NCBI GenBank assembly: GCA_025454525.1
Contig: JALOOG010000055.1
Span: 1 to 62,533, forward strand
Direction of reading: 5' to 3'
From: Anaerolineae bacterium
Lineage (GTDB): Bacteria > Chloroflexota > Anaerolineae > Aggregatilineales > Phototrophicaceae
DNA: 62,533 nt
A model generated the notes under the pieces. It was given only the letters and a program-made list of their open reading frames with translations, was not told where the DNA came from and did no database searches. The position numbers and the translations under genes are program-made. Position 1 is the stretch's first letter, and every line of letters begins with the position of its first letter. Positions 1 through 62,533 of the stretch are shown in pieces.

Positions 1-10
1 GCAAAAGTGG

Positions 11-48
11 ACAAATGTTACGACTTTTTCGCTCATCTGTGCTAGGAT
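11..48 (+). promoter_or_regulatory. Dyad plus extended -10 promoter of element copy 1
   Basis: ACAAATG (11-17) and CATCTGT (34-40) form an imperfect inverted repeat around the conserved core. Immediately downstream TG-C-TAGGAT (40-48) fits an extended -10. The dyad occupies the -35/spacer region, where a repressor or spacer-bending activator would bind. The regulator is unknown. Confidence 0.5.
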
Positions 49-85
49 CACCCGTAGACGACGATCAGCATCAGGAGCATCAGCT

Positions 86-205
86 ATGACCTACGCTCAC
101 CCACACACTTCAAAATTTTTTAGTCCCACCTTCCAATCTTACAATCAAGCTAAACACGCCGCCGAAAAAAATTTTTTTCCTGCCGCCGCTGCATTAGTAG
201 TATGA
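86..205 (+). CDS. Small protein of element copy 1 (39 aa), unknown function
   Basis: ATG at 86 follows a Shine-Dalgarno AGGAG (72-76) at about 8 nt. The 39-codon frame ends at TGA 203-205. The C-terminal half contains FQSYNQAKHAAEKNFFPAAA, encoded by the block conserved between the elements. Copy 2 encodes a related string (FFQSND..DDAAEKFF) in the same frame but behind a stop. Copy 3 encodes SYRQAYDATAENF in a shifted frame. This is the only uninterrupted version in the window. I recognise no domain. It could equally be a non-coding element with a chance frame. Confidence 0.4.
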   Translation: MTYAHPHTSKFFSPTFQSYNQAKHAAEKNFFPAAAALVV

Positions 206-233
206 TCATAACACGTTGGATTTTCCCTTTTAC

Positions 234-262
234 ATGACGTGCCACGCGGATCTCGCTAAAAT
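234..262 (+). promoter_or_regulatory. Probable promoter of the dehydrogenase gene
   Basis: ATGACG (234-239) and TAAAAT (257-262) are separated by 17 bp, with a start site expected near 269. This lies downstream of element copy 1, so the dehydrogenase probably has its own promoter. Confidence 0.4.
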
Positions 263-300
263 AGCATCATCTGAATAGAGTTTTTTAGGGAGCGATTTTT

Positions 301-1134
301 ATGGGCAAGTTAGACGGCAAGGTCGCAGTGATCACAGGCGGCGCAAGTGGGATCGGGGAAGGCGCGGTGCGTTTATTTGTGCAAGAAGGCGCACGCGTGA
401 TCTTCGGCGATCTGCAAGCGGACAAAGGGGCGCGATTATCGGCGGAATTAGACGACAATGCGACCTTTCTCCGCGCTGATGTGACCCAAGCGGAACAAGT
501 GAAGGCACTCATAGACCTTGCAGTGCAAAAATACGGGCGTTTAGATTGCATCTTTAACAATGCGGGTGTGCCAGGGCCGGTCAGTGGTCTACTCGATAAC
601 GAAGTCAGCGACTTTGATCATACCGTGGCCGTGATGTTACGCGGGGTGTTTTTGGGCATGAAATACGCCGCGCAAGTCATGGTTGAACAACGCTCCGGCA
701 GCATCATCAATACGGCCAGTGTGGCCGGTATCGAAGCGGGCCACGCCGGACATATCTACACGGGCGTAAAACATGGCGTGATCGGTTTAACCCGTTCAGT
801 GGCCCTAGAATTAGGCGAACACAATGTGCGTGTCAACGCCATTTGCCCCGGTGGGATCGCGACTCCGATCTTTGCGCGCGGGTTCGGCATGGAGATCGCG
901 GCGGCTGATGCAACTGTCGATAAGGTGAAACAAATCCTACAAACTGTGCAAGCGATCCCCCGCGCCGGAATGCCGGAGGACATCGCGAAGGCCGCGGTCT
1001 GGTTAGCCAGTGACGACTCGACTTTTGTGAATGGTCATGCGTTGGTGGTAGACGGCGGCCTCACGGCGGGTAACGGCCGCTGGTCAAAGATGCAAGAACT
1101 CGGAATGCAATTGCTGATGAACTTCAGCAGTTAG
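301..1134 (+). CDS. Short-chain dehydrogenase/reductase (SDR) family oxidoreductase
   Basis: A 277-aa classical SDR, a cytosolic NAD(P)-dependent oxidoreductase. The Rossmann glycine motif TGGASGIG is at residues 12-19 and NNAG at 86-89. The catalytic residues are Ser140 (in INTAS), Tyr153 and Lys157 (YTGVK). Asp37 at the end of beta-2 (FGDLQ) suggests NAD(H) preference, an inference from the family rule. The tail (about residues 255-277, with a Met-rich end) is slightly longer than in FabG-type enzymes. The start is supported by AGGGAG about 8 nt upstream. It is monocistronic, next to a repeat element. The substrate cannot be told from sequence; 'FabG' would be an over-call. Confidence 0.9.
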   Translation: MGKLDGKVAVITGGASGIGEGAVRLFVQEGARVIFGDLQADKGARLSAELDDNATFLRADVTQAEQVKALIDLAVQKYGRLDCIFNNAGVPGPVSGLLDNEVSDFDHTVAVMLRGVFLGMKYAAQVMVEQRSGSIINTASVAGIEAGHAGHIYTGVKHGVIGLTRSVALELGEHNVRVNAICPGGIATPIFARGFGMEIAAADATVDKVKQILQTVQAIPRAGMPEDIAKAAVWLASDDSTFVNGHALVVDGGLTAGNGRWSKMQELGMQLLMNFSS

Positions 1135-1210
1135 CATTCATCGGCGCTTCATGTCACGCTTAATCAATCGGATTACGGTGATCATCAGAGAATGTGAAGG
1201 AGATCCCCCG

Positions 1211-1363
1211 ATGCAAGGATTAGGCCTCACAGTGGGACTCGGCGCGTTATTCGGCGCGCTGTTTGGGCGGGCGTTTGGCAATTGGCTACTCGGTGCGGCT
1301 TTCGGCGCGGGAGTCAGCCTTGGCATTCGCATCACCATTCGGGAAAACACCGAAACGCTCTAG
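1211..1363 (+). CDS. Small glycine-zipper membrane protein (50 aa), unknown
   Basis: A strong Shine-Dalgarno AAGGAG sits about 8 nt before ATG 1211. An in-frame upstream ATG at 1151 has no ribosome-binding site, so I prefer the shorter form. The product is almost entirely a glycine-rich hydrophobic helix pair with GxxxG spacing (GLGALFGALFGRAFG), ending in a polar tail. Such glycine-zipper peptides insert into membranes. It follows the dehydrogenase by 76 bp and precedes a hairpin terminator. The function is not known. Confidence 0.6.
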   Translation: MQGLGLTVGLGALFGALFGRAFGNWLLGAAFGAGVSLGIRITIRENTETL

Positions 1364-1371
1364 GTGAAAAC

Positions 1372-1394
1372 GGGCGCAGCGTTAACCTGCGCCC
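1372..1394. terminator. Bidirectional hairpin between convergent genes
   Basis: GGGCGCAG (1372-1379) pairs with CTGCGCCC (1387-1394) between the convergent ends at 1363 and 1402. There is no long T tract, so termination strength is uncertain. Confidence 0.5.
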
Positions 1395-1401
1395 CTGTAC
1401 C

Positions 1402-2535
1402 TTAATTCACCCAGCGCGGGTTAAAACCATCCAACACGACCCGCCGTAGCGCTCCGGTTTCCATCTGATACACCCAGATCTCCGGGGTGGTGTCCGCAGT
1501 GGTGCCTTGCACCAAGAAGCGATGAATCGCTAACCATTCTCCGGTCTGATCCCACCCCGGTGAACTGTGTTGATAATTGGGATCAAAGATCAGCGGAGTC
1601 GCTTGTTGCGTGTTCACATCCACCATGTAGAGTTGATAACCGCGTGTATAGCGTTCGCCCATATATTGTCGGGTGATCACCACACGCGCTCCGTCCGGAT
1701 GCCATGCCACATTGAGGTCTTCGACATCATCCGCGTCTTCCGGCGTGAGTGATCCAAAATCACCCGTTTCAAGGTTAGCAAGGCGTAATACCGCATGGGG
1801 CAACGTCCCCATTACCAATTCCGGGAAGGCGATCCACGTCCCATCGGGGGATAACGCGCCCACCGTACCATTTCCGGCGGGGATTGCTTGCACACGGCGC
1901 AATTCATCGGTTTGATCAAAATTATAGATCAAGATGCTTTGGGTAGCGGAGTCATAGAGCGCCAGTCGCCCACCATCCCCTGACCATTGCGGCTGTGATC
2001 CCAACACTTGCGACTCCTGAAACAGCGGAAATGTGGTGGGCGGATCCACGGCCAGATCCATCAACCAGATCCGCGGGGGACTGGGTGGGACTCCTAACGC
2101 GCTATTGAGTTCACTTCGCTGATAGGCGATCACCTTACCATCGGCCCGCCATGCCGGAGTCGTGCAGTACGCATCCGACCCGGTGCAATCGGTCAGTTGA
2201 CGGCGATTCCCAGATTGCAGATCTAACAAGAAGATCTCCGGGATCCCGTTATCCATGATCTCCGCATAGGCTAACCATCGCCCATCGGCGCTGACTCCGA
2301 AGTCGTAGACGTTGTTCTCCGAAAAGGTCACTTGTTGCGGGGTCGCATTGTCCACGGTGGGATCGACGATCCAGACATTTTGCGGCCCACGCACCGGCCC
2401 CAGATAAGCGATCCGCGGCCCCGGATCACGCCGTTGCGCGATCAAAAAGGTGACACCGATCAAAGCGATCAAGATCAAAATCACGCCACCCGCGATCAGC
2501 TCAAAACGTGAAAATCGGCTCATGAGTCGGCTCAC
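1402..2535 (-). CDS. Membrane-anchored PD40/TolB-like beta-propeller protein
   Basis: A 377-aa protein with one N-terminal membrane helix (about residues 11-33, FELIAGGVILILIALIGVTF), so the rest is predicted outside the membrane. The body repeats the WD40-like PD40 pattern (SxDGRWLAYAE, WRADGKVIAYQ, SPDGTWIAFPE, HPDGARVVITR), as in TolB-type propellers. GTG 2535 overlaps the stop of the upstream gene (GTGA), suggesting translational coupling. An in-frame ATG at 2523 is an alternative start. It is the third gene of a minus-strand run behind the YcgR/YcgQ-type pair. Its binding partner is unknown. Confidence 0.8.
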   Translation of the reverse strand: MSRLMSRFSRFELIAGGVILILIALIGVTFLIAQRRDPGPRIAYLGPVRGPQNVWIVDPTVDNATPQQVTFSENNVYDFGVSADGRWLAYAEIMDNGIPEIFLLDLQSGNRRQLTDCTGSDAYCTTPAWRADGKVIAYQRSELNSALGVPPSPPRIWLMDLAVDPPTTFPLFQESQVLGSQPQWSGDGGRLALYDSATQSILIYNFDQTDELRRVQAIPAGNGTVGALSPDGTWIAFPELVMGTLPHAVLRLANLETGDFGSLTPEDADDVEDLNVAWHPDGARVVITRQYMGERYTRGYQLYMVDVNTQQATPLIFDPNYQHSSPGWDQTGEWLAIHRFLVQGTTADTTPEIWVYQMETGALRRVVLDGFNPRWVN

Positions 2536-3269
2536 GGATAGAGATACGGGTGATCAGGTTGTTCGATCTGGGCGACGGTTTGCGCCTGTAAGATCGGGGT
2601 TTTCTCGGTGCGGAACAGACCCGCCTCAAAATCCCCGCGGATCTCCACCCAACCGCCTTCAGGTAGTGTGGTTTGATCCGCCCAATACACTGGCAACCCG
2701 ATCGGGAGCGCATCCGCGACGCAACAGCTCACCGTGAAGCGTGCCACGATGAAATGATTCTCTGGGAAGTCCGGTTCACGATAGACAAAGCCGATCACAT
2801 TAGCGGGTTGTCCGTCAAAGCTGGCCGGCAGATCGGTTTGAGCGAACACCCGCAACCAATCTAACACGTTGCGTTGTAACGGGTCTTTGGCCACAATCGC
2901 GGCCGCTCCCACATTGACTCCGGTTAGATTGATACTCCCGTTGATCGCATCTACGCCCAACGGACGCGAAGGAATCAACGTCCCTAACAGCAAGGGGAAA
3001 GCCACGATCGCGATCACGCCCCAACCGACGGGCTGATGTTCTGGAACACGGTGATAATGGCGCAACTGGAGATAGGTCGCTGCGCCCAACAAGACAAACA
3101 AGATCGCGGCCACATACGATAACCAAGCGAAACGCTCATTCACATAGTTGGTTAAGTTACCGCTCGAAATGTTATAGGTGAAATAGGCAGCTAAGCCAAA
3201 CTGCACGATCAGCTTTGCCCATTGTTGTAACTCCACTTTCGGGGGAGCTTGTTCTAAAGTTGTTTCCAT
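2532..3269 (-). CDS. TIGR03943/DUF1980 family protein (YcgQ-like permease partner)
   Basis: About 245 aa, with two to three N-terminal membrane helices (residues about 14-80) and a soluble C-terminal domain containing FIVARFTVSCCVADALPIG. That Cys-Cys segment is typical of the family, which is regularly encoded beside an UPF0718 permease. Here the permease ends 17 bp upstream of this start, supporting a two-component membrane complex. The substrate is unproven; in Bacillus the ycgRQ pair has been linked to metal homeostasis. I chose ATG 3269 (GAGG about 11 nt upstream); TTG 3278 is an alternative. Confidence 0.75.
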   Translation of the reverse strand: METTLEQAPPKVELQQWAKLIVQFGLAAYFTYNISSGNLTNYVNERFAWLSYVAAILFVLLGAATYLQLRHYHRVPEHQPVGWGVIAIVAFPLLLGTLIPSRPLGVDAINGSINLTGVNVGAAAIVAKDPLQRNVLDWLRVFAQTDLPASFDGQPANVIGFVYREPDFPENHFIVARFTVSCCVADALPIGLPVYWADQTTLPEGGWVEIRGDFEAGLFRTEKTPILQAQTVAQIEQPDHPYLYP

Positions 3270-3285
3270 TGATCCCAATACCTCT

Positions 3286-4299
3286 TTAATATTGCATCAA
3301 CAGGTTGATCCAAACACCGATCAACAGCGTCATCAGGAACGGCAACACGATCAAAAATAACACGGTGCGACGTTTAAACACACCTGCAAACATGATCGTA
3401 CTCTTGACATCGATCATCGGCCCAAATGTCAAAAATGAGAGGATCGATCCGGTGGTAAAGGTGTTCACAAATGACAACGCCAGAAACGAGTCTACCGTGG
3501 AACACACGCTTAACACAAACGCCAGCACTTGCATCACGATCACCGAGACAAATACACCTGAACCCACCGTTAACAATTGCTCTTGCGAAACGAGGGTCTG
3601 CATCAGCGCGGCTAACAACGTGCCGATCACCAGATAACGTCCCATGTCAAAAAATTCATTACTCCCAACGCTTAACGCCCGAATAAAACGCGACCCTCGC
3701 ACCGGAGCATCTGTGATTGGCGTGCCACTTCCCCCGGTCACTGGGGCAAATGAGACCGGTAACAAGACATCTTGCGGGCGGGCGGAAAGCGCAAACACGA
3801 TCCCAACGGCGATCGCTACGATCGCGGTGATCACAAAACGACCGATCAACACCGGCCCCATGCCAAACGCGATATAGGTGCTGACTAATACGATCGGATT
3901 CATCACCGGGGCCGCTAACAAAAAGGCCACACCGACAGACATCGGTAGCCCCTTCATGAACAGGCGGCGTGTGACGGGGACGACTCCACACTCACACACC
4001 GGAAAAGCAAAGCCTAAAAACGCACCGCTCACCGTGCCTAACACTGGATGACGTGGGATTAAACGCACGATGTCTTCTTTGCTGACATACACTTCGATCA
4101 AGCCAGAGACAAACGCACCCATCAGCAAAAAAGGTGCAGCCTCAATAAAAATCCCTAGAAAGCGGGTGCTAAACGTCTGTAAGGCGATCACCGGGTCTTG
4201 TCCACTGCTGATCACCAAACTGAAACCGACGATCATCACGCTGATTAACGCGATCATCAGCAAGGCGTTTCGCACATCCGGTTGAACAGGTTGTTTCAT
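3286..4299 (-). CDS. UPF0718/DUF318 permease (YcgR-like)
   Basis: A 337-aa integral membrane protein with about eight helices. The family signature FPVCECGVVPVTRRL follows the second helix pair, and LLAAPVMNPIVL follows it. UPF0718 permeases include arsenical and metal-related exporters. The adjacent TIGR03943 partner makes a YcgR/YcgQ-type complex the best reading. It is the first gene of the minus-strand operon 4299-1402. No Zur-like operator is obvious to me upstream. The transported substrate is not determinable here. Confidence 0.8.
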   Translation of the reverse strand: MKQPVQPDVRNALLMIALISVMIVGFSLVISSGQDPVIALQTFSTRFLGIFIEAAPFLLMGAFVSGLIEVYVSKEDIVRLIPRHPVLGTVSGAFLGFAFPVCECGVVPVTRRLFMKGLPMSVGVAFLLAAPVMNPIVLVSTYIAFGMGPVLIGRFVITAIVAIAVGIVFALSARPQDVLLPVSFAPVTGGSGTPITDAPVRGSRFIRALSVGSNEFFDMGRYLVIGTLLAALMQTLVSQEQLLTVGSGVFVSVIVMQVLAFVLSVCSTVDSFLALSFVNTFTTGSILSFLTFGPMIDVKSTIMFAGVFKRRTVLFLIVLPFLMTLLIGVWINLLMQY

Positions 4300-4481
4300 A
4301 CGATCATACTCAATTCACTCACCATTTGATCCTGATCTTAACATGACCTGCCTTGAGGTAAAAGCCTCTAACCAACGGAGATACACACACAAACCCTTCA
4401 CCCTTTACCTCATCTTCGTGCGATGTGGGTAGATCTAACGCAATCCATACCAGATGCAGACGGTTTCGGGCGGGTATAGAG

Positions 4482-4510
4482 TTGCGTTGGATCGCGTCCG
4501 ACTATATACT
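4482..4510 (+). promoter_or_regulatory. Promoter of the cyclase-kinase operon
   Basis: TTGCGT (4482-4487), a 17-bp spacer and TATACT (4505-4510) predict transcription from about 4517. This rules against the in-frame ATG at 4454 and supports ATG 4547 as the start of the first cyclase gene. Confidence 0.6.
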
Positions 4511-4546
4511 ACCTCAATATTTAGTCTGTGGTTGAGAATACTGGTC

Positions 4547-6292
4547 ATGTCCGATCCATCAGCGCTCCAAACAACGATTTTAACGGAACTCCGACAGTTG
4601 AAAACGCTCCTAGAGGAGATCTCGGCCTCGTTGCAAAGCCAACGGGAGATCCTAAAAGTCCGCAACATCACCTTACCACCGATGACTTTTTCGACGTTAA
4701 ACTCGTTAGTCACCGAACTGGATAAACTGGATAAAAAAGTGATCAACGAACAGACCGAGATCGGGCAGTTACGCTCACTGGCCGATAATGCTGCGATGAT
4801 CAATTCAACCTTCGACCTTGATCTGGTCTTAAGTAACGCCATGGAAGTGGTGATCAGCCTCACCCAAGCCGAACGAGGCTATATTATCCTGAAAAATGAG
4901 ATCAGCGGTGAAGTTGAATTTCGCGTAAAGCGTGAAAATGAAGTCGCCCAACGCGGTAGCGCTCATTCCACCGCCCCCCAGATCAGTATGAGTGTGGTCA
5001 ATGAGGTACTAAACTCCGGTACGCCGCTGTTGACCGATAATGCTTATAAAGATGAACGTTGGCAAGGAAACGCAAGTGTGGCGGCGTTCTCTTTACGGTC
5101 GGTGTTATGCGTACCCCTCAAATATAAAGATGAAGTATTGGGCGCGGTGTATGTCGATAATCGTATTCGAGCGGGCGTGTTTGAGCAACGCGAACGCAAT
5201 CTGTTGACCGCTTTTGCCAATCAAGTCGCGGTCGCGATCGCGAATGCGCGTTTGTTTCAACGGATTCAAACCTCGCTTCAAGAGATCCTTCAGATGAAAG
5301 AACTCACGGATAACGTGTTTGCATCGATCGGTAGCGGTGTGATCACCACCGATGCCAACAATTTGATCACCACGTTTAATCAAGCGGCTTGTCAGATCCT
5401 AGAAAAAGAACATGATGCTGTGATCGGCCAACCGTTAAATCAGGTGTTAGAAGTGGCGGCCGATCTAGACGAGATCTTGCAACAAGCGCAGCAAGAATCC
5501 AACCTTATTATTGAAACCGAGTTCAGCGTGTCGAAAAATCGGCGGGTCGTGGCGAATATGAAATTTTCGCCGTTGCGCGATGCCAATCTCAACACACAAG
5601 GCGTAGCGATCGTGTTAGACGACCTCACCCAACAACGCGAACGCGATGAAATGCTCAATGTGATGCAACGGTATCTTCCACCCGCCTTGATCGAAAATAT
5701 TCATTCGATCGCCGGATTAGATTTAGGCGGCGAACGGCGCGAAGTCACCTGTATTTTTGCCGAAGCCGGATCGGTTGGCACATTCGCAAAAGGCTTACCC
5801 CCGCAACAGATCATGGAAATGGTCAATGCGTATCTGGCCACCGCCACCGAGGCGATCCATACGGTGCAAGGCGTGATCGATAAGTACATGGGTACTGATG
5901 TGATGGCCTTGTTTAACTCGCAATTGAACCCGATGGAAGATCACGCGGCCCGGGCCGTTGAAGCGGCGCTCTTGATGCGTGAAGGCTTTATCCAGTTGTA
6001 TCGTAAATTAGGGATTGACCCGAATCCACATTATTACCGGATCGGGGTGCATACCGGTGTAGCGACGCTTGGCAATGTGGGGAGCATCATCCGGCGTGAT
6101 TTTACCGCGATCGGCGACACGATCAACTTGTCCAAACGCTTACAAGAAAATGCAAAATATGGCCAGATCATCATCAGCGAGGATACCCGCCAACTGCTTC
6201 AAAATGCGCCTATCCGCTTGGTAGAATTAGAGCCGTTGCAAGTGAAGGGACGGCAGCAGCACACCCGCGTATACGAAATATTTAGGGTATAA
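4547..6292 (+). CDS. GAF-PAS-class III cyclase protein lacking metal-binding aspartates
   Basis: A 581-aa cytosolic protein with an N-terminal coiled coil (about 5-80), GAF domain (about 90-235), PAS domain (about 250-365) and class III nucleotide cyclase domain (about 395-575). In the cyclase domain both metal positions are altered: FAEAGS (Glu406 for the first Asp) and KYMGTDV (Thr450 for the second Asp). The other half of the site is canonical: DFTAIGDTINLSKRL with Thr520, Asn527 and Arg531. It probably cannot make a normal homodimeric active site. The next gene, 5 bp downstream, has the reciprocal pattern, so I infer a heterodimer. GAF/PAS input ligands are unknown. The start was chosen from the promoter position. 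Confidence 0.85.
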   Translation: MSDPSALQTTILTELRQLKTLLEEISASLQSQREILKVRNITLPPMTFSTLNSLVTELDKLDKKVINEQTEIGQLRSLADNAAMINSTFDLDLVLSNAMEVVISLTQAERGYIILKNEISGEVEFRVKRENEVAQRGSAHSTAPQISMSVVNEVLNSGTPLLTDNAYKDERWQGNASVAAFSLRSVLCVPLKYKDEVLGAVYVDNRIRAGVFEQRERNLLTAFANQVAVAIANARLFQRIQTSLQEILQMKELTDNVFASIGSGVITTDANNLITTFNQAACQILEKEHDAVIGQPLNQVLEVAADLDEILQQAQQESNLIIETEFSVSKNRRVVANMKFSPLRDANLNTQGVAIVLDDLTQQRERDEMLNVMQRYLPPALIENIHSIAGLDLGGERREVTCIFAEAGSVGTFAKGLPPQQIMEMVNAYLATATEAIHTVQGVIDKYMGTDVMALFNSQLNPMEDHAARAVEAALLMREGFIQLYRKLGIDPNPHYYRIGVHTGVATLGNVGSIIRRDFTAIGDTINLSKRLQENAKYGQIIISEDTRQLLQNAPIRLVELEPLQVKGRQQHTRVYEIFRV

Positions 6293-6297
6293 TCATT

Positions 6298-8154
6298 ATG
6301 ACGATTAACCAAACTGATCGAATCCCTTTATCCGACGGTGGATCGAATGAACCAACGTCCCAAGAGCAGGTGCGCCAATTGGTGCGGCGGGTAGAAGACC
6401 TTGCCGAATTATTACGTTCTCAACAAGAGCAATTGCGTAAACGTGGGATGAACCTGCCCTCCGGTTCCTTGGATGGCCTCAAAAGTCTGAAAAACCGTCT
6501 AGAAACTCTCGCGAAACAATTGGTTACCACCAGCGTTGAACTCAAAACGCTTCGCGCTTTGGCAGAGATCACCTCGCTGATCACCTCAACCTTAGACACC
6601 GAACAGATCTTGAATCAGGTGATGGACACCGTGATCCAATTGACCGGGGCAGAACGCGGTTATATCGTGATGAAAAACCGCGCAACCGGACAATTTGACC
6701 GTTTTGAAGTCGCACGCGGTTTAGACAAAGAACAATTAGCTAATAACAGCGAGGACGGCAAACGCGGCGATTTTATTGTGAGTAAATCGATCGTGGCCGA
6801 TGTGGCCGCAACTGGACAACCGATCATCACCGATAACGCCAGCCATGATAGCCGCTATCAACAACGGCAAAGCATTGTCGCCTATGCGTTGCGAAGTATC
6901 ATGGCCGTCCCGTTGAAGGTGCGCGATGAGGTGATCGGGGTGGTGTACTGTGATAATCGGATCTTGGCGGGCTTGTTCCAAGAACACGATCGCGATATGT
7001 TAACCGCTTTTGCCAATCAAGCGGCCGTGGCGATCGAAAATGCCCGCTTGTTCCAAGAAGCCCGGATGCAATTGGAGCAGGTGAAAAAATTACGCGATCT
7101 AATGGACAACATCTTCAATTCCATTCTAAGCGGCGTGATCACCACCGATCAACAATATAACGTGACTGGGTTTAATAGCGCAGCATCCAAGATCTTACAC
7201 TTTGATCAAGATATGACTGGAATGCCGTTACAAGCAGTGCTACCCGTGATGCCAGATGACTTTTACCCCAAGTTGAAACAAGTCCAAAGAAACGATCAAC
7301 AACTGCTCATTGAGGCGAACCCGATCGTCAATACCAGTGGGCGGCGTTATTGGAACATCACCGCAAGCGTGTTACATAACGTGCGTGGCGCGGCGCAAGG
7401 GTTAGCGTTGATGTTGGATGACCTCACCGAACAAAAAGAACGCGAGTCGCAATTGGCCGAGATCGGCCGTTACTTGCCGACCGCGTTGGTAAAGAATATT
7501 CGTAGCATTGATGACGTGAACATCGGCACGCAAGAGCGCGAGATCACCGTGATCTTTGCCGATGTGCGGGGGTTTACTAGCTTTAGTGAGCGACTCGAAC
7601 CCGAAACCTTGATGCAGGTGATCAACAAATATTTGAGTGTTGCCAGTGACGCGATCAACTTGTATGAGGGGATCGTCGATAAATATATGGGCGATGCGGT
7701 CACGGGTTTGTTTAACACCCAACTGAACCCGCAACACGATCATGCGGTGCGGGCGGTGCAAGCGGCCCTAAGCGTCTTGGTGGATCTCTTTGCGCTCCAT
7801 GAAGTATTACCCGAAGAACAATGCTTATTTTATGGGATCGGCATTCACACCGGAAGCGCGGTATTAGGGAATGTGGGCAGCCGCGATCGTAAAGAGTTTG
7901 CCGCGTTGGGGGATGCACCCGAAATCAGCAAGATCCTACAGGAAAATGCCCGCGGCGATGTGATCATCAGTGAAGCAACCTATGAACAGGTGCGTGATCT
8001 GTTTGAATGTGAGCAGATCGAATTGACCAAAACCAAAGGCCGCACCGATCTGAAGATTGGTTATCGCGTCTTACGCCGCAAAAAAGGCCGCGCTACCACC
8101 AATCTGTTTATCGATCCTGAACTGGCAGAGTTACTTAAGGGGTTAGATACCTAA
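6298..8154 (+). CDS. GAF-PAS-class III cyclase protein lacking the Asn/Arg pair
   Basis: A 618-aa paralogue of the preceding gene with the same layout: coiled coil (about 20-90), GAF (about 98-255), PAS (about 268-380) and class III cyclase domain (about 412-592). Both metal aspartates are present, Asp422 (FADVRGFTSF) and Asp466 (DKYMGDAV). The substrate and transition-state segment is degenerate: EFAALGDAPEISKIL has Ala535 for Thr/Asp, Glu542 for Asn and Ile546 for Arg. It matches a C1-type half, and the upstream gene a C2-type half, as in mammalian adenylyl cyclases. The product (cAMP or cGMP) is not certain. It is co-transcribed with the kinase that starts 2 bp after its stop. Confidence 0.85.
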   Translation: MTINQTDRIPLSDGGSNEPTSQEQVRQLVRRVEDLAELLRSQQEQLRKRGMNLPSGSLDGLKSLKNRLETLAKQLVTTSVELKTLRALAEITSLITSTLDTEQILNQVMDTVIQLTGAERGYIVMKNRATGQFDRFEVARGLDKEQLANNSEDGKRGDFIVSKSIVADVAATGQPIITDNASHDSRYQQRQSIVAYALRSIMAVPLKVRDEVIGVVYCDNRILAGLFQEHDRDMLTAFANQAAVAIENARLFQEARMQLEQVKKLRDLMDNIFNSILSGVITTDQQYNVTGFNSAASKILHFDQDMTGMPLQAVLPVMPDDFYPKLKQVQRNDQQLLIEANPIVNTSGRRYWNITASVLHNVRGAAQGLALMLDDLTEQKERESQLAEIGRYLPTALVKNIRSIDDVNIGTQEREITVIFADVRGFTSFSERLEPETLMQVINKYLSVASDAINLYEGIVDKYMGDAVTGLFNTQLNPQHDHAVRAVQAALSVLVDLFALHEVLPEEQCLFYGIGIHTGSAVLGNVGSRDRKEFAALGDAPEISKILQENARGDVIISEATYEQVRDLFECEQIELTKTKGRTDLKIGYRVLRRKKGRATTNLFIDPELAELLKGLDT

Positions 8155-8156
8155 AG

Positions 8157-9716
8157 ATGGCAACGCAGAAAGACGACTTGATCGGCAAGGTCTTAGGACA
8201 ATTTGAAATTATAGAAGAAATCGGGCGCGGCGGGATGGCTACCGTCTATCGGGCGCGACAATTATCAATGATGAATCGTGTCGTGGCGGTCAAAGTCTTA
8301 CCGCGTCATCTGCTGCATGATCCCAGTTTCTATGAGCGGTTTGAGCGTGAAGTAGAGGTGATCTCGCACTTAGAACATCCGCATATTGTGCCGATCTACG
8401 AATACGGTCAAGATGAAGGCGTGCCATACATCGCGATGCGTTACCTAGGCGGCGGGAGCTTAGAACAACAAATTCGGCGGCGTTTGCCGGGCCTGAATGA
8501 GATCGAACGCCCACTCCGTCAGATCGCGCAAGCGTTAGATTATGCTCATCAACAAGGGATCATCCACCGCGATCTTAAACCGGGGAATATCATGTTGGAT
8601 GAGAGCGGTAACGCTTATCTAAGTGATTTTGGGATCGCCCGCGTCTTAGGAAGCAACCTCACCGGAAGTATGATCGTCGGTACACCCGCGTATATGTCTC
8701 CAGAGCAAGCGAACGGTTTACCAATTGATGGCCGGTCGGATATTTATGCTTTGGGCGTGGTGTTGTTTGAGATGTTAACCGGACGCGAACCGTATCAAGC
8801 AGAAACGCCAATGGCGATCTTGCTCAAACACATCAATGAACCGATGCCGCCGATCAGCACCTATCGCTCCGATGTGCCGATGTCCGTTGAGTATGTGTTA
8901 GCGATCTCGACCTCAAAAGACCCAGATGATCGTTACACCTCCGCTAGTTCTATGGTAGAAGCGTTTGCAACCGCACTCCGTGAACCCGATGCTCCTCCGC
9001 CTGCCAATCTCAAACTACCCACCAAAACTGCGCCGATGTCAGCCCCGATCCCTAAGGCAACCACGCCGATCACCGCCCCAATGCCAAGCGAAACAGCGGT
9101 ACTTGCGCCGTCTAGTGGACGCAATTGGACGGCGATCGCGGTGGTGAGCATCTTACTACTCCTGTTCATCGGGGGGATCACGCTGATCGTGACCCAATTA
9201 AATGTCGATACCGGAAGCGATGTAATCGCCCGCCCTACCGCTTTCCCGAATTCAAGCGTGGTCGAACAGCCCAATTATTCGATTACGATCCCGAACGCTT
9301 GGATTCCGCCCACAGTATTCAACGATTATTCAGACAGCGATCGTATGATCCACGCCTGGGAAGCCACTGATGGGACGGCCTTTGTCACTTTTGCCTTGGT
9401 GGGAGCGGACAACTTAAGCACAGAAGCGGGTTTTCGGGCGGCGATCAACGCTTACGATCAACGGTATGTTCAACCCCAAAGTGAATATTTAACCTTGATC
9501 GATGAAGCTACCGCCCCTAACGGCACACTCCGCCGGAGTTATCGGGTCAATGCAGCCGCACCATTTAATCCCCCCGGTCAAATGGATGTATTTTATCAAG
9601 CGCAAGGTGATCAATTATCGATCTTAGAACTCTATACCGCCGATAGCACCGCCAATACACTGGTGCCAACCTTGCAATTGATCTTGGACTCATTGCGTGT
9701 CCCGACCGATGTCTAA
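8157..9716 (+). CDS. Membrane Ser/Thr protein kinase with extracytoplasmic domain
   Basis: A 519-aa Hanks-type kinase. The N-terminal kinase domain has the Gly loop GRGGMATVY (23-31), Lys46, HRDLKPGN (137-144), DFG (157-159) and GTPAYMSPE. A Pro/Thr-rich linker leads to one membrane helix (about 325-347, AIAVVSILLLLFIGGITLIV). The outer domain of about 150 aa contains YSITIPNAW, which resembles PsbP/DUF1795-like folds (weak inference). It has no PASTA repeats. It is the third gene of the cyclase operon, so cyclic-nucleotide and phosphorylation signalling are probably linked. A hairpin terminator follows at 9729. Confidence 0.9.
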   Translation: MATQKDDLIGKVLGQFEIIEEIGRGGMATVYRARQLSMMNRVVAVKVLPRHLLHDPSFYERFEREVEVISHLEHPHIVPIYEYGQDEGVPYIAMRYLGGGSLEQQIRRRLPGLNEIERPLRQIAQALDYAHQQGIIHRDLKPGNIMLDESGNAYLSDFGIARVLGSNLTGSMIVGTPAYMSPEQANGLPIDGRSDIYALGVVLFEMLTGREPYQAETPMAILLKHINEPMPPISTYRSDVPMSVEYVLAISTSKDPDDRYTSASSMVEAFATALREPDAPPPANLKLPTKTAPMSAPIPKATTPITAPMPSETAVLAPSSGRNWTAIAVVSILLLLFIGGITLIVTQLNVDTGSDVIARPTAFPNSSVVEQPNYSITIPNAWIPPTVFNDYSDSDRMIHAWEATDGTAFVTFALVGADNLSTEAGFRAAINAYDQRYVQPQSEYLTLIDEATAPNGTLRRSYRVNAAAPFNPPGQMDVFYQAQGDQLSILELYTADSTANTLVPTLQLILDSLRVPTDV

Positions 9717-9728
9717 TGTTTAACTTAG

Positions 9729-9767
9729 GACTCAAATGGCGAAACAATATTGTCATTTGAGTCTTTT
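9729..9767 (+). terminator. Rho-independent terminator of the cyclase-kinase operon
   Basis: GACTCAAATG (9729-9738) pairs perfectly with CATTTGAGTC (9754-9763) and is followed by TTTT. Confidence 0.85.
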
Positions 9768-9830
9768 CCCAAAATGCCCCTTTTGCCGTATAATCAGAAT
9801 CGTTTGCTACGCCGACGGAAGGATGTGCTA

Positions 9831-12809
9831 ATGCTGCGCTTTCGATTGGGCAAACTCATATTCTTATGTAGTTTGCTGTTCTTAGTGGTTTCTGCTCTTT
9901 ATGCCCAACAAGCAACACCCACCCCGATCCGACTCGTGGTCGCACCTAGCGAAGGCGAAGCGGGTACTTTGCACTTGATCTACGGGGAAAATTTGACCCC
10001 GAACACCACTTACACCTTGATCATCACGGGCCCTAACGAGACCAATGTGCTAGACACCCCTGTGACCTCAAGCAGCAGTGGCACGTTTAGCGTAAACTTT
10101 AACAGTGAAGACCTCCCGCCGGGGGTGTATAACGCGGAGATCGTCGTGGAGGATCGCTCTATTGCATCGGCCTTATTTACAATCACTGCGCCTCCTGCAA
10201 CGTCTACCCCGATCCCACCCCCGACACTTAGACCTACCAATACCCCGTCTCCAACTGTGACCGCTTCGGCAACGATCGCGCCCACCACTACCCCAACCGT
10301 GGAGATTCGCCAATTGTCGGTCGATCCGGCCGTGGTGATAGAGGGGGTTAGTTATGTGGTATCGATTGATGGCTTACGTCCGAATGCGTCACATACCTTT
10401 GAGATCGTGGTCAATGGGGAAGTGATCTTTGAGTCCGTAGACTTTACCTCAGACACGGGACGCTTTGAGATCAGCTTGGTTAATGAGCGGACTGATCCAA
10501 TCGGAATCTACGAGTTGAACCTCTACTACACGCCGAATCGTGTGTTAGTGGCCACGGGGACGTTACAAATGGTCGCCCAAGCCGAAACCACCGTCCCCGA
10601 TGAAATTGCCACAATCAACGAATTGATCGAAGGCGATCTAAGCATCGGTGAAAGCGGTGATCCGTATGAGGTGACAGCCGAAGCGGGTCAAACCGTGGTG
10701 GTCGTCATGGAATCGGCGGACTTTGATGCGTATCTCTTGTTAGAAGATGACAATGGCGACGTGATCATGCGGAATGATAACGGAGCCGGCGGTGAAAACG
10801 CGCAAATTATCTACACCGTGCCGGAAACTGGTACCTATACCGTCATTGCAACCAGCCGCCGCAATCAAGAAACAGGTGGCGATCGCTCTGTTGAAGGCGC
10901 TTACACCTTATCGATCCAAGTGGCGCGAGTGGCTACTTCGGGTGTGATCAACAGCGGTGAGACGGTTGAAGGTCGCTTAGACGCGGATCAACAGACGGCG
11001 GAATATACCTTTGTCGGTCAAGTGGGTGATGTTGTGACCATTGACCTTGCCTCCGATCAATTTGATCCGGCGGTCGGTTTGCTTGATCCCGATGGCCGTT
11101 TGATCCGCTCCGATGATGACGGCGGCCCGGGTTTATATGCCCGCTTAATTGCTGTCGAATTGGATGAGGACGGCGAATATACGATCGTTGTAGACGGTTA
11201 TCGCGGCTTCACCGGCGATCGCACCTTAGAAGGGATCTACTGGGTGTCTTTGCGGATCACCCGTGAAGAAACTACCGATCCTGATGCGACTCCCACACAA
11301 GTTCCGCCTGTGGTTGAAGGCGATGTGATCACCGTGACTTATGGTGAGACCGTGACGGGTGAATTAACCGATGAAACCCAAGAACAAGTCTATACGTTTG
11401 AGGGGGATGAAGGCGACATCATCACGATCAGCATGGACTCAAATGAGTTTGATACCCTCGTGATCCTACAAGATCAAGACGGCGTAGAGCTGACACGCGA
11501 TGATGACAGCGGCCCCGGCACCAATGCGTTGATCGAAGGTTTTACGTTGCCGTCTAGCGGTCAATACCAACTCATCGCTACCGGATACCGGGGTGTGAGC
11601 GGGGATGAAGTGATCGGCGGGTTGTATCAACTCACCCTTGAAGAAGGCAGTGACGTGGTAACACCTCCTACCGAGGCCCCAACACCCCAAGCGACTGAAC
11701 CGAATGCGACCGAAACCCCACCGTTAGCGGCCGGTGAAATTGCTTATGGCGCAACCGTGAGCGGCGAATTTGACGAACAAACCCAATTGGCCGAATATCA
11801 ATTCATGGGCAGCGCTGGTGATGTGATTACGATCGATCTCATGTCGGATGACTTTGATCCGTTTGTCAGTCTGTTAAATGGAAATGGCGATCTAATCGCG
11901 GCGGATGATGATAGCGGGGGCAATCTGCAAGCACGTATCACCGAGTTCACCTTGACTGAAACTGCGACCTATACGATCGTGGTGGATGCGTTCCGTGGTT
12001 TTGCGGGCAATCAACAGGTGTTGGGTGAATACAGTTTGACTTTGACCCTGTTAGAAGCGGGGGAAATTGATCCGCAAGACAATCAACCGTTGCCACAAAG
12101 TACCCCCGAATTGACCATGCCCGATGATGTGCCGAGTAGCACTGATGCGCTACCACGTCTGGAGATCAACCCGCGTGAGGCCGAAGCACAAGCCTTAGCC
12201 TATGGTGATACGGGTGAATTTTTGTTTGAGGGGCGCTCCGGTGAAGCGGCGGTGTTTAGCTTTAACGCCGAAACAGGTGATATGGTCGATATTTACGCCT
12301 ATAGCGATCGTCTAGACACCGTGATGCGCTTGTTTGCACCCGACGGCACTCAAATCGCCAATGATGACGACTCGAATGTGGGCTTGAACCCAGAATTACG
12401 CGGGATCATCTTGCCCCAAGACGGTGAATATCGCATTATCGTCCAGTCGTGGGCTTTAGAGGCCGGTGAAGTTGAGATCGTGTTGCTGCAAATCAGCCCA
12501 GAGGTGTTAACTGACATCCCGCAACAGATCGTCGTGACCCCGAAAGGCACCACCGCGCCGATCAAGATCGAAGGACGTGAAGGGGAAAGCCTACGCTTGT
12601 TCTTGCGGCCACAAGGTCAATTGAGCGGTGAGGTGAGCATCACAGTGACTCAAAACGGTGTCATCTTAGTACAAAGCACCTTTAGCGCCGGATCGCAAAT
12701 TGCGCTTGACTTCACCCCGAATGCCGATGGCCCGATCAGTGTGACAGTCAGTTATGGCGGCGGCTCTGGGAGCGCCATCTTGGATGTGTTTGTAGAACCC
12801 AGCGAATAA
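9831..12809 (+). CDS. Secreted multi-domain PPC-repeat protein
   Basis: About 992 aa. ATG 9831 has GAAGGA 7 nt upstream and opens a classical signal peptide (KLIFLCSLLFLVVSALYAQ). Two Ig-like domains are separated by a Pro/Thr-rich linker. About five bacterial pre-peptidase C-terminal (PPC) beta-sandwich repeats follow, each with a YxFxGxxGD...DDDSG..A.I core, then a C-terminal beta domain. No catalytic domain is visible. PPC domains usually sit beside peptidases, so a stand-alone array suggests a surface or matrix binding role (inference). TATAAT at 9789-9794 is a plausible -10. No membrane anchor is seen at the C terminus. Confidence 0.8.
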   Translation: MLRFRLGKLIFLCSLLFLVVSALYAQQATPTPIRLVVAPSEGEAGTLHLIYGENLTPNTTYTLIITGPNETNVLDTPVTSSSSGTFSVNFNSEDLPPGVYNAEIVVEDRSIASALFTITAPPATSTPIPPPTLRPTNTPSPTVTASATIAPTTTPTVEIRQLSVDPAVVIEGVSYVVSIDGLRPNASHTFEIVVNGEVIFESVDFTSDTGRFEISLVNERTDPIGIYELNLYYTPNRVLVATGTLQMVAQAETTVPDEIATINELIEGDLSIGESGDPYEVTAEAGQTVVVVMESADFDAYLLLEDDNGDVIMRNDNGAGGENAQIIYTVPETGTYTVIATSRRNQETGGDRSVEGAYTLSIQVARVATSGVINSGETVEGRLDADQQTAEYTFVGQVGDVVTIDLASDQFDPAVGLLDPDGRLIRSDDDGGPGLYARLIAVELDEDGEYTIVVDGYRGFTGDRTLEGIYWVSLRITREETTDPDATPTQVPPVVEGDVITVTYGETVTGELTDETQEQVYTFEGDEGDIITISMDSNEFDTLVILQDQDGVELTRDDDSGPGTNALIEGFTLPSSGQYQLIATGYRGVSGDEVIGGLYQLTLEEGSDVVTPPTEAPTPQATEPNATETPPLAAGEIAYGATVSGEFDEQTQLAEYQFMGSAGDVITIDLMSDDFDPFVSLLNGNGDLIAADDDSGGNLQARITEFTLTETATYTIVVDAFRGFAGNQQVLGEYSLTLTLLEAGEIDPQDNQPLPQSTPELTMPDDVPSSTDALPRLEINPREAEAQALAYGDTGEFLFEGRSGEAAVFSFNAETGDMVDIYAYSDRLDTVMRLFAPDGTQIANDDDSNVGLNPELRGIILPQDGEYRIIVQSWALEAGEVEIVLLQISPEVLTDIPQQIVVTPKGTTAPIKIEGREGESLRLFLRPQGQLSGEVSITVTQNGVILVQSTFSAGSQIALDFTPNADGPISVTVSYGGGSGSAILDVFVEPSE

Positions 12810-12840
12810 TGTGACGTAACCCGTCATCCCAAGCATCATT

Positions 12841-12871
12841 CACGGGCGACTCACCACGAGTCGCCCGTGTC
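12841..12871. terminator. Bidirectional terminator
   Basis: CACGGGCGACTC (12841-12852) pairs with GAGTCGCCCGTG (12858-12869) between the convergent ends of the PPC protein and the GH13 gene. Confidence 0.75.
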
Positions 12872-12874
12872 TAT

Positions 12875-14725
12875 TTATTGCGTGTGATACCAGGCCATGC
12901 CTAACGCGGGCAGAGTGACAGTAAGATAACCTGATTCGGCGCTGATCTGGGGGTTAAGTCCCAACAAATCACGGAATGTGCTGGAGGTATCAGAGGCTAA
13001 AGCGATCCGCACAGTTGCAGGTTGATCGCCCGCATTAAACAGCGCGTAAACCGTTTCATGATCGACTTGGCGTATAAAGCCATAGGTGCGTTGATCATCA
13101 TCGATCACACAGGTTTCCACCCGTCCGACTCGCAATGCCCGCGATTGTTGACGGGCGTGGATCATCTGTTGAAAGCGATCGATCAAATCTTGATCCAAGT
13201 GATCCCAAGGCATACAACGGCGGCCATCTTCAGCGTAAGCGCCTTCGAGTCCGGTTTCATTGCCGTAGTAGATACAGGGCGCGCCGGGATAAGACAATTG
13301 GAACGCGATCGTTTGTAAGTAGCGTTGGCGATCGCCTTTGCACAGCGTCAATAAGCGATCGGTATCATGGGAGTCTAGCAGGTTCATTTGGGAGTAGATC
13401 GCATCGGGAGGGGTATCACGTAACCAAGTTTGCAAACGGTCGTCTAAGGTCGAAGGTAACAGGTCATGTGTGGCGAGGAATCCGCGTGCGGCCCAAGTGA
13501 AACGGTAGTTCATGGTTGCATTGTACATATCGCCTAACAGGTAATGGGTAGAATCGCGCCATTCTTCTGAGATCGTATAAGCGCCGGGTTTTTCGGCCTC
13601 GACAGCTCTCCGAAAGCGCCGCCAGAAAATATCGGTGTTATCAAACGCCACATCACAGCGCCAACCGTCGATCCCGCGTCGTAACCAATGGCGTGTCACC
13701 CCATTTTCACCCAAGAAAAATTCTTCCATTTCCGGACATTCGACAAATTCTGGCATGAACCCATAACCCCACCAACCGTCGTAATCGGTCGGCCACTCTT
13801 TGAACTTAAACCAACGGTAGTAGGGAGAGTCTTGCGATTGAGCCGCACCGGGGACTCCAGTCAGCGCGGATTGTTTGCCTGTGATGTCAAAATAGACACT
13901 ATCAGAAGAACAATGGTTAAACACCGCGTCTAAGATGATCGTCATACCGCGTGCGTGGACTTCGCGGACGAGATCATCAAAGTCTTGTTCTGTGCCTAAC
14001 ATCGGATCGATCTTCATGAAGTTGATCGCTTCATAACGATGATTAGTAGCGGCCTCAAAGATCGGGGTGAGGTAAACACATTCGATCTCTAACGCTTTGA
14101 GATAATCTAGGTGTTGGATGATCCCGCGTAAGTCCCCTCCGAAAAAATCGCGGCCGGTGGGGGGGGCTTCGGGAGTCTCACCCCATGGCAAAAATAAGGC
14201 TTCTTTGCCATAAACACCGCCATGCGAAAGCGGGCGATCGGGATCGCTATTGGCAAAACGATCCGGGAAGATCTGGTAGATCAACAGGCCTTTTGTCCAA
14301 TCGGCGGGCATTCCAGCGGGATCATAAATGGCGATCTTGAAGTCAAGTTCAGTCCACTCACCATAGATCGCTTTATTGCGGCCTTCCAGTTGACGATATT
14401 CTAAGATTTTTTCTTCACCCACCAAAAAATGATAGGTGACAATCGTGGTCTCTGACGGCATCATCACGGTTGCGCGCCAACGCCCCTCATTTTGAGTCAT
14501 CGCAACACGCCATTCATAATCGCGACGGGTGTCGGTGAGAACGATGATCGGGGTGATGTTGAGCGTATCCACACCTTCTAAAACAAGTTCAACCCTCGAT
14601 CGCATCGGTTGTGCGCCGGGGGGCAGATGGAAGGGGCGATCGGCACGTAAGCGTCGGGCGTTGGTTTGGCTTAGGGTATTCACGCGGGTTAATTCCTTCC
14701 GGTGTTCAATTAAAATCGAATCCAT
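12875..14725 (-). CDS. GH13 alpha-amylase family enzyme (neopullulanase/cyclomaltodextrinase-like)
   Basis: A 616-aa protein without signal peptide, so cytosolic. The N-terminal beta domain (about 25-125) resembles the extra domain of cyclomaltodextrinase/neopullulanase enzymes. The (beta/alpha)8 barrel carries region I DAVFNH, the nucleophile Asp in GWRCDVAFD (around 355), the acid/base Glu in TISEEW (around 387) and the third Asp in LLDSHDTDR (around 452). A C-terminal beta domain closes it. It probably hydrolyses alpha-1,4 glucans or maltodextrins; exact specificity cannot be assigned. It is monocistronic and convergent with the PPC gene. The start lacks a good ribosome-binding site, so it could begin slightly later. 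Confidence 0.88.
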   Translation of the reverse strand: MDSILIEHRKELTRVNTLSQTNARRLRADRPFHLPPGAQPMRSRVELVLEGVDTLNITPIIVLTDTRRDYEWRVAMTQNEGRWRATVMMPSETTIVTYHFLVGEEKILEYRQLEGRNKAIYGEWTELDFKIAIYDPAGMPADWTKGLLIYQIFPDRFANSDPDRPLSHGGVYGKEALFLPWGETPEAPPTGRDFFGGDLRGIIQHLDYLKALEIECVYLTPIFEAATNHRYEAINFMKIDPMLGTEQDFDDLVREVHARGMTIILDAVFNHCSSDSVYFDITGKQSALTGVPGAAQSQDSPYYRWFKFKEWPTDYDGWWGYGFMPEFVECPEMEEFFLGENGVTRHWLRRGIDGWRCDVAFDNTDIFWRRFRRAVEAEKPGAYTISEEWRDSTHYLLGDMYNATMNYRFTWAARGFLATHDLLPSTLDDRLQTWLRDTPPDAIYSQMNLLDSHDTDRLLTLCKGDRQRYLQTIAFQLSYPGAPCIYYGNETGLEGAYAEDGRRCMPWDHLDQDLIDRFQQMIHARQQSRALRVGRVETCVIDDDQRTYGFIRQVDHETVYALFNAGDQPATVRIALASDTSSTFRDLLGLNPQISAESGYLTVTLPALGMAWYHTQ

Positions 14726-14835
14726 GCACCCAATCTTAGCGCAATAAGATGAGAAAATACCGATCTAAACCCTGAAACCCTGAAGTTTAGGATATTTTTT
14801 GACCATGTACACAAAAATCTCCGTTAGAAACTTTG

Positions 14836-14870
14836 AAACCCACAGAACACAGAAGTAATCTCAGAAAAGT
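14836..14870 (+). repeat. Intergenic repeat r1, copy 1
   Basis: A run centred on CACAGAACACAGAAGTAATC matches the reverse complement of 38815-38852 with few differences. The gap 14726-15002 holds no gene that I can support; r1 and r2 are its recognisable contents. Confidence 0.6.
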
Positions 14871-14927
14871 CCCCACCAATGGAGATGAAGCAGCCCACCC
14901 GCGGACCAGTTCTCGCCTCATGGTTGG

Positions 14928-14959
14928 GGAGGGTTAGAGTGGGGTTGTACGCAAGAAAC
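14928..14959 (+). repeat. Intergenic repeat r2, copy 1
   Basis: GGAGGGTTAGAGTGGGGTTG followed by TACGCAAGAAAC recurs with few changes at 38783-38816, also just upstream of a dispersed-element copy. This links r2 to the ~200-bp element in two of its four locations. Confidence 0.6.
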
Positions 14960-15012
14960 ATTCCCACGCATGTAATTTTCACATCGGTTCGAATCTTCTA
15001 ACGCAAAAGTGG

Positions 15013-15050
15013 ACAAATGTTACGACTTTTTCGCTCATTTGTACCATAAT
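15013..15050 (+). promoter_or_regulatory. Perfect dyad plus -10 of element copy 2
   Basis: ACAAATG (15013-15019) and CATTTGT (15036-15042) are perfect complements around the conserved core, with CATAAT at 15045-15050. The extended TG is replaced by TA here. Confidence 0.5.
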
Positions 15051-15086
15051 CATCCTATCGTTATTAAATCACGAAAGGAGCGCATC

Positions 15087-15125
15087 ATGATCAAAATCCC
15101 CGATCAACTTTTTTCAAGCATGTGA
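15087..15125 (+). pseudogene. Interrupted small ORF of element copy 2
   Basis: ATG 15087 follows GGAG by 6 nt, but TGA at 15123 ends the frame after 12 codons. Beyond it, the same frame reads FFQSNDFNDDAAEKFFLSTAAL, clearly related to the end of the 39-aa product of copy 1. This is either a decayed copy of a small gene or an element conserved as nucleic acid rather than protein. Confidence 0.4.
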
Positions 15126-15266
15126 TTTTTTCAATCTAACGATTTTAATGATGATGCCGCCGAAAAATTTTTTCTTTCTACCGCCGCACTTGGCTTTTTT
15201 GATACACTATCGAATCCTGTGTCCATTTTGCGCTATAATCCAATTTAGTCACAGTGAGGGAAGCTT

Positions 15267-17321
15267 ATGTCACAATCATCGTTCATCGGCAAGACCATTG
15301 GAAAATACGAAGTCGTTGACCTGATCGGGCAAGGTGGGATGGCCACCGTCTACTTAGGCTATCAACGGGATATCGATCGCCAAGTAGCGATCAAGATCCT
15401 ACCCCCTCACCCGGGCATGAATGCCAGTTTTGTAGAGCGTTTTCAGCAAGAGGCGCGCACCGTCGCCCGCCTTCAACATCCCCATATCTTGCAGCTTTAC
15501 GATTATGGGCGTGAAAGCGATGTGTTGTACTTTGTTACGCCTTATGTCAAGAGCGGTTCATTAGAGACTTGGATCAAATCGCGTAGCATGTCTCCCAAGC
15601 AGATCGGCAAATTGGTGCGTGAGATCGGGAGCGCCTTAGATTATGCTCATCGTCAAGGGGTGGTGCATCGCGATCTAAAACCCGGAAATATCTTGATCGA
15701 TAGCGAAGGCCACACCCTTTTAGCCGATTTTGGCATCGCTAAGATGATGAGCAGTGAGGTCAATTTGACCGGGACGGGGATCGTCGGCACACCGACCTAT
15801 ATGGCCCCGGAACAAGTGCAAGGCCTCACCGATCCCCGTAGCGATATTTACGCCTTGGGCATCATTTGTTTTGAATTATTGACCGGACGCGCCCCTTATC
15901 AAGGCGAAACCGCACTTCAAACCATGATGAAGCACATGCAATCCGACATTCCCAGTATCTTGACGATTGCGCCAGAGTTACCCAGTGCCTTAGAACCGGT
16001 CATGTTGCGCGTGATGTCCAAAGAACCCGATGACCGTTATCAAACAGCGACCGAATTTGCAGATGAGTTTAACCGGACGATTCAAGGGCTTTCAACGGGT
16101 GAATACCGTCAATTGACCTTTTCATCGACTCCCCGTTCGGCCGCACCCACCCAAGCACCGATTCCCACTGAACAACAAGCCCAGACTCCGGTTTCCAGCA
16201 CACCACAACCGACTGTGATCATCCAACAAAGCACCAACAACACCCCCGTGTTATTAGGCGGTTTTGCCTTACTGGCCCTGTTGATCATCGTGGGGATCAT
16301 TGCGATCGTCAATGCGGCCAATAATGCAGGGTTTCCCCCCGGCCCACCCCCAAATTCAACGATCATCGTGAGTCCGCCCGTCACATTCACCACTCCAGAC
16401 GCGATACCGACCTTTGGATCTTTAAGTTTCGGCACGATCAACAGCCCCGGCGACACCTTGAGTTTGCGCCTTAATCAGATCGAGCCGCCTCCTTCTGGGA
16501 AGGTGTATGTCGCTTGGTTACTCAATACCCGTGATGAGACCGTCCTCAATATCGGGCGAGTCACCGTAGACGCAGTAGGCGATGGCGCGCTTTCTTACAC
16601 CGTCTCCGATGGCACGATCTTACCGACGCTGTATAACGCGGTGTGGATCTCCTTAGAGGACAACGCAGATGTCACCAACCCACAAGGCGAACGGCGTTAT
16701 CGTGGCCAAGTGCCTCCGGCAGTAATGGACTTAATCACCGCCTTGTTTGTCGAAGCGAGTGAGGGTGAGCGGAGTTTAATAGATGGACTTGACCGTGAGG
16801 CCAGCGTGGCACAACAACACGCCGGACTCGCATCGGCTTCTACCGATTTACGTAGCCTACGCATTCACGCCGAACACACGATCAACATTATCGCCGGAAC
16901 CCAAGTGGACTATAACGGGGACGGACGCGCCGAAAACCCCGGTAGTGGCATCGGGATCTATCGCCAACTTGACCAGATCGCCGAAGCGCTAAATCAAATC
17001 GTGGCCGCACCTGAAGTCACCCCGTTGACGGTGAGCAATGCGGAAAAAGTGCGGATCTGTCTGTTAAATGTGCGTCAACGTGCCGATCAAGTAATCATTT
17101 TAGAGCAGGAGATGTTGGCCGCGCCAGATTTTGAGTCCACCGCTTCACAACGCACCGAATCTACCGAGGTCATCGGGCAGTTGATCGACGGTTTCGATTT
17201 TAACGAAAACGGCCAAGTAGAGGCTTTTGAAGGGGAATGCGGTCTCGCTCAATTCCCGCAATTTGGCATCCTCTTAGGAGGCATTGAGATCTATTTAAGC
17301 GATGAGAGGGTTGAGAATTAA
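15267..17321 (+). CDS. Membrane Ser/Thr protein kinase with EF-hand-like outer domain
   Basis: A 684-aa Hanks-type kinase. The Gly loop GQGGMATVY is at 21-29, with Lys43, HRDLKPGN (134-141), DFG (154-156) and GTPTYMAPEQ. A Pro/Thr/Gln-rich linker precedes one membrane helix (about 328-350). The outer region begins with a beta domain (LRLNQIEPPPSGKVYVAWLL) resembling the C-terminal part of anti-sigma-K-type proteins (weak). It ends with two acidic loops: DYNGDGRAE (about 548) and DFNENGQVEAFE (about 644-655). The second satisfies the 12-residue EF-hand pattern, so calcium sensing is possible. GAGGGA precedes the start and TATAAT lies at 15234-15239. The WD40 lipoprotein gene follows by 6 bp. 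Confidence 0.9.
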   Translation: MSQSSFIGKTIGKYEVVDLIGQGGMATVYLGYQRDIDRQVAIKILPPHPGMNASFVERFQQEARTVARLQHPHILQLYDYGRESDVLYFVTPYVKSGSLETWIKSRSMSPKQIGKLVREIGSALDYAHRQGVVHRDLKPGNILIDSEGHTLLADFGIAKMMSSEVNLTGTGIVGTPTYMAPEQVQGLTDPRSDIYALGIICFELLTGRAPYQGETALQTMMKHMQSDIPSILTIAPELPSALEPVMLRVMSKEPDDRYQTATEFADEFNRTIQGLSTGEYRQLTFSSTPRSAAPTQAPIPTEQQAQTPVSSTPQPTVIIQQSTNNTPVLLGGFALLALLIIVGIIAIVNAANNAGFPPGPPPNSTIIVSPPVTFTTPDAIPTFGSLSFGTINSPGDTLSLRLNQIEPPPSGKVYVAWLLNTRDETVLNIGRVTVDAVGDGALSYTVSDGTILPTLYNAVWISLEDNADVTNPQGERRYRGQVPPAVMDLITALFVEASEGERSLIDGLDREASVAQQHAGLASASTDLRSLRIHAEHTINIIAGTQVDYNGDGRAENPGSGIGIYRQLDQIAEALNQIVAAPEVTPLTVSNAEKVRICLLNVRQRADQVIILEQEMLAAPDFESTASQRTESTEVIGQLIDGFDFNENGQVEAFEGECGLAQFPQFGILLGGIEIYLSDERVEN

Positions 17322-17327
17322 ACTCCC

Positions 17328-18551
17328 ATGAGATTAGCGCTGTTATCGATCGTGTTGTTAGGGTTAATGGTGGGCTTGATCGCCTGTAACCCCGCGTCCG
17401 TTGAGCCAACCTTACTTCCGGGGGAACGTCCCACCGCGACTCCCTTACCTCCTGCCCCGGCATGGCGTGAGCCTTCCACCGCGATCAACTTAAGCAACAT
17501 CACACAGTTGACGCAATTGGGACGGATCGAGGCCCCTAGTTCCACCCCTAGCACGATCTTCGCCTTTGCGCTTTCGCCCAACAGCACTCGCTTAGCCGCC
17601 TTGAATAATACCGATGTGATCTCATGGGACTTGATCACCGGGCAAGGGGTCTTTTTCACCGAACGTCGTGAAGAAACCACGATCTACTACTCACCCGATA
17701 AAGATGAGATCTACACGATCGGCGGCCCCCCCGCCTTGATCAACATCCTCAACACCGAAGACGGCACCTATGAGACGACCTTGATCGCGCATCCAGACTA
17801 TAACGGGATCACCGCTTATCATGCCGATACAGGCTTAATCGCCTTAGCGGGGGTCAATGGTGAGATCAAAGTGTGGGATATGTTTGAGCGGGTATCACGC
17901 GCAACCTTGATCGGACAAGCCAACACCTTGATCACTGATCTTGAATTTTCATCCGACGGGGCGACCTTAGCGGTGATCTATGCAGATGCCAGTATACAGT
18001 TATGGGATTGGGCCACACGCACCTTAAGCTTGACTTTAGAGGCAATTGTCCCAGAGCAACGGGTGGTCTTGGATCAAGCGCGCTTTTCACCGGACGGCGA
18101 TTATATCGCGGTATCCGCTTTCCCGTATGTGGTCGTCTGGGAATTGACGACCGGACGCTTACGTTATTTCTTAGAAATCATGGACGGGGGCGCAGATGCA
18201 GTCTTTTTCTTTATCCCGAACACCAGTTACTTGATCACGATCGGAAGTGCCAAAGACGGCGCGATCTGGGATCTTCGCACGGGGCAGATCGCGGCCGTGT
18301 TACCAGATATTGGCGGGGATGATGTAGATGCGTCCTTATCCCCCGACGGCACGATGTTGTTTACATCGACTTATGAAACCGGTGTCAACCTCTGGAATCT
18401 TTCCAACCTTGCCAACGGCACGATCACCCGTAGCGCCCAAGAATTTGGCAATCCTAACATCCTCAACTTGCATTGGACAGGTGATGGTCTGGTGGTTTTG
18501 ATGTTTGATGCGCGCGGCCCGATCGAAATATGGGGGATTCCGGCCGCTTAA
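17328..18551 (+). CDS. WD40-repeat lipoprotein
   Basis: A 407-aa protein with a lipoprotein signal peptide (LLGLMVGLIAC; Cys about residue 22 would be lipidated). A WD40/YVTN-type beta-propeller follows, with repeats such as VISWDLITG, IKVWDMFER, IQLWDWATR, VVVWELTTG and AIWDLRTG, so about six to seven blades. It is predicted on the outer face of the cytoplasmic membrane. It starts 6 bp after the kinase stop, so it is very likely co-transcribed and may contact the kinase's outer domain. No enzymatic motif is seen. Confidence 0.85.
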   Translation: MRLALLSIVLLGLMVGLIACNPASVEPTLLPGERPTATPLPPAPAWREPSTAINLSNITQLTQLGRIEAPSSTPSTIFAFALSPNSTRLAALNNTDVISWDLITGQGVFFTERREETTIYYSPDKDEIYTIGGPPALINILNTEDGTYETTLIAHPDYNGITAYHADTGLIALAGVNGEIKVWDMFERVSRATLIGQANTLITDLEFSSDGATLAVIYADASIQLWDWATRTLSLTLEAIVPEQRVVLDQARFSPDGDYIAVSAFPYVVVWELTTGRLRYFLEIMDGGADAVFFFIPNTSYLITIGSAKDGAIWDLRTGQIAAVLPDIGGDDVDASLSPDGTMLFTSTYETGVNLWNLSNLANGTITRSAQEFGNPNILNLHWTGDGLVVLMFDARGPIEIWGIPAA

Positions 18552-18577
18552 GCTTAGGGGATTTTTGGCTTTAGGGT

Positions 18578-19297
18578 TTAAATCGGCGTTTCGCCATAGT
18601 GTTCGATCATCCTATGCCATAACCCCCACACCACCCCCTCGCCGATCATCAACGCGCCGATCCATAACACCGGCGATAGGATGAGGAGAGGGATCGCTAA
18701 AAATATCAGGTGCAGGGTGATCGCGGCCCCGCTCAAGCTGATTTTCCGCTGAAAGGCGGTGAGTTGCGCGTTCAGTATCACGATCAACCCAGTGATCGCG
18801 GTGAATTGGATCATGCTGAAAGTGATCCCACAGGCGATCAGCGCATTTTGGAGCAGAGGCTGCCAAACCTGCGTAAACAGCGCCTGATAACCGCTCAAAA
18901 AAACGGCACTGAAAGCTAAGGCGGGGATCGCTACCAGTAAACGAGGAGATGCACTAGATTGTAATAGCCCCCATAACAATACGGGAACGCCATACGGTTG
19001 AATCGCCAACAGATCAAATTGCCCTTTGCGTTGCCATTGTGCGATCTGACGATCCGTTTTGAGTCCCCATTCAAGCATATATACTAAGGAAAGCAGCGGG
19101 CTTAAACGGATCGCGATCAAGCTATAAATGGGCGAAAATTGTTGCGGTAACAACACCGCCATCAACCCGATCAACGATAGCAAGACCAAGATGATCACTT
19201 CGATTCCGGCAAACCACGCCATCTCCTCTTGTGCGGTTGCAAGCCAAGTTAGCGGGGGGTGACGTTTCCACAAGCTCCGCCATAACCAGATACTCAC
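18578..19297 (-). CDS. Membrane protein, array paralogue 5 (239 aa)
   Basis: The last and shortest of five tandem paralogues. The N terminus IWLWRSLWKRHPPL matches the family's W-x-LW start, and QWQRKGQFDLLAIQPYGV is its version of the shared cytosolic loop. About six membrane helices are predicted. Its start overlaps the preceding stop (ATGA), giving translational coupling. The loop resembles the R/G-x-YDLL-x-TP segment of ABC-2-type permeases, but no ATPase gene is present. I cannot assign a function. It is about 50 residues shorter than its siblings, missing mainly part of the loop region. Confidence 0.75.
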   Translation of the reverse strand: MSIWLWRSLWKRHPPLTWLATAQEEMAWFAGIEVIILVLLSLIGLMAVLLPQQFSPIYSLIAIRLSPLLSLVYMLEWGLKTDRQIAQWQRKGQFDLLAIQPYGVPVLLWGLLQSSASPRLLVAIPALAFSAVFLSGYQALFTQVWQPLLQNALIACGITFSMIQFTAITGLIVILNAQLTAFQRKISLSGAAITLHLIFLAIPLLILSPVLWIGALMIGEGVVWGLWHRMIEHYGETPI

Positions 19298-20169
19298 ACA
19301 AACCGCTCCAACTGTTGAAATTCATCCATGTCCGCTTGTAAACCACGCCACAATCTCCGTAAGATCATTTCGCGGAGCATAAACAACACACTTAAGACGA
19401 TCAACGGCATCGCGATCGAAACCCATACCGATTCCGTCCCCAAGATCTGAAAGATCAACGGGATCAAGACAAATATCCCGATCACGATCAGCAAGTACCA
19501 CAACATTTGCGACAAGAGAAACAAACCAAACGACCACAATCGCGCATTTCCGACCAATTGCGTCCTTTGTCCGATGCTCAACCCGATCAACGAACCCGTG
19601 AGGATCGCGTGAATCCGATCGATATAGATAAACCAAGCAATCGACAAGATCAGCACGAACAGCTCTAACAATGACTCACGAGACGGGGATGAAATGGCCA
19701 ACGCTAAACCGATCAACACCAATAAATCAACAAACAAGACCACTTGAATCACGCCTTGAATTTCGCCCATCGATCGCTCTAACACCCCTTGATAATGAAG
19801 TCGCGCCGCGATCATAATCCAATGGACTCCGGTGACACCATCAGGGATCAAACAGTGTAAATCATATCTTTGCTGCGATCGATCGCGGGCCACCGTTCCA
19901 GCGATGTCCATCGTCCAAAGTGATCCCAATAACAACGTGTTCAAACAGCCGTACCAGATCGGGCCACTCACCATCAGCCAAAAACCGATGATCGGCATGT
20001 AGGCGATCATCAAGAGGATCGCGAAACCGATCGTGACCCAAAAGGCGTTACGGATCTGAAACCACCCTTCGCGCTTGCGTTGCCCGATCAACTGTTGATA
20101 GAGCGGGTGCATCATCGGTGGTCGCCACAGCGCACGCCACAAGCGCCATGTCAGGAGATGACTAAGCAT
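19294..20169 (-). CDS. Membrane protein, array paralogue 4 (291 aa)
   Basis: Starts TWRLWRALWRPPMMHPLYQQ, then a soluble segment, a pair of hydrophobic helices, the loop RSQQRYDLHCLIPDGVTGVH, and further helices (about six in all). The domain order equals that of the four neighbouring paralogues. It overlaps the upstream gene by 8 bp and the downstream gene by 4 bp. The sequence has diverged strongly from its siblings apart from the N-terminal LW..HP motif and the YDL loop. The function is unknown; ABC-2-like membrane subunits are the closest resemblance. Confidence 0.75.
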   Translation of the reverse strand: MLSHLLTWRLWRALWRPPMMHPLYQQLIGQRKREGWFQIRNAFWVTIGFAILLMIAYMPIIGFWLMVSGPIWYGCLNTLLLGSLWTMDIAGTVARDRSQQRYDLHCLIPDGVTGVHWIMIAARLHYQGVLERSMGEIQGVIQVVLFVDLLVLIGLALAISSPSRESLLELFVLILSIAWFIYIDRIHAILTGSLIGLSIGQRTQLVGNARLWSFGLFLLSQMLWYLLIVIGIFVLIPLIFQILGTESVWVSIAMPLIVLSVLFMLREMILRRLWRGLQADMDEFQQLERFV

Positions 20170-21034
20170 ATTTTTTAATCGCCCATAACATTTCCGGTTG
20201 CGTGTTCAACCAGATCGGAAGCTGTCTCCACATCACTTGTAACAACAACTCATGGCTGGTGATCACAAGCAAGATCGCAAGGATCGCCCCGCCTAATCCG
20301 CTCAATATGCCGCTCATATTGGCACCATATACGCTCAAGATCAAAAAATAGCCGATATACATCGCAATTTTGATCCCCACAAACAAACTAGCGCTGATCA
20401 AGGCCGCATCTAGGCGCTTCCTCAACGGCATGATCATCCCGATCAATGCACCTAACACCACCGAGACCCGAAAATCAAGATGTACCGCGATGATCAACCC
20501 GAACAGGGTAAACACCTGGATCAACCCAAGCGTGAGGTTTACGCCGGAGGGATTGGACTCTAAAAACAGGTTACTCAATAAAAAGGTAACAGCCGATAAG
20601 AGGACCACCCCCGCGCAAATGATATGAAAGATATTGGTGAGCCGATTGAGTCGTATGGTGGTGCGATTGGTGCGAAGATAGCGCGTCGCTAAAACCCAAG
20701 CCGTCAACCATCGCCCCCCAGGACTCAAGATCAACAGATCATAGCGCCCCTGTTCATGCTCTGCCGCGATCGCTTGGGCCACGCCGGATGAGCTGTTGAT
20801 GCCTGCGAACAGTCCCCCGGCCATCACCGCGATCAAGGTGATCCCAAACAACGGGATAAACACCCACCATAAGACACAACCCAACACGACGATAAATAAA
20901 CCCCCGGAAGCCTGTACTAGGCGGGTGCGCCAATGGGGAGCGGTCGGTTGCGCTTGAAGTACAAAAGTGCGCCAAAATAGTGGATGACGGGGTAACGAGT
21001 CATAAAAAATACGCCATAATTCAATGCTGATCAT
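20162..21034 (-). CDS. Membrane protein, array paralogue 3 (290 aa)
   Basis: I place the start at ATG 21034 because it overlaps the preceding TGA (ATGA) and gives the family N terminus ISIELWRIFYDSLPRHPLFW. A longer in-frame form to 21088 would overlap the upstream gene by 58 bp. The shared loop reads EHEQGRYDLLILSPGGRW, followed by an amphipathic segment and four more helices. About six membrane helices are expected. The function is unknown and it belongs to the five-gene array. Confidence 0.75.
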   Translation of the reverse strand: MISIELWRIFYDSLPRHPLFWRTFVLQAQPTAPHWRTRLVQASGGLFIVVLGCVLWWVFIPLFGITLIAVMAGGLFAGINSSSGVAQAIAAEHEQGRYDLLILSPGGRWLTAWVLATRYLRTNRTTIRLNRLTNIFHIICAGVVLLSAVTFLLSNLFLESNPSGVNLTLGLIQVFTLFGLIIAVHLDFRVSVVLGALIGMIMPLRKRLDAALISASLFVGIKIAMYIGYFLILSVYGANMSGILSGLGGAILAILLVITSHELLLQVMWRQLPIWLNTQPEMLWAIKKYA

Positions 21035-21912
21035 GAAATGAGCCTTAGTTGTAAGCCATAACGGTTTTCCGCGATCTGACATCCCCAACGTAAACTCATC
21101 TCACGTAAGGCAAATAGGGCCAACGGATAGATCGCCCCTAACACCAACGCGATCAACAGTTGACCACTCATCAATAACGGGACAATCATCACCCCAAAAT
21201 AGATCCACGCGATCCCACCATACACCAGATAGTAGATCAACTGCACCACTGTAAACAGGGTGATCACCTGAAACAAGCTTCCGGCGGGGTCTTTGCTATC
21301 GCGTGTCAAGGTAATGGCTAACAGGATCGCGGTTAACACCGATTGCACGTAATCAACCAAAAACACACTGATAACGGTGACATACATACCCGCCCACAAT
21401 AACCATGTCCCGCCCGCATTTTGTAAAAGCGAGATCAAGACCAATGGCAATAATAAGACCAACATCGGGAATAACAATAAGCTATAACATCCCATCGTGA
21501 GCCAACGCATCCAAAACACGGTGCGATCATCCATCATCACCCGCGTCACTTGCGCCCAGTGAAAGCCCGTGACTCCCGGCAGTGTGACGCTGATCAAGTC
21601 ATAACGATGTTCGGCATATTCACGGTGTAAGGCGCGCACAATCCGCCAACTGATCACCAATCCAGAGACCGATCCGCTTATCAACAAAAACGAGATCGCC
21701 CAAAACGGCACCGTTTGTAAACTCACATGCAAGATCAGCAACAAACAGATGACAGCAAAGATCAACATGAGTACCTCACGCCAAGTCAAGCGATCGGTTT
21801 CGTGTTTACCGGACTTAAACACCTGTGTATAAATCGGATGCTCCAACCACTGATGCCGAAAAATCGCGTTCCACAATTGCCAACTTAGGATATTTGGTCT
21901 CGGAATTGCCAT
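21031..21912 (-). CDS. Membrane protein, array paralogue 2 (293 aa)
   Basis: The N terminus contains WQLWNAIFRHQWLEHPIYTQ and the loop is EYAEHRYDLISVTLPGVTGF, both family features. About six helices. ATG 21912 (start MAIPRP) is preferred; an ATG five codons earlier (21927) is possible, and either overlaps the upstream gene (stop at 21885). The C-terminal ALREMSLRWG recalls the end of paralogue 1 (AMREIWLRGL) and of paralogue 4 (MLREMILRRL). That conserved end is another family mark. The function is unknown. Confidence 0.75.
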   Translation of the reverse strand: MAIPRPNILSWQLWNAIFRHQWLEHPIYTQVFKSGKHETDRLTWREVLMLIFAVICLLLILHVSLQTVPFWAISFLLISGSVSGLVISWRIVRALHREYAEHRYDLISVTLPGVTGFHWAQVTRVMMDDRTVFWMRWLTMGCYSLLLFPMLVLLLPLVLISLLQNAGGTWLLWAGMYVTVISVFLVDYVQSVLTAILLAITLTRDSKDPAGSLFQVITLFTVVQLIYYLVYGGIAWIYFGVMIVPLLMSGQLLIALVLGAIYPLALFALREMSLRWGCQIAENRYGLQLRLIS

Positions 21913-22739
21913 AACCACCACCCCCATAATCCCCGTAACCAGATCTCGCGCATTGCATACAAAATCACCAATTGCAGCATCGCTTGTACCAAGACCGACG
22001 GGATCGCCAACAAGTTGATCATTTGTACACCCACCACCAGATAAATCCCGTAAAACAAAGCTTGAAGCGCTAAATACACGCCGATCGTGATCAAGAGGGT
22101 ATCGCTTCGTTTTGTGGTATATAAAGGAACAACCATACCCACCAAGACTCCATTTAAGGCGGCGCGAGTCATATCACTTACATGCGCGGTGACACCGATC
22201 GCAAAGATCAAAATCGGCGTAATATCTAATATCTGTGTTTCTCCCGACAAATAGAAAAACATCGGAATCGCCAACAACCACACCAAGGCCGCCAGATACA
22301 ACAACAGATATAGCCGAGTCATCATCGCCCGAAACACCGTCAACATCTGGTTATCTTGTAAAAACCGCGCCGCCATGGCCCAATGAGTTCTCATCCGACC
22401 GGAAGGGGTGAGCGCCAACAGATCATAAATCCCCTGTTCCTGATAGCGGATGATCTGTTGGCTCAACTTGACCGTGGCATAACCCCCGTAAAGCAAGCCC
22501 CCGAACACGATCACAAACACCACCGATCCTAATAACACCATGGCCCAATACCACAACGTCGCCAGCACAAACCCTAACCCGATGATCGGGAGTAAGGTGT
22601 CGGTCAACAACACCCGCCAACGTGGACGCGGAGCCGTGGCAGTATTTGGTGGGTCTTTCGGTCGAAACAAAGGATGTGCAACCGGTTCTTGATGTAAATC
22701 CCACCACAAACGCCAAGTCTGAAATACGTTGATCATCAT
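21885..22739 (-). CDS. Membrane protein, array paralogue 1 (284 aa)
   Basis: ATG 22739 overlaps the upstream stop (ATGA) and is preceded by a G-rich Shine-Dalgarno. The N terminus FQTWRLWWDLHQEPVAHPLF and loop RYQEQGIYDLLALTPSGRMR are the clearest family signatures. The loop looks like the cytosolic coupling segment of ABC-2-type permeases (inference). About six membrane helices. It is followed by four paralogues, each coupled by overlap, suggesting a hetero-oligomeric membrane assembly in fixed stoichiometry. No function is recognised. Confidence 0.78.
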   Translation of the reverse strand: MMINVFQTWRLWWDLHQEPVAHPLFRPKDPPNTATAPRPRWRVLLTDTLLPIIGLGFVLATLWYWAMVLLGSVVFVIVFGGLLYGGYATVKLSQQIIRYQEQGIYDLLALTPSGRMRTHWAMAARFLQDNQMLTVFRAMMTRLYLLLYLAALVWLLAIPMFFYLSGETQILDITPILIFAIGVTAHVSDMTRAALNGVLVGMVVPLYTTKRSDTLLITIGVYLALQALFYGIYLVVGVQMINLLAIPSVLVQAMLQLVILYAMREIWLRGLWGWWLWQFRDQIS

Positions 22740-23842
22740 CGCACCCCCCATGCGATCACATCAGCCCGCCCTAAGGCCGGGTAAATATGTTGACTAACTT
22801 CCATATAGATCCCTGTTTCGATGTTTAACACCAACAGCAATGTCCCGCGTGTGTCATTTTCTGGGTTATCCCCGAACGCGAGATGCGTGCTATCCGGTGA
22901 CCAGATCAAACGCGCCGGATTCGGGCTGTGATCTTCAGTGGTAAACCCACAATATGCCGTTACTGTCTGGGTATCGACATCATAGACATGGATCATCGCC
23001 GGCCCCACATCTATTAGCGGATCGTCTCCAAGCAGTGGCATCACCCAAAACGCAAGTTTTTGATGATCCGGTGACCATCGTAAACCAGCCAATGGCGTTT
23101 GACCCCCGATGCGGACTCCGCCATCGCGAACAGCAAACGCTGTCCATTGAGTGGCACTATTTTGTCGGTCGGGTTCAATGCCAAACACCTCCCCACCTCG
23201 ATCGCCAACGGCCACATACGCAAACCACCGTCCATTTTGTGACCACGCATTCCCGTTAAAAAACGGGGCCTCTGGGGCCAAGAGTATCGCTTCTCCGGTG
23301 TCCAAATGATGCAGCACTCGGACAAACTGCCCGTCCTGGTAATCGATCTTCAGTGTCCATTTTCCGTCCGGCTGTAAACTAATCGCGCCATAGGTGTTTA
23401 GCGTTTCCAACGCACCATCATGGAGCAAAGACACCCGTTGACCCGCCGTCCAGAGGACAAACGTATCTTGCCTCCACCACCCGACATCCGTAACATCCTC
23501 CGCGATGATCGTGCGCTCTGTACCGTCCATCCGCATTTTCATAAACGTTTGATCGGCGGGATGATAGTAGGTGATCCACTGATGATCCGGGGAAATTTGA
23601 CAATTCGTGCCGCACGGCCGCGTATCTGGAAGCGGATAACGCCGATTCCGATCCAAATCCAGCACCCAGAGGTTATGACGATCAAAGGAGGTGAGCATGA
23701 TCCCGCCGGGGATGTCTACTGGTGGCTGAATGCCCATCACGGGACACAGCGATGGATAGCGATCCCCTTCGGCGCTAAGGCTAAACCCGATCGTGACCCC
23801 TAGCACGATGAGCGCGATTCGCAAGATTCGATAAGCGATCAT
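22736..23842 (-). CDS. Exported PD40-type beta-propeller protein
   Basis: A 368-aa protein with an N-terminal signal or anchor helix (about 5-24, RILRIALIVLGVTIGFSLSA). WD40-like PD40 blades follow (ISPDHQWITYY, WSQNGRWFAYV, WSPDHQKLAFW, WSPDSTHLAFG). It is second in the minus-strand operon, overlapping the LLM gene upstream and membrane paralogue 1 downstream by 4 bp each (ATGA). It probably forms the outer partner of the membrane array (inference from coupling). Paired cysteines at about 79 and 83 (PCGTNC) may form a disulphide. Confidence 0.8.
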   Translation of the reverse strand: MIAYRILRIALIVLGVTIGFSLSAEGDRYPSLCPVMGIQPPVDIPGGIMLTSFDRHNLWVLDLDRNRRYPLPDTRPCGTNCQISPDHQWITYYHPADQTFMKMRMDGTERTIIAEDVTDVGWWRQDTFVLWTAGQRVSLLHDGALETLNTYGAISLQPDGKWTLKIDYQDGQFVRVLHHLDTGEAILLAPEAPFFNGNAWSQNGRWFAYVAVGDRGGEVFGIEPDRQNSATQWTAFAVRDGGVRIGGQTPLAGLRWSPDHQKLAFWVMPLLGDDPLIDVGPAMIHVYDVDTQTVTAYCGFTTEDHSPNPARLIWSPDSTHLAFGDNPENDTRGTLLLVLNIETGIYMEVSQHIYPALGRADVIAWGVR

Positions 23843-24693
23843 AGCGTTGCAACCGCCGGGATCACCTCACGGCCCCACAGGTCTAACGCACTCCAAGTGG
23901 GCATGTTAAACATCACTTGTTGAAAGCCTATTAGATGAAGCGTGTGGCATCGTTTGATCACCGATTCGACATCGTGCGGGTTAGAGACATGACAGATCAC
24001 GGTTTTTTCGATGTTTTCAAAGTTCCGACCGATGTCCATACAATGTCCGCGCAACACCTCCAATTTATGGCGCAACACCTCATCCGACACACCGCCGTCT
24101 AAGTTACACGCATCCCCGTATCGGGCTACCAGACGCAAGGTTTTTTGTTCACCCATACCCCCGATCAAGATCGGCGGCCGTCCGATGCGCGGTTCATTGA
24201 TCGGCTCATCAAGCCGATAATGCTTACCCTGATAGGGTTGCCGATCGCCGGATAACATGCGATGCGCGATCTGAAGCGTTTCTTCCAGTCGTTCAAAACG
24301 TTCACCTGTAGACGGAAAAGGGATTCCTAATCCCCGCGCTTCACGTTCATACCATGCTGCCCCGATTCCTAGGTAGCATCGTCCGCCCGATAAGACATCT
24401 AACGTTGTCAACATTTTGACCAAAATCGCTGGGTAGCGATAGATCACCCCTGTGACCATCACCCCCAACTTGATCTGTTGCGTCAAGGCCGCGAGGTATC
24501 CTAAGGTGGTATAGGCCTCTAACATCGGCTCATCCACTGCGCCGGCCCCTTCCATTTGAAAGAAGTGATCCAATACCCAGAGGCTATAAAATCCGGCGTT
24601 TTCCGCTGCTTGCGCGGTCTCGCCTAACACGCGCCCCATGTCGATCGGCGCGCCCACTTGTTTGTACAGGTGAATTTGTAACCCGATTCGCAT
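23839..24693 (-). CDS. LLM-class (luciferase-like) F420-type oxidoreductase
   Basis: A 284-aa TIM-barrel protein. The start MRIGLQI, then SLWVLDHFF, LGYLAALTQQIKLGVMVTGV, ILVKMLTTLDVLSGGRCYLGIGAAW and PPILIGGMGEQKTLRL are the hallmark segments of F420-dependent luciferase-like oxidoreductases. The substrate is not predictable. A good Shine-Dalgarno GGGAG precedes the start. It is the first gene of a seven-gene overlapping operon, and an oxidoreductase heading a membrane-protein array is unexpected. The cofactor could be FMN instead; subfamily assignment needs a profile search. Confidence 0.85.
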   Translation of the reverse strand: MRIGLQIHLYKQVGAPIDMGRVLGETAQAAENAGFYSLWVLDHFFQMEGAGAVDEPMLEAYTTLGYLAALTQQIKLGVMVTGVIYRYPAILVKMLTTLDVLSGGRCYLGIGAAWYEREARGLGIPFPSTGERFERLEETLQIAHRMLSGDRQPYQGKHYRLDEPINEPRIGRPPILIGGMGEQKTLRLVARYGDACNLDGGVSDEVLRHKLEVLRGHCMDIGRNFENIEKTVICHVSNPHDVESVIKRCHTLHLIGFQQVMFNMPTWSALDLWGREVIPAVATL

Positions 24694-24719
24694 CTAAATT
24701 TCTCCCTTAGTCGGTGTGA

Positions 24720-26138
24720 TCACAGTCCCATTTGTGGGATCGGCGGCAGCTTTTTTTCATATAACCAGCCTTGGAAAAAGCTTTGTAAGTTCATGCCGCT
24801 GATCTCTTGGGCCACTTGGATAAAATCTTCGGTGGTCGCATTGCCATAAGCATAACGCGCCGCGTATGTCCGTAAAATACGGAAGAAAGCCGCATCTCCC
24901 ACATTTAAGCGCAATGCATGAAGCGTCAACGCACCCCGCAAATAGACACTCGCGTTAAACAGGTTGTAGATCTCATTTCCAGGCGGTAATCCCGGAGCGG
25001 CGATCGGTGATTGGATAAAATCGGGGGTATTGAGTGAAGCATACCAATTGCTAATCATTTCATCACGGTCGGAAACGCCGAGTGTGTGTTCAACCCATAA
25101 CAATTCCCCGTAAGTGGCGAAGCCTTCATTTAACCAAATATCGCGCCATGTGGCCGGGCTAATGCTGTTACCGAACCATTGATGAGTCAATTCGTGCGCG
25201 ATGATCCCTTGATTTCCCGTGCGACGGCCGCTCTGTTCGACCACAATATCGCGCCCAAACATCGATAGCGTCTGGGTTTCTAGCGCAAAGCTCAAACTGG
25301 TATTGACCACCACCGCGCCGTAGACCTCAAACGGATAAGGCCCGAACACCGTTTCAAAATAGGCGATCATCTCATCGGTTTGACTGAAAGTGATTTCAGC
25401 ATCCTCCGCAATATCCACCGGAAAAAAGTTCCGAATGAGCAATCCATCCTCGGTGTAATACGATTGCATCTCAAATTCCGCGATCTGCACCGTCACCAAG
25501 TAACTGGCTGTCGGTTCAAAGTTCTCCCAGACGTAGCTACGGGTGTCATTTTCGTGATCTTGCGTGTCCACTAAAAGTCCGTTGGATGCAGCGACATACG
25601 GCTCTGGCACGGTAATTTTGATCGTATAAGTGGCCTTATCCAACGGATGATCGTTGACCGGATACCAATTACGCGCTCCGGCCGGTTCACTTGCCACATA
25701 GATCCCGCGTCGATACTGTACCCACCCCTCGGCAAAGGTCGGGTTTTGGCTATTCGGTGGTATCCCCTGATAAGCGATCGTTACCTCAAACGTTTGTTCC
25801 GATTCGATCAGCTCATTCGGGATCAAGGTCAATTCGGCCTGCGCCCGCCGATAATCGACTTCTACCCCGTCAATCCGCACGCTTTCGATCGTAAACCCAT
25901 TAAAATCAAGGTTAAACGCGCTTAAATCTTGTGTCGCGATGATGCCGATCTGCGCCACGGCGTTAATCGATCCACGACTTAGATCGACTTCAAGGTCAAG
26001 ATCATAATGTTGCACATCGTAACCCCCATTCCCGATTCCCGGATAAAAATCATCACCGATCTCATCACTGCCTTCGGATTGCGCCCAAATCAGTGAACCG
26101 CACAACATGATCATGAGCCATAAGCTTACTTTACGCAT
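24720..26138 (-). CDS. Secreted M1-family zinc aminopeptidase
   Basis: A 472-aa protein with a signal peptide (SLWLMIMLCGSLIWAQ). The N-terminal beta domain (about 40-230) leads to the gluzincin site HELTHQWFGN (around 316-325), with the third zinc ligand in LNEGFATYGE (around 336). The aminopeptidase exopeptidase motif is not a clean GAMEN: the corresponding region reads TSLSFALETQ, a divergent variant. The product lacks the long C-terminal helical domain of full-size M1 enzymes. AGGGGT precedes the start. It acts outside the cytoplasm, probably in peptide scavenging. Confidence 0.88.
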   Translation of the reverse strand: MRKVSLWLMIMLCGSLIWAQSEGSDEIGDDFYPGIGNGGYDVQHYDLDLEVDLSRGSINAVAQIGIIATQDLSAFNLDFNGFTIESVRIDGVEVDYRRAQAELTLIPNELIESEQTFEVTIAYQGIPPNSQNPTFAEGWVQYRRGIYVASEPAGARNWYPVNDHPLDKATYTIKITVPEPYVAASNGLLVDTQDHENDTRSYVWENFEPTASYLVTVQIAEFEMQSYYTEDGLLIRNFFPVDIAEDAEITFSQTDEMIAYFETVFGPYPFEVYGAVVVNTSLSFALETQTLSMFGRDIVVEQSGRRTGNQGIIAHELTHQWFGNSISPATWRDIWLNEGFATYGELLWVEHTLGVSDRDEMISNWYASLNTPDFIQSPIAAPGLPPGNEIYNLFNASVYLRGALTLHALRLNVGDAAFFRILRTYAARYAYGNATTEDFIQVAQEISGMNLQSFFQGWLYEKKLPPIPQMGL

Positions 26139-26194
26139 CCCATCACCCCTTGTACAATCTACAGACCACCTAAAATTTTATAAAAGGATTCCTG

Positions 26195-26944
26195 ATGACG
26201 CGAACCCTTCGACGTAACCCTTACCGCCGCCGTATTCCCGCTTGGCTTATGGGATGCGGGGCGTTATTGCTCTTTTTAACTGTGCTATGCGGACTCGGCA
26301 CGCTGTTACTATTGCCACGCATCGGCGAGATCGGCGCACGCTTAGCGGGACTCGAACCCGCCGGCCGCACTGAGGATGCGTTTCCTGCTGGCACACCGAT
26401 CCCCGATGTTGTGGTACAAAATCCGGTGATACCGGATCGGGTGGAGATCGATCCCGGTAACGCCGGCCGGCCCTTGAGTCTTGATCCCCGCGCCTTGAGT
26501 GGCAATGTCGCGATCGGGCAAGACCTCGCTGGCGCATCATTGGGACGCGCTACGTTTAGCGAAACTGACCTCCTCAACCTATGCCTCACCGAGTTAGTCA
26601 TCTGCGGCGCGGGTGACGGACGCATCCGTAACGCCAATATCGATCTGCGCCCCGGTGGGGCGGTGATCAACGCCGATTTTTACATCCCACAATTGGCAAC
26701 TTGGCAATCCGGCGGATTGGTCTTGCGCTTAGACAGCCGAAGCGCACGCTTTACAATTATAGGAGTCGATCTTGGCGGCACTTTGTATCAAGCTCCACCC
26801 GGTCAACTTCAAGATACTGTAAACGAGGTGACTCAACGCGGCAATCAATTTTTACGCGATTTGAGCATCCGCGCCGGAGGTGAGACCTTACAATTAGCCG
26901 AAGTCTATGCCGACGACACCACTTTAACTTTAATTTTGAGGTAA
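26195..26944 (+). CDS. Membrane-anchored protein of unknown function
   Basis: A 249-aa protein. A very basic N terminus (TRTLRRNPYRRRIP) precedes one membrane helix (about 17-44), which is a typical type II anchor. The outer domain has beta-strand-rich sequence with LSGNVAIGQDLAGASLGRATFSE and ends LAEVYADDTTLTLILR. The DDT-LTL end resembles LmeA/DUF2993-like lipid-binding folds (weak inference). A near-perfect AAAGGA sits 6 nt before ATG. It is first of three plus-strand genes spaced 4 bp or overlapping. I do not recognise the family with confidence. Confidence 0.65.
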   Translation: MTRTLRRNPYRRRIPAWLMGCGALLLFLTVLCGLGTLLLLPRIGEIGARLAGLEPAGRTEDAFPAGTPIPDVVVQNPVIPDRVEIDPGNAGRPLSLDPRALSGNVAIGQDLAGASLGRATFSETDLLNLCLTELVICGAGDGRIRNANIDLRPGGAVINADFYIPQLATWQSGGLVLRLDSRSARFTIIGVDLGGTLYQAPPGQLQDTVNEVTQRGNQFLRDLSIRAGGETLQLAEVYADDTTLTLILR

Positions 26945-26948
26945 CGCG

Positions 26949-27308
26949 ATGACAGATCGTTTTTCGACCGCCGATTGGCAAAAACTGAAAGATGAGATGC
27001 GCGCCATCTTGATCGGAGTCGCTCGCCTAAAGACCACTATCACCTACTCTGAATTGGCCGCCGAGCTAACCATCGCTCATGTACATCATCGCGCCCCTTA
27101 CTTTCATAAACTGCTCCGCGAATTATGCGACGATGAGGAGGCCTCAGGCCGTCCCCCATTAGCCGCACTCGTCGTCCGCAAAGACACCGGTATTTGTGGC
27201 GCGGGTTATTTTGCCGATCTCCCAGTGATTGAAGGAGAGATCGCCGATCCGATTGCTTATTGGCGCGCTGATTTTGAGCGTATTTGCGCTTACTGGGAGA
27301 GACAATGA
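26949..27308 (+). CDS. Conserved hypothetical protein (119 aa)
   Basis: A small soluble protein with an alpha-helical N terminus (KLKDEMRAILIGVARLKTTI), then TYSELAAEL and RPPLAALVVRKDTGICGAGYF. The latter reads like a strand-turn with a possible active Cys. The TYSELAA segment faintly recalls the O6-methylguanine transferase fold, but the PCHR active site is absent, so I do not call it that. It starts 4 bp after the upstream stop and overlaps the reductase start by ATGA, so it is co-expressed with its neighbours. Confidence 0.65.
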   Translation: MTDRFSTADWQKLKDEMRAILIGVARLKTTITYSELAAELTIAHVHHRAPYFHKLLRELCDDEEASGRPPLAALVVRKDTGICGAGYFADLPVIEGEIADPIAYWRADFERICAYWERQ

Positions 27309-28141
27309 AAATTTTGATCATCGGGGCCGGCGGCCGCTTAGGGAGCAGTCTACACACTTATCTGCCCGATGCGATCGGACTGGACATCGCCGATTGTGAC
27401 ATCACCGACTTTAACGCAGTGCGCGCTTGTGTACACCAATATCAACCGAACCTTGTCATTCAAACCGCCGCTTGGACAGACGTTGATGGGTGCGCCCGTG
27501 AACCTGAAAAAGCGATCGCGATCAATGGTTTCGGCACGCAACACATCGCCCTAGCAACCGCGGCGATCGGGGCAGCGCATCTCTATGTCAGCACGAATGA
27601 GGTGTTTGACGGACGCGCCCGCCGCCCTTATTACGAATATGATCAAACCAATCCGATCAACGCCTACGGTTACAGCAAAGTGGTCGGGGAACGCGCTCTG
27701 ATGAGCTTGAACCCGCGTCATTATATTGTGCGTACCGCCTGGTTATTCGCCCATGGCGGGAAAAACTTCATCCAGACGATCCTCAATGCGGCCGCAGCCG
27801 GAAAAACCTTGCGCGTGGTCACAGATGAGATCGCCAATCCCACTTATAATGAAGACCTCGCGCTGATCATCACGCAATTGATCACCACCGAGCGTTATGG
27901 CCTTTACCATTTCACCAATCATGGGACGTGTTCGCGCTATGCTTTTGCGCGTTATGCGTTAGATCGGGCGGGTCATACTGAAACGCCGATCACCCCGATC
28001 AGTCGTCAAGAATGGCAACGCCCCTCAACACCGCCCGCCTATTCTAGCTTGGCTAATCTTGCTGGAAACCAGATCGGCCTCACTTTGCGTCCATGGCGAG
28101 AAGCGGTGGACGCATTTTTAACCAAAGAGGGGTTGATTTAA
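27305..28141 (+). CDS. RmlD-like dTDP-4-dehydrorhamnose reductase family protein
   Basis: About 278 aa. It starts with the Rossmann motif MKILIIGAGGRLGSSL, followed by VIQTAAWTDVDGCAREPEKA, which is a hallmark of RmlD. The active-site motif YGYSKVVGE (Tyr-x3-Lys) is present and VRTAWLFAHGGKNF follows. In the family it reduces dTDP-4-keto-rhamnose, but no rmlABC genes are nearby, so a related NDP-sugar or SAM-synthetase-subunit-like role is possible. ATG 27305 overlaps the upstream TGA. A hairpin follows at the stop. Confidence 0.82.
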   Translation: MKILIIGAGGRLGSSLHTYLPDAIGLDIADCDITDFNAVRACVHQYQPNLVIQTAAWTDVDGCAREPEKAIAINGFGTQHIALATAAIGAAHLYVSTNEVFDGRARRPYYEYDQTNPINAYGYSKVVGERALMSLNPRHYIVRTAWLFAHGGKNFIQTILNAAAAGKTLRVVTDEIANPTYNEDLALIITQLITTERYGLYHFTNHGTCSRYAFARYALDRAGHTETPITPISRQEWQRPSTPPAYSSLANLAGNQIGLTLRPWREAVDAFLTKEGLI

Positions 28142-28151
28142 CCCAACCCCT
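28128..28151. terminator. Hairpin between convergent genes
   Basis: AGGGGTTG (28128-28135) pairs with CAACCCCT (28144-28151) across the stop codon at 28139-28141. The T tract is short. Confidence 0.45.
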
Positions 28152-28158
28152 TGATTAT

Positions 28159-29211
28159 CTACGATTGTCCCGTGAGCCGATCAAGCGCTTCTTGGGCGGG
28201 GGTGAAATTCGGGTTAAAAGCGATCGCGCCGCGATAGTTATCAATGGCGCGGTCAATTTCCCCTAGCCCTTCACGCGCTACTCCCGCGTAATAGAACGTT
28301 TCTTCCACATAATGCCCACCCCCGTCATTCAGGTTTTGTTGGGCTAAGGCGATCACATCGGAATAACGTTCGACCGCGTTATACGCTTCCAGTGGGCCGA
28401 ATTGATACCACAACATCCGCCACGGTAAACCCAAATTACGCGCTTGATCATAAGCAGTGGCCGCTTCGGCATACATGCCAAGTCCGACAAAGTTGGTTCC
28501 CATATTGAACCAAGCAAACGCATCAGTCGGATCCGCGACCGCTTCCTCACGCGCCAATTCTAAGGCGTTGATGTAATTTTGCCGTTCATCCGCGTCGGTA
28601 TCCAACAATTGCAGCAATTCCGGCTCACGTCCGCTTTCGTACAAGACGATATAAGCATAGTTAAAGTGTTGCCAAAACGTCAGGATGTGTTCGTAAGAGT
28701 AATTCTGATTTTCACCCAGATAGCTATCGTTCGTAATGATCACATTCACGCTGTCATCATAGCCTTTTGCGAACAGATAATGCCCCATCCAACCAAGTCG
28801 ATCCGGTTCAGGGTCATAACCCGCTTCAATGATCACCGGAAAATTATTCGCGATCAAGGTTTTGAGCAACGTCAAATCGCCGCCATAGCGTTTGAGTGCA
28901 AATACGGGCAATTCGGGGATCTCGTTATTGACAAATTCCACCATTTGCCACGGGCTAACATTTTTATCCTCACGATTCGGCTTAAGCCACTCCGCCGCCC
29001 GCCCTTGATCATCCGAATAACCGAAATAGGTGAGCGCGCTAGTCAAAGTAGCGGGGCCACAATTGTTCCACCATTGCGCTTCCCACCGGACATTTTGCAG
29101 TTGATAATAGGTGGGCAGTGGTTCAGCGGTCGCTTCCGGTGTCACATCTTGCGCCCAAATTCCCATGGTAATCAGCAGCAAGAGTGCTGCCATGAATGCA
29201 CGTTTAAACAT
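28159..29211 (-). CDS. Secreted C39-like cysteine peptidase with TPR tail
   Basis: About 350 aa with a signal peptide (AFMAALLLLITMGIWAQ). The papain-like C39_2 domain (about 40-205) has Cys in NNCGPATLTSAL, His in GHYLFAKGY and Asn/Asp in ITNDSYLG. The C-terminal half (about 225-345) is built of TPR helices (AFAWFNMGTNFVGLGMYAEA, AIDNYRGAIAFNPNFTPAQE). The start is uncertain: AAAGGA lies only 1 nt before ATG 29211, and TTG 29226 is an alternative. It is extracytoplasmic and its substrate is unknown. It is divergent from the first TPR gene of the AT-rich island. No transporter domain is fused, so it is not a bacteriocin exporter. Confidence 0.8.
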   Translation of the reverse strand: MFKRAFMAALLLLITMGIWAQDVTPEATAEPLPTYYQLQNVRWEAQWWNNCGPATLTSALTYFGYSDDQGRAAEWLKPNREDKNVSPWQMVEFVNNEIPELPVFALKRYGGDLTLLKTLIANNFPVIIEAGYDPEPDRLGWMGHYLFAKGYDDSVNVIITNDSYLGENQNYSYEHILTFWQHFNYAYIVLYESGREPELLQLLDTDADERQNYINALELAREEAVADPTDAFAWFNMGTNFVGLGMYAEAATAYDQARNLGLPWRMLWYQFGPLEAYNAVERYSDVIALAQQNLNDGGGHYVEETFYYAGVAREGLGEIDRAIDNYRGAIAFNPNFTPAQEALDRLTGQS

Positions 29212-29444
29212 ATCCTTTAACCCCAATCTGATTCACCAACTTCTAGCATTATATATCAACGCCGCGCTGTCAATCCCATCGCTTTACCGACGATTACCCT
29301 ACGCTTGCGTTTTCTAATGAAATTGTGTTATTTTAATCGTTTTCGGTTCTTTATGGAAAACAGTTGCATCTTATCTGTTTCATCGTATCATTAATTTATA
29401 AGCGTGGTTTTTTGCTATATACCCAGTCTTAACAAGGAGCAGTT

Positions 29445-30593
29445 ATGAACAAGGCATTGGTCTGGTTAAAAGAGTTGGACGTACATCACAATGATGCGGC
29501 ATGGTTTAACGGTGTAGCAGACGAGATTTATGTAGACACCAACAAAGGATTAAACCAATACGGACGCAAAGACCATTTTACGGAGCTTTTAATTTCGATT
29601 GAGACGTTGATCCCCACACAAATTGATCTAAAACGGTGGTGCGATCTGATGTTCAAGGCGGTTTCAGAGACGATTAAATCCAAGAATATCGCCTTACGTT
29701 GTCAGATTATGATCAGCGCAGGCAACATCTATCGGCTTTTTGGGGATGCGGATCAAGCGGAGCGCCTTTATATCCAAGCGATCCAATTGGCGCATCAGCA
29801 TCAAGTCCATCTCAAAGTCATTCAAGGCTATGCTGGGTTGCTCACCTTAACACAATATCACACCAGCGCCCATATCCAATATGAAGATTTTCCACATCTC
29901 TTGGTTTATCATCGTGAATTACGTGACCCGAATACATCGGCCGATCTCTACTTGGCTATAGCCAATGCGTGCAGACAGTGGGGACGTTTTCAGGTAGCGC
30001 TTGATTATGCTCAAATGGCGTTCGCTTATTGGTCAAATCAAGGAAATGCGCTGCAAGTGGCACGGGCGGCCAAGATCATCGGCGAGTGTCATCTTCGGCG
30101 TGAGACGGTTTTCGGGTATGATGAAGCTGAACGTTGGATTAACATTGCCGCCAGAAACTTTGAAAAAACCTCCTATATCTGGCAATACGGCGAAATATCC
30201 CACTTGCGCGGTAGTTTAGCGTTTTACCGCCAAGAATACGACAAAGCCATTGAACACCTGAAAATAGGCATTGCTCACTCTAAAAAATTAGGGAACATCT
30301 ACCTTTCCGGTATCTTGCATCATACCTTAACTTGCGTTTTAGTGATGCAAAAAGAGTATAGTCAAGCAACGGAAACACTGGAGCAAGCTGTCTCTTACTT
30401 TCGTGAGTCCAATAGCTCATTCCAAATTTTACATACCCAACACAGTCGTGCGTGTATTGCGTTAGGTCTTGGAAATCAAGAAACCGCTGAGACGATTGTG
30501 AAAGAGGCATTAAAAGAAATCGGTGAGTTAAAAGATATTGGTCAACAGCAGTTTCTAGAGAAGAAATTTCGAGATTTGATAAACAACACCTAA
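29445..30593 (+). CDS. TPR protein 1, Rap-sized, possible peptide receptor
   Basis: A 382-aa soluble, all-helical protein. An N-terminal helical region of about 85 residues (conserved W...L...WF motif) precedes six to seven TPR-type helix pairs (ADLYLAIANACRQWGRFQVA, YIWQYGEISHLRGSLAFYRQ, DKAIEHLKIGIAHSKKLGNI). It has no signal peptide, membrane helix or visible helix-turn-helix. Length and layout match Rap-type RRNPP receptors, but homology is not shown. It is clearly paralogous to the genes at 32199 and 33596. AAGGAG precedes the ATG. It ends in a perfect bidirectional terminator shared with the convergent mini-gene A. Sequence around it is visibly AT-richer than the rest of the window. Confidence 0.7.
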   Translation: MNKALVWLKELDVHHNDAAWFNGVADEIYVDTNKGLNQYGRKDHFTELLISIETLIPTQIDLKRWCDLMFKAVSETIKSKNIALRCQIMISAGNIYRLFGDADQAERLYIQAIQLAHQHQVHLKVIQGYAGLLTLTQYHTSAHIQYEDFPHLLVYHRELRDPNTSADLYLAIANACRQWGRFQVALDYAQMAFAYWSNQGNALQVARAAKIIGECHLRRETVFGYDEAERWINIAARNFEKTSYIWQYGEISHLRGSLAFYRQEYDKAIEHLKIGIAHSKKLGNIYLSGILHHTLTCVLVMQKEYSQATETLEQAVSYFRESNSSFQILHTQHSRACIALGLGNQETAETIVKEALKEIGELKDIGQQQFLEKKFRDLINNT

Positions 30594-30608
30594 CAGAAAT
30601 CATAATTT

Positions 30609-30647
30609 AAACACAAATGCCTGTCATATGACAGGCGTTTGTGTTTT
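30609..30647. terminator. Bidirectional terminator between TPR gene 1 and mini-gene A
   Basis: An 18-bp stem (30609-30626 with 30629-30646, containing TGCCTGTCA/TGACAGGCG) has T or A tracts on both sides. It starts 22 nt after the stop of mini-gene A. Confidence 0.9.
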
Positions 30648-30668
30648 AGTAACTTTTATTGTTTTTAA

Positions 30669-30698
30669 TCAGTAAGGGCCGATGGGCGGGAATGGCAT
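30669..30698 (-). CDS. Mini-gene A: 9-residue peptide MPFPPIGPY
   Basis: ATG at 30696-30698 (minus) has Shine-Dalgarno GAAAGGA (30706-30713) 8 nt upstream. The frame is ATG, eight codons and TGA, giving MPFPPIGPY, with a terminator 22 nt later. Mini-genes B, C and D have the same organisation, and A-C have a co-linear upstream region. A peptide this short without a signal sequence would be made in its final size. A role as an intracellular or secreted signal for the neighbouring TPR proteins is inferred, by analogy with leaderless peptides of RRNPP-type systems. Confidence 0.6.
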   Translation of the reverse strand: MPFPPIGPY

Positions 30699-30705
30699 AC
30701 CACAA

Positions 30706-30845
30706 TTCCTTTCAAAAATTCATCTGCTGATATTCCAAGTATCGCAAATGAGCGTATTTGACCGATATTTGAACAGACAATTAATAGTCTTTAGCCAAAC
30801 TATATGAAGTCAGTTATAACCCTTAATTCTGACATACGTCAATTT
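30706..30845 (-). promoter_or_regulatory. Conserved upstream region of mini-gene A
   Basis: On the minus strand this region has TTTGCGATACT (extended -10-like, about 45 nt before ATG), a block read on plus as TTAATAGTCTTTAGC (from 30781), and GACATACGTC (30831-30840) with the dyad TGAC..GTCA. GACAT lies 133 bp upstream of the ATG. The same blocks are at 132 bp in units B and C. Confidence 0.55.
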
Positions 30846-31024
30846 CAGAACTAAGAAAAATAATATATAACAAATATTTAAAATATCGTTTTGGTTTAAC
30901 ACAAGGCGTTTTAGTAAAAAACTCAAGTTAAATTCCAAGATTGGCCAAAATATGAGGAGATTAGAGGAAATCTAAATGTGTAGATCTTGTTTAAGCAGCT
31001 AAAAGTTTTTGAAGATGTGTAATT

Positions 31025-31056
31025 AAAAGATGCCTATTACAAAATAGACATCTTTA
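31025..31056 (-). terminator. Terminator of mini-gene B
   Basis: AAAGATGCCTATT (31026-31038) pairs with AATAGACATCTTT (31043-31055), with a T tract on the minus strand. It lies 22 nt after the peptide stop. Confidence 0.8.
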
Positions 31057-31077
31057 ACATTTAAAAAATTATCTTTA

Positions 31078-31110
31078 TCAATATGGCCCGATAGGTGGTA
31101 CAATGATCAT
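31078..31110 (-). CDS. Mini-gene B: 10-residue peptide MIIVPPIGPY
   Basis: ATG at 31108-31110 (minus) follows AAAGGA by 7 nt. Ten codons then TGA (31078-31080) give MIIVPPIGPY. It shares PPIGPY with peptide A although the codons differ (ATC-GGG-CCA-TAT against ATC-GGC-CCT-TAC). Synonymous differences with an identical product suggest selection on the peptide. It is flanked by its own conserved upstream region and terminator. Confidence 0.62.
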   Translation of the reverse strand: MIIVPPIGPY

Positions 31111-31117
31111 GATCTCA

Positions 31118-31250
31118 TCCTTTCAATAACTACATAGTTGATGTTTTTAGTATTTCAAATCAACACAAAGTCTTAGAGTTTTGACGGGCATTTAATAGTT
31201 TTTCAGCATTCTACACACAGCCAATGACAGGGTTTATTGTCGACATGATA
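31118..31250 (-). promoter_or_regulatory. Conserved upstream region of mini-gene B
   Basis: On the minus strand: GATTTGAAATACT (TG-A-AATACT, extended -10-like), then ACATCAAC and TTGAAAGGA before the ATG. On plus, TTAATAGTTTTTCAGC begins at 31192 (82 bp from ATG) and GACAT at 31242 (132 bp). The spacing is identical to unit C and within 1 bp of unit A. Confidence 0.55.
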
Positions 31251-31374
31251 GTAAACCAAAAATACCCAAAATTAATGTGAAGGCTTAAATGGATATTTTT
31301 ACTTATCCTGTTCAATACGAATTAGTAGGGGAGCGATTTAAGCAATGCGTGGATTTACTACATAGAAAAGATGC

Positions 31375-31405
31375 AAAAAAACGCCTACTAAAAATAGGTG
31401 TTTTT
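31375..31405 (-). terminator. Terminator of mini-gene C
   Basis: AAAAACGCCTA (31377-31387) pairs with TAGGTGTTTTT (31395-31405), 21 nt after the peptide frame's stop on the minus strand. Confidence 0.75.
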
Positions 31406-31425
31406 CGTGGTGATTAAAACGCTGA

Positions 31426-31459
31426 TCAGAATGGTCCAATAGGTGGAACTAATAACCAT
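31426..31459 (-). pseudogene. Mini-gene C: frameshifted VPPIGPF peptide
   Basis: AAAGGA lies 7 nt before ATG (31457-31459, minus), exactly as in unit B. One extra base after three codons moves the conserved VPPIGPF-stop (ending 31426) out of frame with the ATG. Read in the ATG frame, the product would be a 23-residue MVISSTYWTILI... that runs through the terminator. It is either a decayed copy or a diverged variant. A sequencing error is possible. Confidence 0.5.
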
Positions 31460-31466
31460 GACGTTA

Positions 31467-31600
31467 TCCTTTCAGAAGCTCATCTGTTGATGTGTTCACC
31501 ATTGCAAATTATCAATTCAGTTTGATGCTTTAAACGGCTACTAACCGCGTTTTAGCATCCTATGTTTAGTCAATCAATACCCTTAATTTGGACATAAACA
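31467..31600 (-). promoter_or_regulatory. Conserved upstream region of mini-gene C
   Basis: Shows the same blocks as A and B: AATTTGCAATGGT at the -10 position, CACATCAACAGATGA, CTTCTGAAAGGA, and on plus CCCTTAATTTGGACAT, with GACAT at 31591 (132 bp from ATG). The CCCTTAATT..GACATA string is nearly identical in unit A. Confidence 0.5.
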
Positions 31601-31756
31601 AGTTTTGTATTACTCAGATTTAAGTAATTCTTCTTGGGTTTTGTGTGATCCTTGTGATGCAACTTGGCTAAATGGGCATATTTTGGGCGTATACCCCTTT
31701 ATAACTTGCCATTGATGATTGTTAGAGTAAGTAATCGTGTCAAAACACATCGGTGA

Positions 31757-31945
31757 AAACACGAAACATGGGTTACGACTTTTCCGCTCATGAGTGCTAT
31801 ACTTTATCTAAGATGACTCGTATTTTTAAGGAGGGGGTGATGAACGATAAAGCGTGCTTACGCCTGATTTTTTGCCTTCTCATCGTTGATCTTACCGTCA
31901 AGCTTATGATGCGACCGCCGAAAATTTTTCGTTTGACCGTTGTTC
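31757..31945 (+). repeat. Dispersed ~200-bp element, copy 3
   Basis: The core TTACGACTTTTCCGCTCAT is at 31773-31791, TG-C-TATACT at 31795-31803, AAGGAGG before ATG 31840, and the 3' block GATCTTACCGTCAAGCT to GCCGAAAATTTTTCG at about 31888-31931. It is the most diverged copy. It lies about 250 bp upstream of, and on the same strand as, TPR gene 2. The arms of the dyad changed together (CATG...CATG), which keeps partial pairing. Confidence 0.65.
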
Positions 31946-31962
31946 GATCATCTCGTGATTGA
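31840..31962 (+). CDS. Small ORF of element copy 3 (40 codons)
   Basis: Strong Shine-Dalgarno AAGGAGG about 6 nt before ATG 31840. The product has a hydrophobic start (CLRLIFCLLIVDLTVKLMM) and a basic end, so it could be membrane-active. The peptide conserved with copy 1 (here SYRQAYDATAENF) lies in another frame of the same DNA, so this frame is not homologous at protein level. It may be a shifted pseudogene or a meaningless frame. Confidence 0.25.
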   Translation: MNDKACLRLIFCLLIVDLTVKLMMRPPKIFRLTVVRSSRD

Positions 31963-32198
31963 ACACAGGTTGACACCATTGTCCTATGGCGATCTACGCG
32001 CTGTTTGCATACACTATATTTTGCTCTAAAATATAGGCAGTAAATGGGCGTGATTGCCTTAAAACATCATTTAAATCCGCTTTAAACTATGAGCTTTTGA
32101 AAAGGGTAAGTTGTATCTATTGACTTAGATGTGGTAAAACAATACAGTATTGCCCATACTATCAGACAGATTAAAATCCATGAACTCCAGAGGTGCTT

Positions 32199-33374
32199 AT
32201 GAACAACGCAAAAACATGGATCCAAACTCTACGCCAACGTCCGTTTGATCTACCATGGTTTCATACAATTGCTCCAGAATTGTATCGTGATATTGAAGCG
32301 GGTTTAAAAGAGCGAAAAAAACGAGAAGGATTTATAGAAGTTTTAATTGAAAGTGAACGTTATCTCCCAACACAAACCCAATTTGAACCTTGGCGCATCC
32401 TCTTAAATCAAGCCACCGAGATCGCCTCTCGTATTCCCAATATCCCACTACGTTGTCAAACGCTGCTCTCATACGCAAATTTTCTTTCGGCGTTTTCAAA
32501 AGTAGACCTTGCTGAATCCCTTTATGAACAAAGTATTGACTTGGCTTATACCCATGATCTCCAGATCGAATTGATCCGGGCTTATATTGGCCTGATGTTT
32601 TTAAATCGTCATCGTCCGGTCAAACGTATCGCCCCTCAAGACATTATCGAAATCATCACTTACCGCTGTAATTTGCGCGATCCTAAACTTAGCACACGTT
32701 TGTATCAGGCCGTCGCCTACGCTTTACGCTTTAACGGAGATACTGAACAATCGTTGAACTACGCTTACATCGCCTTCATTTTTTGGAAAAGGTTAGAATC
32801 TCCCTTAGAAATTGCGCGCTCCGCACAAGCTATCGCTGAAACTTATCTAACTCAAGGCAACACCGAAGCATCAGATACTTGGTTCGCTCTCAGTGGCGTT
32901 TACTTCCTACAATGTGAATATCGTTGGCAGTATGGTGAGGTATTATTACAACGCGGTAAAATCGCTTACGATCAAGAGGATTATAACAAATCTGCGGAAA
33001 TGTATGGCTTTGCCCTCACCGAATATCTGCAATTAGACGATTATTTTAAACAGGCCGAAACCTATCATCGGATCGCTGAAGCGCTCATGATGTTAGGGCA
33101 ATTTGATCAAGCCGAAAAGCATCTTAACACCGCGGATCAGTCCATGCGCGTTTTAAATAACCGTATTCAAGAGTTATATATCTACTACACGCGCTCACTC
33201 CTAACGATTAAACGTAATGATCAAGCATCGGCGCTCGAAATGGTGGAAGAAGGATTACAACGCAGCCGTAGGCTTTTGAAAGAGGATTACAAACAACATC
33301 TTACGCAACTTTTTGAAACCCTCCAACAGCAACTACAACTAACCGATTCTTCAACACCTCAACTTATGGATTGA
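32199..33374 (+). CDS. TPR protein 2, Rap-sized, possible peptide receptor
   Basis: A 391-aa soluble TPR protein, paralogous to the genes at 29445 and 33596. The N terminus NNAKTWIQTLRQRPFDLPWF followed by APELYRDIEAGLKERKK matches TPR protein 3. Helix pairs continue through STRLYQAVAYALRFNGDTEQ, WQYGEVLLQRGKIAYDQEDY and AEKHLNTADQSMRVLNNRIQ. I prefer ATG 32199 over GTG 32193, based on AGAGG spacing and alignment with the paralogues. There is no DNA-binding motif. It follows element copy 3 and mini-gene C. If the peptide hypothesis is right, it is one of three receptors with different specificities. Confidence 0.7.
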   Translation: MNNAKTWIQTLRQRPFDLPWFHTIAPELYRDIEAGLKERKKREGFIEVLIESERYLPTQTQFEPWRILLNQATEIASRIPNIPLRCQTLLSYANFLSAFSKVDLAESLYEQSIDLAYTHDLQIELIRAYIGLMFLNRHRPVKRIAPQDIIEIITYRCNLRDPKLSTRLYQAVAYALRFNGDTEQSLNYAYIAFIFWKRLESPLEIARSAQAIAETYLTQGNTEASDTWFALSGVYFLQCEYRWQYGEVLLQRGKIAYDQEDYNKSAEMYGFALTEYLQLDDYFKQAETYHRIAEALMMLGQFDQAEKHLNTADQSMRVLNNRIQELYIYYTRSLLTIKRNDQASALEMVEEGLQRSRRLLKEDYKQHLTQLFETLQQQLQLTDSSTPQLMD

Positions 33375-33408
33375 CCAGAAAGGACAAAAAGGCACTTTAA
33401 GAGCGGGT

Positions 33409-33428
33409 AAAGCAAAAAATGCTTTTTT
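33409..33428 (+). terminator. Terminator of TPR gene 2
   Basis: AAAGCA (33409-33414) and TGCTTT (33420-33425) form a short stem followed by a T run. The remaining gap to 33595 is AT-rich and holds only an 8-bp stem at 33488-33517 of unknown meaning. No mini-gene unit is seen there. Confidence 0.6.
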
Positions 33429-33595
33429 AAATAAAATTTAAACAAGCTTGATGAATGCACTTTTTAAGTTTGAGATGCTCAAAATGTGAAATTAGTAGCT
33501 TAAACCGAGCTAATTTCAAAAAAAAGTTGCGTTAACAAGAACATCTATGATATTCTTAGTCTATTGTGAACTATGCTTTTTCGGAGAAAACAACC

Positions 33596-34765
33596 ATGAT
33601 CATCGATACCGTAGCCGTCTGGAAAGAAAAATTACGCAAACACGCCGTAAACGGCCAGTGGTTTTCAGAAGCCGCTCCTGAGATTTATAGAGACATCCAA
33701 AAGGGACTCCGGCAAATTCCCCAAAAACGTGAAGAGTTTACTGGTGTATTGATCGCCACTGAACCCTTTTTACCAACCCTCGGACAACTGCAACCGTGGC
33801 GCGATTTAATGGTTAATGCGATCAATGTAACCTCAAACTCTAAAAATCTTGCTCTGCGCTGTGAGATTATGATCGCCACAGGCAATATGTACGCGATGTA
33901 TGGCGATTTTGAACGTGCGGAAGAGTTATTTATCAAGGCCTGTGACCTTGCCTATGAGAATAATTTACCGCGCCAAGTGATCAACAGCTATATCGGCATG
34001 ATGAATCTTTCGCTCAATACCTATCAACGCATCACCTATCAAGATCTACCTGCGCTACTGGATTATCATCCTGAACTTCGGGATAGTATGATGACCGGTA
34101 AACTCTATCTCGCCATCGCCAATGCCTGTAAGCAATGGGCGCAATTCCAGACAGCCAACGATTATGCCAAAATGGCCTATGTCTATTGGCTAAGGCAGAA
34201 TAATTATGTCGAAGTGGGGCGCTCTGCTAAAATCTTGACGATCACTTCTATCTATCTCCGTAACTTCTCAGAGGCCGAAAGTTGGTTAGAAATTGCCGAA
34301 CAATGCTACTCCAAAACCGACTATATTTGGCAATATAGCGAAATTCTCTACCTCAAAGGCCAACTCGCCAACGAACATCAAAATTTTGATGAAAGTCTAG
34401 AGTACCTACAAAAAGCCTTGGAAGAATTCAAAAAATTGGATGACCCTAATAAACATGCCGTCGCTTATCACGCCATTGCTCAAGCCCATATTCATAAACG
34501 TCAATTTGAGCAGGCCGAGGCGAACTTAGCCCAAGCAGACGACATCGCCCAAAAAACCAATAACACTTTCCAACGCTTACACATTCTCCACACCAATGCT
34601 TATATGAATGCGAAGCGCGATCGCCGTCAAGATAGCTTAGAACAGATCAAAGTTGGGCTAGAAGTCCTCTCCTCTTTGCAAAACGAGACTCAATTCCAAA
34701 TGCTTCAACAGAAGTTTGAAGAATTGCAACAGATGATCATTAACGACGACCCACAACTAAGCTAA
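33596..34765 (+). CDS. TPR protein 3, Rap-sized, possible peptide receptor
   Basis: A 389-aa soluble TPR protein. ATG 33596 with CGGAG about 9 nt upstream is preferred over GTG 33566. From here the product aligns with protein 2 (WKEKL..WFSEAAPEIYRDI). It is closest to TPR protein 1: GKLYLAIANACKQWAQFQTA, ESWLEIAEQCYSKTDYIWQY and AFHA-type helices align without large gaps. It lacks signal peptide, membrane helix and helix-turn-helix. Convergent mini-gene D follows across a shared terminator. The repetition of receptor-plus-mini-gene is the main reason to suspect a signalling system. Confidence 0.72.
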   Translation: MIIDTVAVWKEKLRKHAVNGQWFSEAAPEIYRDIQKGLRQIPQKREEFTGVLIATEPFLPTLGQLQPWRDLMVNAINVTSNSKNLALRCEIMIATGNMYAMYGDFERAEELFIKACDLAYENNLPRQVINSYIGMMNLSLNTYQRITYQDLPALLDYHPELRDSMMTGKLYLAIANACKQWAQFQTANDYAKMAYVYWLRQNNYVEVGRSAKILTITSIYLRNFSEAESWLEIAEQCYSKTDYIWQYSEILYLKGQLANEHQNFDESLEYLQKALEEFKKLDDPNKHAVAYHAIAQAHIHKRQFEQAEANLAQADDIAQKTNNTFQRLHILHTNAYMNAKRDRRQDSLEQIKVGLEVLSSLQNETQFQMLQQKFEELQQMIINDDPQLS

Positions 34766-34780
34766 CCCACATCACCCCCT

Positions 34781-34822
34781 AAAAATGCAACAGCCTATCT
34801 CATCGATAGGCTGTTTGCTTTT
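34781..34822. terminator. Bidirectional terminator between TPR gene 3 and mini-gene D
   Basis: ACAGCCTATC and GATAGGCTGT form a perfect stem (34790-34814) with an extended GCA/TGC base, flanked by A and T tracts. It lies 20 nt after the stop of mini-gene D. Confidence 0.85.
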
Positions 34823-34841
34823 AATAAGCTTACATCAAAAA

Positions 34842-34865
34842 TCAGGGCAAAATCGGGAATAACAT
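34842..34865 (-). CDS. Mini-gene D: 7-residue peptide MLFPILP
   Basis: ATG at 34863-34865 (minus) has GAGAGGAG about 9 nt upstream. Seven codons end at TGA (34842-34844), giving MLFPILP. It is shorter than A and B but keeps a hydrophobic, proline-rich M-x-F-P-I-x-P pattern comparable to MPFPPIGP. The upstream region is recognisably related (ATTTGAAATACTGAAGACAT) but has small indels. It lies convergent to TPR gene 3. Confidence 0.5.
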   Translation of the reverse strand: MLFPILP

Positions 34866-34871
34866 TGCGGT

Positions 34872-35006
34872 TCGCTCCTCTCTTCAGTTGTCGTTTGATG
34901 TCTTCAGTATTTCAAATCCGACAGGTGAGAGATGGCGTTTTTACTACAATTACAGACATTTAATTAATATATTATACTTAATACTAAGACGGAATTTCGT
35001 CAATTT
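34872..35006 (-). promoter_or_regulatory. Conserved upstream region of mini-gene D
   Basis: On the minus strand GGATTTGAAATACTGAAGAC matches unit B at the -10 region. GACGGAATTTCGTC (34988-35001) is a dyad at the position where A has TGACATACGTCA. The rest of the gap to 35233 is AT-rich and I see nothing else in it. Confidence 0.5.
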
Positions 35007-35233
35007 AATTACAGATTCAGCGTAAGTTCTTACACTTTTTTATTTTTTCTTAAACCAAAATCGATGAATTTTTTAATAGATAAATATGTAACGTAATTTG
35101 TGAAGTTATTAAAACTGACAGTGAACGGTTAGTGAACTATGAATGATATTAGCAGGCAAAGCGTAGGGTGATCGTGGTTTATCCAACTTGGAAAGAAATT
35201 CATTTCGCTTTATAGTTTGACTCATCGGGCGGA

Positions 35234-36589
35234 ATGCACATGGACAATCGTATGTTTTATCGACTACTGATCATCATTGGACTTATCTTAGGGGCGGGGA
35301 CATCTAGGGCGACCACCGATGTTCCCCCAAATTATGTGATCAATCTGATCACGGCTGACATCACGAACGGGCAAATTGAAATTGAATTTGGTGTTACCAA
35401 TATCGGCGGCGCTTCCAATATCAGCACACAGGCGGAACTGGTGGCCTTTGATGATAATGGAAATGCGCGGGTGATTGCACGCGAAACCTTGCGGCCACTT
35501 AATGGCAATACCGATCGCGAAACCTTGATTTTACGAGCGGATGCTGTTCAATTTCCGGCGAATAGTCAGCAGATCTTTCGTATTCAGATCGCCAGTCTTC
35601 CCGGTCAACCTGCCATCACCAGTGATACCGAGTCGATCAGTCTCACGATGACCACTTCATCCGCGCCTAACCCAAGTCCCACCAATGCGCCGGAGTTTCA
35701 ATTCCCCGATCTACGGTTACAACTCAATTTTAACGCCCAAGAGCGCGTCCTCTTGTCCATGGGGATTATCGCGGCAACGATGCTGCTCTTGTTACTGTTA
35801 CGCCTCTTATGGCGCTTATTATTCAGTCAACCCGTCGACTTCACCACACCATGGCAGCCTCCCTATGCCACCATGCCTCAACTTGATCCTTATAGTGTGG
35901 GGGGAGTGCGTCAAGCTTGGCAACCGTATGCCCAAAATAACACGCTTACGGCCACAGCGATCCCAAATGCTTATCATGTCACCAAGCACTTGATCGGCAC
36001 AGACGGCGTTTATTTGTCCGGTTGGCAGATCATGGCGATGCGCCTCGTTCAATACGATCAATTCGGACGGGTGTCACGGAGTCAAACCCTTGCCCGACCT
36101 TGGATGCTCAAACGCTTAAATCGCCTCATGCAAAAGAATCGGGGCTTGAACTCTAAACAGCTTGAGCGACACTTACAACCGATCGCGAAGCGCCTCATAC
36201 GTCAATTTTATAAAAAAATCACTCGGCGTAGTGCGATGCTACCGATCGCGTTAGATGTTCGTCTTAAAGGAACGCATGGTGAGGTCAATATTTTCTTTGA
36301 ATTGTATCAATTTCAGCCCAACGGTTGGCTCCCCCTAGATCGTTGGCAACCAGAGATGATCGTGACCGGAAAAACCCTGCATGAAAGTTACACCTTTACC
36401 CTTTACGGACAGACCGGAAACGAAACATTACGCCAATTCCGTCAACGCTTACCCCATGATTTGACCCGCGTGCTAAGCGAATTTATCGGCGCAAAATCAA
36501 CGCAAGTCCGATCTAAACCTACTTCTGGCCCGATCGCACCCGATACTCCCACCACAGCAACCACTCCCTCTGTACCGATCAAGGAATAA
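35234..36589 (+). CDS. Membrane protein of unknown function with outer beta domain
   Basis: A 451-aa protein. It has a signal peptide (FYRLLIIIGLILGAGTSRA), then an Ig-like or CARDB-like domain (about 30-145: IEIEFGVTNIGGASNISTQA). A Pro/Ser-rich linker leads to one membrane helix (about 174-194, LLSMGIIAATMLLLLLLRLL). The cytosolic domain of about 250 aa begins PWQPPYATMPQLDPYSVGGV and ends in a Pro/Thr-rich tail. I recognise no family for the cytosolic part. The start is ATG 35234 or 35240; ribosome-binding sites are weak. A bidirectional terminator follows. Confidence 0.65.
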   Translation: MHMDNRMFYRLLIIIGLILGAGTSRATTDVPPNYVINLITADITNGQIEIEFGVTNIGGASNISTQAELVAFDDNGNARVIARETLRPLNGNTDRETLILRADAVQFPANSQQIFRIQIASLPGQPAITSDTESISLTMTTSSAPNPSPTNAPEFQFPDLRLQLNFNAQERVLLSMGIIAATMLLLLLLRLLWRLLFSQPVDFTTPWQPPYATMPQLDPYSVGGVRQAWQPYAQNNTLTATAIPNAYHVTKHLIGTDGVYLSGWQIMAMRLVQYDQFGRVSRSQTLARPWMLKRLNRLMQKNRGLNSKQLERHLQPIAKRLIRQFYKKITRRSAMLPIALDVRLKGTHGEVNIFFELYQFQPNGWLPLDRWQPEMIVTGKTLHESYTFTLYGQTGNETLRQFRQRLPHDLTRVLSEFIGAKSTQVRSKPTSGPIAPDTPTTATTPSVPIKE

Positions 36590-36625
36590 AACAGGGGTGA
36601 TCTAAACCAGATCACCCCTGTTTTT
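36589..36625. terminator. Strong bidirectional terminator
   Basis: A 15-bp stem (36589-36603 with 36609-36623, containing CAGGGGTGATC/GATCACCCCTG) lies between the convergent ends at 36589 and 36643, with T tracts on both sides. Confidence 0.9.
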
Positions 36626-36642
36626 AATTCGAGTTGTTTAAA

Positions 36643-37884
36643 TTATTCAGCAGGCAGAACCACACCATCGATCACATGGATCACGCCATTGCTGGCTTCT
36701 ACATCGGTCGCAACCACGGTAACGGTACGACCACGTTCATCGGTCAAGGTGACGGTATCACCATCGATCGCTACGGTCAAAATACCACCTTGTAACGTGG
36801 TGATCTCTTGGCCGTCTTCTAAGTCGGCCGCTAACACACGTCCTTCGACCACATGGTAGAGCAGGATTTGTGTTAACATCTCTTGATCACTCGTGAGATC
36901 TTCAACCGTGATGTCCAATTCTTCCAACGCCGCTTCAAACGCATCGTTGGTCGGAGCAAACACCGTCAATTCATCCTCACCGCTCAAGGCCGCCGCCACA
37001 GCCGGGTCAGCCGCCAAGACCAATTCGACTAAGGTCGTAAAGTCTTCATTGGCTAACGCGATGTCTACTAACGTTCCGGCGCTGGCTTCTTCGGTCGCTT
37101 CTTCCGTTGCGGCCGGTTCAGCCGGAGTCACGGCCGGGGGCGCTGCAAAATCTTCCTCAGGTTGGAAATCAACAGCAGGATCGGTCGCAACAACCACGAC
37201 ACCAGGTGCGTCCGCCGTGCCAACCGCAGCCACTAAGTAGTTCAAACCCGCTTCTAATTCCGTGCCGGTCAAGTCGATCAACACAGGAGCGGCTAAACCG
37301 TTCGGGACGACCGTCAAGTCATACGTCTCGGCAGGAACATTTAACACGACCACGCCATCATTCAACGGACCTAAGGGGGTCGGGAACGAACCGGGGAAAC
37401 CGAGCGCGCTCACGATCACGCTTTCGCCAGCACGTACATCAACTGGATCGACCCCGGGAATACCGTGGAACACGGTAACGCGGGCATTACCTTCTTCAAT
37501 TTCGCTGAAGTCTTCTTCGATCAACACGCCTTGATAACCAGCATCAGCATTGCCAACTGCGGCGATCGTGACATAATCCCCAGCCGCAAATTCGACCGTC
37601 AACGGGCCAATCGCAGCGTTCGCGATGTTGCTGCTTCCACCCACAGCCACTTCATACGCACCGGGTTCAACTTCGATCCAGCGCGTAACGGCGCGAGGAC
37701 GCAAACCGCTGAAGCGAACTTCACCATTGATGAAAACACGCGCATTCGGCACATCAGGGGCGAAATGTGCGACACGGTAATACGCCGGGCCAGAAGGTGC
37801 TTCTTCCGTTGCATCTTGGGCAAACAAGGGCGCAACCCCAACCAAGAGAAGCGCAGCCAGCAAAAGAGCTAAAAACTTACGCAT
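36643..37884 (-). CDS. Secreted DUF4397-fasciclin (FAS1) protein
   Basis: A 413-aa protein with a signal peptide (KFLALLLAALLLVGVAPLFA). A DUF4397 region (about 35-250; YYRVAHFAPDVPNARVFING, then VTVFHGIPGVDPVDV) looks like one or two Ig-like modules. An acidic Ala/Glu/Thr linker leads to a C-terminal FAS1 domain (about 278-412) with DELTVFAPTNDAFEAAL, LLYHVVEGRV and the final GVIHVIDGVVLP. FAS1 domains mediate adhesion, so an extracellular surface or matrix role is likely. GAGGAG lies 8 nt before the start. The low-complexity linker explains several long reading frames on the opposite strand, which I do not consider genes. Confidence 0.88.
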   Translation of the reverse strand: MRKFLALLLAALLLVGVAPLFAQDATEEAPSGPAYYRVAHFAPDVPNARVFINGEVRFSGLRPRAVTRWIEVEPGAYEVAVGGSSNIANAAIGPLTVEFAAGDYVTIAAVGNADAGYQGVLIEEDFSEIEEGNARVTVFHGIPGVDPVDVRAGESVIVSALGFPGSFPTPLGPLNDGVVVLNVPAETYDLTVVPNGLAAPVLIDLTGTELEAGLNYLVAAVGTADAPGVVVVATDPAVDFQPEEDFAAPPAVTPAEPAATEEATEEASAGTLVDIALANEDFTTLVELVLAADPAVAAALSGEDELTVFAPTNDAFEAALEELDITVEDLTSDQEMLTQILLYHVVEGRVLAADLEDGQEITTLQGGILTVAIDGDTVTLTDERGRTVTVVATDVEASNGVIHVIDGVVLPAE

Positions 37885-38024
37885 TCTTCAATCTCCTCAT
37901 AGAGTAAGCGGGTAAAATGTTCCAATTTTTTGAGTGGAACTCTAAACTACAGAGTATATAGCATGAGTTTACAATGTCAAAAATAAGTTTAATGTGAGTG
38001 TCTGGTGAACGTTAACATGCGCCG

Positions 38025-38462
38025 TTAAATTTGTTGAGGATCTTCGGGTGTTCCCGTCATGGCATAGAGTAGAACGCCTAACGCCGAAATGAGAAAATTT
38101 CCGATCACCCCGACCGCTTGTAAAGGCCCCAAAAAGACATCTACGGCAAAAGCGCGAGTATGCGATCCAAAGCCGGAGATGTCCGCTAAACCAGAAAGTG
38201 CCGCAAACACTAACCCAGTTAACGCTAAGCGCGTTCCAATCTGTTGGACAAGGTTAGAAGGCGTATTCGGATAAAAAGTGAACTTGACATACAATAACGC
38301 GCCCAAAATGACCAAGGTGAACCCAGTTAAAATTGCGATAATCTGCACAATTCCAATACTGGGCGTAGGATCAATGCCCGTAAGGCCCGGAAATAAACCC
38401 ATGATGGTTAACACCATGCCTAACGCGCCTAAGGCGATCCCTAATTGTGCGATCCGCGCCAT
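38025..38462 (-). CDS. Four-helix membrane protein (145 aa), unknown
   Basis: Four hydrophobic helices (about 8-28, 38-60, 76-98, 108-132) with short loops and little charge. The end TGTPEDPQQI is polar. AAAGGA is 5 nt before ATG. No motif assigns a function. It is separated from the fasciclin gene by about 140 bp and may be a separate transcript. It resembles generic Chloroflexota small membrane proteins. Confidence 0.65.
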   Translation of the reverse strand: MARIAQLGIALGALGMVLTIMGLFPGLTGIDPTPSIGIVQIIAILTGFTLVILGALLYVKFTFYPNTPSNLVQQIGTRLALTGLVFAALSGLADISGFGSHTRAFAVDVFLGPLQAVGVIGNFLISALGVLLYAMTGTPEDPQQI

Positions 38463-38503
38463 ATGTATCCTTTGCGGTGTGATTGAGCGACTCTCTCAAA
38501 ATT

Positions 38504-38695
38504 CTACCCACAAAATGCCAGAGACGATAGACGATGATCATCTAAGTCCTGATCAAAATGGCGGCAAGTGTATCGGCAAGATGAACCGCTGTCACCGTCG
38601 CCGCTGACTGTCTGCACGTCCTCAAAATGGCGGCTGACCCCATTCCACGTCTTGCTGCTTTTCTTCACCCACTGGTATAGTTTTCTCAGGTTCAT
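38504..38695 (-). CDS. Possible small ORF (63 codons), doubtful
   Basis: A Shine-Dalgarno AAAGG lies 8-9 nt before ATG 38695 (minus). The product starts NLRKLYQWVKKSSKTWNGVS, plausible as a protein, but ends in low-complexity sequence. Two direct copies of GCCGCCATTTTGA lie inside it. It could be a fragment of a mobile-element gene. The rest of 38463-38782 holds nothing that I can support. Confidence 0.25.
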   Translation of the reverse strand: MNLRKLYQWVKKSSKTWNGVSRHFEDVQTVSGDGDSGSSCRYTCRHFDQDLDDHRLSSLAFCG

Positions 38696-38782
38696 CAGGT
38701 TGACCTTTCTGTTATGATGACAAAGAGTCTTCCAGATGAACCTTCTTTTTGCTACTGTCGCCCCCTCAGCAGCTATGTATGA

Positions 38783-38852
38783 GGAGGGTTAGGGGTGGGG
38801 GTTGGACGCAAGAAACTTTTCTGATATTACTTCTGTGTCCTCTGTGGTTTTC
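38783..38852 (+). repeat. Intergenic repeats r2 and inverted r1, copy 2
   Basis: 38783-38816 matches r2 at 14928-14959. 38815-38852 matches r1 at 14836-14870 in the opposite orientation. Both therefore lie just upstream of an element copy, here and at 15 kb, but rearranged relative to each other. Confidence 0.6.
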
Positions 38853-38897
38853 TTTTTCTTCTTTTTTGTTTTATTGCTATATTCTCTAAAAATACAG

Positions 38898-38935
38898 ACA
38901 AATGTTACGACTTTTTCGCCCATTTGTGCTATGAT
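38898..38935 (+). promoter_or_regulatory. Perfect dyad plus extended -10 of element copy 4
   Basis: ACAAATG (38898-38904) and CATTTGT (38921-38927) flank the conserved core. TG-C-TATGAT is at 38927-38935. It is the best promoter match among the four copies. Confidence 0.55.
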
Positions 38936-38968
38936 CCAAGCTATCATCATTAGAAGGAGCGGATAACC

Positions 38969-39052
38969 ATGCGTTTCTACTCGGTTTTTGCTGTTTTGAG
39001 CGAGCTTACTTTTCAACTTTGCGACGCACACCTAATCTTACGATCCGCCTAA
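38969..39052 (+). CDS. Small ORF of element copy 4 (27 codons)
   Basis: GGAG is about 9 nt before ATG 38969 and TAA is at 39050-39052. The frame enters the conserved 3' block in a different phase from copy 1, so its C terminus is not homologous to the 39-aa product. It is hydrophobic at the start (FYSVFAVLSELTFQL). Coding status is uncertain. Confidence 0.25.
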   Translation: MRFYSVFAVLSELTFQLCDAHLILRSA

Positions 39053-39177
39053 CCACGTTGCCGCTGTCGCCGAATAAATTTTTTTCCCTTTGCCGCTACT
39101 ACTGCCGCCACCCGGAACAGATGAATATTGAAGAGGACTCGATCACCCTGTTATCGGAAGCCTGTAAGCGAACGATA

Positions 39178-39186
39178 TGCTAAAAT
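39178..39186 (+). promoter_or_regulatory. Extended -10 of the Kbl gene
   Basis: TG-C-TAAAAT (39178-39186) lies 40 bp before the GTG start, downstream of element copy 4. The gene therefore seems to have its own promoter. Confidence 0.45.
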
Positions 39187-39225
39187 TCAACTAAGAGCGC
39201 CGTTGATGAAAAAAGGGGAATTGGG

Positions 39226-40407
39226 GTGGACGCAAAAACCGATTATTTAGCGACACAATTGGATGAATTACGTGATCAAGGCCTGTTTAACACGATTCGC
39301 ACGATCGACAGTCCGATGGATGGGCGGATCGTGGTGGATGGGCAACCGGTGATCAATTTTTGTGCGAATAACTATTTAGGCTTAGCCAATCATCCGCGCT
39401 TACGTGAGGCCGCGAAACGGGCGATCGATCAATACGGGATTGGCCCCGGCGCGGTTCGCACGATCGCGGGTACGATGTCGCTGCATGTGCGCTTAGAGCA
39501 ACGTTTAGCAGAGTTTAAAGGCGCGGAGGCCGTGATCACCACCCAAAGCGGTTTTACCGCGAATCTAGCGACGATTCCGGCCTTGGTCGGTAAAGGCGAT
39601 GTGATCTTCTCCGATACCCTGAATCACGCCAGCATTATCGATGGGTGTCGGTTAAGCCGGGCGCAAATTGTGGCCTATGCTCATAACGACATGGACGACT
39701 TGCGCCGTAAGATCGCCGAAACCACCGACTACGGACGACGTTTGATCATCAGCGATGGGGTGTTCAGCATGGACGGTGACATCGCACCTTTACCGGAACT
39801 CTATGCGATCGCACAAGAACATCAGATCCTGCTGATGGTAGATGACGCGCATGGGGAAGGGGTGTTGGGGCGTGGTGGCCGCGGGATCGTGGATCACTTT
39901 GATCTACATGGCAAGGTCGATATTGAGATCGGCACGATGAGCAAAGCGTTCGGGGTGGTTGGTGGGATTGTGGCGGGAAAACAGGTCATCATCGATTGGT
40001 TGCGACAACGCGCACGGCCGTTTCTGTTTTCTAGCGCGATGACTGTGCCGGATGTGGCGGCGTGCCTTGAAGGGATCGATATGCTAGAAGAGTCAGAAGA
40101 ATTGGTCAAACGCTTGTGGGATAATGCCGCGTTCATGAAACAAGAGTTAAAAACCATGGGCTTTGACATCGGACGGAGTGAAACGCCGATCATCCCGGTG
40201 ATGTTAGGGGAGGCTCCCTTGGCGCAACAATTCAGCCGTCAATTGTTTCAAAATGGTGTATTTGCCATGGCGATCGGTTTTCCGACCGTAGCCAAAGGCG
40301 CGGCCCGCATTCGGGTGATGAACACCGCGGCGCATAGCCAAGCGGATCTAGAGCAAGCCTTAGTGGCGTTTGAGACCGTTGGGAAGGCCTTAGGGGTGAT
40401 CGCGTAA
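39226..40407 (+). CDS. kbl: Glycine C-acetyltransferase (2-amino-3-ketobutyrate CoA ligase)
   Basis: A 393-aa PLP enzyme of the alpha-oxoamine synthase family. Segments INFCANNYLGLANHPRL, GPGAVRTIAGTMSLHVRLE, DDAHGEGVLGRGGRG (PLP-binding Asp and His) and GTMSKAFGVVGG (Schiff-base Lys, around 241) are all present. Length and the N-terminal form (LATQLDELRDQGLFNTIRTI) fit Kbl, which cleaves 2-amino-3-ketobutyrate to glycine and acetyl-CoA in threonine breakdown. 8-amino-7-oxononanoate synthase is the close alternative; no threonine dehydrogenase or bio genes are adjacent. The start is GTG 39226 with AGGGGA about 7 nt upstream. A strong terminator follows. Confidence 0.85.
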   Translation: MDAKTDYLATQLDELRDQGLFNTIRTIDSPMDGRIVVDGQPVINFCANNYLGLANHPRLREAAKRAIDQYGIGPGAVRTIAGTMSLHVRLEQRLAEFKGAEAVITTQSGFTANLATIPALVGKGDVIFSDTLNHASIIDGCRLSRAQIVAYAHNDMDDLRRKIAETTDYGRRLIISDGVFSMDGDIAPLPELYAIAQEHQILLMVDDAHGEGVLGRGGRGIVDHFDLHGKVDIEIGTMSKAFGVVGGIVAGKQVIIDWLRQRARPFLFSSAMTVPDVAACLEGIDMLEESEELVKRLWDNAAFMKQELKTMGFDIGRSETPIIPVMLGEAPLAQQFSRQLFQNGVFAMAIGFPTVAKGAARIRVMNTAAHSQADLEQALVAFETVGKALGVIA

Positions 40408-40411
40408 TCCT

Positions 40412-40440
40412 AAAAGGGGCGCATTATGTGCGCCCTTTTT
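40412..40440 (+). terminator. Rho-independent terminator after kbl
   Basis: AAAAGGGGCGCA (40412-40423) pairs with TGCGCCCTTTT (40429-40439), ending in a T run. Confidence 0.9.
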
Positions 40441-40518
40441 AGGCGAATCTTCATTTTGACGGGTGATAAACGTGTTACGATGACAAGATGAGCTTAAATC
40501 AAGCGAAAGTGTAGATCT

Positions 40519-41667
40519 ATGAGTGATCCCACGACTTCCCAAGCGCAAGACTCGCAACCCTTGCCAACGGTTTTACCGCCGTCTCTTGGCACAACGCCCC
40601 CCATGCAACAAGAGGATCCCGATCAGCGGGTGTTTCAGCGGCGTGTGTTGACCGTGATCGGACTTGGCACGGTGGTGATCGTGTTGTTGCTCACTTCTTG
40701 GGTGACGGTCAATATCTTGTTACTGGTGTTTTTAAGCGCGTTATTCGCGATCATCTTCCGTAGTTTTATGCGGGTGATCACCCATAACACCAAGATAGGA
40801 GAAAACATCGCCTTTTTGATCGTGTTAGGGGGGTTGATTCTGATAGTAGGGTTGATTGTAGCATGGTTAGGGCCACAATTATCGACGCAATTTGAACAAC
40901 TAAGCGATCAACTGCCACAATCGATCGAACGAGTGCGGGAAAGCTTGTCACAATCGCGTTGGGGACAATTTTTGTTGGATCAAGCGCCGTCCTCTAGTGA
41001 ACTGAATGACATCGTGTTAGGCGGAGGCAATCAGGCGGATTTAGTCGGGCAAGTAACCGGATTTTTCTCGCGCACTTTGGCCGCGATCACCAATGCGTTT
41101 GTGGTGATCTTCTTATCGCTGTTTTTAGCAGTAGAACCGGATATTTACACGGAAAGCTTTGTGCGTTTGTTCCCTAAGTCACGACGACAACGTACCCGCG
41201 AAGTATTAGAGGCGATCGCTAAAATTTTACAACAATGGTTGTTAGCGCGGTTTGTATCGATGACCTTTGTTGGGATTGCCACCACGATCGGCTTGTATTT
41301 GTTGGGGACTCCCTTGGCACTAGCCTTAGGCTTGATCGCTGGGTTGCTCTCGTTTATCCCGACCTTTGGGCCGTTGATCTCGGTTGTGCCAGCAGCGTTA
41401 TTGGCCTTTTTGCAAAGTCCAGAACAAGCGTTATATGTGTGCGGCTTGTATATCTTGGTGCAACAGATCGATAACTACTTAGTGACCCCCTACATCGAAC
41501 GGCGGACGGTATTGTTACCGCCCGCGTTGACGATTGTCACCCAATTGTTACTAGGGGTTTTGGTGGGCTTTTTGGGGCTGGTGTTAGCCGCGCCATTGGC
41601 CGCTACCGGGGTGGTGCTGATCCGCATGTTGTATATTGAAGACGTGTTAGATGATCCAGTCGAATGA
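40519..41667 (+). CDS. AI-2E family transporter (UPF0118)
   Basis: A 382-aa integral membrane protein with about eight helices. A cytosolic Pro/Gln-rich start (about 45 aa) precedes the first helix. A large loop (about 115-170) contains LSTQFEQLSDQLPQSIERVR. The family signature IPTFGPLISVVPAALLAF and then VQQIDNYLVTPYIERRTVLL follow. Despite the family name, most members are not proven AI-2 exporters; some are Na+/H+ antiporters. It is separate from kbl by the terminator. No binding partner is encoded nearby. Confidence 0.85.
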   Translation: MSDPTTSQAQDSQPLPTVLPPSLGTTPPMQQEDPDQRVFQRRVLTVIGLGTVVIVLLLTSWVTVNILLLVFLSALFAIIFRSFMRVITHNTKIGENIAFLIVLGGLILIVGLIVAWLGPQLSTQFEQLSDQLPQSIERVRESLSQSRWGQFLLDQAPSSSELNDIVLGGGNQADLVGQVTGFFSRTLAAITNAFVVIFLSLFLAVEPDIYTESFVRLFPKSRRQRTREVLEAIAKILQQWLLARFVSMTFVGIATTIGLYLLGTPLALALGLIAGLLSFIPTFGPLISVVPAALLAFLQSPEQALYVCGLYILVQQIDNYLVTPYIERRTVLLPPALTIVTQLLLGVLVGFLGLVLAAPLAATGVVLIRMLYIEDVLDDPVE

Positions 41668-41679
41668 TCTTTCAGGTGA

Positions 41680-42051
41680 TTACATTTCACCCACTAGATT
41701 AGTGATCGCCCGTTCTAACTCTTTATACTGAAAGGGCTTCAACAAGAAGAGGTTTGCGCCCATGATACGCGCCCGTTGTTGTTCTTCAACATGACCGCTA
41801 ATGATAATACAAGGCAGTTGCGTCCACGGTGAATTGCGGCGTAACCAATCTAAGAAGGCCCACCCGTCCATCACGGGCATTGAGCCGTCGGTAATGATAA
41901 TCTGGGGTGGGGAGTCTTTATGCGCCTCTAACAGCGCGACTCCTTCCCGTCCAGATTTACCCGTGATCACCGTATGTCCATCTAGTTCCAAAATTTCGGA
42001 AAACATCTGGAGCATATCGGGATTGTCCTCAAGAAAAAGCACTTTTGCCAC
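41680..42051 (-). CDS. Single-domain response regulator
   Basis: A 123-aa CheY-like receiver domain with no output domain. The acidic pair is in FLEDN (residues 7-9), the phospho-acceptor Asp is in IITDGSMPVMDGW (about 54), Ser is in IIISGH and Lys is in LLKPF. All five positions are intact, so phosphorylation is expected. The start is GTG 42051 with GAGG about 6 nt upstream. No histidine kinase is adjacent. It is 50 bp downstream of ProA on the same strand. Confidence 0.88.
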   Translation of the reverse strand: MAKVLFLEDNPDMLQMFSEILELDGHTVITGKSGREGVALLEAHKDSPPQIIITDGSMPVMDGWAFLDWLRRNSPWTQLPCIIISGHVEEQQRARIMGANLFLLKPFQYKELERAITNLVGEM

Positions 42052-42101
42052 GTTGACCTCACTGAAAACTTGAAAACTCGAATGCTTCCCAATTTAAGAC
42101 A

Positions 42102-43373
42102 TTAGGGACGGATATGCCCTTCACCGATGATGATCCACTTGTAAGTAGTCAGTTCTTCAAGGGCCATCGGGCCGCGGGCATGAAGTTTCTGGGTACTCAC
42201 GGCGACTTCCGCGCCGAGTCCTAACGCGCTACCATCGGTAAAGCGTGTGCTGGCATTGACATAGACAGCTGCGGAGTCCACTTCATTTAGAAATTGATTG
42301 GCGTGATCGATGTCTTCGGTGATGATGCTATCAGAATGTTGGGTGCTGTGTTGACGGATGTGATCAATCGCTTCATCTAGATCCGAGACCACTTTAATCC
42401 CCAAGATCAGCGACATCCACTCTTGATCAAAATCATCGGGTCCCGCCAACTCCACCCCGGCACATGTCCCGATCAACTGATAAGCGCGTTGCTCCGCCTT
42501 AAAAGTGACCCCGGCCGGTCCGAGTCGCTCAATCACACAGGGTAAAAAGGTTTCGGCGACCTGTTGGTGGACTAGCAGCGTATCTAAGGCGTTACACACT
42601 GAAGGGCGTTGTGTTTTGGCGTTGTAGGTGATGTTAAGCGCATCATCTAACTTAGCCGACTTATCAACAAACACATGACAGATCCCGATCCCGCCGATGA
42701 TCACGGGAATTGTGCTATGTTCACGACAAAATTCATGCAAGGTGTTTCCACCGCGGGGGATGATCATGTCAATATAACGGTGTAATTTGAGCATTTGACC
42801 GACATAGGCGCGATCGGTGCTGGCGATGTATTGGATCGAATCGGCAGGTAAGCCGTGACGGGCAAGCGCGTCATTTAGCACTTGAACCAGTGCGAGATTG
42901 GTTCGCAATGTCTCTTTACCGCCACGCATGATCGCTGCGTTACCTGTTTTTAGGGCCAGCGTGGCTACGTCTACGGTGACATTCGGCCGCGCCTCATAGA
43001 TCACCCCTAAAACGCCGATCGGCGTGCGACGTTTCGAGACTTTAAGCCCATTCGGTAATACTCGTGCTTCAAATTCGAGTCCCACCGGATCGGGTAACGT
43101 CGCGACATTGCGTGCATCATCGGCGATCTGATCAAGGCGTTTTTGTAAATCTAAACGGTCAAGCAGGGCGGGGGTTAAACCGTTGCGTTCACCATCGATC
43201 AGATCAAGACGATTTGACTCAAGGATTGTGGAGGCATGGGTTTGAAGTGCGTCTGCAATCGCGATCAACGCGGCATTTTTAGCGCTGGTGGTCGCTTTCG
43301 CCAATTGTCGGGACGCGAGGCGCGCCCGTTCACCCATCGCCTGAAGATCGATCTCTGATGATGTGTCTTGCAT
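42102..43373 (-). CDS. proA: Glutamate-5-semialdehyde dehydrogenase
   Basis: A 423-aa aldehyde dehydrogenase superfamily enzyme that reduces gamma-glutamyl phosphate to glutamate semialdehyde in proline synthesis. Family segments include PIGVLGVIYEARPNVTVD, LKTGNAAIMRGGKE, IPRGGNTLHEF, the catalytic Cys in RPSVCNALDTLL and LGLGAEVAVSTQKLHARGPM. The length is usual. GAGGA precedes ATG. The proB kinase gene is not in the window. Confidence 0.95.
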   Translation of the reverse strand: MQDTSSEIDLQAMGERARLASRQLAKATTSAKNAALIAIADALQTHASTILESNRLDLIDGERNGLTPALLDRLDLQKRLDQIADDARNVATLPDPVGLEFEARVLPNGLKVSKRRTPIGVLGVIYEARPNVTVDVATLALKTGNAAIMRGGKETLRTNLALVQVLNDALARHGLPADSIQYIASTDRAYVGQMLKLHRYIDMIIPRGGNTLHEFCREHSTIPVIIGGIGICHVFVDKSAKLDDALNITYNAKTQRPSVCNALDTLLVHQQVAETFLPCVIERLGPAGVTFKAEQRAYQLIGTCAGVELAGPDDFDQEWMSLILGIKVVSDLDEAIDHIRQHSTQHSDSIITEDIDHANQFLNEVDSAAVYVNASTRFTDGSALGLGAEVAVSTQKLHARGPMALEELTTYKWIIIGEGHIRP

Positions 43374-43501
43374 AGCGTCCTCAACTTCTAGGCTGATCTC
43401 ATCGTAAGTTAACCTTTAGGTTATCACAAAAAGGTTAGTTTGTTGAAACCTTAGTACGATTTTTTACGCACGTTAATCTACGATGAAAGTTAGCAAAAGG
43501 T

Positions 43502-45385
43502 TTAAAGGACAGCTTTGATCGTCTCCGCCAGCTTAGCGTTAATCCCGCGCACTTGCATCAAATCTTGGACGGTGGCATGACGGATGCGATCGATCGAATT
43601 GTCGAAAGCGCTCAACAACGCTTTACGCTTTTTGGGCCCCACGCCGGGGATGTTGTCTAGTAGGCTGATCATGGTCTGTTTATCACGACGATTGCGATGA
43701 CTCGTGATGGCGAATCGATGCGCTTCATCACGGATGCGTTGCACCAAGTAAAGCGATTGACCGCGCCGTGGCAAGATCACCGGGGCGGATTGACCGGGTA
43801 GATAGATCTCCTCAAACTGCTTGGCTAGTGAAGCCACCGGAACGCGATCGGTTAAACCGAACGCTTGAAGCACTTCGATCGCAATGTTGAGTTGACCTTT
43901 ACCACCATCGATCAACAGCAGATCTGGCAATAAGCGCCAAGTCTCATCACGATCGGTTCTGCCGGGGGCAATCGTGGCCTGTTCATCTTGGGTCAAGACA
44001 TAACGATTAAAGCGGCGGGTGAGCGCCTCTCGCATTGATTGATAATCATCGGGGCCATCGTGTTCCACTGATCGGATGTTAAAGCGGCGATATTCACCTT
44101 TGGCCGGCGCACCTTGTACAAAGACCACCCGACTCGCTACGATCGCCGTGCCTTGTGTGGTGCTGATGTCATAACATTCGATCCGGTTGGGCGGTTTCGG
44201 GAGTTTCAACTCATTTTGCAATTCGGCTAACGCTTGTTCATGTTTCGTGGTATCGGCTTCCCATTGCGCTTTCATCATGCGGAGCGCTTCATCAGCGTTT
44301 TCTTGTGCCATTTTGACCAGATCGGCCTTATTACCGCGTTGTGGCACGGTGATCTCTACTTTGCTACTGTTGCGTTTATCGCTGAGCCAACGTTCAATGA
44401 TTCGGGTTTCTTCAACCTCATTCGGTAGGATCACCTCACGCGGGATCTCCTCCGCTTCGCTGTAAAATTGGGTGATAAATTGGCTCAAGATCGACTCGTT
44501 GGTCTCATCTTCGGCGTTATCCAAGCGGCGGGTATCGCTCCCGATCAACTTACCATTGCGGATAAACAAGATCTGCACGATCGCATCACCATTTTCGCGG
44601 GCGATCGCGAGGACATCGTGATCGGTCATCTTTGGACTGACGGCTCGGTGGCGTTGGGTGATGTATTCAATCGCACGCAGTTGATCACGGAGTGCAGCTG
44701 CACGTTCAAATTGCAGTGCTTCGGCGGCCGCGTTCATCTGTACGGTGATACGGGCGATCACCCCTTCCGATTTACCGCCTAACACATCCATCAATTCGCT
44801 GATCATCGTGCGATATTCGATCTGATTCACCCGTCCGATACACGGTGCATTACACAATCCGATGTCCGCAAATAAACAAGCGCGTTCGTCTTTGCCGGTG
44901 ATCACCCGATCGCAAGTGAGATAGGGAAAGGCCTTGCGTAAGACGCGCAAGGTATTTTGGACAGCCCACATTGCGGCATATGGGCCAAAGTAGCGACTCC
45001 CATCTTTCAGGATGCGTCGTGTCGTCTCCACTTTGGGAAAGGGGTCTTGCCATGTCACCTTGATATAGGGATAGCGCTTATCGTCTTTCATCAGCACGTT
45101 AAAGCGAGGTTTATGCTGTTTGATCAAGTTTTCTTCAAGGATCAACGCTTGCACTTCAGTTTCGGTGATGATCACATCAATGTCAGCGATCAACGTCCGC
45201 ATGTGGAGCTTTTTCGGTTCAAGGTTGGCGTTGGGCGTGAAGTAACTACGGACGCGATTTTTGAGCTTTTTCGCCTTGCCGATATAGATAATTTTGCCGT
45301 GGTTGTCTTTCATCAAATAGACACCAGGCTTGAGGGGCAAGCTGGCTAAAATGTTTTCGATGTGATCGGGAGTTTGAAACGTCAT
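43502..45385 (-). CDS. uvrC: Excinuclease ABC subunit C
   Basis: A 627-aa UvrC. The GIY-YIG nuclease domain is at about 15-95 (GVYLMKDNHGKIIYIGKAKK). A short Cys-rich segment (CDRVITGKDERACLFADIGL) follows, then the UVR helix (ALQFERAAALRDQL). The RNase H-like 5' nuclease domain (IECYDISTTQGTAIVAS, LLIDGGKGQLN) and a C-terminal helix-hairpin-helix pair (NIPGVGPKKRKALL, VRGINAKLAE) complete it. It makes both incisions in nucleotide excision repair. ATG overlaps the methyltransferase stop (ATGA), so it is coupled to the restriction-modification genes upstream, an unusual arrangement. Confidence 0.96.
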   Translation of the reverse strand: MTFQTPDHIENILASLPLKPGVYLMKDNHGKIIYIGKAKKLKNRVRSYFTPNANLEPKKLHMRTLIADIDVIITETEVQALILEENLIKQHKPRFNVLMKDDKRYPYIKVTWQDPFPKVETTRRILKDGSRYFGPYAAMWAVQNTLRVLRKAFPYLTCDRVITGKDERACLFADIGLCNAPCIGRVNQIEYRTMISELMDVLGGKSEGVIARITVQMNAAAEALQFERAAALRDQLRAIEYITQRHRAVSPKMTDHDVLAIARENGDAIVQILFIRNGKLIGSDTRRLDNAEDETNESILSQFITQFYSEAEEIPREVILPNEVEETRIIERWLSDKRNSSKVEITVPQRGNKADLVKMAQENADEALRMMKAQWEADTTKHEQALAELQNELKLPKPPNRIECYDISTTQGTAIVASRVVFVQGAPAKGEYRRFNIRSVEHDGPDDYQSMREALTRRFNRYVLTQDEQATIAPGRTDRDETWRLLPDLLLIDGGKGQLNIAIEVLQAFGLTDRVPVASLAKQFEEIYLPGQSAPVILPRRGQSLYLVQRIRDEAHRFAITSHRNRRDKQTMISLLDNIPGVGPKKRKALLSAFDNSIDRIRHATVQDLMQVRGINAKLAETIKAVL

Positions 45386-46572
45386 ATTTTTACCGCGCTC
45401 ACCATAAATTCAAACAGTTCTTTTTTTGAGTTACGCTTACGCAAAGGATGAATCTCCACTTGTGCAAGTCCTAATTCGGCAAATAGGGCCGCATATATTT
45501 TCTCGACAGGGATCAAGGTCTGATAAAACTTAGAATTTCCGACAATGTAAAACAATTTAGCGCCATGCGTCAAATGTGGCAATAAATGATCGACATGGGT
45601 GGTGATGTCCTCAAAATACCGTTGCACATACCGCGCTAACAAGACGCTTTCTGTTTCAATCGCCTGAATCAACGGTAAAAATTCGGTAAAATAGGGACGG
45701 TTTAAGGTGGGTTGCCATTGATTTAAACGACTGGTTGCGACTCCCCACGTCCCGCCGATCGCTTGCCAATCGAGATCCCCTGCTTGTGCGCCTGTGGACA
45801 AATAGCCTAACCAATACATATAAGGACGCAACTCACGGATGTAACTCATGCGATTCGGATAAGGTGGAGAGGTGATGACTGCATCATAACGTTGATCGGT
45901 TTGTAAATGACGGCTATCCTGTTGAGTGACGCTGACTTGACCAGTTAATCCTGTGGACGCACCGTTAATCACTTGCAAAACCTCATTTAAAAATTCGTCT
46001 AAATGCCAAGCCCGACTCCGATCAAATAAACCAATCATGGGTGATTTAAAAGACATGGATTGATGATTAAACGCGGCATTTGACCATTGAATCAAGACTC
46101 GGCAAAATGCGATCCATAAGAGATCCCGCTGTTTAGGTTCAATCGTTTGAATGCCTTGATAGATTTCCGAGAGTAAATTTAACGCAAAAGCATCCCACCA
46201 CCGTTCGATCTGATAGATCGGAGGTTGCCAATGATCCGAAGGAGATGATCTGTTAAGCCTTTCAACAAGGGTAGATGCCGATTGACGTATTGAATTTAAG
46301 GTATCAGGTGCATAATTTTGCGTTTTGACCTGCGCTAACCACACCAAAAATGGATTCAGATCATATAAATCACATGCGATCCCACGTTCGGCACACGTAA
46401 GTCCGGTGGTGCCTGTCCCCGAAAAGGGATCGATCACTTGTCGAATATTGTTGTGTTGATCAAGAATTTGATGAACGACTTGAATCGAATAAGCGGGGGT
46501 AAGACGTAACCACCCATGCCGCCCCTGTTTAAGGTTATACTTAAAGGTCATTTCTGCGCGTTGTCTATTCAT
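45382..46572 (-). CDS. DNA methyltransferase (adenine-N6 or cytosine-N4) of a restriction-modification locus
   Basis: About 396 aa. SAM-binding motif I is in IDPFSGTGTTGLTCAERGIA (about 40-60) and catalytic motif IV is ITSPPYPNRMSYIRE (about 233-247). About 170 residues between them leave room for target recognition. The TSPPY form occurs in amino-methyltransferases of both N4-cytosine and N6-adenine type; I cannot choose. It lies directly downstream of the frameshifted nuclease gene and overlaps uvrC. ATG 46572 is preferred. If the nuclease is dead, this is now an orphan methylase. Confidence 0.85.
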   Translation of the reverse strand: MNRQRAEMTFKYNLKQGRHGWLRLTPAYSIQVVHQILDQHNNIRQVIDPFSGTGTTGLTCAERGIACDLYDLNPFLVWLAQVKTQNYAPDTLNSIRQSASTLVERLNRSSPSDHWQPPIYQIERWWDAFALNLLSEIYQGIQTIEPKQRDLLWIAFCRVLIQWSNAAFNHQSMSFKSPMIGLFDRSRAWHLDEFLNEVLQVINGASTGLTGQVSVTQQDSRHLQTDQRYDAVITSPPYPNRMSYIRELRPYMYWLGYLSTGAQAGDLDWQAIGGTWGVATSRLNQWQPTLNRPYFTEFLPLIQAIETESVLLARYVQRYFEDITTHVDHLLPHLTHGAKLFYIVGNSKFYQTLIPVEKIYAALFAELGLAQVEIHPLRKRNSKKELFEFMVSAVKI

Positions 46573-47378
46573 GTGTTTCAAGCAACGTCTTTAAGATACC
46601 AAAAATCATCGTTTTAATGGTTTGTTGATGAGTTTGAAAAAAAAGCGCGAGATCATAATCAAGGACTTCTTTAACGAATACATAAATGGAATCGGTAGAG
46701 TTTCCGTTGATATAGCCAAGCAATAACAACCATTTTGCAAGTTGATATCGGTAAGCCACATCGCGATCAATTTGGGTTGAAAGTACGACTACGACAGGTA
46801 AATAACCCTTGTGCATAAGCGTTAGCGGCATTGGCTAAATCCGCATTTTGCCGCTTAGAGTCTTTGCTTTTATAACCTTGACGGATCTCAAACACCACCC
46901 CGCGTAATGCCTGTGCGATTGTGGGACTGATATTTAATTGTGCTGAAGCTTGTAGTATCCATTCGCGAACTCGTTGTTTTTTTAGAGGATCGGCAATGTC
47001 ATCTAATTCGATTCTTGCGTCTAAAGATAAAGCACGATTTTTACCTGCGGTTGTCTCTACCGTATATATCCACTTGGTTTGAGTGGCGGTTAAATTTAAC
47101 TGATCTTGGATGATCTGACGGATTAGTTCTTCGCAACCAATACCAATTTGACGGTATATTGACGTAATGCCACCTGCTGCTCGATGGGCTGAATACATCA
47201 ATGGCGTGTCTAAACCAAACCAATGATAAAACGCATCATTACGATATAGGGATTCAAAATCATTCCAAGTTAAACCGCGTGTACTGCCTTGCCCAAATCT
47301 TGGCAAGTAGGATTTACAAATTTCTAAACGACTCAGCAGGATATTGAGATAATCTTGATCGGTTCCCATAGAATCCAT
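46565..47378 (-). pseudogene. Type II restriction endonuclease-like gene, frameshifted
   Basis: The first frame (47378-46767, 203 aa) contains VFEIRQGYKSKDSKRQNADL, which looks like a PD-(D/E)XK active site of a Type II nuclease, then breaks into a short unrelated tail. A second frame (to 46565) continues the same protein: after NAANAYAQG it reads YLPVVVVLSTQID and about 80 more residues. One extra G in a GGG at about 46817-46819 explains this. The intact protein would be about 275 aa. The gene sits immediately before a DNA methyltransferase with 8-bp overlap, as expected for a restriction-modification pair. A sequencing error is possible. No -1/+1 slippery heptamer is evident. Confidence 0.7.
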
Positions 47379-47454
47379 TACCTAAAAATTTGTTCTATTG
47401 TAATCACTTTATGGCAAAGTTGCGAGAGATCAAAAGAGCGATCATCTAGATCGC

Positions 47455-48186
47455 TCAATTGAGTCCTAAAACAGTTGACGCACGTTGACACAACGATGCA
47501 CCACCCGCATTTAACCATTGATCCAACGTGGCACTGGAGGCGCGATTTTGACTCGTATCGGCGTAAATACCCGTCCCCCAACGATAATAACGTTGGGTCT
47601 CGCTGTGCCAAGACTCAAACGGCTTTTGTAACACCGACGGGCCGCCGTTATAACAAGCCATCGCCCGCCCAGCGTCCCCATTGGCCCACCCTAAACACGA
47701 ATTGAGGTAAGCCGCGCCGCGATCCGCATTGGTTTCTGGGTCAAGTTGATCCTCATTCATACCAAAGTGAAATGGCATCACTTGAAACAAACCTTGCGCC
47801 CCCGCAACGCTACTCACGGTGGGATGACCACACGACTCGATCTGCATCACCGTCGCTAACAAATTCGGATCAAGTTCATGCGCTGCTGCCCACCGCGCAA
47901 TATCTCCCGCCCACCGTTGGACTTGAGGGGTAAACAATGGTGCGATCACCCCCGTCTGTAGTTGGCTTTCTATCGGCAACGATGAAAATGACTCGATCCG
48001 ATCTTCGATCCACGTTTTACCCGCGTTCACCGTGCTTTGAGCGATATGACTCATCCCATTGATCAACGGCGGTAGCAGCATCATCACAATCACACTCAAG
48101 ATCAACCAAGCGGGTAGGTGTTTGATCAATTGCGTACGTGTCTGGTCTTCAAACATAACACGACGCGAAGTAACTCGTTTTGACAT
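47455..48186 (-). CDS. Membrane-anchored lytic transglycosylase (SLT family)
   Basis: A 243-aa protein. A basic cytosolic start precedes one membrane helix (about 27-48, WLILSVIVMMLLPPLINGM). The C-terminal SLT domain (about 105-220) has catalytic Glu in TVMQIESCG, then GAQGLFQVMPFHF and AMACYNGGPSV, the usual three motifs. It cleaves peptidoglycan to 1,6-anhydro ends outside the membrane. ATG 48186 with CGGAGAA upstream is preferred to an upstream in-frame start at 48213. It is monocistronic. Confidence 0.92.
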   Translation of the reverse strand: MSKRVTSRRVMFEDQTRTQLIKHLPAWLILSVIVMMLLPPLINGMSHIAQSTVNAGKTWIEDRIESFSSLPIESQLQTGVIAPLFTPQVQRWAGDIARWAAAHELDPNLLATVMQIESCGHPTVSSVAGAQGLFQVMPFHFGMNEDQLDPETNADRGAAYLNSCLGWANGDAGRAMACYNGGPSVLQKPFESWHSETQRYYRWGTGIYADTSQNRASSATLDQWLNAGGASLCQRASTVLGLN

Positions 48187-48330
48187 CACGATTCTCCGTA
48201 AAAATCGATCCAATTAAAGGGCTAGGAAGACTTCAATAATAGCACAAATGTGCGAATTTGACAAGAGGCGCTATGGCATGTAAGGATTATGCGATGTGTA
48301 CATCAGAATGAGATCAAAGGAGTATATGCG

Positions 48331-49011
48331 TTGCGTATTGTATTTTTAGGCGCGAGTTTGACCGAAGGGGTCTACGGCGGTAACTTTGTGCGCGGCGTGG
48401 CGGAACGAATGCCGGAACATGAGATCATCAACATGGGCGTAGGCGGTAGCACCATGAATCGCCTTTTAGAGCGCCTTGATGACGCGATCGCCACTCAACC
48501 AGACGCGGTGTTGATCATGGCCGGAAGTAATGATGCAATCGCTTACAGCCAACCGCTCACCCGTCCGTATTATAAATCGGCGCAAAACTTGCCCAACGGT
48601 TATTTGACCCCCGCCGAATTTGGTCAGATGTTTCGCGAATTGATCGAACGGTTGCAATTGGCTTTTATCCGACCGTTGATCGGCTTGCCACCGTTGGAAT
48701 ATAACCCGACGATCGCGGAGGCCTCACAACTGTTTAATACGATCGTCACCGATGAGTCCCGCGCTCACAAGGTCCCGATCCTTGATCTAAATCCGGCGCT
48801 CATGCCGGAATCGATTCCCGATCGTCCGCCGTTAGATCTCAAAATGATCTTCTTGATCGGTGATCGGGTACAAAGCGGTTGGAAAGATTATGAGCGCGAA
48901 CGCGAACAGGGCGGTTATACCTACTCATTTGACGGCATTCATTTTACCGAAGCGACCGCTACACGAGTCGCCGATCTCTTGACGGATTTTTTACGGGCCG
49001 AATTAGGCTAA
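48331..49011 (+). CDS. SGNH/GDSL-family hydrolase
   Basis: A 226-aa esterase-like protein. I start at TTG 48331 because AAAGGAG lies 8 nt upstream and the product then opens directly with strand 1 (LRIVFLGASLTEG). Block I is GASLTEG (nucleophile Ser), Gly is in GVGGSTMNRL, block III is MAGSNDA and the catalytic pair is in FDGIHFTEA (Asp and His). There is no signal peptide. The substrate (lipid, acetyl-sugar or other ester) is unknown. Confidence 0.88.
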   Translation: MRIVFLGASLTEGVYGGNFVRGVAERMPEHEIINMGVGGSTMNRLLERLDDAIATQPDAVLIMAGSNDAIAYSQPLTRPYYKSAQNLPNGYLTPAEFGQMFRELIERLQLAFIRPLIGLPPLEYNPTIAEASQLFNTIVTDESRAHKVPILDLNPALMPESIPDRPPLDLKMIFLIGDRVQSGWKDYEREREQGGYTYSFDGIHFTEATATRVADLLTDFLRAELG

Positions 49012-49032
49012 CATCCCTAGAGATCCCCACGT

Positions 49033-50154
49033 TTAGGGGATCTCATCGTCTAATCCCGGTTCATAGGCAAAGTGAATATGCCCTAATTCCGGTGGGACGG
49101 GAGGGATCGGTTGTTGCCAATAGACCGGCCGGATGAAATTCAGCGTATTCCGATCTAACCCCAAAGCATAGCGCCATTCGCGCTCTACCCATTCGGATTC
49201 GCGTGCGGTATGTGACCAAAAAAGCTGAAAAATATCGGCTTGTTCGATCAAAGCGTACAGTTGATCATCCCAATCTTGGCCACTCTTGATCGATTGAACA
49301 TCGCGCAAAAAATCAAACCCCAAGGCGCGATAGGCTTTTTCGACTCGTTCCACAATGGCGGTATCGCGCCGACTGTAACTGCAAAAGATCGCCTTATACA
49401 GCTTTTGAGTCATGGTGGTCATGGTCAACGACTCGGCCGTTGCGCTGACAAACACCGATAGCGGAATATCCGCCACGATCACGCCTTCCACCGTAAAATT
49501 GAGCGTCCCGTTGACTGCTTGATCGATGGGTGTCTCTGGCAAGGCGCGAAATTTAAACTCTAGTCGATGCCAATCCTCAAAAAAACCGATTGTGATCTGC
49601 GGCGGGTTAAACTGCACCCCCGCTAGATCTGGTGTGGCGGTGATCACCGTGCCGATCGGTAACACCCGTTGCGCTGACTCCACCATGCGGCGGATGATCG
49701 CCATCGTACCGCCGAACACCCGTTGCGCGTCCGCGATCACCGCTTCGGCCGCAGACGATTTAAAGATGTACGCCGTCAATGGCATCCAAGTCTCTGGCCG
49801 AATCTCACTGGGGTAGTAGGTCGAAAACTGCACATCTGGATTAACCGTCTCTGATGACGACACTTCCACCCCCGGAAAGGCATTTTGAGCGCGCATCACC
49901 AAGCCTCGCCGCATTTCCGACGGATCGATCTGGGCTAAAGCGGCCCGTGCTTCCGGACGATCCAAGAGACCCCGCAATACTGGGATCGCTTCGATCGCTT
50001 TGAGTTGCCCCAAGGCCGCGATCGCGGCCAATTTGACCGCTTCGGCCGGATGCTCTAACCATGCGATCAGACGCGGGATCGCGGTCTGATTCTTATCTTC
50101 GACAATTTGGGCGATCTCCGCGAGGACGGCCTCGGAATCCGCCCACTTAGTCAT
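49033..50154 (-). CDS. HEAT-repeat/TIR-domain protein, possible NADase effector
   Basis: A 373-aa protein. The N terminus (about 1-80) has HEAT-like repeats (AIPRLIAWLEHPAEAVKLAA). A middle domain (about 100-245) has paired beta sheets with VQFNPPQITIGFFEDWHRLE. The C-terminal TIR domain (about 255-370) has FCSYSRRD, LRDVQSIKSGQDWDDQLY, ADIFQLFWSHTARESEWVER and EW. Ser/Trp followed by Glu in the SxWvxxE position matches catalytic TIRs. This architecture recurs in Cyanobacteria and Chloroflexota (established from family knowledge, not searched). It overlaps the small membrane protein gene upstream by 8 bp, so they are coupled. Defence or signalling is an inference. Confidence 0.82.
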   Translation of the reverse strand: MTKWADSEAVLAEIAQIVEDKNQTAIPRLIAWLEHPAEAVKLAAIAALGQLKAIEAIPVLRGLLDRPEARAALAQIDPSEMRRGLVMRAQNAFPGVEVSSSETVNPDVQFSTYYPSEIRPETWMPLTAYIFKSSAAEAVIADAQRVFGGTMAIIRRMVESAQRVLPIGTVITATPDLAGVQFNPPQITIGFFEDWHRLEFKFRALPETPIDQAVNGTLNFTVEGVIVADIPLSVFVSATAESLTMTTMTQKLYKAIFCSYSRRDTAIVERVEKAYRALGFDFLRDVQSIKSGQDWDDQLYALIEQADIFQLFWSHTARESEWVEREWRYALGLDRNTLNFIRPVYWQQPIPPVPPELGHIHFAYEPGLDDEIP

Positions 50155-50461
50155 GTTTGGCTTCGGTGGATTGATCTTGCAGATCTGCGACGGCCTTGGA
50201 GAGTTCTTCGGCCGGCTTTTCGATACTCAAATCGGTGATCTGTGGATTCACCGGATTCGGGATGTCGGTTAACGGTTGTTCGGCCACAGGCGGCGCACCA
50301 TACAATTCATATAGTTTCGAGATCGATTTTGATGAACTGATCTCTTTGACATCTTGATGTTCGTCGTGTTGCGTGCCGACGCGCATCACCAGCCCGATGA
50401 TCACCACGTTTAAGATGACGATCACAAACAAAACAAGATTCGCAAAAGCGTATTGATCCAT
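50147..50461 (-). CDS. Small single-helix membrane protein (104 aa)
   Basis: One N-terminal membrane helix (about 7-28, ANLVLFVIVILNVVIIGLVM) and a charged tail with ISSSKSISKLYELYGAPPV and acidic repeats. GAGGA lies about 5 nt before ATG 50461. It overlaps the HEAT-TIR gene by 8 bp, so it is made with it. It could tether or regulate the TIR protein (inference only). No family is recognised. Confidence 0.7.
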   Translation of the reverse strand: MDQYAFANLVLFVIVILNVVIIGLVMRVGTQHDEHQDVKEISSSKSISKLYELYGAPPVAEQPLTDIPNPVNPQITDLSIEKPAEELSKAVADLQDQSTEAKHD

Positions 50462-50559
50462 AACCATCCTCATATCGCGAGACTTAAACGGCGGCTATTG
50501 TACCTAGCACCACGCAAAAATCACACTCTGGTTTCCTAACACCGCGCAATTCACACGCA

Positions 50560-51675
50560 CTAACTTTCGTCGGTGTTAAAACACGTCCCCAACTCCCCTA
50601 AAGCGATCTCATTGGTGGTCACTTGGATCACACAAGTTTCAATGCGGGTGGTCATGGCGGTAAAATCGTTTGCAAATTGTTGACTTAATGATTGTAAACT
50701 TCCGGTTGCTACAAACAAGCCCATGATCACCAAAAACGCGCCGCTCACCCGTTTGATCGTCCGCATGTGACGTTGAAGTTTGCGTAATGCCCCTTGCGCG
50801 CTATCCAACAACAACGCGCATAATAAAAACGGCACCCCTAATCCAAACGCATAAGCGATCAAGCGCGGGAGGGCGTATTCCATTTGTCCAGTAGCGGCCG
50901 AAACCGTGAGGATACTGCCGTAGATCGGCCCGATGCACGGAGTCCAACCGGCCGCAAATACGATCCCCATGGTCAGCGACCCGCCAAGTCCGCCATTTTG
51001 CGGAGCCAGATCGCGGCGTGTGTCTGCATAAAATGCGGTGTTGAGTCGATCCACCGTCCCGTTTAAAAAGATGCCGGGTTGGGTAAACGCGCCACTCATG
51101 AACAACCAAAATAGCCATAACGCGGAAAAGATCAAGGCAAAGGTTGGGGCCCAATCCTCACGCCCCCATAAACGCGAGTTCCACAGATCCACTTGTCCGG
51201 TAAAGCCCCATAACAGATAGACGCAACCGATCACACTGATCCCGATCACCAAAGCGAAATGTAATGCAGGTCGCTGAATCGTGGTTATACGTTGTAACAG
51301 ATACGGGATCACACCCATAAAATGCAACCCGAACAAGATGATCACCACGCCGCCCAAGCGCCCGATCACGTCTTTCATCAGGTTTACGCCGATGCTACCG
51401 ACCAGCACCGTCGCTAAGATCCCGATCGCCACAAATACAATCATAAAACCCAAGACGAACATTGATCCATGCGCCAACATGATAAACCGTTGACCGCCGG
51501 TCGTCATCGTGGCGCTACCACCACCGCTAGGGGATACGGTGACTTGAGTTTGTAGGTGACTACTGGCCCGACCGCTCATATAACCCAGATAGGCCGGCAC
51601 TAACGGCAAAACACACGGCGAGAGAAACGAGAGCAATCCGCCGAGAAACGCCAATCCTAAGGTGACATCAAACAT
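50560..51675 (-). CDS. CcdA/DsbD-like transmembrane thiol transporter
   Basis: A 371-aa polytopic membrane protein. The first half of the CcdA domain has SFLSPCVLPLVPAYLGYMSG (residues about 16-35) and the second half has FAAGWTPCIGPIYGSILTVS. The two Cys form the membrane redox pair that passes electrons from cytosolic thioredoxin outward. It is much longer than a standard CcdA of about 240 aa. The extra sequence between the halves contains added helices and a stretch of about 60 aa (WNSRLWGREDWAPTFALIFS, NTAFYADTRRDLAPQNGGLG). GGAG is 8 nt before ATG. No cytochrome c maturation genes are adjacent. Confidence 0.88.
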   Translation of the reverse strand: MFDVTLGLAFLGGLLSFLSPCVLPLVPAYLGYMSGRASSHLQTQVTVSPSGGGSATMTTGGQRFIMLAHGSMFVLGFMIVFVAIGILATVLVGSIGVNLMKDVIGRLGGVVIILFGLHFMGVIPYLLQRITTIQRPALHFALVIGISVIGCVYLLWGFTGQVDLWNSRLWGREDWAPTFALIFSALWLFWLFMSGAFTQPGIFLNGTVDRLNTAFYADTRRDLAPQNGGLGGSLTMGIVFAAGWTPCIGPIYGSILTVSAATGQMEYALPRLIAYAFGLGVPFLLCALLLDSAQGALRKLQRHMRTIKRVSGAFLVIMGLFVATGSLQSLSQQFANDFTAMTTRIETCVIQVTTNEIALGELGTCFNTDES

Positions 51676-51847
51676 CGCTCATACTCCACAATCCACAACT
51701 CCCTTTCATTCTAACCTGACTTTAAACAGATGATGAGGCAAAAGATCATCTTTCTAACAGAAATTCATCACAATGGGAACTCTGCTTCAGCTTTGCGCGT
51801 CTTATCCCCAAGCGTACATAAAAATTAAGTTTATAGGAGCAGAGACG

Positions 51848-54013
51848 ATGAAACGCTGGGGGTTGCTATGGATAGTCGGTCTTTTAAGTTGTTTGTTGGT
51901 TGCGCCGGCTGCGGCCCAAGAATGGATCACCCCGCCTGGCGTGTTTACCGATCCCAATTGGCTACGGATTGATTTTCATCGGGTGAATGTCGCAATTACT
52001 GATCAAGTCGCTACAACGGATGTCGATTTGCAATTCACCAACACCGGAGACGCACTTGCTGAAGGCACCTTTTTGTTTCCACTGCCCGAAGGCGCGGCGG
52101 TCGATCAATTGACCATGATCATTGACGGGATCGCGTATGAGGCGAAAATCCTAGCCGCCGATGAAGCCCGCAATATCTATAACGAGATCGTGCGTCAATA
52201 TCGCGATCCGGCCCTGCTCGAATACGTCGGGACGAGCGTGATCCAAGCGAACGTGTTCCCGATTCCGGCCGGTGAATCGCGCCGGATTCAGATCACCTAT
52301 AGCCACTTGTTAGAGGCCGAAAACGGCTTGATCGCCTATCACTATCCGATGAGTGGACGACGGGTAGTGCAATCCACCAGCATCAGCGTACAGGTCAACG
52401 CCACACAACCGATCAGCGCGATCTATTCCCCGTCGCATAATGTCGCGATCTTACGTGAAGGTGAAACCGCTTTCCGTGCCTCTTATGAATCCGCCGGCCC
52501 GGCGACCGGGACGGATTTTTCGCTCTATTACAGTTTTGAACAAGACTTGATCACCACCAACCTATTGACCTACCGCGAAAGTGCTACCGAAGACGGCTTT
52601 TTCCTGTTATTGGTACAACCGCCGCTCCAAGTCGATACGACCGCGATCGTCCCCAAAGACATCATCCTAGTGATCGATCAATCGGGTAGCATGGAAGGTG
52701 AAAAATGGGCGCAGGCCCAGGCCGCGGCCGCTTATGTCCTCAATAATCTGAACGAGAATGATCGCTTTAACGTCGTGGTGTTTAGCAGCGGCACGCGGAT
52801 TTACAGCAATAGCATGGTGTTTGCCAGTGAAGCACAAGGCGCGATCGATTGGATCAACGGCTTGATCGCGGAAGGTGGCACCAATATCAGCGACTCGCTG
52901 TTACAAGCGCTGAATTTAGCCGAGACGGAACGCCCAACCACCGTCTTGTTTATGACCGATGGTGAAGCGACCGAAGGCATCATCGAAACTGAACGGATCA
53001 TTGAAGCGCTCAAAGGCGCGGCCAAACCCAACGCCCGGATCTTCACCTTTGGCATTGGTGATACGGTCAACACCATCTTACTGGATTCGATCGTGCGTGA
53101 ATTTCGTGGATCGGGATCGTATGTGCGGCCGGGTCAACGGATCGATGAGATCGTCGCGAGTCTCTATAACAAGATTAGCGCCCCTGTTCTCACCGATGTC
53201 ACCCTCACGATCGATGGAGTCGTGGCCGAATTGATGTATCCCACGCGCTTGTCCGATCTGTTTGCAGGGGAACAAATTACACTGGTAGGACGTTATCGCG
53301 GTGCAACTCAAAACGCCACGATCACTTTAACGGGCAATGTCAACGGCGAAACTCGCACGTTTGTCTACGATCAATTGGTGTTCGGTGATCTGGCCGGTGG
53401 TGAATCGTTTATCGCCCGTTTATGGGCCACACGCCGAATCGGTGATCTGTTAAACACGATCCGGATCAATGGTGAAAATCCGGAATTGGTCGATACGATC
53501 GTCGATCTCAGCTTGCGATACGGCATCATCACCCCCTACACCAGTTTCTTGATCGAAGAAGACGACATCTTGACGCAACAAGGCCGCGACCGTGCCATGG
53601 AAGAGGCCGAAGCCGATTTCGCGGGCATGTCCAATGAGGCCAGCGGGGCCGCTGCTGTTACCCGCGCCCAAGACCTGAATCAGATGGGACAAGCGGCCGC
53701 GCCCATGCCGTCTGCTACGGCCGCCCCCACCATGTCCGCGCCTGCAAGTGGTGGGGAAAACGCACCTACAGATGACATTGATACCCCGAATCAGGTGATC
53801 ACCGTTGAAAGTAAGACCTTTATCCAAATTGAAGGCGTATGGACAGATACACTGTTCAAACCGGATGAGATGGAAACACAAAAGATCGTGTTCTTGAGCG
53901 ATGACTACTTCAACTTGATCGCCGAAAACCCAGAACTTGCCGCTTATTTCGCGATCGGTGAGCGGGTGATCGTTATGTTAGACGGGATCGCCTATGAGGT
54001 GATCATCGAATAA
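51848..54013 (+). CDS. Secreted VIT-VWA domain protein
   Basis: A 721-aa protein. ATG 51848 has AGGAGCAGAGACG upstream and starts a signal peptide (WGLLWIVGLLSCLLVAPAAA). A VIT domain (about 30-160; LFPLPEGAAVDQLTMIIDGI) is followed by a VWA domain (about 270-445) with intact MIDAS DQSGSM, GGTNIS and FMTDGEA. A C-terminal domain carries an Ala/Pro-rich insert (PMPSATAAPTMSAPASGG). This inter-alpha-trypsin-inhibitor-like form is common in bacteria as exported proteins. It probably binds metal-dependent ligands at the cell surface. No membrane anchor is seen. A terminator follows. Confidence 0.88.
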   Translation: MKRWGLLWIVGLLSCLLVAPAAAQEWITPPGVFTDPNWLRIDFHRVNVAITDQVATTDVDLQFTNTGDALAEGTFLFPLPEGAAVDQLTMIIDGIAYEAKILAADEARNIYNEIVRQYRDPALLEYVGTSVIQANVFPIPAGESRRIQITYSHLLEAENGLIAYHYPMSGRRVVQSTSISVQVNATQPISAIYSPSHNVAILREGETAFRASYESAGPATGTDFSLYYSFEQDLITTNLLTYRESATEDGFFLLLVQPPLQVDTTAIVPKDIILVIDQSGSMEGEKWAQAQAAAAYVLNNLNENDRFNVVVFSSGTRIYSNSMVFASEAQGAIDWINGLIAEGGTNISDSLLQALNLAETERPTTVLFMTDGEATEGIIETERIIEALKGAAKPNARIFTFGIGDTVNTILLDSIVREFRGSGSYVRPGQRIDEIVASLYNKISAPVLTDVTLTIDGVVAELMYPTRLSDLFAGEQITLVGRYRGATQNATITLTGNVNGETRTFVYDQLVFGDLAGGESFIARLWATRRIGDLLNTIRINGENPELVDTIVDLSLRYGIITPYTSFLIEEDDILTQQGRDRAMEEAEADFAGMSNEASGAAAVTRAQDLNQMGQAAAPMPSATAAPTMSAPASGGENAPTDDIDTPNQVITVESKTFIQIEGVWTDTLFKPDEMETQKIVFLSDDYFNLIAENPELAAYFAIGERVIVMLDGIAYEVIIE

Positions 54014-54029
54014 GTCAGCGTTATTTGAG

Positions 54030-54057
54030 ACACGGGGTTATCATAACCCCGTGTTTT
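54030..54057 (+). terminator. Rho-independent terminator after the VIT-VWA gene
   Basis: ACACGGGGTTA (54030-54040) pairs with TAACCCCGTGT (54044-54054), followed by TTTT. Confidence 0.9.
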
Positions 54058-54079
54058 GATTCCCATAATGGAGAATTAG

Positions 54080-55612
54080 ATGCGTTCGACTTGGTTTGAT
54101 CTGATCGCGTTACTCCCGATTTTACTCTTGGCCGGTTTCTTACGTCTCACCGGAGTCGCTGAAAATCCGCATTGGTACACCGATGAAGCGACTCATCTGG
54201 ACATCGCCTCACATCTTGCTGATGGTGCGATCCGCTACATGGCGATCCAAGACTCGACGCTGTTATTTGCCCGTCCTCCGTTGTTTCATCTGATACTTGC
54301 GCCCTTGTTACGACTCAATCCCGGGATTGAAGCAATGTTGATTTTGCGTCAATTCACCGCGATCTTAGGGGTGTTGACTGTGGTCGCTGTCTATGTCGTG
54401 ATCCGACAAACGGGGGATCGTTTATTCGCCTTGATCGCGGCATTGATCTTAGCGATCCTGCCACAAGTCATCCTCTACAATCGGATTGGCTTTAGCTATA
54501 ACTTGGTTGCGCCGTTGGTGATCGTCGCATTGGGCGGTATGGCGGCATGGGCGCGCTCAAAACACCCACTTGGATTAGCGATCGCCGCGATCGCGATCGG
54601 ACTCGGCACAATCAGCGATCTCACCATGTTTAACCTAATCCCACCATTGATCTTAGTCGTGATCACGTTAGGGCAATTCAGAACGCTCTTATGGAGCATT
54701 CCGCTTAGTTTGCTCCCATTTGCCCTTTATGCGGTGGTGATGCTGCTTCATGCGCCAGAGTCATTCTTATTTGATGCGCGTTTCACCTTTTCACGCCTCG
54801 GATCCGGCGTAGATCTGGTTGGTCAACTGGAGAATGTGATCCACAATTACCGCGTGTTGATCACGGGTGATCTCTGGTTTCCAATCGGTTTGATCGGCTT
54901 ATGGGTGACTCGTCCGGCTTATTTCCGCTGGATCGTGGTCTTACTGCTCTTGATTCCGGTGGTCAACATCGGTCGGATCGCGGCCTTGTACAATTTGAGC
55001 GCCTATTATTTGATCCCGTTTTGGCCATTGATCGCGATCGGAGTTGCGGCCTTGATCCGTTTTGGATTGGCGCAGATCGTCCAGACGGTCAACGATCTCC
55101 CTGTAGCGCGCTTCAAATGGGCGATTCTATTTCCCGCCTTTGCTTTCACGATCGCGTTGATCGGTGTGCCGATCGTCGATAGCTTGACAAAAACGATCGG
55201 CTTTGTCCAGACGCGCTATGTCACCGACATCGATCCGTTTTTAACCAATGCGTATGCGGCGCGAGAGGTGGCGATCTACCTTAATGAACACACACAACCG
55301 AATGATCTCGTGATCGCAACACCGATTTTCGGTTGGATGTTACACGCTCAAACCGCCGATTATCAGATGACAGCCGCCTCCATGACTCAAGGTGCGACTC
55401 CTCATTTACCCGCGTTGATTCCGGCCGATCGTTGGGTGTTTGATCCGTCATATACACGGGCGCGTTACGTGGTGATCGATCCGACTTGGTACAATTGGGG
55501 ACAAGTGCATGTCCCCGGTGTGCGCGAAATGTTGAGTGTGATCGAAACTTGGCCGATCGTGTTGAGCGTTGGGGAATTACGGGTGCATCAAAATCCGAGT
55601 CCCGTTGATTAA
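54080..55612 (+). CDS. GT39/ArnT-type membrane glycosyltransferase
   Basis: A 510-aa GT-C protein with about ten to eleven membrane helices. The first outer loop has NPHWYTDEATHLDIA, where Asp-Glu is the catalytic-site motif of the PMT/ArnT fold. LLFARPPLFHLILAPLLRL follows. A soluble C-terminal domain (about 390-510) faces outside. Members transfer a sugar from a polyprenyl-phosphate donor to protein or lipid. The donor and acceptor are unknown. GGAG is 6 nt before ATG. It is 22 bp after a strong terminator, so it probably has its own promoter. Confidence 0.82.
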   Translation: MRSTWFDLIALLPILLLAGFLRLTGVAENPHWYTDEATHLDIASHLADGAIRYMAIQDSTLLFARPPLFHLILAPLLRLNPGIEAMLILRQFTAILGVLTVVAVYVVIRQTGDRLFALIAALILAILPQVILYNRIGFSYNLVAPLVIVALGGMAAWARSKHPLGLAIAAIAIGLGTISDLTMFNLIPPLILVVITLGQFRTLLWSIPLSLLPFALYAVVMLLHAPESFLFDARFTFSRLGSGVDLVGQLENVIHNYRVLITGDLWFPIGLIGLWVTRPAYFRWIVVLLLLIPVVNIGRIAALYNLSAYYLIPFWPLIAIGVAALIRFGLAQIVQTVNDLPVARFKWAILFPAFAFTIALIGVPIVDSLTKTIGFVQTRYVTDIDPFLTNAYAAREVAIYLNEHTQPNDLVIATPIFGWMLHAQTADYQMTAASMTQGATPHLPALIPADRWVFDPSYTRARYVVIDPTWYNWGQVHVPGVREMLSVIETWPIVLSVGELRVHQNPSPVD

Positions 55613-55631
55613 ACGAGACTCAGGGATCAGA

Positions 55632-56879
55632 TTAATCGCCGATCCCGCCTTCAGGTTGCAATTGTGGCGCGGAGGCCGGAGTCGTAGCGCGTCGATGAAA
55701 CGGATCAGACATCAACAACGCTGCCAATAACCGTAGGCCACCGCCGATCAATAACACCGTCACCAGATCGATCTTGCCGGCCCCGGCGATGCTACTTCCG
55801 ATCAACGGCCCAATAAACAACGAAAGCGAGATCACTTGCTGATAGGCAACTGTCGTTTGTTGCATCCGTTCGCTAGGCGTGTGTTCAATGAAAAACCCAA
55901 AGATCCCCGTTCCAGCCACCGTCCAAGCGGCCCCAGTGATCGCAGCGGCGATCAAGGTGATCTCCAGACCCGGCGCATAGATGATGATCACGGTCGCAAT
56001 AGCGGTGAACAGCATTGCCCAAGCGATTACCGTGCGCGTGCCAAAACGTGTGATCAGACGGTGACTGAACAGCCCCGCTAACGCCCCAGCATTCATTTCA
56101 GCTAAAGCGAACAATGCCATGAAGCCTTCGGCCGCGCCGTGACGTTGTACCAGATACAGCGGCACTAATGGCACAATCGCTAGAAAAGTGAGATGCGTCA
56201 CCAATACAACAAACACCACCAACCGAAAATCGATTGATTTCCACAAGGGCATATGTTCACCTTGCGGTTGAGTAACCACCATCGGTAACGGATGCACCAC
56301 GCGCACCCGCATCACATACCAATGGCTGATCAAGCCAAATAGGAACGCGATCAAAAACATCACTTGATAGTTGTAGGGGAAGACAGTGTGTTCTAACGCG
56401 AAACCGAAAAACAACGCGCCCACGGCCATCGCCACATTGATCGCCACTGAACGCACGCTTAACAAGCGCGTCAATTGATCTTCCTGTACCGACTCGCGCA
56501 ATAGGACAACAAACACCGTTCCTGCAATCCCTTGTGGGATCGCCGGAAGAGTAGCAGCTAACAGTAGCCATTCAATTTGCAGATCCGGCACAAAAAACGG
56601 GGTAAATGCTGGCAGCAAAAACACCAATCGAAAGCCAAAACCGGGGTATTTGAGCGCAGCGACCGAGTCCCCATAATGCTTCCGCCACCAGAGCGAAAAA
56701 CCTGTTGAGATTAATAACATTAACCCCGGCAAGGCCGCTAACAAGCCAAGTTCAAACTCACTTGCGCCTAACCGGATCGCAAAAATCGATAAAAATCGGT
56801 TGGTGGCGACAAACGCCAACCCAAACCACGCAATATCCGCTACTAAATAATGAAAATTCGCCCGCTCAACGCTCTGCAT
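55632..56879 (-). CDS. MFS transporter
   Basis: A 415-aa membrane protein with twelve predicted helices and a central loop (about 190-215, PMVVTQPQGEHMPLW). It has MFS-like loop motifs (RFGTRTVIAWAML in the second half, RLGASEFELGLLAALPG in the first). The N terminus AWFGLAFVATNRFLSIFAIR and the glycine-rich helices are typical of drug/metabolite exporters, but the substrate is unknown. GAGG precedes ATG at 5 nt. It is convergent with the glycosyltransferase gene. Confidence 0.82.
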   Translation of the reverse strand: MQSVERANFHYLVADIAWFGLAFVATNRFLSIFAIRLGASEFELGLLAALPGLMLLISTGFSLWWRKHYGDSVAALKYPGFGFRLVFLLPAFTPFFVPDLQIEWLLLAATLPAIPQGIAGTVFVVLLRESVQEDQLTRLLSVRSVAINVAMAVGALFFGFALEHTVFPYNYQVMFLIAFLFGLISHWYVMRVRVVHPLPMVVTQPQGEHMPLWKSIDFRLVVFVVLVTHLTFLAIVPLVPLYLVQRHGAAEGFMALFALAEMNAGALAGLFSHRLITRFGTRTVIAWAMLFTAIATVIIIYAPGLEITLIAAAITGAAWTVAGTGIFGFFIEHTPSERMQQTTVAYQQVISLSLFIGPLIGSSIAGAGKIDLVTVLLIGGGLRLLAALLMSDPFHRRATTPASAPQLQPEGGIGD

Positions 56880-56902
56880 ATACCCCTCACTCTACACAAA
56901 AC

Positions 56903-56936
56903 AAGTGATGCGTTTGCCAATGCAGTCGCATCACTT
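56903..56936 (-). terminator. Terminator of the polyferredoxin operon
   Basis: AAGTGATGCG pairs with CGCATCACTT (about 56903-56912 with 56927-56936). On the minus strand it is followed by TTGTTTTG. Confidence 0.65.
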
Positions 56937-57015
56937 AGCTTTATTGTAAGCTTTTCTCTAGGGGTTAAATAGAATGGCTATATCCAGATTGGACTCAAAT
57001 CCATAAAAATCACGC

Positions 57016-58524
57016 TTAATCAAACAGAATTGAGCCGCGCATCTCCATTGGATAGCTGAAAATCCACACAATCATCAAGGTTAAGGCCAAGAGGATCAAC
57101 GCCCAAGTGATCATACCTTCCACCATCCTCCGCCCATACAATCGGCGGGCAATGCGTTGCAACACGATCAAGCTCCCTAACGCGCCCCCACTGATCATCA
57201 CCAATTGCACCAACCCGATCACCGTCTCATTCGGTGAGCCGCCCAAAGCCCAATCAGGGGTGAGTCCGAACAGTGTGATCCCGTGATCCAACAAAAATTG
57301 ATGAACTACGGGGATGATCCCAAAAAATCCCGTAATAAAATGAAAGCCATAATGCGCGCCCCAAATCCCGAATCCGATCGGCACAAAGGCCGGCGCGATG
57401 TTGCCCACGATCTCACGTAAACTCAACTTTGTCCGGGTGATCTGTCGAGTGATCCATGCCGCGCCCAACGTCAAGCTAATTGGGAGCGCTAAACTTCCGA
57501 TCGCAAACACCAAAAACAAGACAATCCCCTCAATCGTATGATCCTCCCAACCAAGTCCAGTTAACCCAAGTGAAGTTGCGATCGATTGCATCAACGCATA
57601 CACGGGCGGGATCATGCCAAAAGCGTTGACCACACCCATAAAGGCCAAGCAGATCACCAGAAGCGCGAGATCCCACCGTTTCGCCCACGCATTTTCGCGC
57701 ACTAACTCCGATCCGGGGGGGCGGATTGCTAAGGCCACATTTTGATGTGGGCAAGCGCGGGCGCAATCCAGACAGAGCGTACAGTCTAAATTACTCTTGA
57801 TCTGTGGCACAAATAACTCGGTACCACAGCCTAACACCCCGTTTTGATCATGGGTATGGGTTTGGGTCGGTTGACCGTCCACCCCGATCGCATCGATCAA
57901 GATCACCGGTTGCGTGGCGTAACTTCCATTGAGGCATTCTTTTCCGACGCATGTCCGACAAATATCACCATCACGGGCGGTAATTTGTAACGGTGAAACG
58001 GTCGAATAGACAAAGTTAAATGTCCCCAACGGACACACATATTTACAGAATGCGGATTCGCTAAAGACCGCCTCTAAGACAAAAGCACCGACAAAATAAG
58101 CGATGATCACCCATGCCGTGAGCCAGGGACTCGACCACAGATCAAACCATTCATACAAAAAAAACAGGAAAAACAAATTCCCGATGGCCAACCATTTATT
58201 GCGGAATAGACGTGGAAACCGGCCTCCGCGTAAGCTCAAGCGCTTGGCTAAGGTGCGTGGTAAGGTGAACGGACATCCCATACAAAACAAATTGCCGGCC
58301 AATAACAGCGCCACGATGATCAACCCGCGATAATGCACCCAAGGCGCGATCGTCGCTAAGTTTTGTGAGGCGATCGGTCGTCCGGTGAATCCATCGTAGA
58401 TCAACAACAGCGCGATCAACGTCATTGGGAGTTGAAAGACAAGTCGCCCATATTTCCAACGCAACACGCGCCCTAACACGGGAACGCGCAAGAGATCCGG
58501 ATATTCCACCGCTTTCGCGTTCAT
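57016..58524 (-). CDS. Membrane polyferredoxin (NosR/CcoG-like 4Fe-4S protein)
   Basis: A 502-aa protein with about ten helices. It has Cys motifs CMGCPFTLP (about 80), CKYVCPLGTFNF (about 157-168), CRTCVGKEC and the ferredoxin motif CTLCLDCARACPHQN (about 244-258). The layout, with two CxxxCP clusters after a helix and a later classical 4Fe-4S motif, is that of NosR/NapH/CcoG-type electron-transfer proteins. Its ATG overlaps the stop of the YtkA/FixH-like gene (ATGA). FixG-FixH-type pairs act in cytochrome oxidase maturation, which suggests but does not prove copper or oxidase assembly here. Confidence 0.8.
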   Translation of the reverse strand: MNAKAVEYPDLLRVPVLGRVLRWKYGRLVFQLPMTLIALLLIYDGFTGRPIASQNLATIAPWVHYRGLIIVALLLAGNLFCMGCPFTLPRTLAKRLSLRGGRFPRLFRNKWLAIGNLFFLFFLYEWFDLWSSPWLTAWVIIAYFVGAFVLEAVFSESAFCKYVCPLGTFNFVYSTVSPLQITARDGDICRTCVGKECLNGSYATQPVILIDAIGVDGQPTQTHTHDQNGVLGCGTELFVPQIKSNLDCTLCLDCARACPHQNVALAIRPPGSELVRENAWAKRWDLALLVICLAFMGVVNAFGMIPPVYALMQSIATSLGLTGLGWEDHTIEGIVLFLVFAIGSLALPISLTLGAAWITRQITRTKLSLREIVGNIAPAFVPIGFGIWGAHYGFHFITGFFGIIPVVHQFLLDHGITLFGLTPDWALGGSPNETVIGLVQLVMISGGALGSLIVLQRIARRLYGRRMVEGMITWALILLALTLMIVWIFSYPMEMRGSILFD

Positions 58525-58895
58525 GATTCCACCACAAACTCAAAGCTTTGTTCGGTGCGAGTATCATCTGGCAAGATGACGGTGATCGTCACGATCCAAT
58601 CGCCGCCCATCGTCCATTCAAACGGTACACGATATTCCCCCGGTTGATCGCCGGGTTGTGCGTCTCCAAATACGGGTTGCATCCCAGCATGATTCATATC
58701 CCCGCGCACCTCAATCCGTGCATCGGGGATCGCTGTGCCGTCCGCGTCGCTCACCTCCACGATCAAAGCCGTGATCCCAACGGTGAGGTGATCCGGTGTG
58801 ACGCGGATCACGACATTCGGATTATTCGGCGCGGCCGTTTGCCGACAAGCGACTAAGGTCAACAATAACGCTAACAGTAAAATGCTCTTGTTCAT
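58521..58895 (-). CDS. FixH/YtkA-like lipoprotein
   Basis: A 124-aa protein. ATG 58895 with GAGGA about 10 nt upstream opens a lipoprotein signal (LLLALLLTLVACRQ; the Cys is the lipidation site). A single beta-sandwich domain follows: VTPDHLTVGITALIVEVSDA, DARIEVRGDMNHAGMQPVFG, EYRVPFEWTMGGDWIVTITV. DMNHAGMxP and WTMGGDW are the YtkA/FixH signatures; His and Met may bind copper (inference). It is co-translated with the polyferredoxin. A longer in-frame start at 58979 overlaps the upstream gene and is less likely. Confidence 0.82.
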   Translation of the reverse strand: MNKSILLLALLLTLVACRQTAAPNNPNVVIRVTPDHLTVGITALIVEVSDADGTAIPDARIEVRGDMNHAGMQPVFGDAQPGDQPGEYRVPFEWTMGGDWIVTITVILPDDTRTEQSFEFVVES

Positions 58896-58950
58896 CCCTT
58901 GCGTATCCTCAAAATTCGTTTTGCGCTTTCTTTCACAAAGTATACGCGAT

Positions 58951-59946
58951 CTAAGGCGAATTGAGCAGATCCCACTCATCAGCGCTCATCTCCCAATAAG
59001 GATAAAGCGCGATTCCATCAAAGGCTTGTGGTGCGCTACTTTGAGCGAGTCCCGCTTGTAAGCCGGCCAGTCCATTTGCTAAGGACTCCGCCACCGAATG
59101 CGACGGGGTGATCTCCTCCGAGACCGAGATCCCGATCAAAAATTCGACCTCCAGATCGCCGAGTGCTTCGGTACTCGCTTGCACTTGATAACTTGACCAT
59201 TGGCGATAATCGGCAGGGCTGATCAAACCAGAGTCATACATCATCAACACCACTTGATCGCTTAAACGTGCGACTTCGCGCAAGTAATCGCTTGACCCAT
59301 GATGCCGGATCGTGGGGTAAGGGATCATCGTGACGCTTTTGGTTAAACGTAAGGCGTGTGCAGTGGTTGAAAGGGGTGTGTCTGGTGGGAGCGCGAGACG
59401 GATCGCGCTTAAGGTAGCTAAAAAGGCCGGGTCATCGTTGGGGATCAATTCCGCGTTGAGATGCACCCCATCAAAACCGAGTTCATCGATGGTCATGGCG
59501 CTGAAGACCGCGATCTGATTGCGAATTTCCGGATCGGTTAAGCGATTTTCGACGCGACTCCCGTCTGGTTGAGTGACGCTGATCGGCACGCCGATCCATG
59601 CCCATAGATGAATTTCGGGAGCATGATCGCGAAAACGTTCGGTAAAAGTGGCTGCATGATCGAAGGTAGGGTTAAAAAAATCACCGGGTTTGAGGTAACT
59701 CACGTAAACGTAAGCATGATCCACACCGCGCATTGTGAGATCCGTGGCTAAAGCCGCGATCTCTGCATCAGTATGCGCTTCCATTGACCATTCCACGCCG
59801 ACCCATACCGCTAACGGCGTTGATCGCGGATGATCGAATGAGGGGGGCGGTGAAAATTGTGATAACACCCCGATGATCAGGATCAACAATCCCGCGATCA
59901 CCCCAAGCGCATAGTTTGATCTAAACCGCGATGCTATTCTGGACAC
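58951..59946 (-). CDS. Membrane-anchored TIM-barrel protein, putative glycoside hydrolase
   Basis: A 331-aa protein with one N-terminal membrane helix (about 14-32, LGVIAGLLILIIGVLSQF). The body reads as a (beta/alpha)8 barrel: HAYVYVSYL, IHLWAWIGVPI, FDGVHLNAELIP, VLMMYDSG, EFLIGISV, FDGIALYPYWEM. DGVHLNAE at strand 4 resembles the GH18 DxxDxDxE region but lacks its full acid set. The substrate is unknown. It starts at GTG 59946, overlapping the receiver-like gene by 26 bp, so the two are coupled. Confidence 0.65.
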   Translation of the reverse strand: MSRIASRFRSNYALGVIAGLLILIIGVLSQFSPPPSFDHPRSTPLAVWVGVEWSMEAHTDAEIAALATDLTMRGVDHAYVYVSYLKPGDFFNPTFDHAATFTERFRDHAPEIHLWAWIGVPISVTQPDGSRVENRLTDPEIRNQIAVFSAMTIDELGFDGVHLNAELIPNDDPAFLATLSAIRLALPPDTPLSTTAHALRLTKSVTMIPYPTIRHHGSSDYLREVARLSDQVVLMMYDSGLISPADYRQWSSYQVQASTEALGDLEVEFLIGISVSEEITPSHSVAESLANGLAGLQAGLAQSSAPQAFDGIALYPYWEMSADEWDLLNSP

Positions 59947-60292
59947 AATGCAAGAGATCGTTGAGTTCGACCGGCCGCGTTAGGTATTCATCCGCCATGC
60001 CGTTTGCAAGATGTGCGTTTTCACTCCCACCGATCACGATCAAATAGGGGGTATCTTTAGGGCTATACAATTGCCGAAATTCTTGATAAGCGCGTTGTAA
60101 TGTGGCAGAAAACTTGACATCGATCACGATCACCCGTGGGGTATGACCACCTTTAAGAAAGGTGAGGCCTTCATCAACGTTGTGCGCTTCGGTGACTTCA
60201 TAGCCATAGCCAGAGAGAGCGGCCGTATAGGCGATACAACTGCTCAAATTATTACTGATTACGAGAACATCGGTCATATTAGACTTATCCAT
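59921..60292 (-). CDS. Degenerate receiver-domain protein
   Basis: A 123-aa protein with the CheY fold pattern. Strand 1 is VLVISNNL, strand 3 is VIVIDVKFS (possible phospho-Asp about 58) and the end is YLTRPVELNDLL. The acidic pair is replaced by Asn-Asn, the Thr/Ser position reads IGGS, and the conserved Lys is Arg (TRP for TKP). It therefore probably does not undergo normal phosphorylation and may be a pseudo-receiver. The start could also be ATG 60277. It is coupled to the TIM-barrel gene. No kinase is near. Confidence 0.7.
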   Translation of the reverse strand: MDKSNMTDVLVISNNLSSCIAYTAALSGYGYEVTEAHNVDEGLTFLKGGHTPRVIVIDVKFSATLQRAYQEFRQLYSPKDTPYLIVIGGSENAHLANGMADEYLTRPVELNDLLHCVQNSIAV

Positions 60293-60387
60293 AATGGCTT
60301 ACTTTTCGTTACATCATCGTTATAATACGTCACCCTTGAGAAAGGGTCAAGAAATTTTAATGAAATTTTACGATCTTAACGCATCTT

Positions 60388-60414
60388 AAGAGGGCATCGG
60401 ATCCGATGCCCTTT
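60388..60414 (-). terminator. Terminator-like palindrome after the reductase gene
   Basis: A perfect 22-bp palindrome (60391-60412; half-site AGGGCATCGGA) just past the reductase stop, with a short T tract on plus. It can fold as a hairpin on either strand. Confidence 0.6.
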
Positions 60415-60421
60415 CCGAAAC

Positions 60422-61819
60422 TTATTGACGCTCGCGTAAAGCCTCTAACATCTCTTCAACGCGGGTAAATTTGAGCCGTGGACGGCCACATTGTTCCCCG
60501 TTGCGTTGTTCGATCTCATCTAAGGCTTGCCAATCGGCAAACGAGACATACTGTACATGCCGCGCTTGGAGCAACGCCTCAACGGCCTCGCGACTCGGTT
60601 GTGCCGGATTTAAGACTCGCCCCTCATGTAGATCCGCGAAAAGCTGTTCAACCGTCTCTACCGAGTCCGGTTTATTCGTGCCGATGATCCCACTGGGGCC
60701 GCGCTTGATCCAGCCGACCACATAATCCCCGATCACTTGTGTGCCATTCGGCGCGGTGAGAACGCGGCCTTTTTCGTTGGGGATCACCCCCCATTTATCA
60801 TGAAACGGGACACCTGGCAACGGGACACCGCGATAACCGACCGACCGGAACACCAATCCAACCGGAAGCGTTTCGGTTTGATCGGTCGCTTGCGCGGCCA
60901 AGGATCCGTCGTCTTTTTGGATCAACTGATTTTTAACGATCTGGAGTCCTTCTACCCGATCTTGACCTAAGATCGCGGTAGGGGAGACTAAGAACCGGAA
61001 GATCACCCGTTTCGGTTTTCCATGCGGTTCACGTTGCGTATATCCCCGTAAGATCTGCACATTGCCCGCTGCCACGCGATCCCCACCAGAGTCGATTAAC
61101 GCCTGACTATAGGGATCAAGTTCAACCTCATCGGGAGCGACGATCACATCAGCGCCTTGCAATTCACCCATTTCTTTGATCTCTGGGTTGGTGAAAGCTG
61201 CTTGTGCTGCCCCGCGCCGTCCCAAGACATAAATTTCACGGATGTTACTTTGGCTTAAGGCCTCTAGTGCATAATCGGCGATGTCGGTTTTTTCTAATTC
61301 TTCACGGGTGCGCGCTAAGATCCGCGCCACGTCCATCGCCACATTTCCTACCCCGATCACGGCGACACGCGCTTGGGTTAGGTCAAATTGGAGATGTCGA
61401 TAATCAGGATGTCCATTGTACCATGCGACAAACTCAGTCGCGGCGTGGCTTCCGGCTAAATCTTCACCGGGGATATTGAGATTCCGATCGGTTTGTGCGC
61501 CGACTGCGTAGATAATCGCGTGATAATGTTGGGTTAAGTCCGCATGGGTCAGATCTGTGCCAAAGTTGACATGCCCATAAAAGCGAAAATTGTTTTGGGT
61601 GGCGATGCGATCGTAGACTTTGGTCACCGATTTAATTTTGGCATGATCCGGCGCGACTCCGCCACGCACGAGTCCGTAAGGGGTGGGTAATCGCTCAAAC
61701 ATATCAATTTCTATGGTCAAGCGTGTGTTTTTTTGCAGATGATCCGCTGCGTAAAAGCCTGATGGCCCCGATCCGATGATCGCAACACGTAGCGGTTGTT
61801 CAGAAGTGCCAATGGTCAT
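60422..61819 (-). CDS. FprA-type ferredoxin-NADP reductase
   Basis: A 465-aa FAD enzyme of the adrenodoxin-reductase/FprA type. The FAD motif RVAIIGSGPSGFYAADHL is near the N terminus, followed by FERLPTPYGLVRGGVAPDHAKIK. The NADPH motif VIGVGNVAMDVARILART and VLGRRGAAQAAFTNPEIKEM follow, with GWIKRGPSGIIGTNKPDS near the end. It moves electrons between NADPH and ferredoxin. The start is ATG 61819; an in-frame start at 61876 adds a weak N-terminal extension. A ferredoxin gene is not adjacent. Confidence 0.93.
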   Translation of the reverse strand: MTIGTSEQPLRVAIIGSGPSGFYAADHLQKNTRLTIEIDMFERLPTPYGLVRGGVAPDHAKIKSVTKVYDRIATQNNFRFYGHVNFGTDLTHADLTQHYHAIIYAVGAQTDRNLNIPGEDLAGSHAATEFVAWYNGHPDYRHLQFDLTQARVAVIGVGNVAMDVARILARTREELEKTDIADYALEALSQSNIREIYVLGRRGAAQAAFTNPEIKEMGELQGADVIVAPDEVELDPYSQALIDSGGDRVAAGNVQILRGYTQREPHGKPKRVIFRFLVSPTAILGQDRVEGLQIVKNQLIQKDDGSLAAQATDQTETLPVGLVFRSVGYRGVPLPGVPFHDKWGVIPNEKGRVLTAPNGTQVIGDYVVGWIKRGPSGIIGTNKPDSVETVEQLFADLHEGRVLNPAQPSREAVEALLQARHVQYVSFADWQALDEIEQRNGEQCGRPRLKFTRVEEMLEALRERQ

Positions 61820-61951
61820 AATGATGTGTGTTCCCTGAATAATCAACTGAATCGTGCTGATTATAACACCCTGCATCGGTTTTGGTTCGGTGGTTGATCA
61901 TGGTTCGGGCCAGTCAAACCTCACAGTCCATCGGAATAGCGTTGGAGACGC

Positions 61952-62497
61952 TCATCTGAGATGACTGAATAAGCGTCGGAGATGGGTGTGCAGATCATCA
62001 TTGATGAAGGGAGCGATGAGCGATAGTAAGGTTTCGGCATGTTGGATGAGATCCAAGTCGGCGTGTGGATAAAGACGCTTAAAGTCGCGGTCATGAGCGG
62101 AGGCGACGCGCTGGATGTCTAAAAGGTTGGGCGGGTGAGGATGAGAGAACAGATCCTCGATAAAGAGGATCGCGGTATTACGGCGATCTTGGTCAATGGG
62201 ATCGGGGAGTGAGGGGATGGCGATGAGTGCGGCTTGGGGGAGATGATAGGGATAAGGATCGGCATAAGCCTCGGTTTGGGTTGGCTCAAACACGGGATAT
62301 GTTTGAGTGGGTGCTTGGGTTGGCTCAAACACGGGATATGTTTGAGCGGGTGCTTGGGCTGGCTCAAACACGGGATATGTTTGAGCGGGTGCTTGGGTTG
62401 GATCAAACGCCGAATGAGCTTGAGCGGGTGCTTGGGTTGGTTCAAACGCCGAATGAGCTTGAGCGGGTGCTTGGGTTGGGTGAAGTTCCGCATCCAT
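61952..62497 (-). CDS. Pro/Gln-rich tandem-repeat protein with C-terminal helical domain
   Basis: A 181-aa protein. Five 13-residue units (PTQAPAQTYPVFE and PTQAPAQAHSAFE variants) make up residues about 7-75. A linker follows, then a helical domain (about 105-181; RNTAILFIEDLFSHPHPPNL, RLFSHLR end). AGGGGAG lies 6 nt before ATG 62497. The repeat is exact enough at DNA level to suggest recent expansion or contraction. Aromatic spacing every 13 residues (Tyr/Phe) suggests a flexible binding or spacer region. No family is recognised. Overlapping frames also stay open because the unit is a multiple of three; I consider them shadows. Confidence 0.7.
   Translation of the reverse strand: MDAELHPTQAPAQAHSAFEPTQAPAQAHSAFDPTQAPAQTYPVFEPAQAPAQTYPVFEPTQAPTQTYPVFEPTQTEAYADPYPYHLPQAALIAIPSLPDPIDQDRRNTAILFIEDLFSHPHPPNLLDIQRVASAHDRDFKRLYPHADLDLIQHAETLLSLIAPFINDDLHTHLRRLFSHLR
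62278..62472. repeat. Five tandem 39-bp repeats
   Basis: Period 39 bp, unit starting GGGTTGGCTCAAAC on the plus strand, five full copies and a partial sixth. The three left copies (GGGATATGTTTGAG) and two right copies (CCGAATGAGCTTGAG) form two subtypes. It lies inside the repeat-protein gene and keeps frame. Confidence 0.9.
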
Positions 62498-62533
62498 TTG
62501 ATTCTCCCCTGAATCGGTTTGATGCGGGGGGTT

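Follow-up and report, generated by a model that had tools for sequence, protein, structure and literature searches.

Do the very small genes that face tetratricopeptide repeat (TPR) genes in an Anaerolineae genome encode signals for these TPR proteins? We address this question for an island within the window, i.e., the whole stretch of 62,533 nt that was analyzed. Judged from its sequence, the recurring unit is a convergent pair of an all-TPR protein and a small gene that has a conserved promoter-like element to itself and is followed by a hairpin, and this pair looks like an undescribed bacterial peptide-signaling system. That it constitutes a dedicated module, in which the TPR protein is the receptor and the convergent small gene supplies the peptide, we consider reasonably probable.

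TPR genes and mini-genes of the island

As the preliminary description had stated, the island holds three paralogous TPR genes of 382–391 codons on the plus strand, which is borne out by their coordinates and translations. TPR1 (29445–30593; 382 aa) is an all-TPR candidate receptor that matches Pfam TPR_12 at 4.1e-12 and a profile built from 19 relatives at 2.8e-126. TPR2 (32199–33374; 391 aa) is a paralogue without a mini-gene at its own 3′ end, and TPR3 (33596–34765; 389 aa; model pLDDT 87.9) is a candidate receptor facing unit D. TPR_12 was detected in all three, and the whole genome yielded these three paralogues only, all within the island. NCBIfam named 3 of 10 window genes tested to the left of the island, with no exporter among these.

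Four small units lie on the minus strand, each with a purine-rich Shine-Dalgarno (SD) site and a hairpin downstream. Mini-genes A (30669–30698), B (31078–31110), and D (34842–34865) encode the leaderless peptides MPFPPIGPY, MIIVPPIGPY, and MLFPILP of 9, 10, and 7 residues, respectively, the last being weakly proline-rich. In unit C (31426–31459), the frame of VPPIGPF is shifted by one base relative to the ATG, so that this unit is a decayed copy, a frameshift, or an assembly error. Units A, B, and C all point toward the 3′ end of TPR1. These four units, including the frame of C, agree with the earlier account, as does the observation that A and B write PPIGPY with different codons (their third bases differ). 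A degenerate PPIGP[YF]-stop pattern has three matches in the 5.24-Mb genome, all at the island, and the reversed control has none. An indel-free alignment of A–C up to a GACAT block, on the other hand, had also been claimed and was not confirmed: the position of ATGTC is −137 in A but −136 in B and C, and ungapped identity over 133 nt is 0.32 for A–B and 0.34 for A–C, where shuffles average 0.28; for B–C it is 0.57.

The hairpins (no strand assigned) comprise a two-way structure between TPR1 and A (30592–30663; terminator scan), one past B (31027–31054; read from the sequence, the stretch also being folded), one past C (31375–31405; read from the sequence), and a second two-way structure between TPR3 and D (34789–34815; terminator scan). 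Over the 80 nt past the stop, the mean folding z was −3.6 against base shuffles, with 28 of 31 mini-genes below −1.5; this set consists of A, B, D, and 28 relatives, with C, L006, and L019b excluded. On the minus strand, a generic terminator scan flagged A and D alone, and generic scan totals were near chance (8 terminators vs 5.6 expected; 20 promoters vs 17.8 expected).

Pairing and promoter-like architecture in relatives

A convergent proline-rich mini-gene lies at the 3′ end of 26 of the 31 TPR genes tested in the window's family. None of the 137 other genes of these loci has one, and neither does any of 9 TPR genes of an outgroup (f42). A mini-gene was defined by an SD site, an ATG, 7–40 codons, at least 25% proline, and a position within 250 nt; these criteria were fixed only after the first examples were known, and TPR genes that recur in larger loci were counted once. 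Inspection by eye added four mini-genes, bringing the paired TPR genes to 30 of 31. A second TPR gene in one genome (G043, locus L068) has none, as is the case for TPR2. The outgroup TPR genes adjoin STAND-type genes, as examined in L059.

The peptide class was likewise retained. Substitutions in the mini-ORFs fall mostly at third codon positions, except in L051 and L053, whose mini-ORFs vary more at positions 1–2 than 3. Neither of these two has a clear SD site. The peptide DPPLPPIPPPN occurs as a tandem duplicate in L052 and L054, a feature known from pheromone precursors (PMC11343458). PPIGPY itself, sought in the window's genome, is absent among the peptides of relatives; on comparison of their sequences, the conserved entity is a class of proline-rich peptides, PPIGPY aside. 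The proposal that the mini-ORFs are kept as peptides in relatives, for which loss of their frames had been named as counterevidence, withstands both the pairing and the codon-level comparison. Receptor and peptide similarity are correlated (rho 0.37, n = 30, p 0.0004; rho 0.31, n = 22, p 0.007 in a thinned set), which is also expected from common descent.

Upstream, 26 of 30 leaders have a common promoter-like layout, in which three TGTCCG boxes, 11 nt apart, stand 32–34 nt upstream of an extended −10-like element, and the four window units retain a degenerate version of the boxes. On the minus strand, the putative −10 elements of A (30729–30746; TGCGATACTT, four bases, and TATC), B (31140–31157; TGAAATACTA and CATC), C (31489–31506; TGCAATGGTG and CATC), and D (34897–34914; TGAAATACTG and CATC) are preceded by the boxes TGTCTG (30774–30779; 33 nt upstream), TGCCCG (31185–31190; 33 nt), TAGCCG (31535–31540; 34 nt), and TGTCTG (34953–34958; 44 nt), respectively. 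The exact triple box has one match per genome, at the mini-gene locus, in 12 of 24 genomes, and two-box matches elsewhere number 26 vs a background of 24. The preliminary description had missed both this element and the missing mini-gene of TPR2. Among the matches listed in a triple-box scan of genome contigs, most come from unrelated phyla.

Very short ORFs with an SD site are common, each alone is weak, and the scan criteria followed the first examples, so one may ask whether the mini-ORFs arose by chance next to TPR genes with which they have nothing to do. Across the family this is ruled out by the contrast between TPR and other genes, and the fixed promoter geometry and the tandem duplicate speak against it as well; overall we regard it as extremely improbable, yet it may hold for unit C. 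A related question is whether the unit works as RNA, either as a small RNA or as a polyproline-stalling attenuator with read-through antisense into the TPR gene. The terminal hairpin would fit, as would leader foldings that overlap the SD site in some relatives (z < −1.5 in 13 of 28), but units A, B, and D lack such a folding and their peptides contain PP or no proline pair, nothing longer. With third-position changes in the mini-ORFs and no Rfam match at gathering scores, we deem an RNA function very improbable.

In class and phylum samples, 16 of 396, 30 of 396, and 4 of 400 genomes were positive. The negatives are weak because four candidates were scored per genome and known cases were missed (G043 in the sample with 30 positives), and in the last sample the three cases besides the window sit in open frames of 947–1627 residues. 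Viral contigs searched for one receptor (L009) with close-relative patterns gave no match.

Sister families and the fate of the peptide

Of the 21 sister-family TPR homologues examined, 15 face a precursor of 53–69 residues with a Sec-like N-terminus (called by hydropathy) and a C-terminal Cys loop in a Cys/Pro/Gly peptide, one faces a leaderless peptide, and five face nothing. The receptors of the leaderless family form one clade, and the best reading of these sequences is that the export leader was probably lost in the window's lineage. Precursors with such N-termini also argue against a function as RNA. In short, the peptide/TPR-receptor reading given earlier gains support from the pairing, the common promoter, and the sister precursors; binding and cell-to-cell communication are parts of it that we infer.

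Could the peptide, once a secreted signal, have turned private, acting on the TPR protein only inside the producing cell as a cofactor or inhibitor? The single dedicated promoter per genome is compatible with this, and so are the loci of the window's family, which show no leader and no exporter (neither exporter nor importer was identified). Sec-like precursors in the sister families point the other way, as do Bacillota, which export and sense leaderless peptides (PMC10518010), and we rate an intracellular ligand as unlikely.

A ribosomally synthesized and modified peptide (RiPP), a bacteriocin, or another antimicrobial proline-rich peptide, with the TPR protein as regulator, immunity, or maturation factor, seems less likely still. 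The sister C-termini, Gly-rich and with a Cys loop, are suggestive, and the TPR protein of L073 is weakly similar to the RiPP-associated HaaT and FxSxx proteins. Its scores, however, lie far under the NCBIfam cut-offs (40.9 vs 1125 bits and 26.6 vs 300), the sequences of most leaderless peptides show little positive charge, and no maturation gene was recognized beside the pairs inspected in seven larger loci, where N-termini were read. HaaT/FxSxx-type models are not among the matches of the window proteins.

Candidate receptors, known systems, and possible output

The preliminary description had proposed receptors without a DNA-binding domain, and this is supported: neither Pfam (to E 1) nor NCBIfam (to E 0.01) gave a helix-turn-helix (HTH) match for the window TPR proteins, and the TPR3 model consists of helical TPR repeats from end to end, residues 1–80 being five helices. 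TPR_12 and the modeled repeats indicate a domain able to form a peptide groove, and the conserved residues Y252 and H292 are predicted to face it, which we take from the TPR position rule. In structure comparison, the model resembles RapF, phage Raps, NprR, and AimR, with Rap chains aligning from about residue 82 onward, but LGN, APPBP2, and APC/C subunits equal or surpass Rap. In the sequence comparison, RapI reached 3.3e-14, LGN 1.1e-14, and designed TPRs scored better. RGG_Cterm reached 25.3 bits, below its cut-off of 36.9, and Rgg_C 18.5 vs 27 (TPR3 only). Named TPR proteins matching by sequence include the NsdA family, AfsR TPR regions, FxSxx, and HaaT, all from actinobacteria and all below curated cut-offs. 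Defense and phage libraries gave weak TPR-type matches and nothing else.

By analogy, the best reading is that the module would work like the RRNPP(A) systems (Rap-Phr, NprR-NprX, PlcR-PapR, Rgg-SHP, and AimR-AimP) while lacking some of their features. Common to both are a TPR protein beside a small peptide gene and, in the sister families, a precursor that has a Sec-like N-terminus and a candidate peptide at its C-terminus. Here, in contrast, there is no HTH (present in all RRNPP but Rap) and no recognized Rap N-terminal domain, the genes are strictly convergent, the peptides are proline-rich or carry a Cys loop, the window peptides lack an export-leader precursor, an 11-nt triple box is present, and other TPR proteins match the receptors equally well. 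Bacillus Rap is alike in size, in the absence of an HTH, and in a possible response-regulator-type partner, which is hypothetical here, whereas its sequence relation is no closer than that of other TPR proteins. Rap proteins act on response regulators such as ComA or Spo0F. The leaderless peptides sensed by RopB-clan receptors (LCP/SIP) are similar in that an SD site, an ATG, and a few codons make up the whole signal and in that related receptors pair with precursor-type SHP peptides elsewhere in the family (PMC10518010); RopB differs by its N-terminal DNA-binding domain and hydrophobic peptides. Analogy alone connects PPIGPY, which contains PIGP, to collagen prolyl 4-hydroxylase, a eukaryotic enzyme unrelated to signaling, whose TPR-type groove binds proline-rich and PxGP peptides (PMC12433258).

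In the proposed module, the peptide would exit the cell (by the Sec route in the sister families and another exporter in the window's family), re-enter, and bind the concave TPR groove. The loaded receptor would then make a second protein, one that binds DNA, more or less active, in the way Rap acts on ComA or Spo0F, and one target could be the peptide's own promoter, giving autoinduction. Because of the three 11-nt boxes, this partner may belong to a regulator class with a sigma-70-region-4-like HTH. The fullest version is an order-wide family distinct from RRNPP, with TPR receptors lacking a DNA-binding domain, convergent peptide genes controlled by a dedicated triple 11-nt operator, secreted Cys-loop precursors as the ancestral form, a leader lost in the window's lineage to leave a proline-rich leaderless signal, and output through a receiver-bearing sigma-70-region-4-like regulator; we advance it tentatively, as a possibility slightly short of even.

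Among the open-licence papers listed in the literature searches, none reports such intracellular quorum sensing by peptides for this group; it is described in Bacillota. If true, the module would add another lineage in which precursor-type signals occur alongside leaderless ones, and export-leader loss would become traceable on a tree. A TPR 3′ end, a convergent mini-gene, and three 11-nt boxes would then serve as a search signature reaching genes of 7–20 codons, which routine gene finding tends to miss.

HTH + receiver proteins were rejected as an obligatory activator: matches in 93 of 98 family genomes mean that their presence fails to track the system. With an improved profile, 28 of 30 chosen genomes gave a match, in many cases solely to a ~650-residue protein whose HTH is C-terminal. 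G002 and G044, both with the exact boxes, lack a match. The regulator is kept as a lead. Among 30 HTH + receiver loci, several of which were read in the wrong frame, eight have TGTCC-type triples at the start of the locus itself, and all eight belong to genus g22, in which the searches found no TPR system; six more show variant triples, and the rest nothing clear.

The window locus and its counterparts in related genomes

We set out from the mini-genes, each a Shine-Dalgarno (SD) site, an ATG and a short ORF that mostly encodes a proline-rich leaderless peptide. The preliminary description proposed looking for them beside TPR homologues in relatives, and the pairing was borne out there: a convergent proline-rich mini-ORF accompanies 26 of the 31 TPR genes, versus 0 of 137 other genes at the same loci, both counted by a single script (SD plus ATG, 7-40 codons, at least 25% Pro, at most 250 nt away, convergent). 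These figures are a recount with repeats removed, as the first count had included them. In four of the misses a proline-rich mini-ORF is visible by eye, with Pro just below 25% (loci L008 and L075) or the SD match absent (L051 and L053); the fifth is the window gene TPR2, which is without any mini-gene. All mini-genes seen adjoining a TPR gene are convergent with its 3' end. The scan gave 0/9 for TPR genes of the outgroup family f42, and a second partial TPR gene in genome G043 (L068) has no mini-gene. Outside the count stand genomes G039, G041, G060 and G097 (contig ends) and the second partial TPR gene of G019.

A protein search of 98 genomes of the window's family found TPR homologues in 21 other genomes at 20-25% identity, and, with a 1e-25 cut-off, a profile search of the order's 154 genomes matched 39, of which 33 belong to that family. 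Read in contig orientation, the fetched loci encode products such as MVFELPPGYPPDPPPQR, MKKPGPYPPLPPPPSI, METNGGPTGPIVPPPMQ, MDPRPPIILPA and MFGYDGPRPPTPWGP. L019 carries two mini-genes in tandem, and in L052 and L054 DPPLPPIPPPN is present twice, with DPSRRG between the copies.

In the window itself, the three plus-strand TPR genes (TPR1, TPR2 and TPR3; 382, 391 and 389 aa), the only paralogues found in the genome, and the minus-strand mini-genes A (30669-30698), B (31078-31110), C (31426-31459) and D (34842-34865) lie where first described. A and B indeed encode PPIGPY with different codons, VPPIGPF in C is out of frame by one base, and D encodes MLFPILP; the claimed alignment of A-C without indels fails for A. 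The 5.24-Mb genome has three instances of PPIGP[YF] followed by a stop, all at this locus (reversed control, 0).

The codon-level check proposed earlier revealed mostly third-position changes in four close pairs, with differences at codon positions 1, 2 and 3 of 1, 1, 9 (L052/L054), 1, 0, 7 (L010/L012), 3, 1, 13 (L005/L008) and 2, 1, 7 (A/B). This signal is absent from L051/L053 (2, 6, 6) and L004/L013 (2, 1, 2); the L004 and L006 mini-ORFs are identical. Over 33 mini-ORFs, near-copies included, Pro makes up 37% of residues and uses all four codons.

A shared promoter-like element

The mini-genes are preceded by three TGTCCG boxes with 11-nt spacing, then by an extended -10-like TGMRANNCTG and, four bases further, YATCR, from which we infer the -10 element and start site. 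With that four-base spacing held, and L019b and L070 excluded beforehand, the pattern matched 30 of 32 leaders (exceptions, L007 and L024). The boxes score at least 14/18 in 26 of the 30, box 3 lying 32-34 nt 5' of the -10. The remaining four leaders belong to the window units; these still have the -10, YATCR and a single degenerate box that keeps register, at 33 (A and B), 34 (C) and 44 nt (D) from the -10. Of 24 genomes, 12 have a single copy of the exact triple box, each time at the mini-gene locus; it is absent from the other 12 and from the reversed control (0). Two-box matches outside the locus number 26, versus 24 in the control.

Folding over the SD gave z below -1.5 in 13 of 28 leaders (mean -1.8), and no such fold in window units A, B and D. 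In seven leaders (L005, L008, L009, L011, L012, L015 and L046) an inverted repeat around CATCG pairs into the SD, its stems varying in sequence while keeping their pairing; it may be an SD-masking RNA hairpin or a DNA operator, depending on the transcription start site.

Export-type precursors in sister families

An order-wide profile including distant receptors matched 60 of 154 genomes at 1e-18. Of these, 23 belong to families other than the window's, and 21 of the 23 were examined (all but G105 and, because of a contig end, G106). At 15 of the 21 loci the gene convergent with the TPR gene encodes a 53-69-residue precursor whose N-terminus is Sec-like, as judged by hydropathy and early K/R (for example MTKRYVFLLAFVLALIVVVSGMHAMHVNMGLGFDGIPAPATPLCPLPWPPIGC in L073); none of 33 other genes there passes the same filter. 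C-terminal ends include CPPPGFGSCGGG (L077), CPIPSEPGCDGG (L078), CPGSGSPGCGGG (L315), CPFPIPPGC (L324) and CPNTSGGGSGC (L279). Genome G131 (L070) has a 27-residue leaderless peptide with TGACCG boxes, and five loci (L071, L331, L332, L335 and L336) have neither precursor nor leaderless peptide facing the TPR gene. In most sister-family loci there are two or three boxes resembling TGTCCG.

A quick tree of 59 rows, several of its branches long, groups the 31 window-family receptors in a single clade (SH-aLRT 99), with precursor-type receptors outside it and f42 TPRs at the root. On this topology, switching between leader and leaderless takes no more than two steps. The tree points to a putative loss of the leader along the window's lineage, with a second leaderless case in G131. 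Receptors that resemble each other tend to face similar peptides (rho 0.37, n=30, p 0.0004; thinned, rho 0.31, n=22, p 0.007), as expected from co-evolution and equally from plain descent.

A 49-residue ORF with a strong SD, ending CGGSSGGGC, is convergent at a TPR 3' end in a different family of the class (L300, genome G344); the pair is a possible more distant member. The f42 loci L064, L060 and L061 carry 11-nt tandem repeats of other sequence (CTGCAAATCAA type) 79-87 nt past the TPR stop.

Receptors, candidate partners and neighbouring genes

The TPR3 model, from an alignment of the three window paralogues, has a mean pLDDT of 87.9 and helical repeats over its full length. It matches RapF, phage Raps, NprR and AimR, and LGN, APPBP2 and APC/C subunits score equally well or better. 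Y252 (Y in 14/19) and H292 (H in 17/19) are conserved. Position 5 of a canonical TPR faces the groove; both residues would occupy it and hence be groove-facing. A TPR-type groove binding PxGP peptides is described for collagen prolyl 4-hydroxylase (PMC12433258).

By analogy, the pair would work like RRNPP systems and like leaderless communication peptides (PMC10518010). A search of the receptors for an HTH found none. When tested for RopB-clan membership, they did not qualify. A system of this type in this bacterial group was sought in the literature, with none among the matches listed; Chloroflexi has no word match in PMC9765709 or PMC10075063 and co-occurs with RRNPP in a single paper, there in references only.

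A Rap-like logic is most likely: the peptide would be exported and taken up again, and the peptide-bound receptor would switch a separate DNA-binding protein that in turn drives the peptide gene. Among the matches listed, the triple box stands at the gene start of a sigma-70-region-4-like HTH plus receiver protein in L111 and L176 (records titled Chloroflexi and Caldilineaceae). TGTCC-type triples (three 11-nt repeats) lie at the gene's own start in 8 of 30 relatives of this gene, all of one genus (L216, L218, L220, L225 and L228-L231). This protein is a lead as the reader of the boxes and no more, since the HTH distribution does not follow the TPR/peptide system.

Variant triples occur in other relatives of this gene (L233, L237, L240-L242 and L244). 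Most genomes of the family also encode a protein of ~650 residues with a hydrophobic N-terminal half and a C-terminal HTH of this kind (L358:2391-4340 (-), with a HisKA_7TM match; L359:1261-3183 (-); L361:390-2309 (+)). Among the matches listed, many contigs of the Bacteroidetes MAG RUG13410 carry the TGTCCG 11-nt triple, partly as inverted pairs (L105, L139, L145, L147, L150, L156, L159, L183, L192 and L200); these are probably unrelated repeats or a regulon.

Three genomes encode, close to the peptide gene, similar-looking secreted or membrane-anchored proteins (440-467 aa) to which Pfam assigns no family (window 35234-36589 (+), preceded by a promoter-like TTGGAA..TATAGT; L080:9807-11210; L082:5578-6900). 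Divergent from TPR1, the window gene at 28162-29226 (-) encodes a C39-like peptidase domain followed by TPRs.
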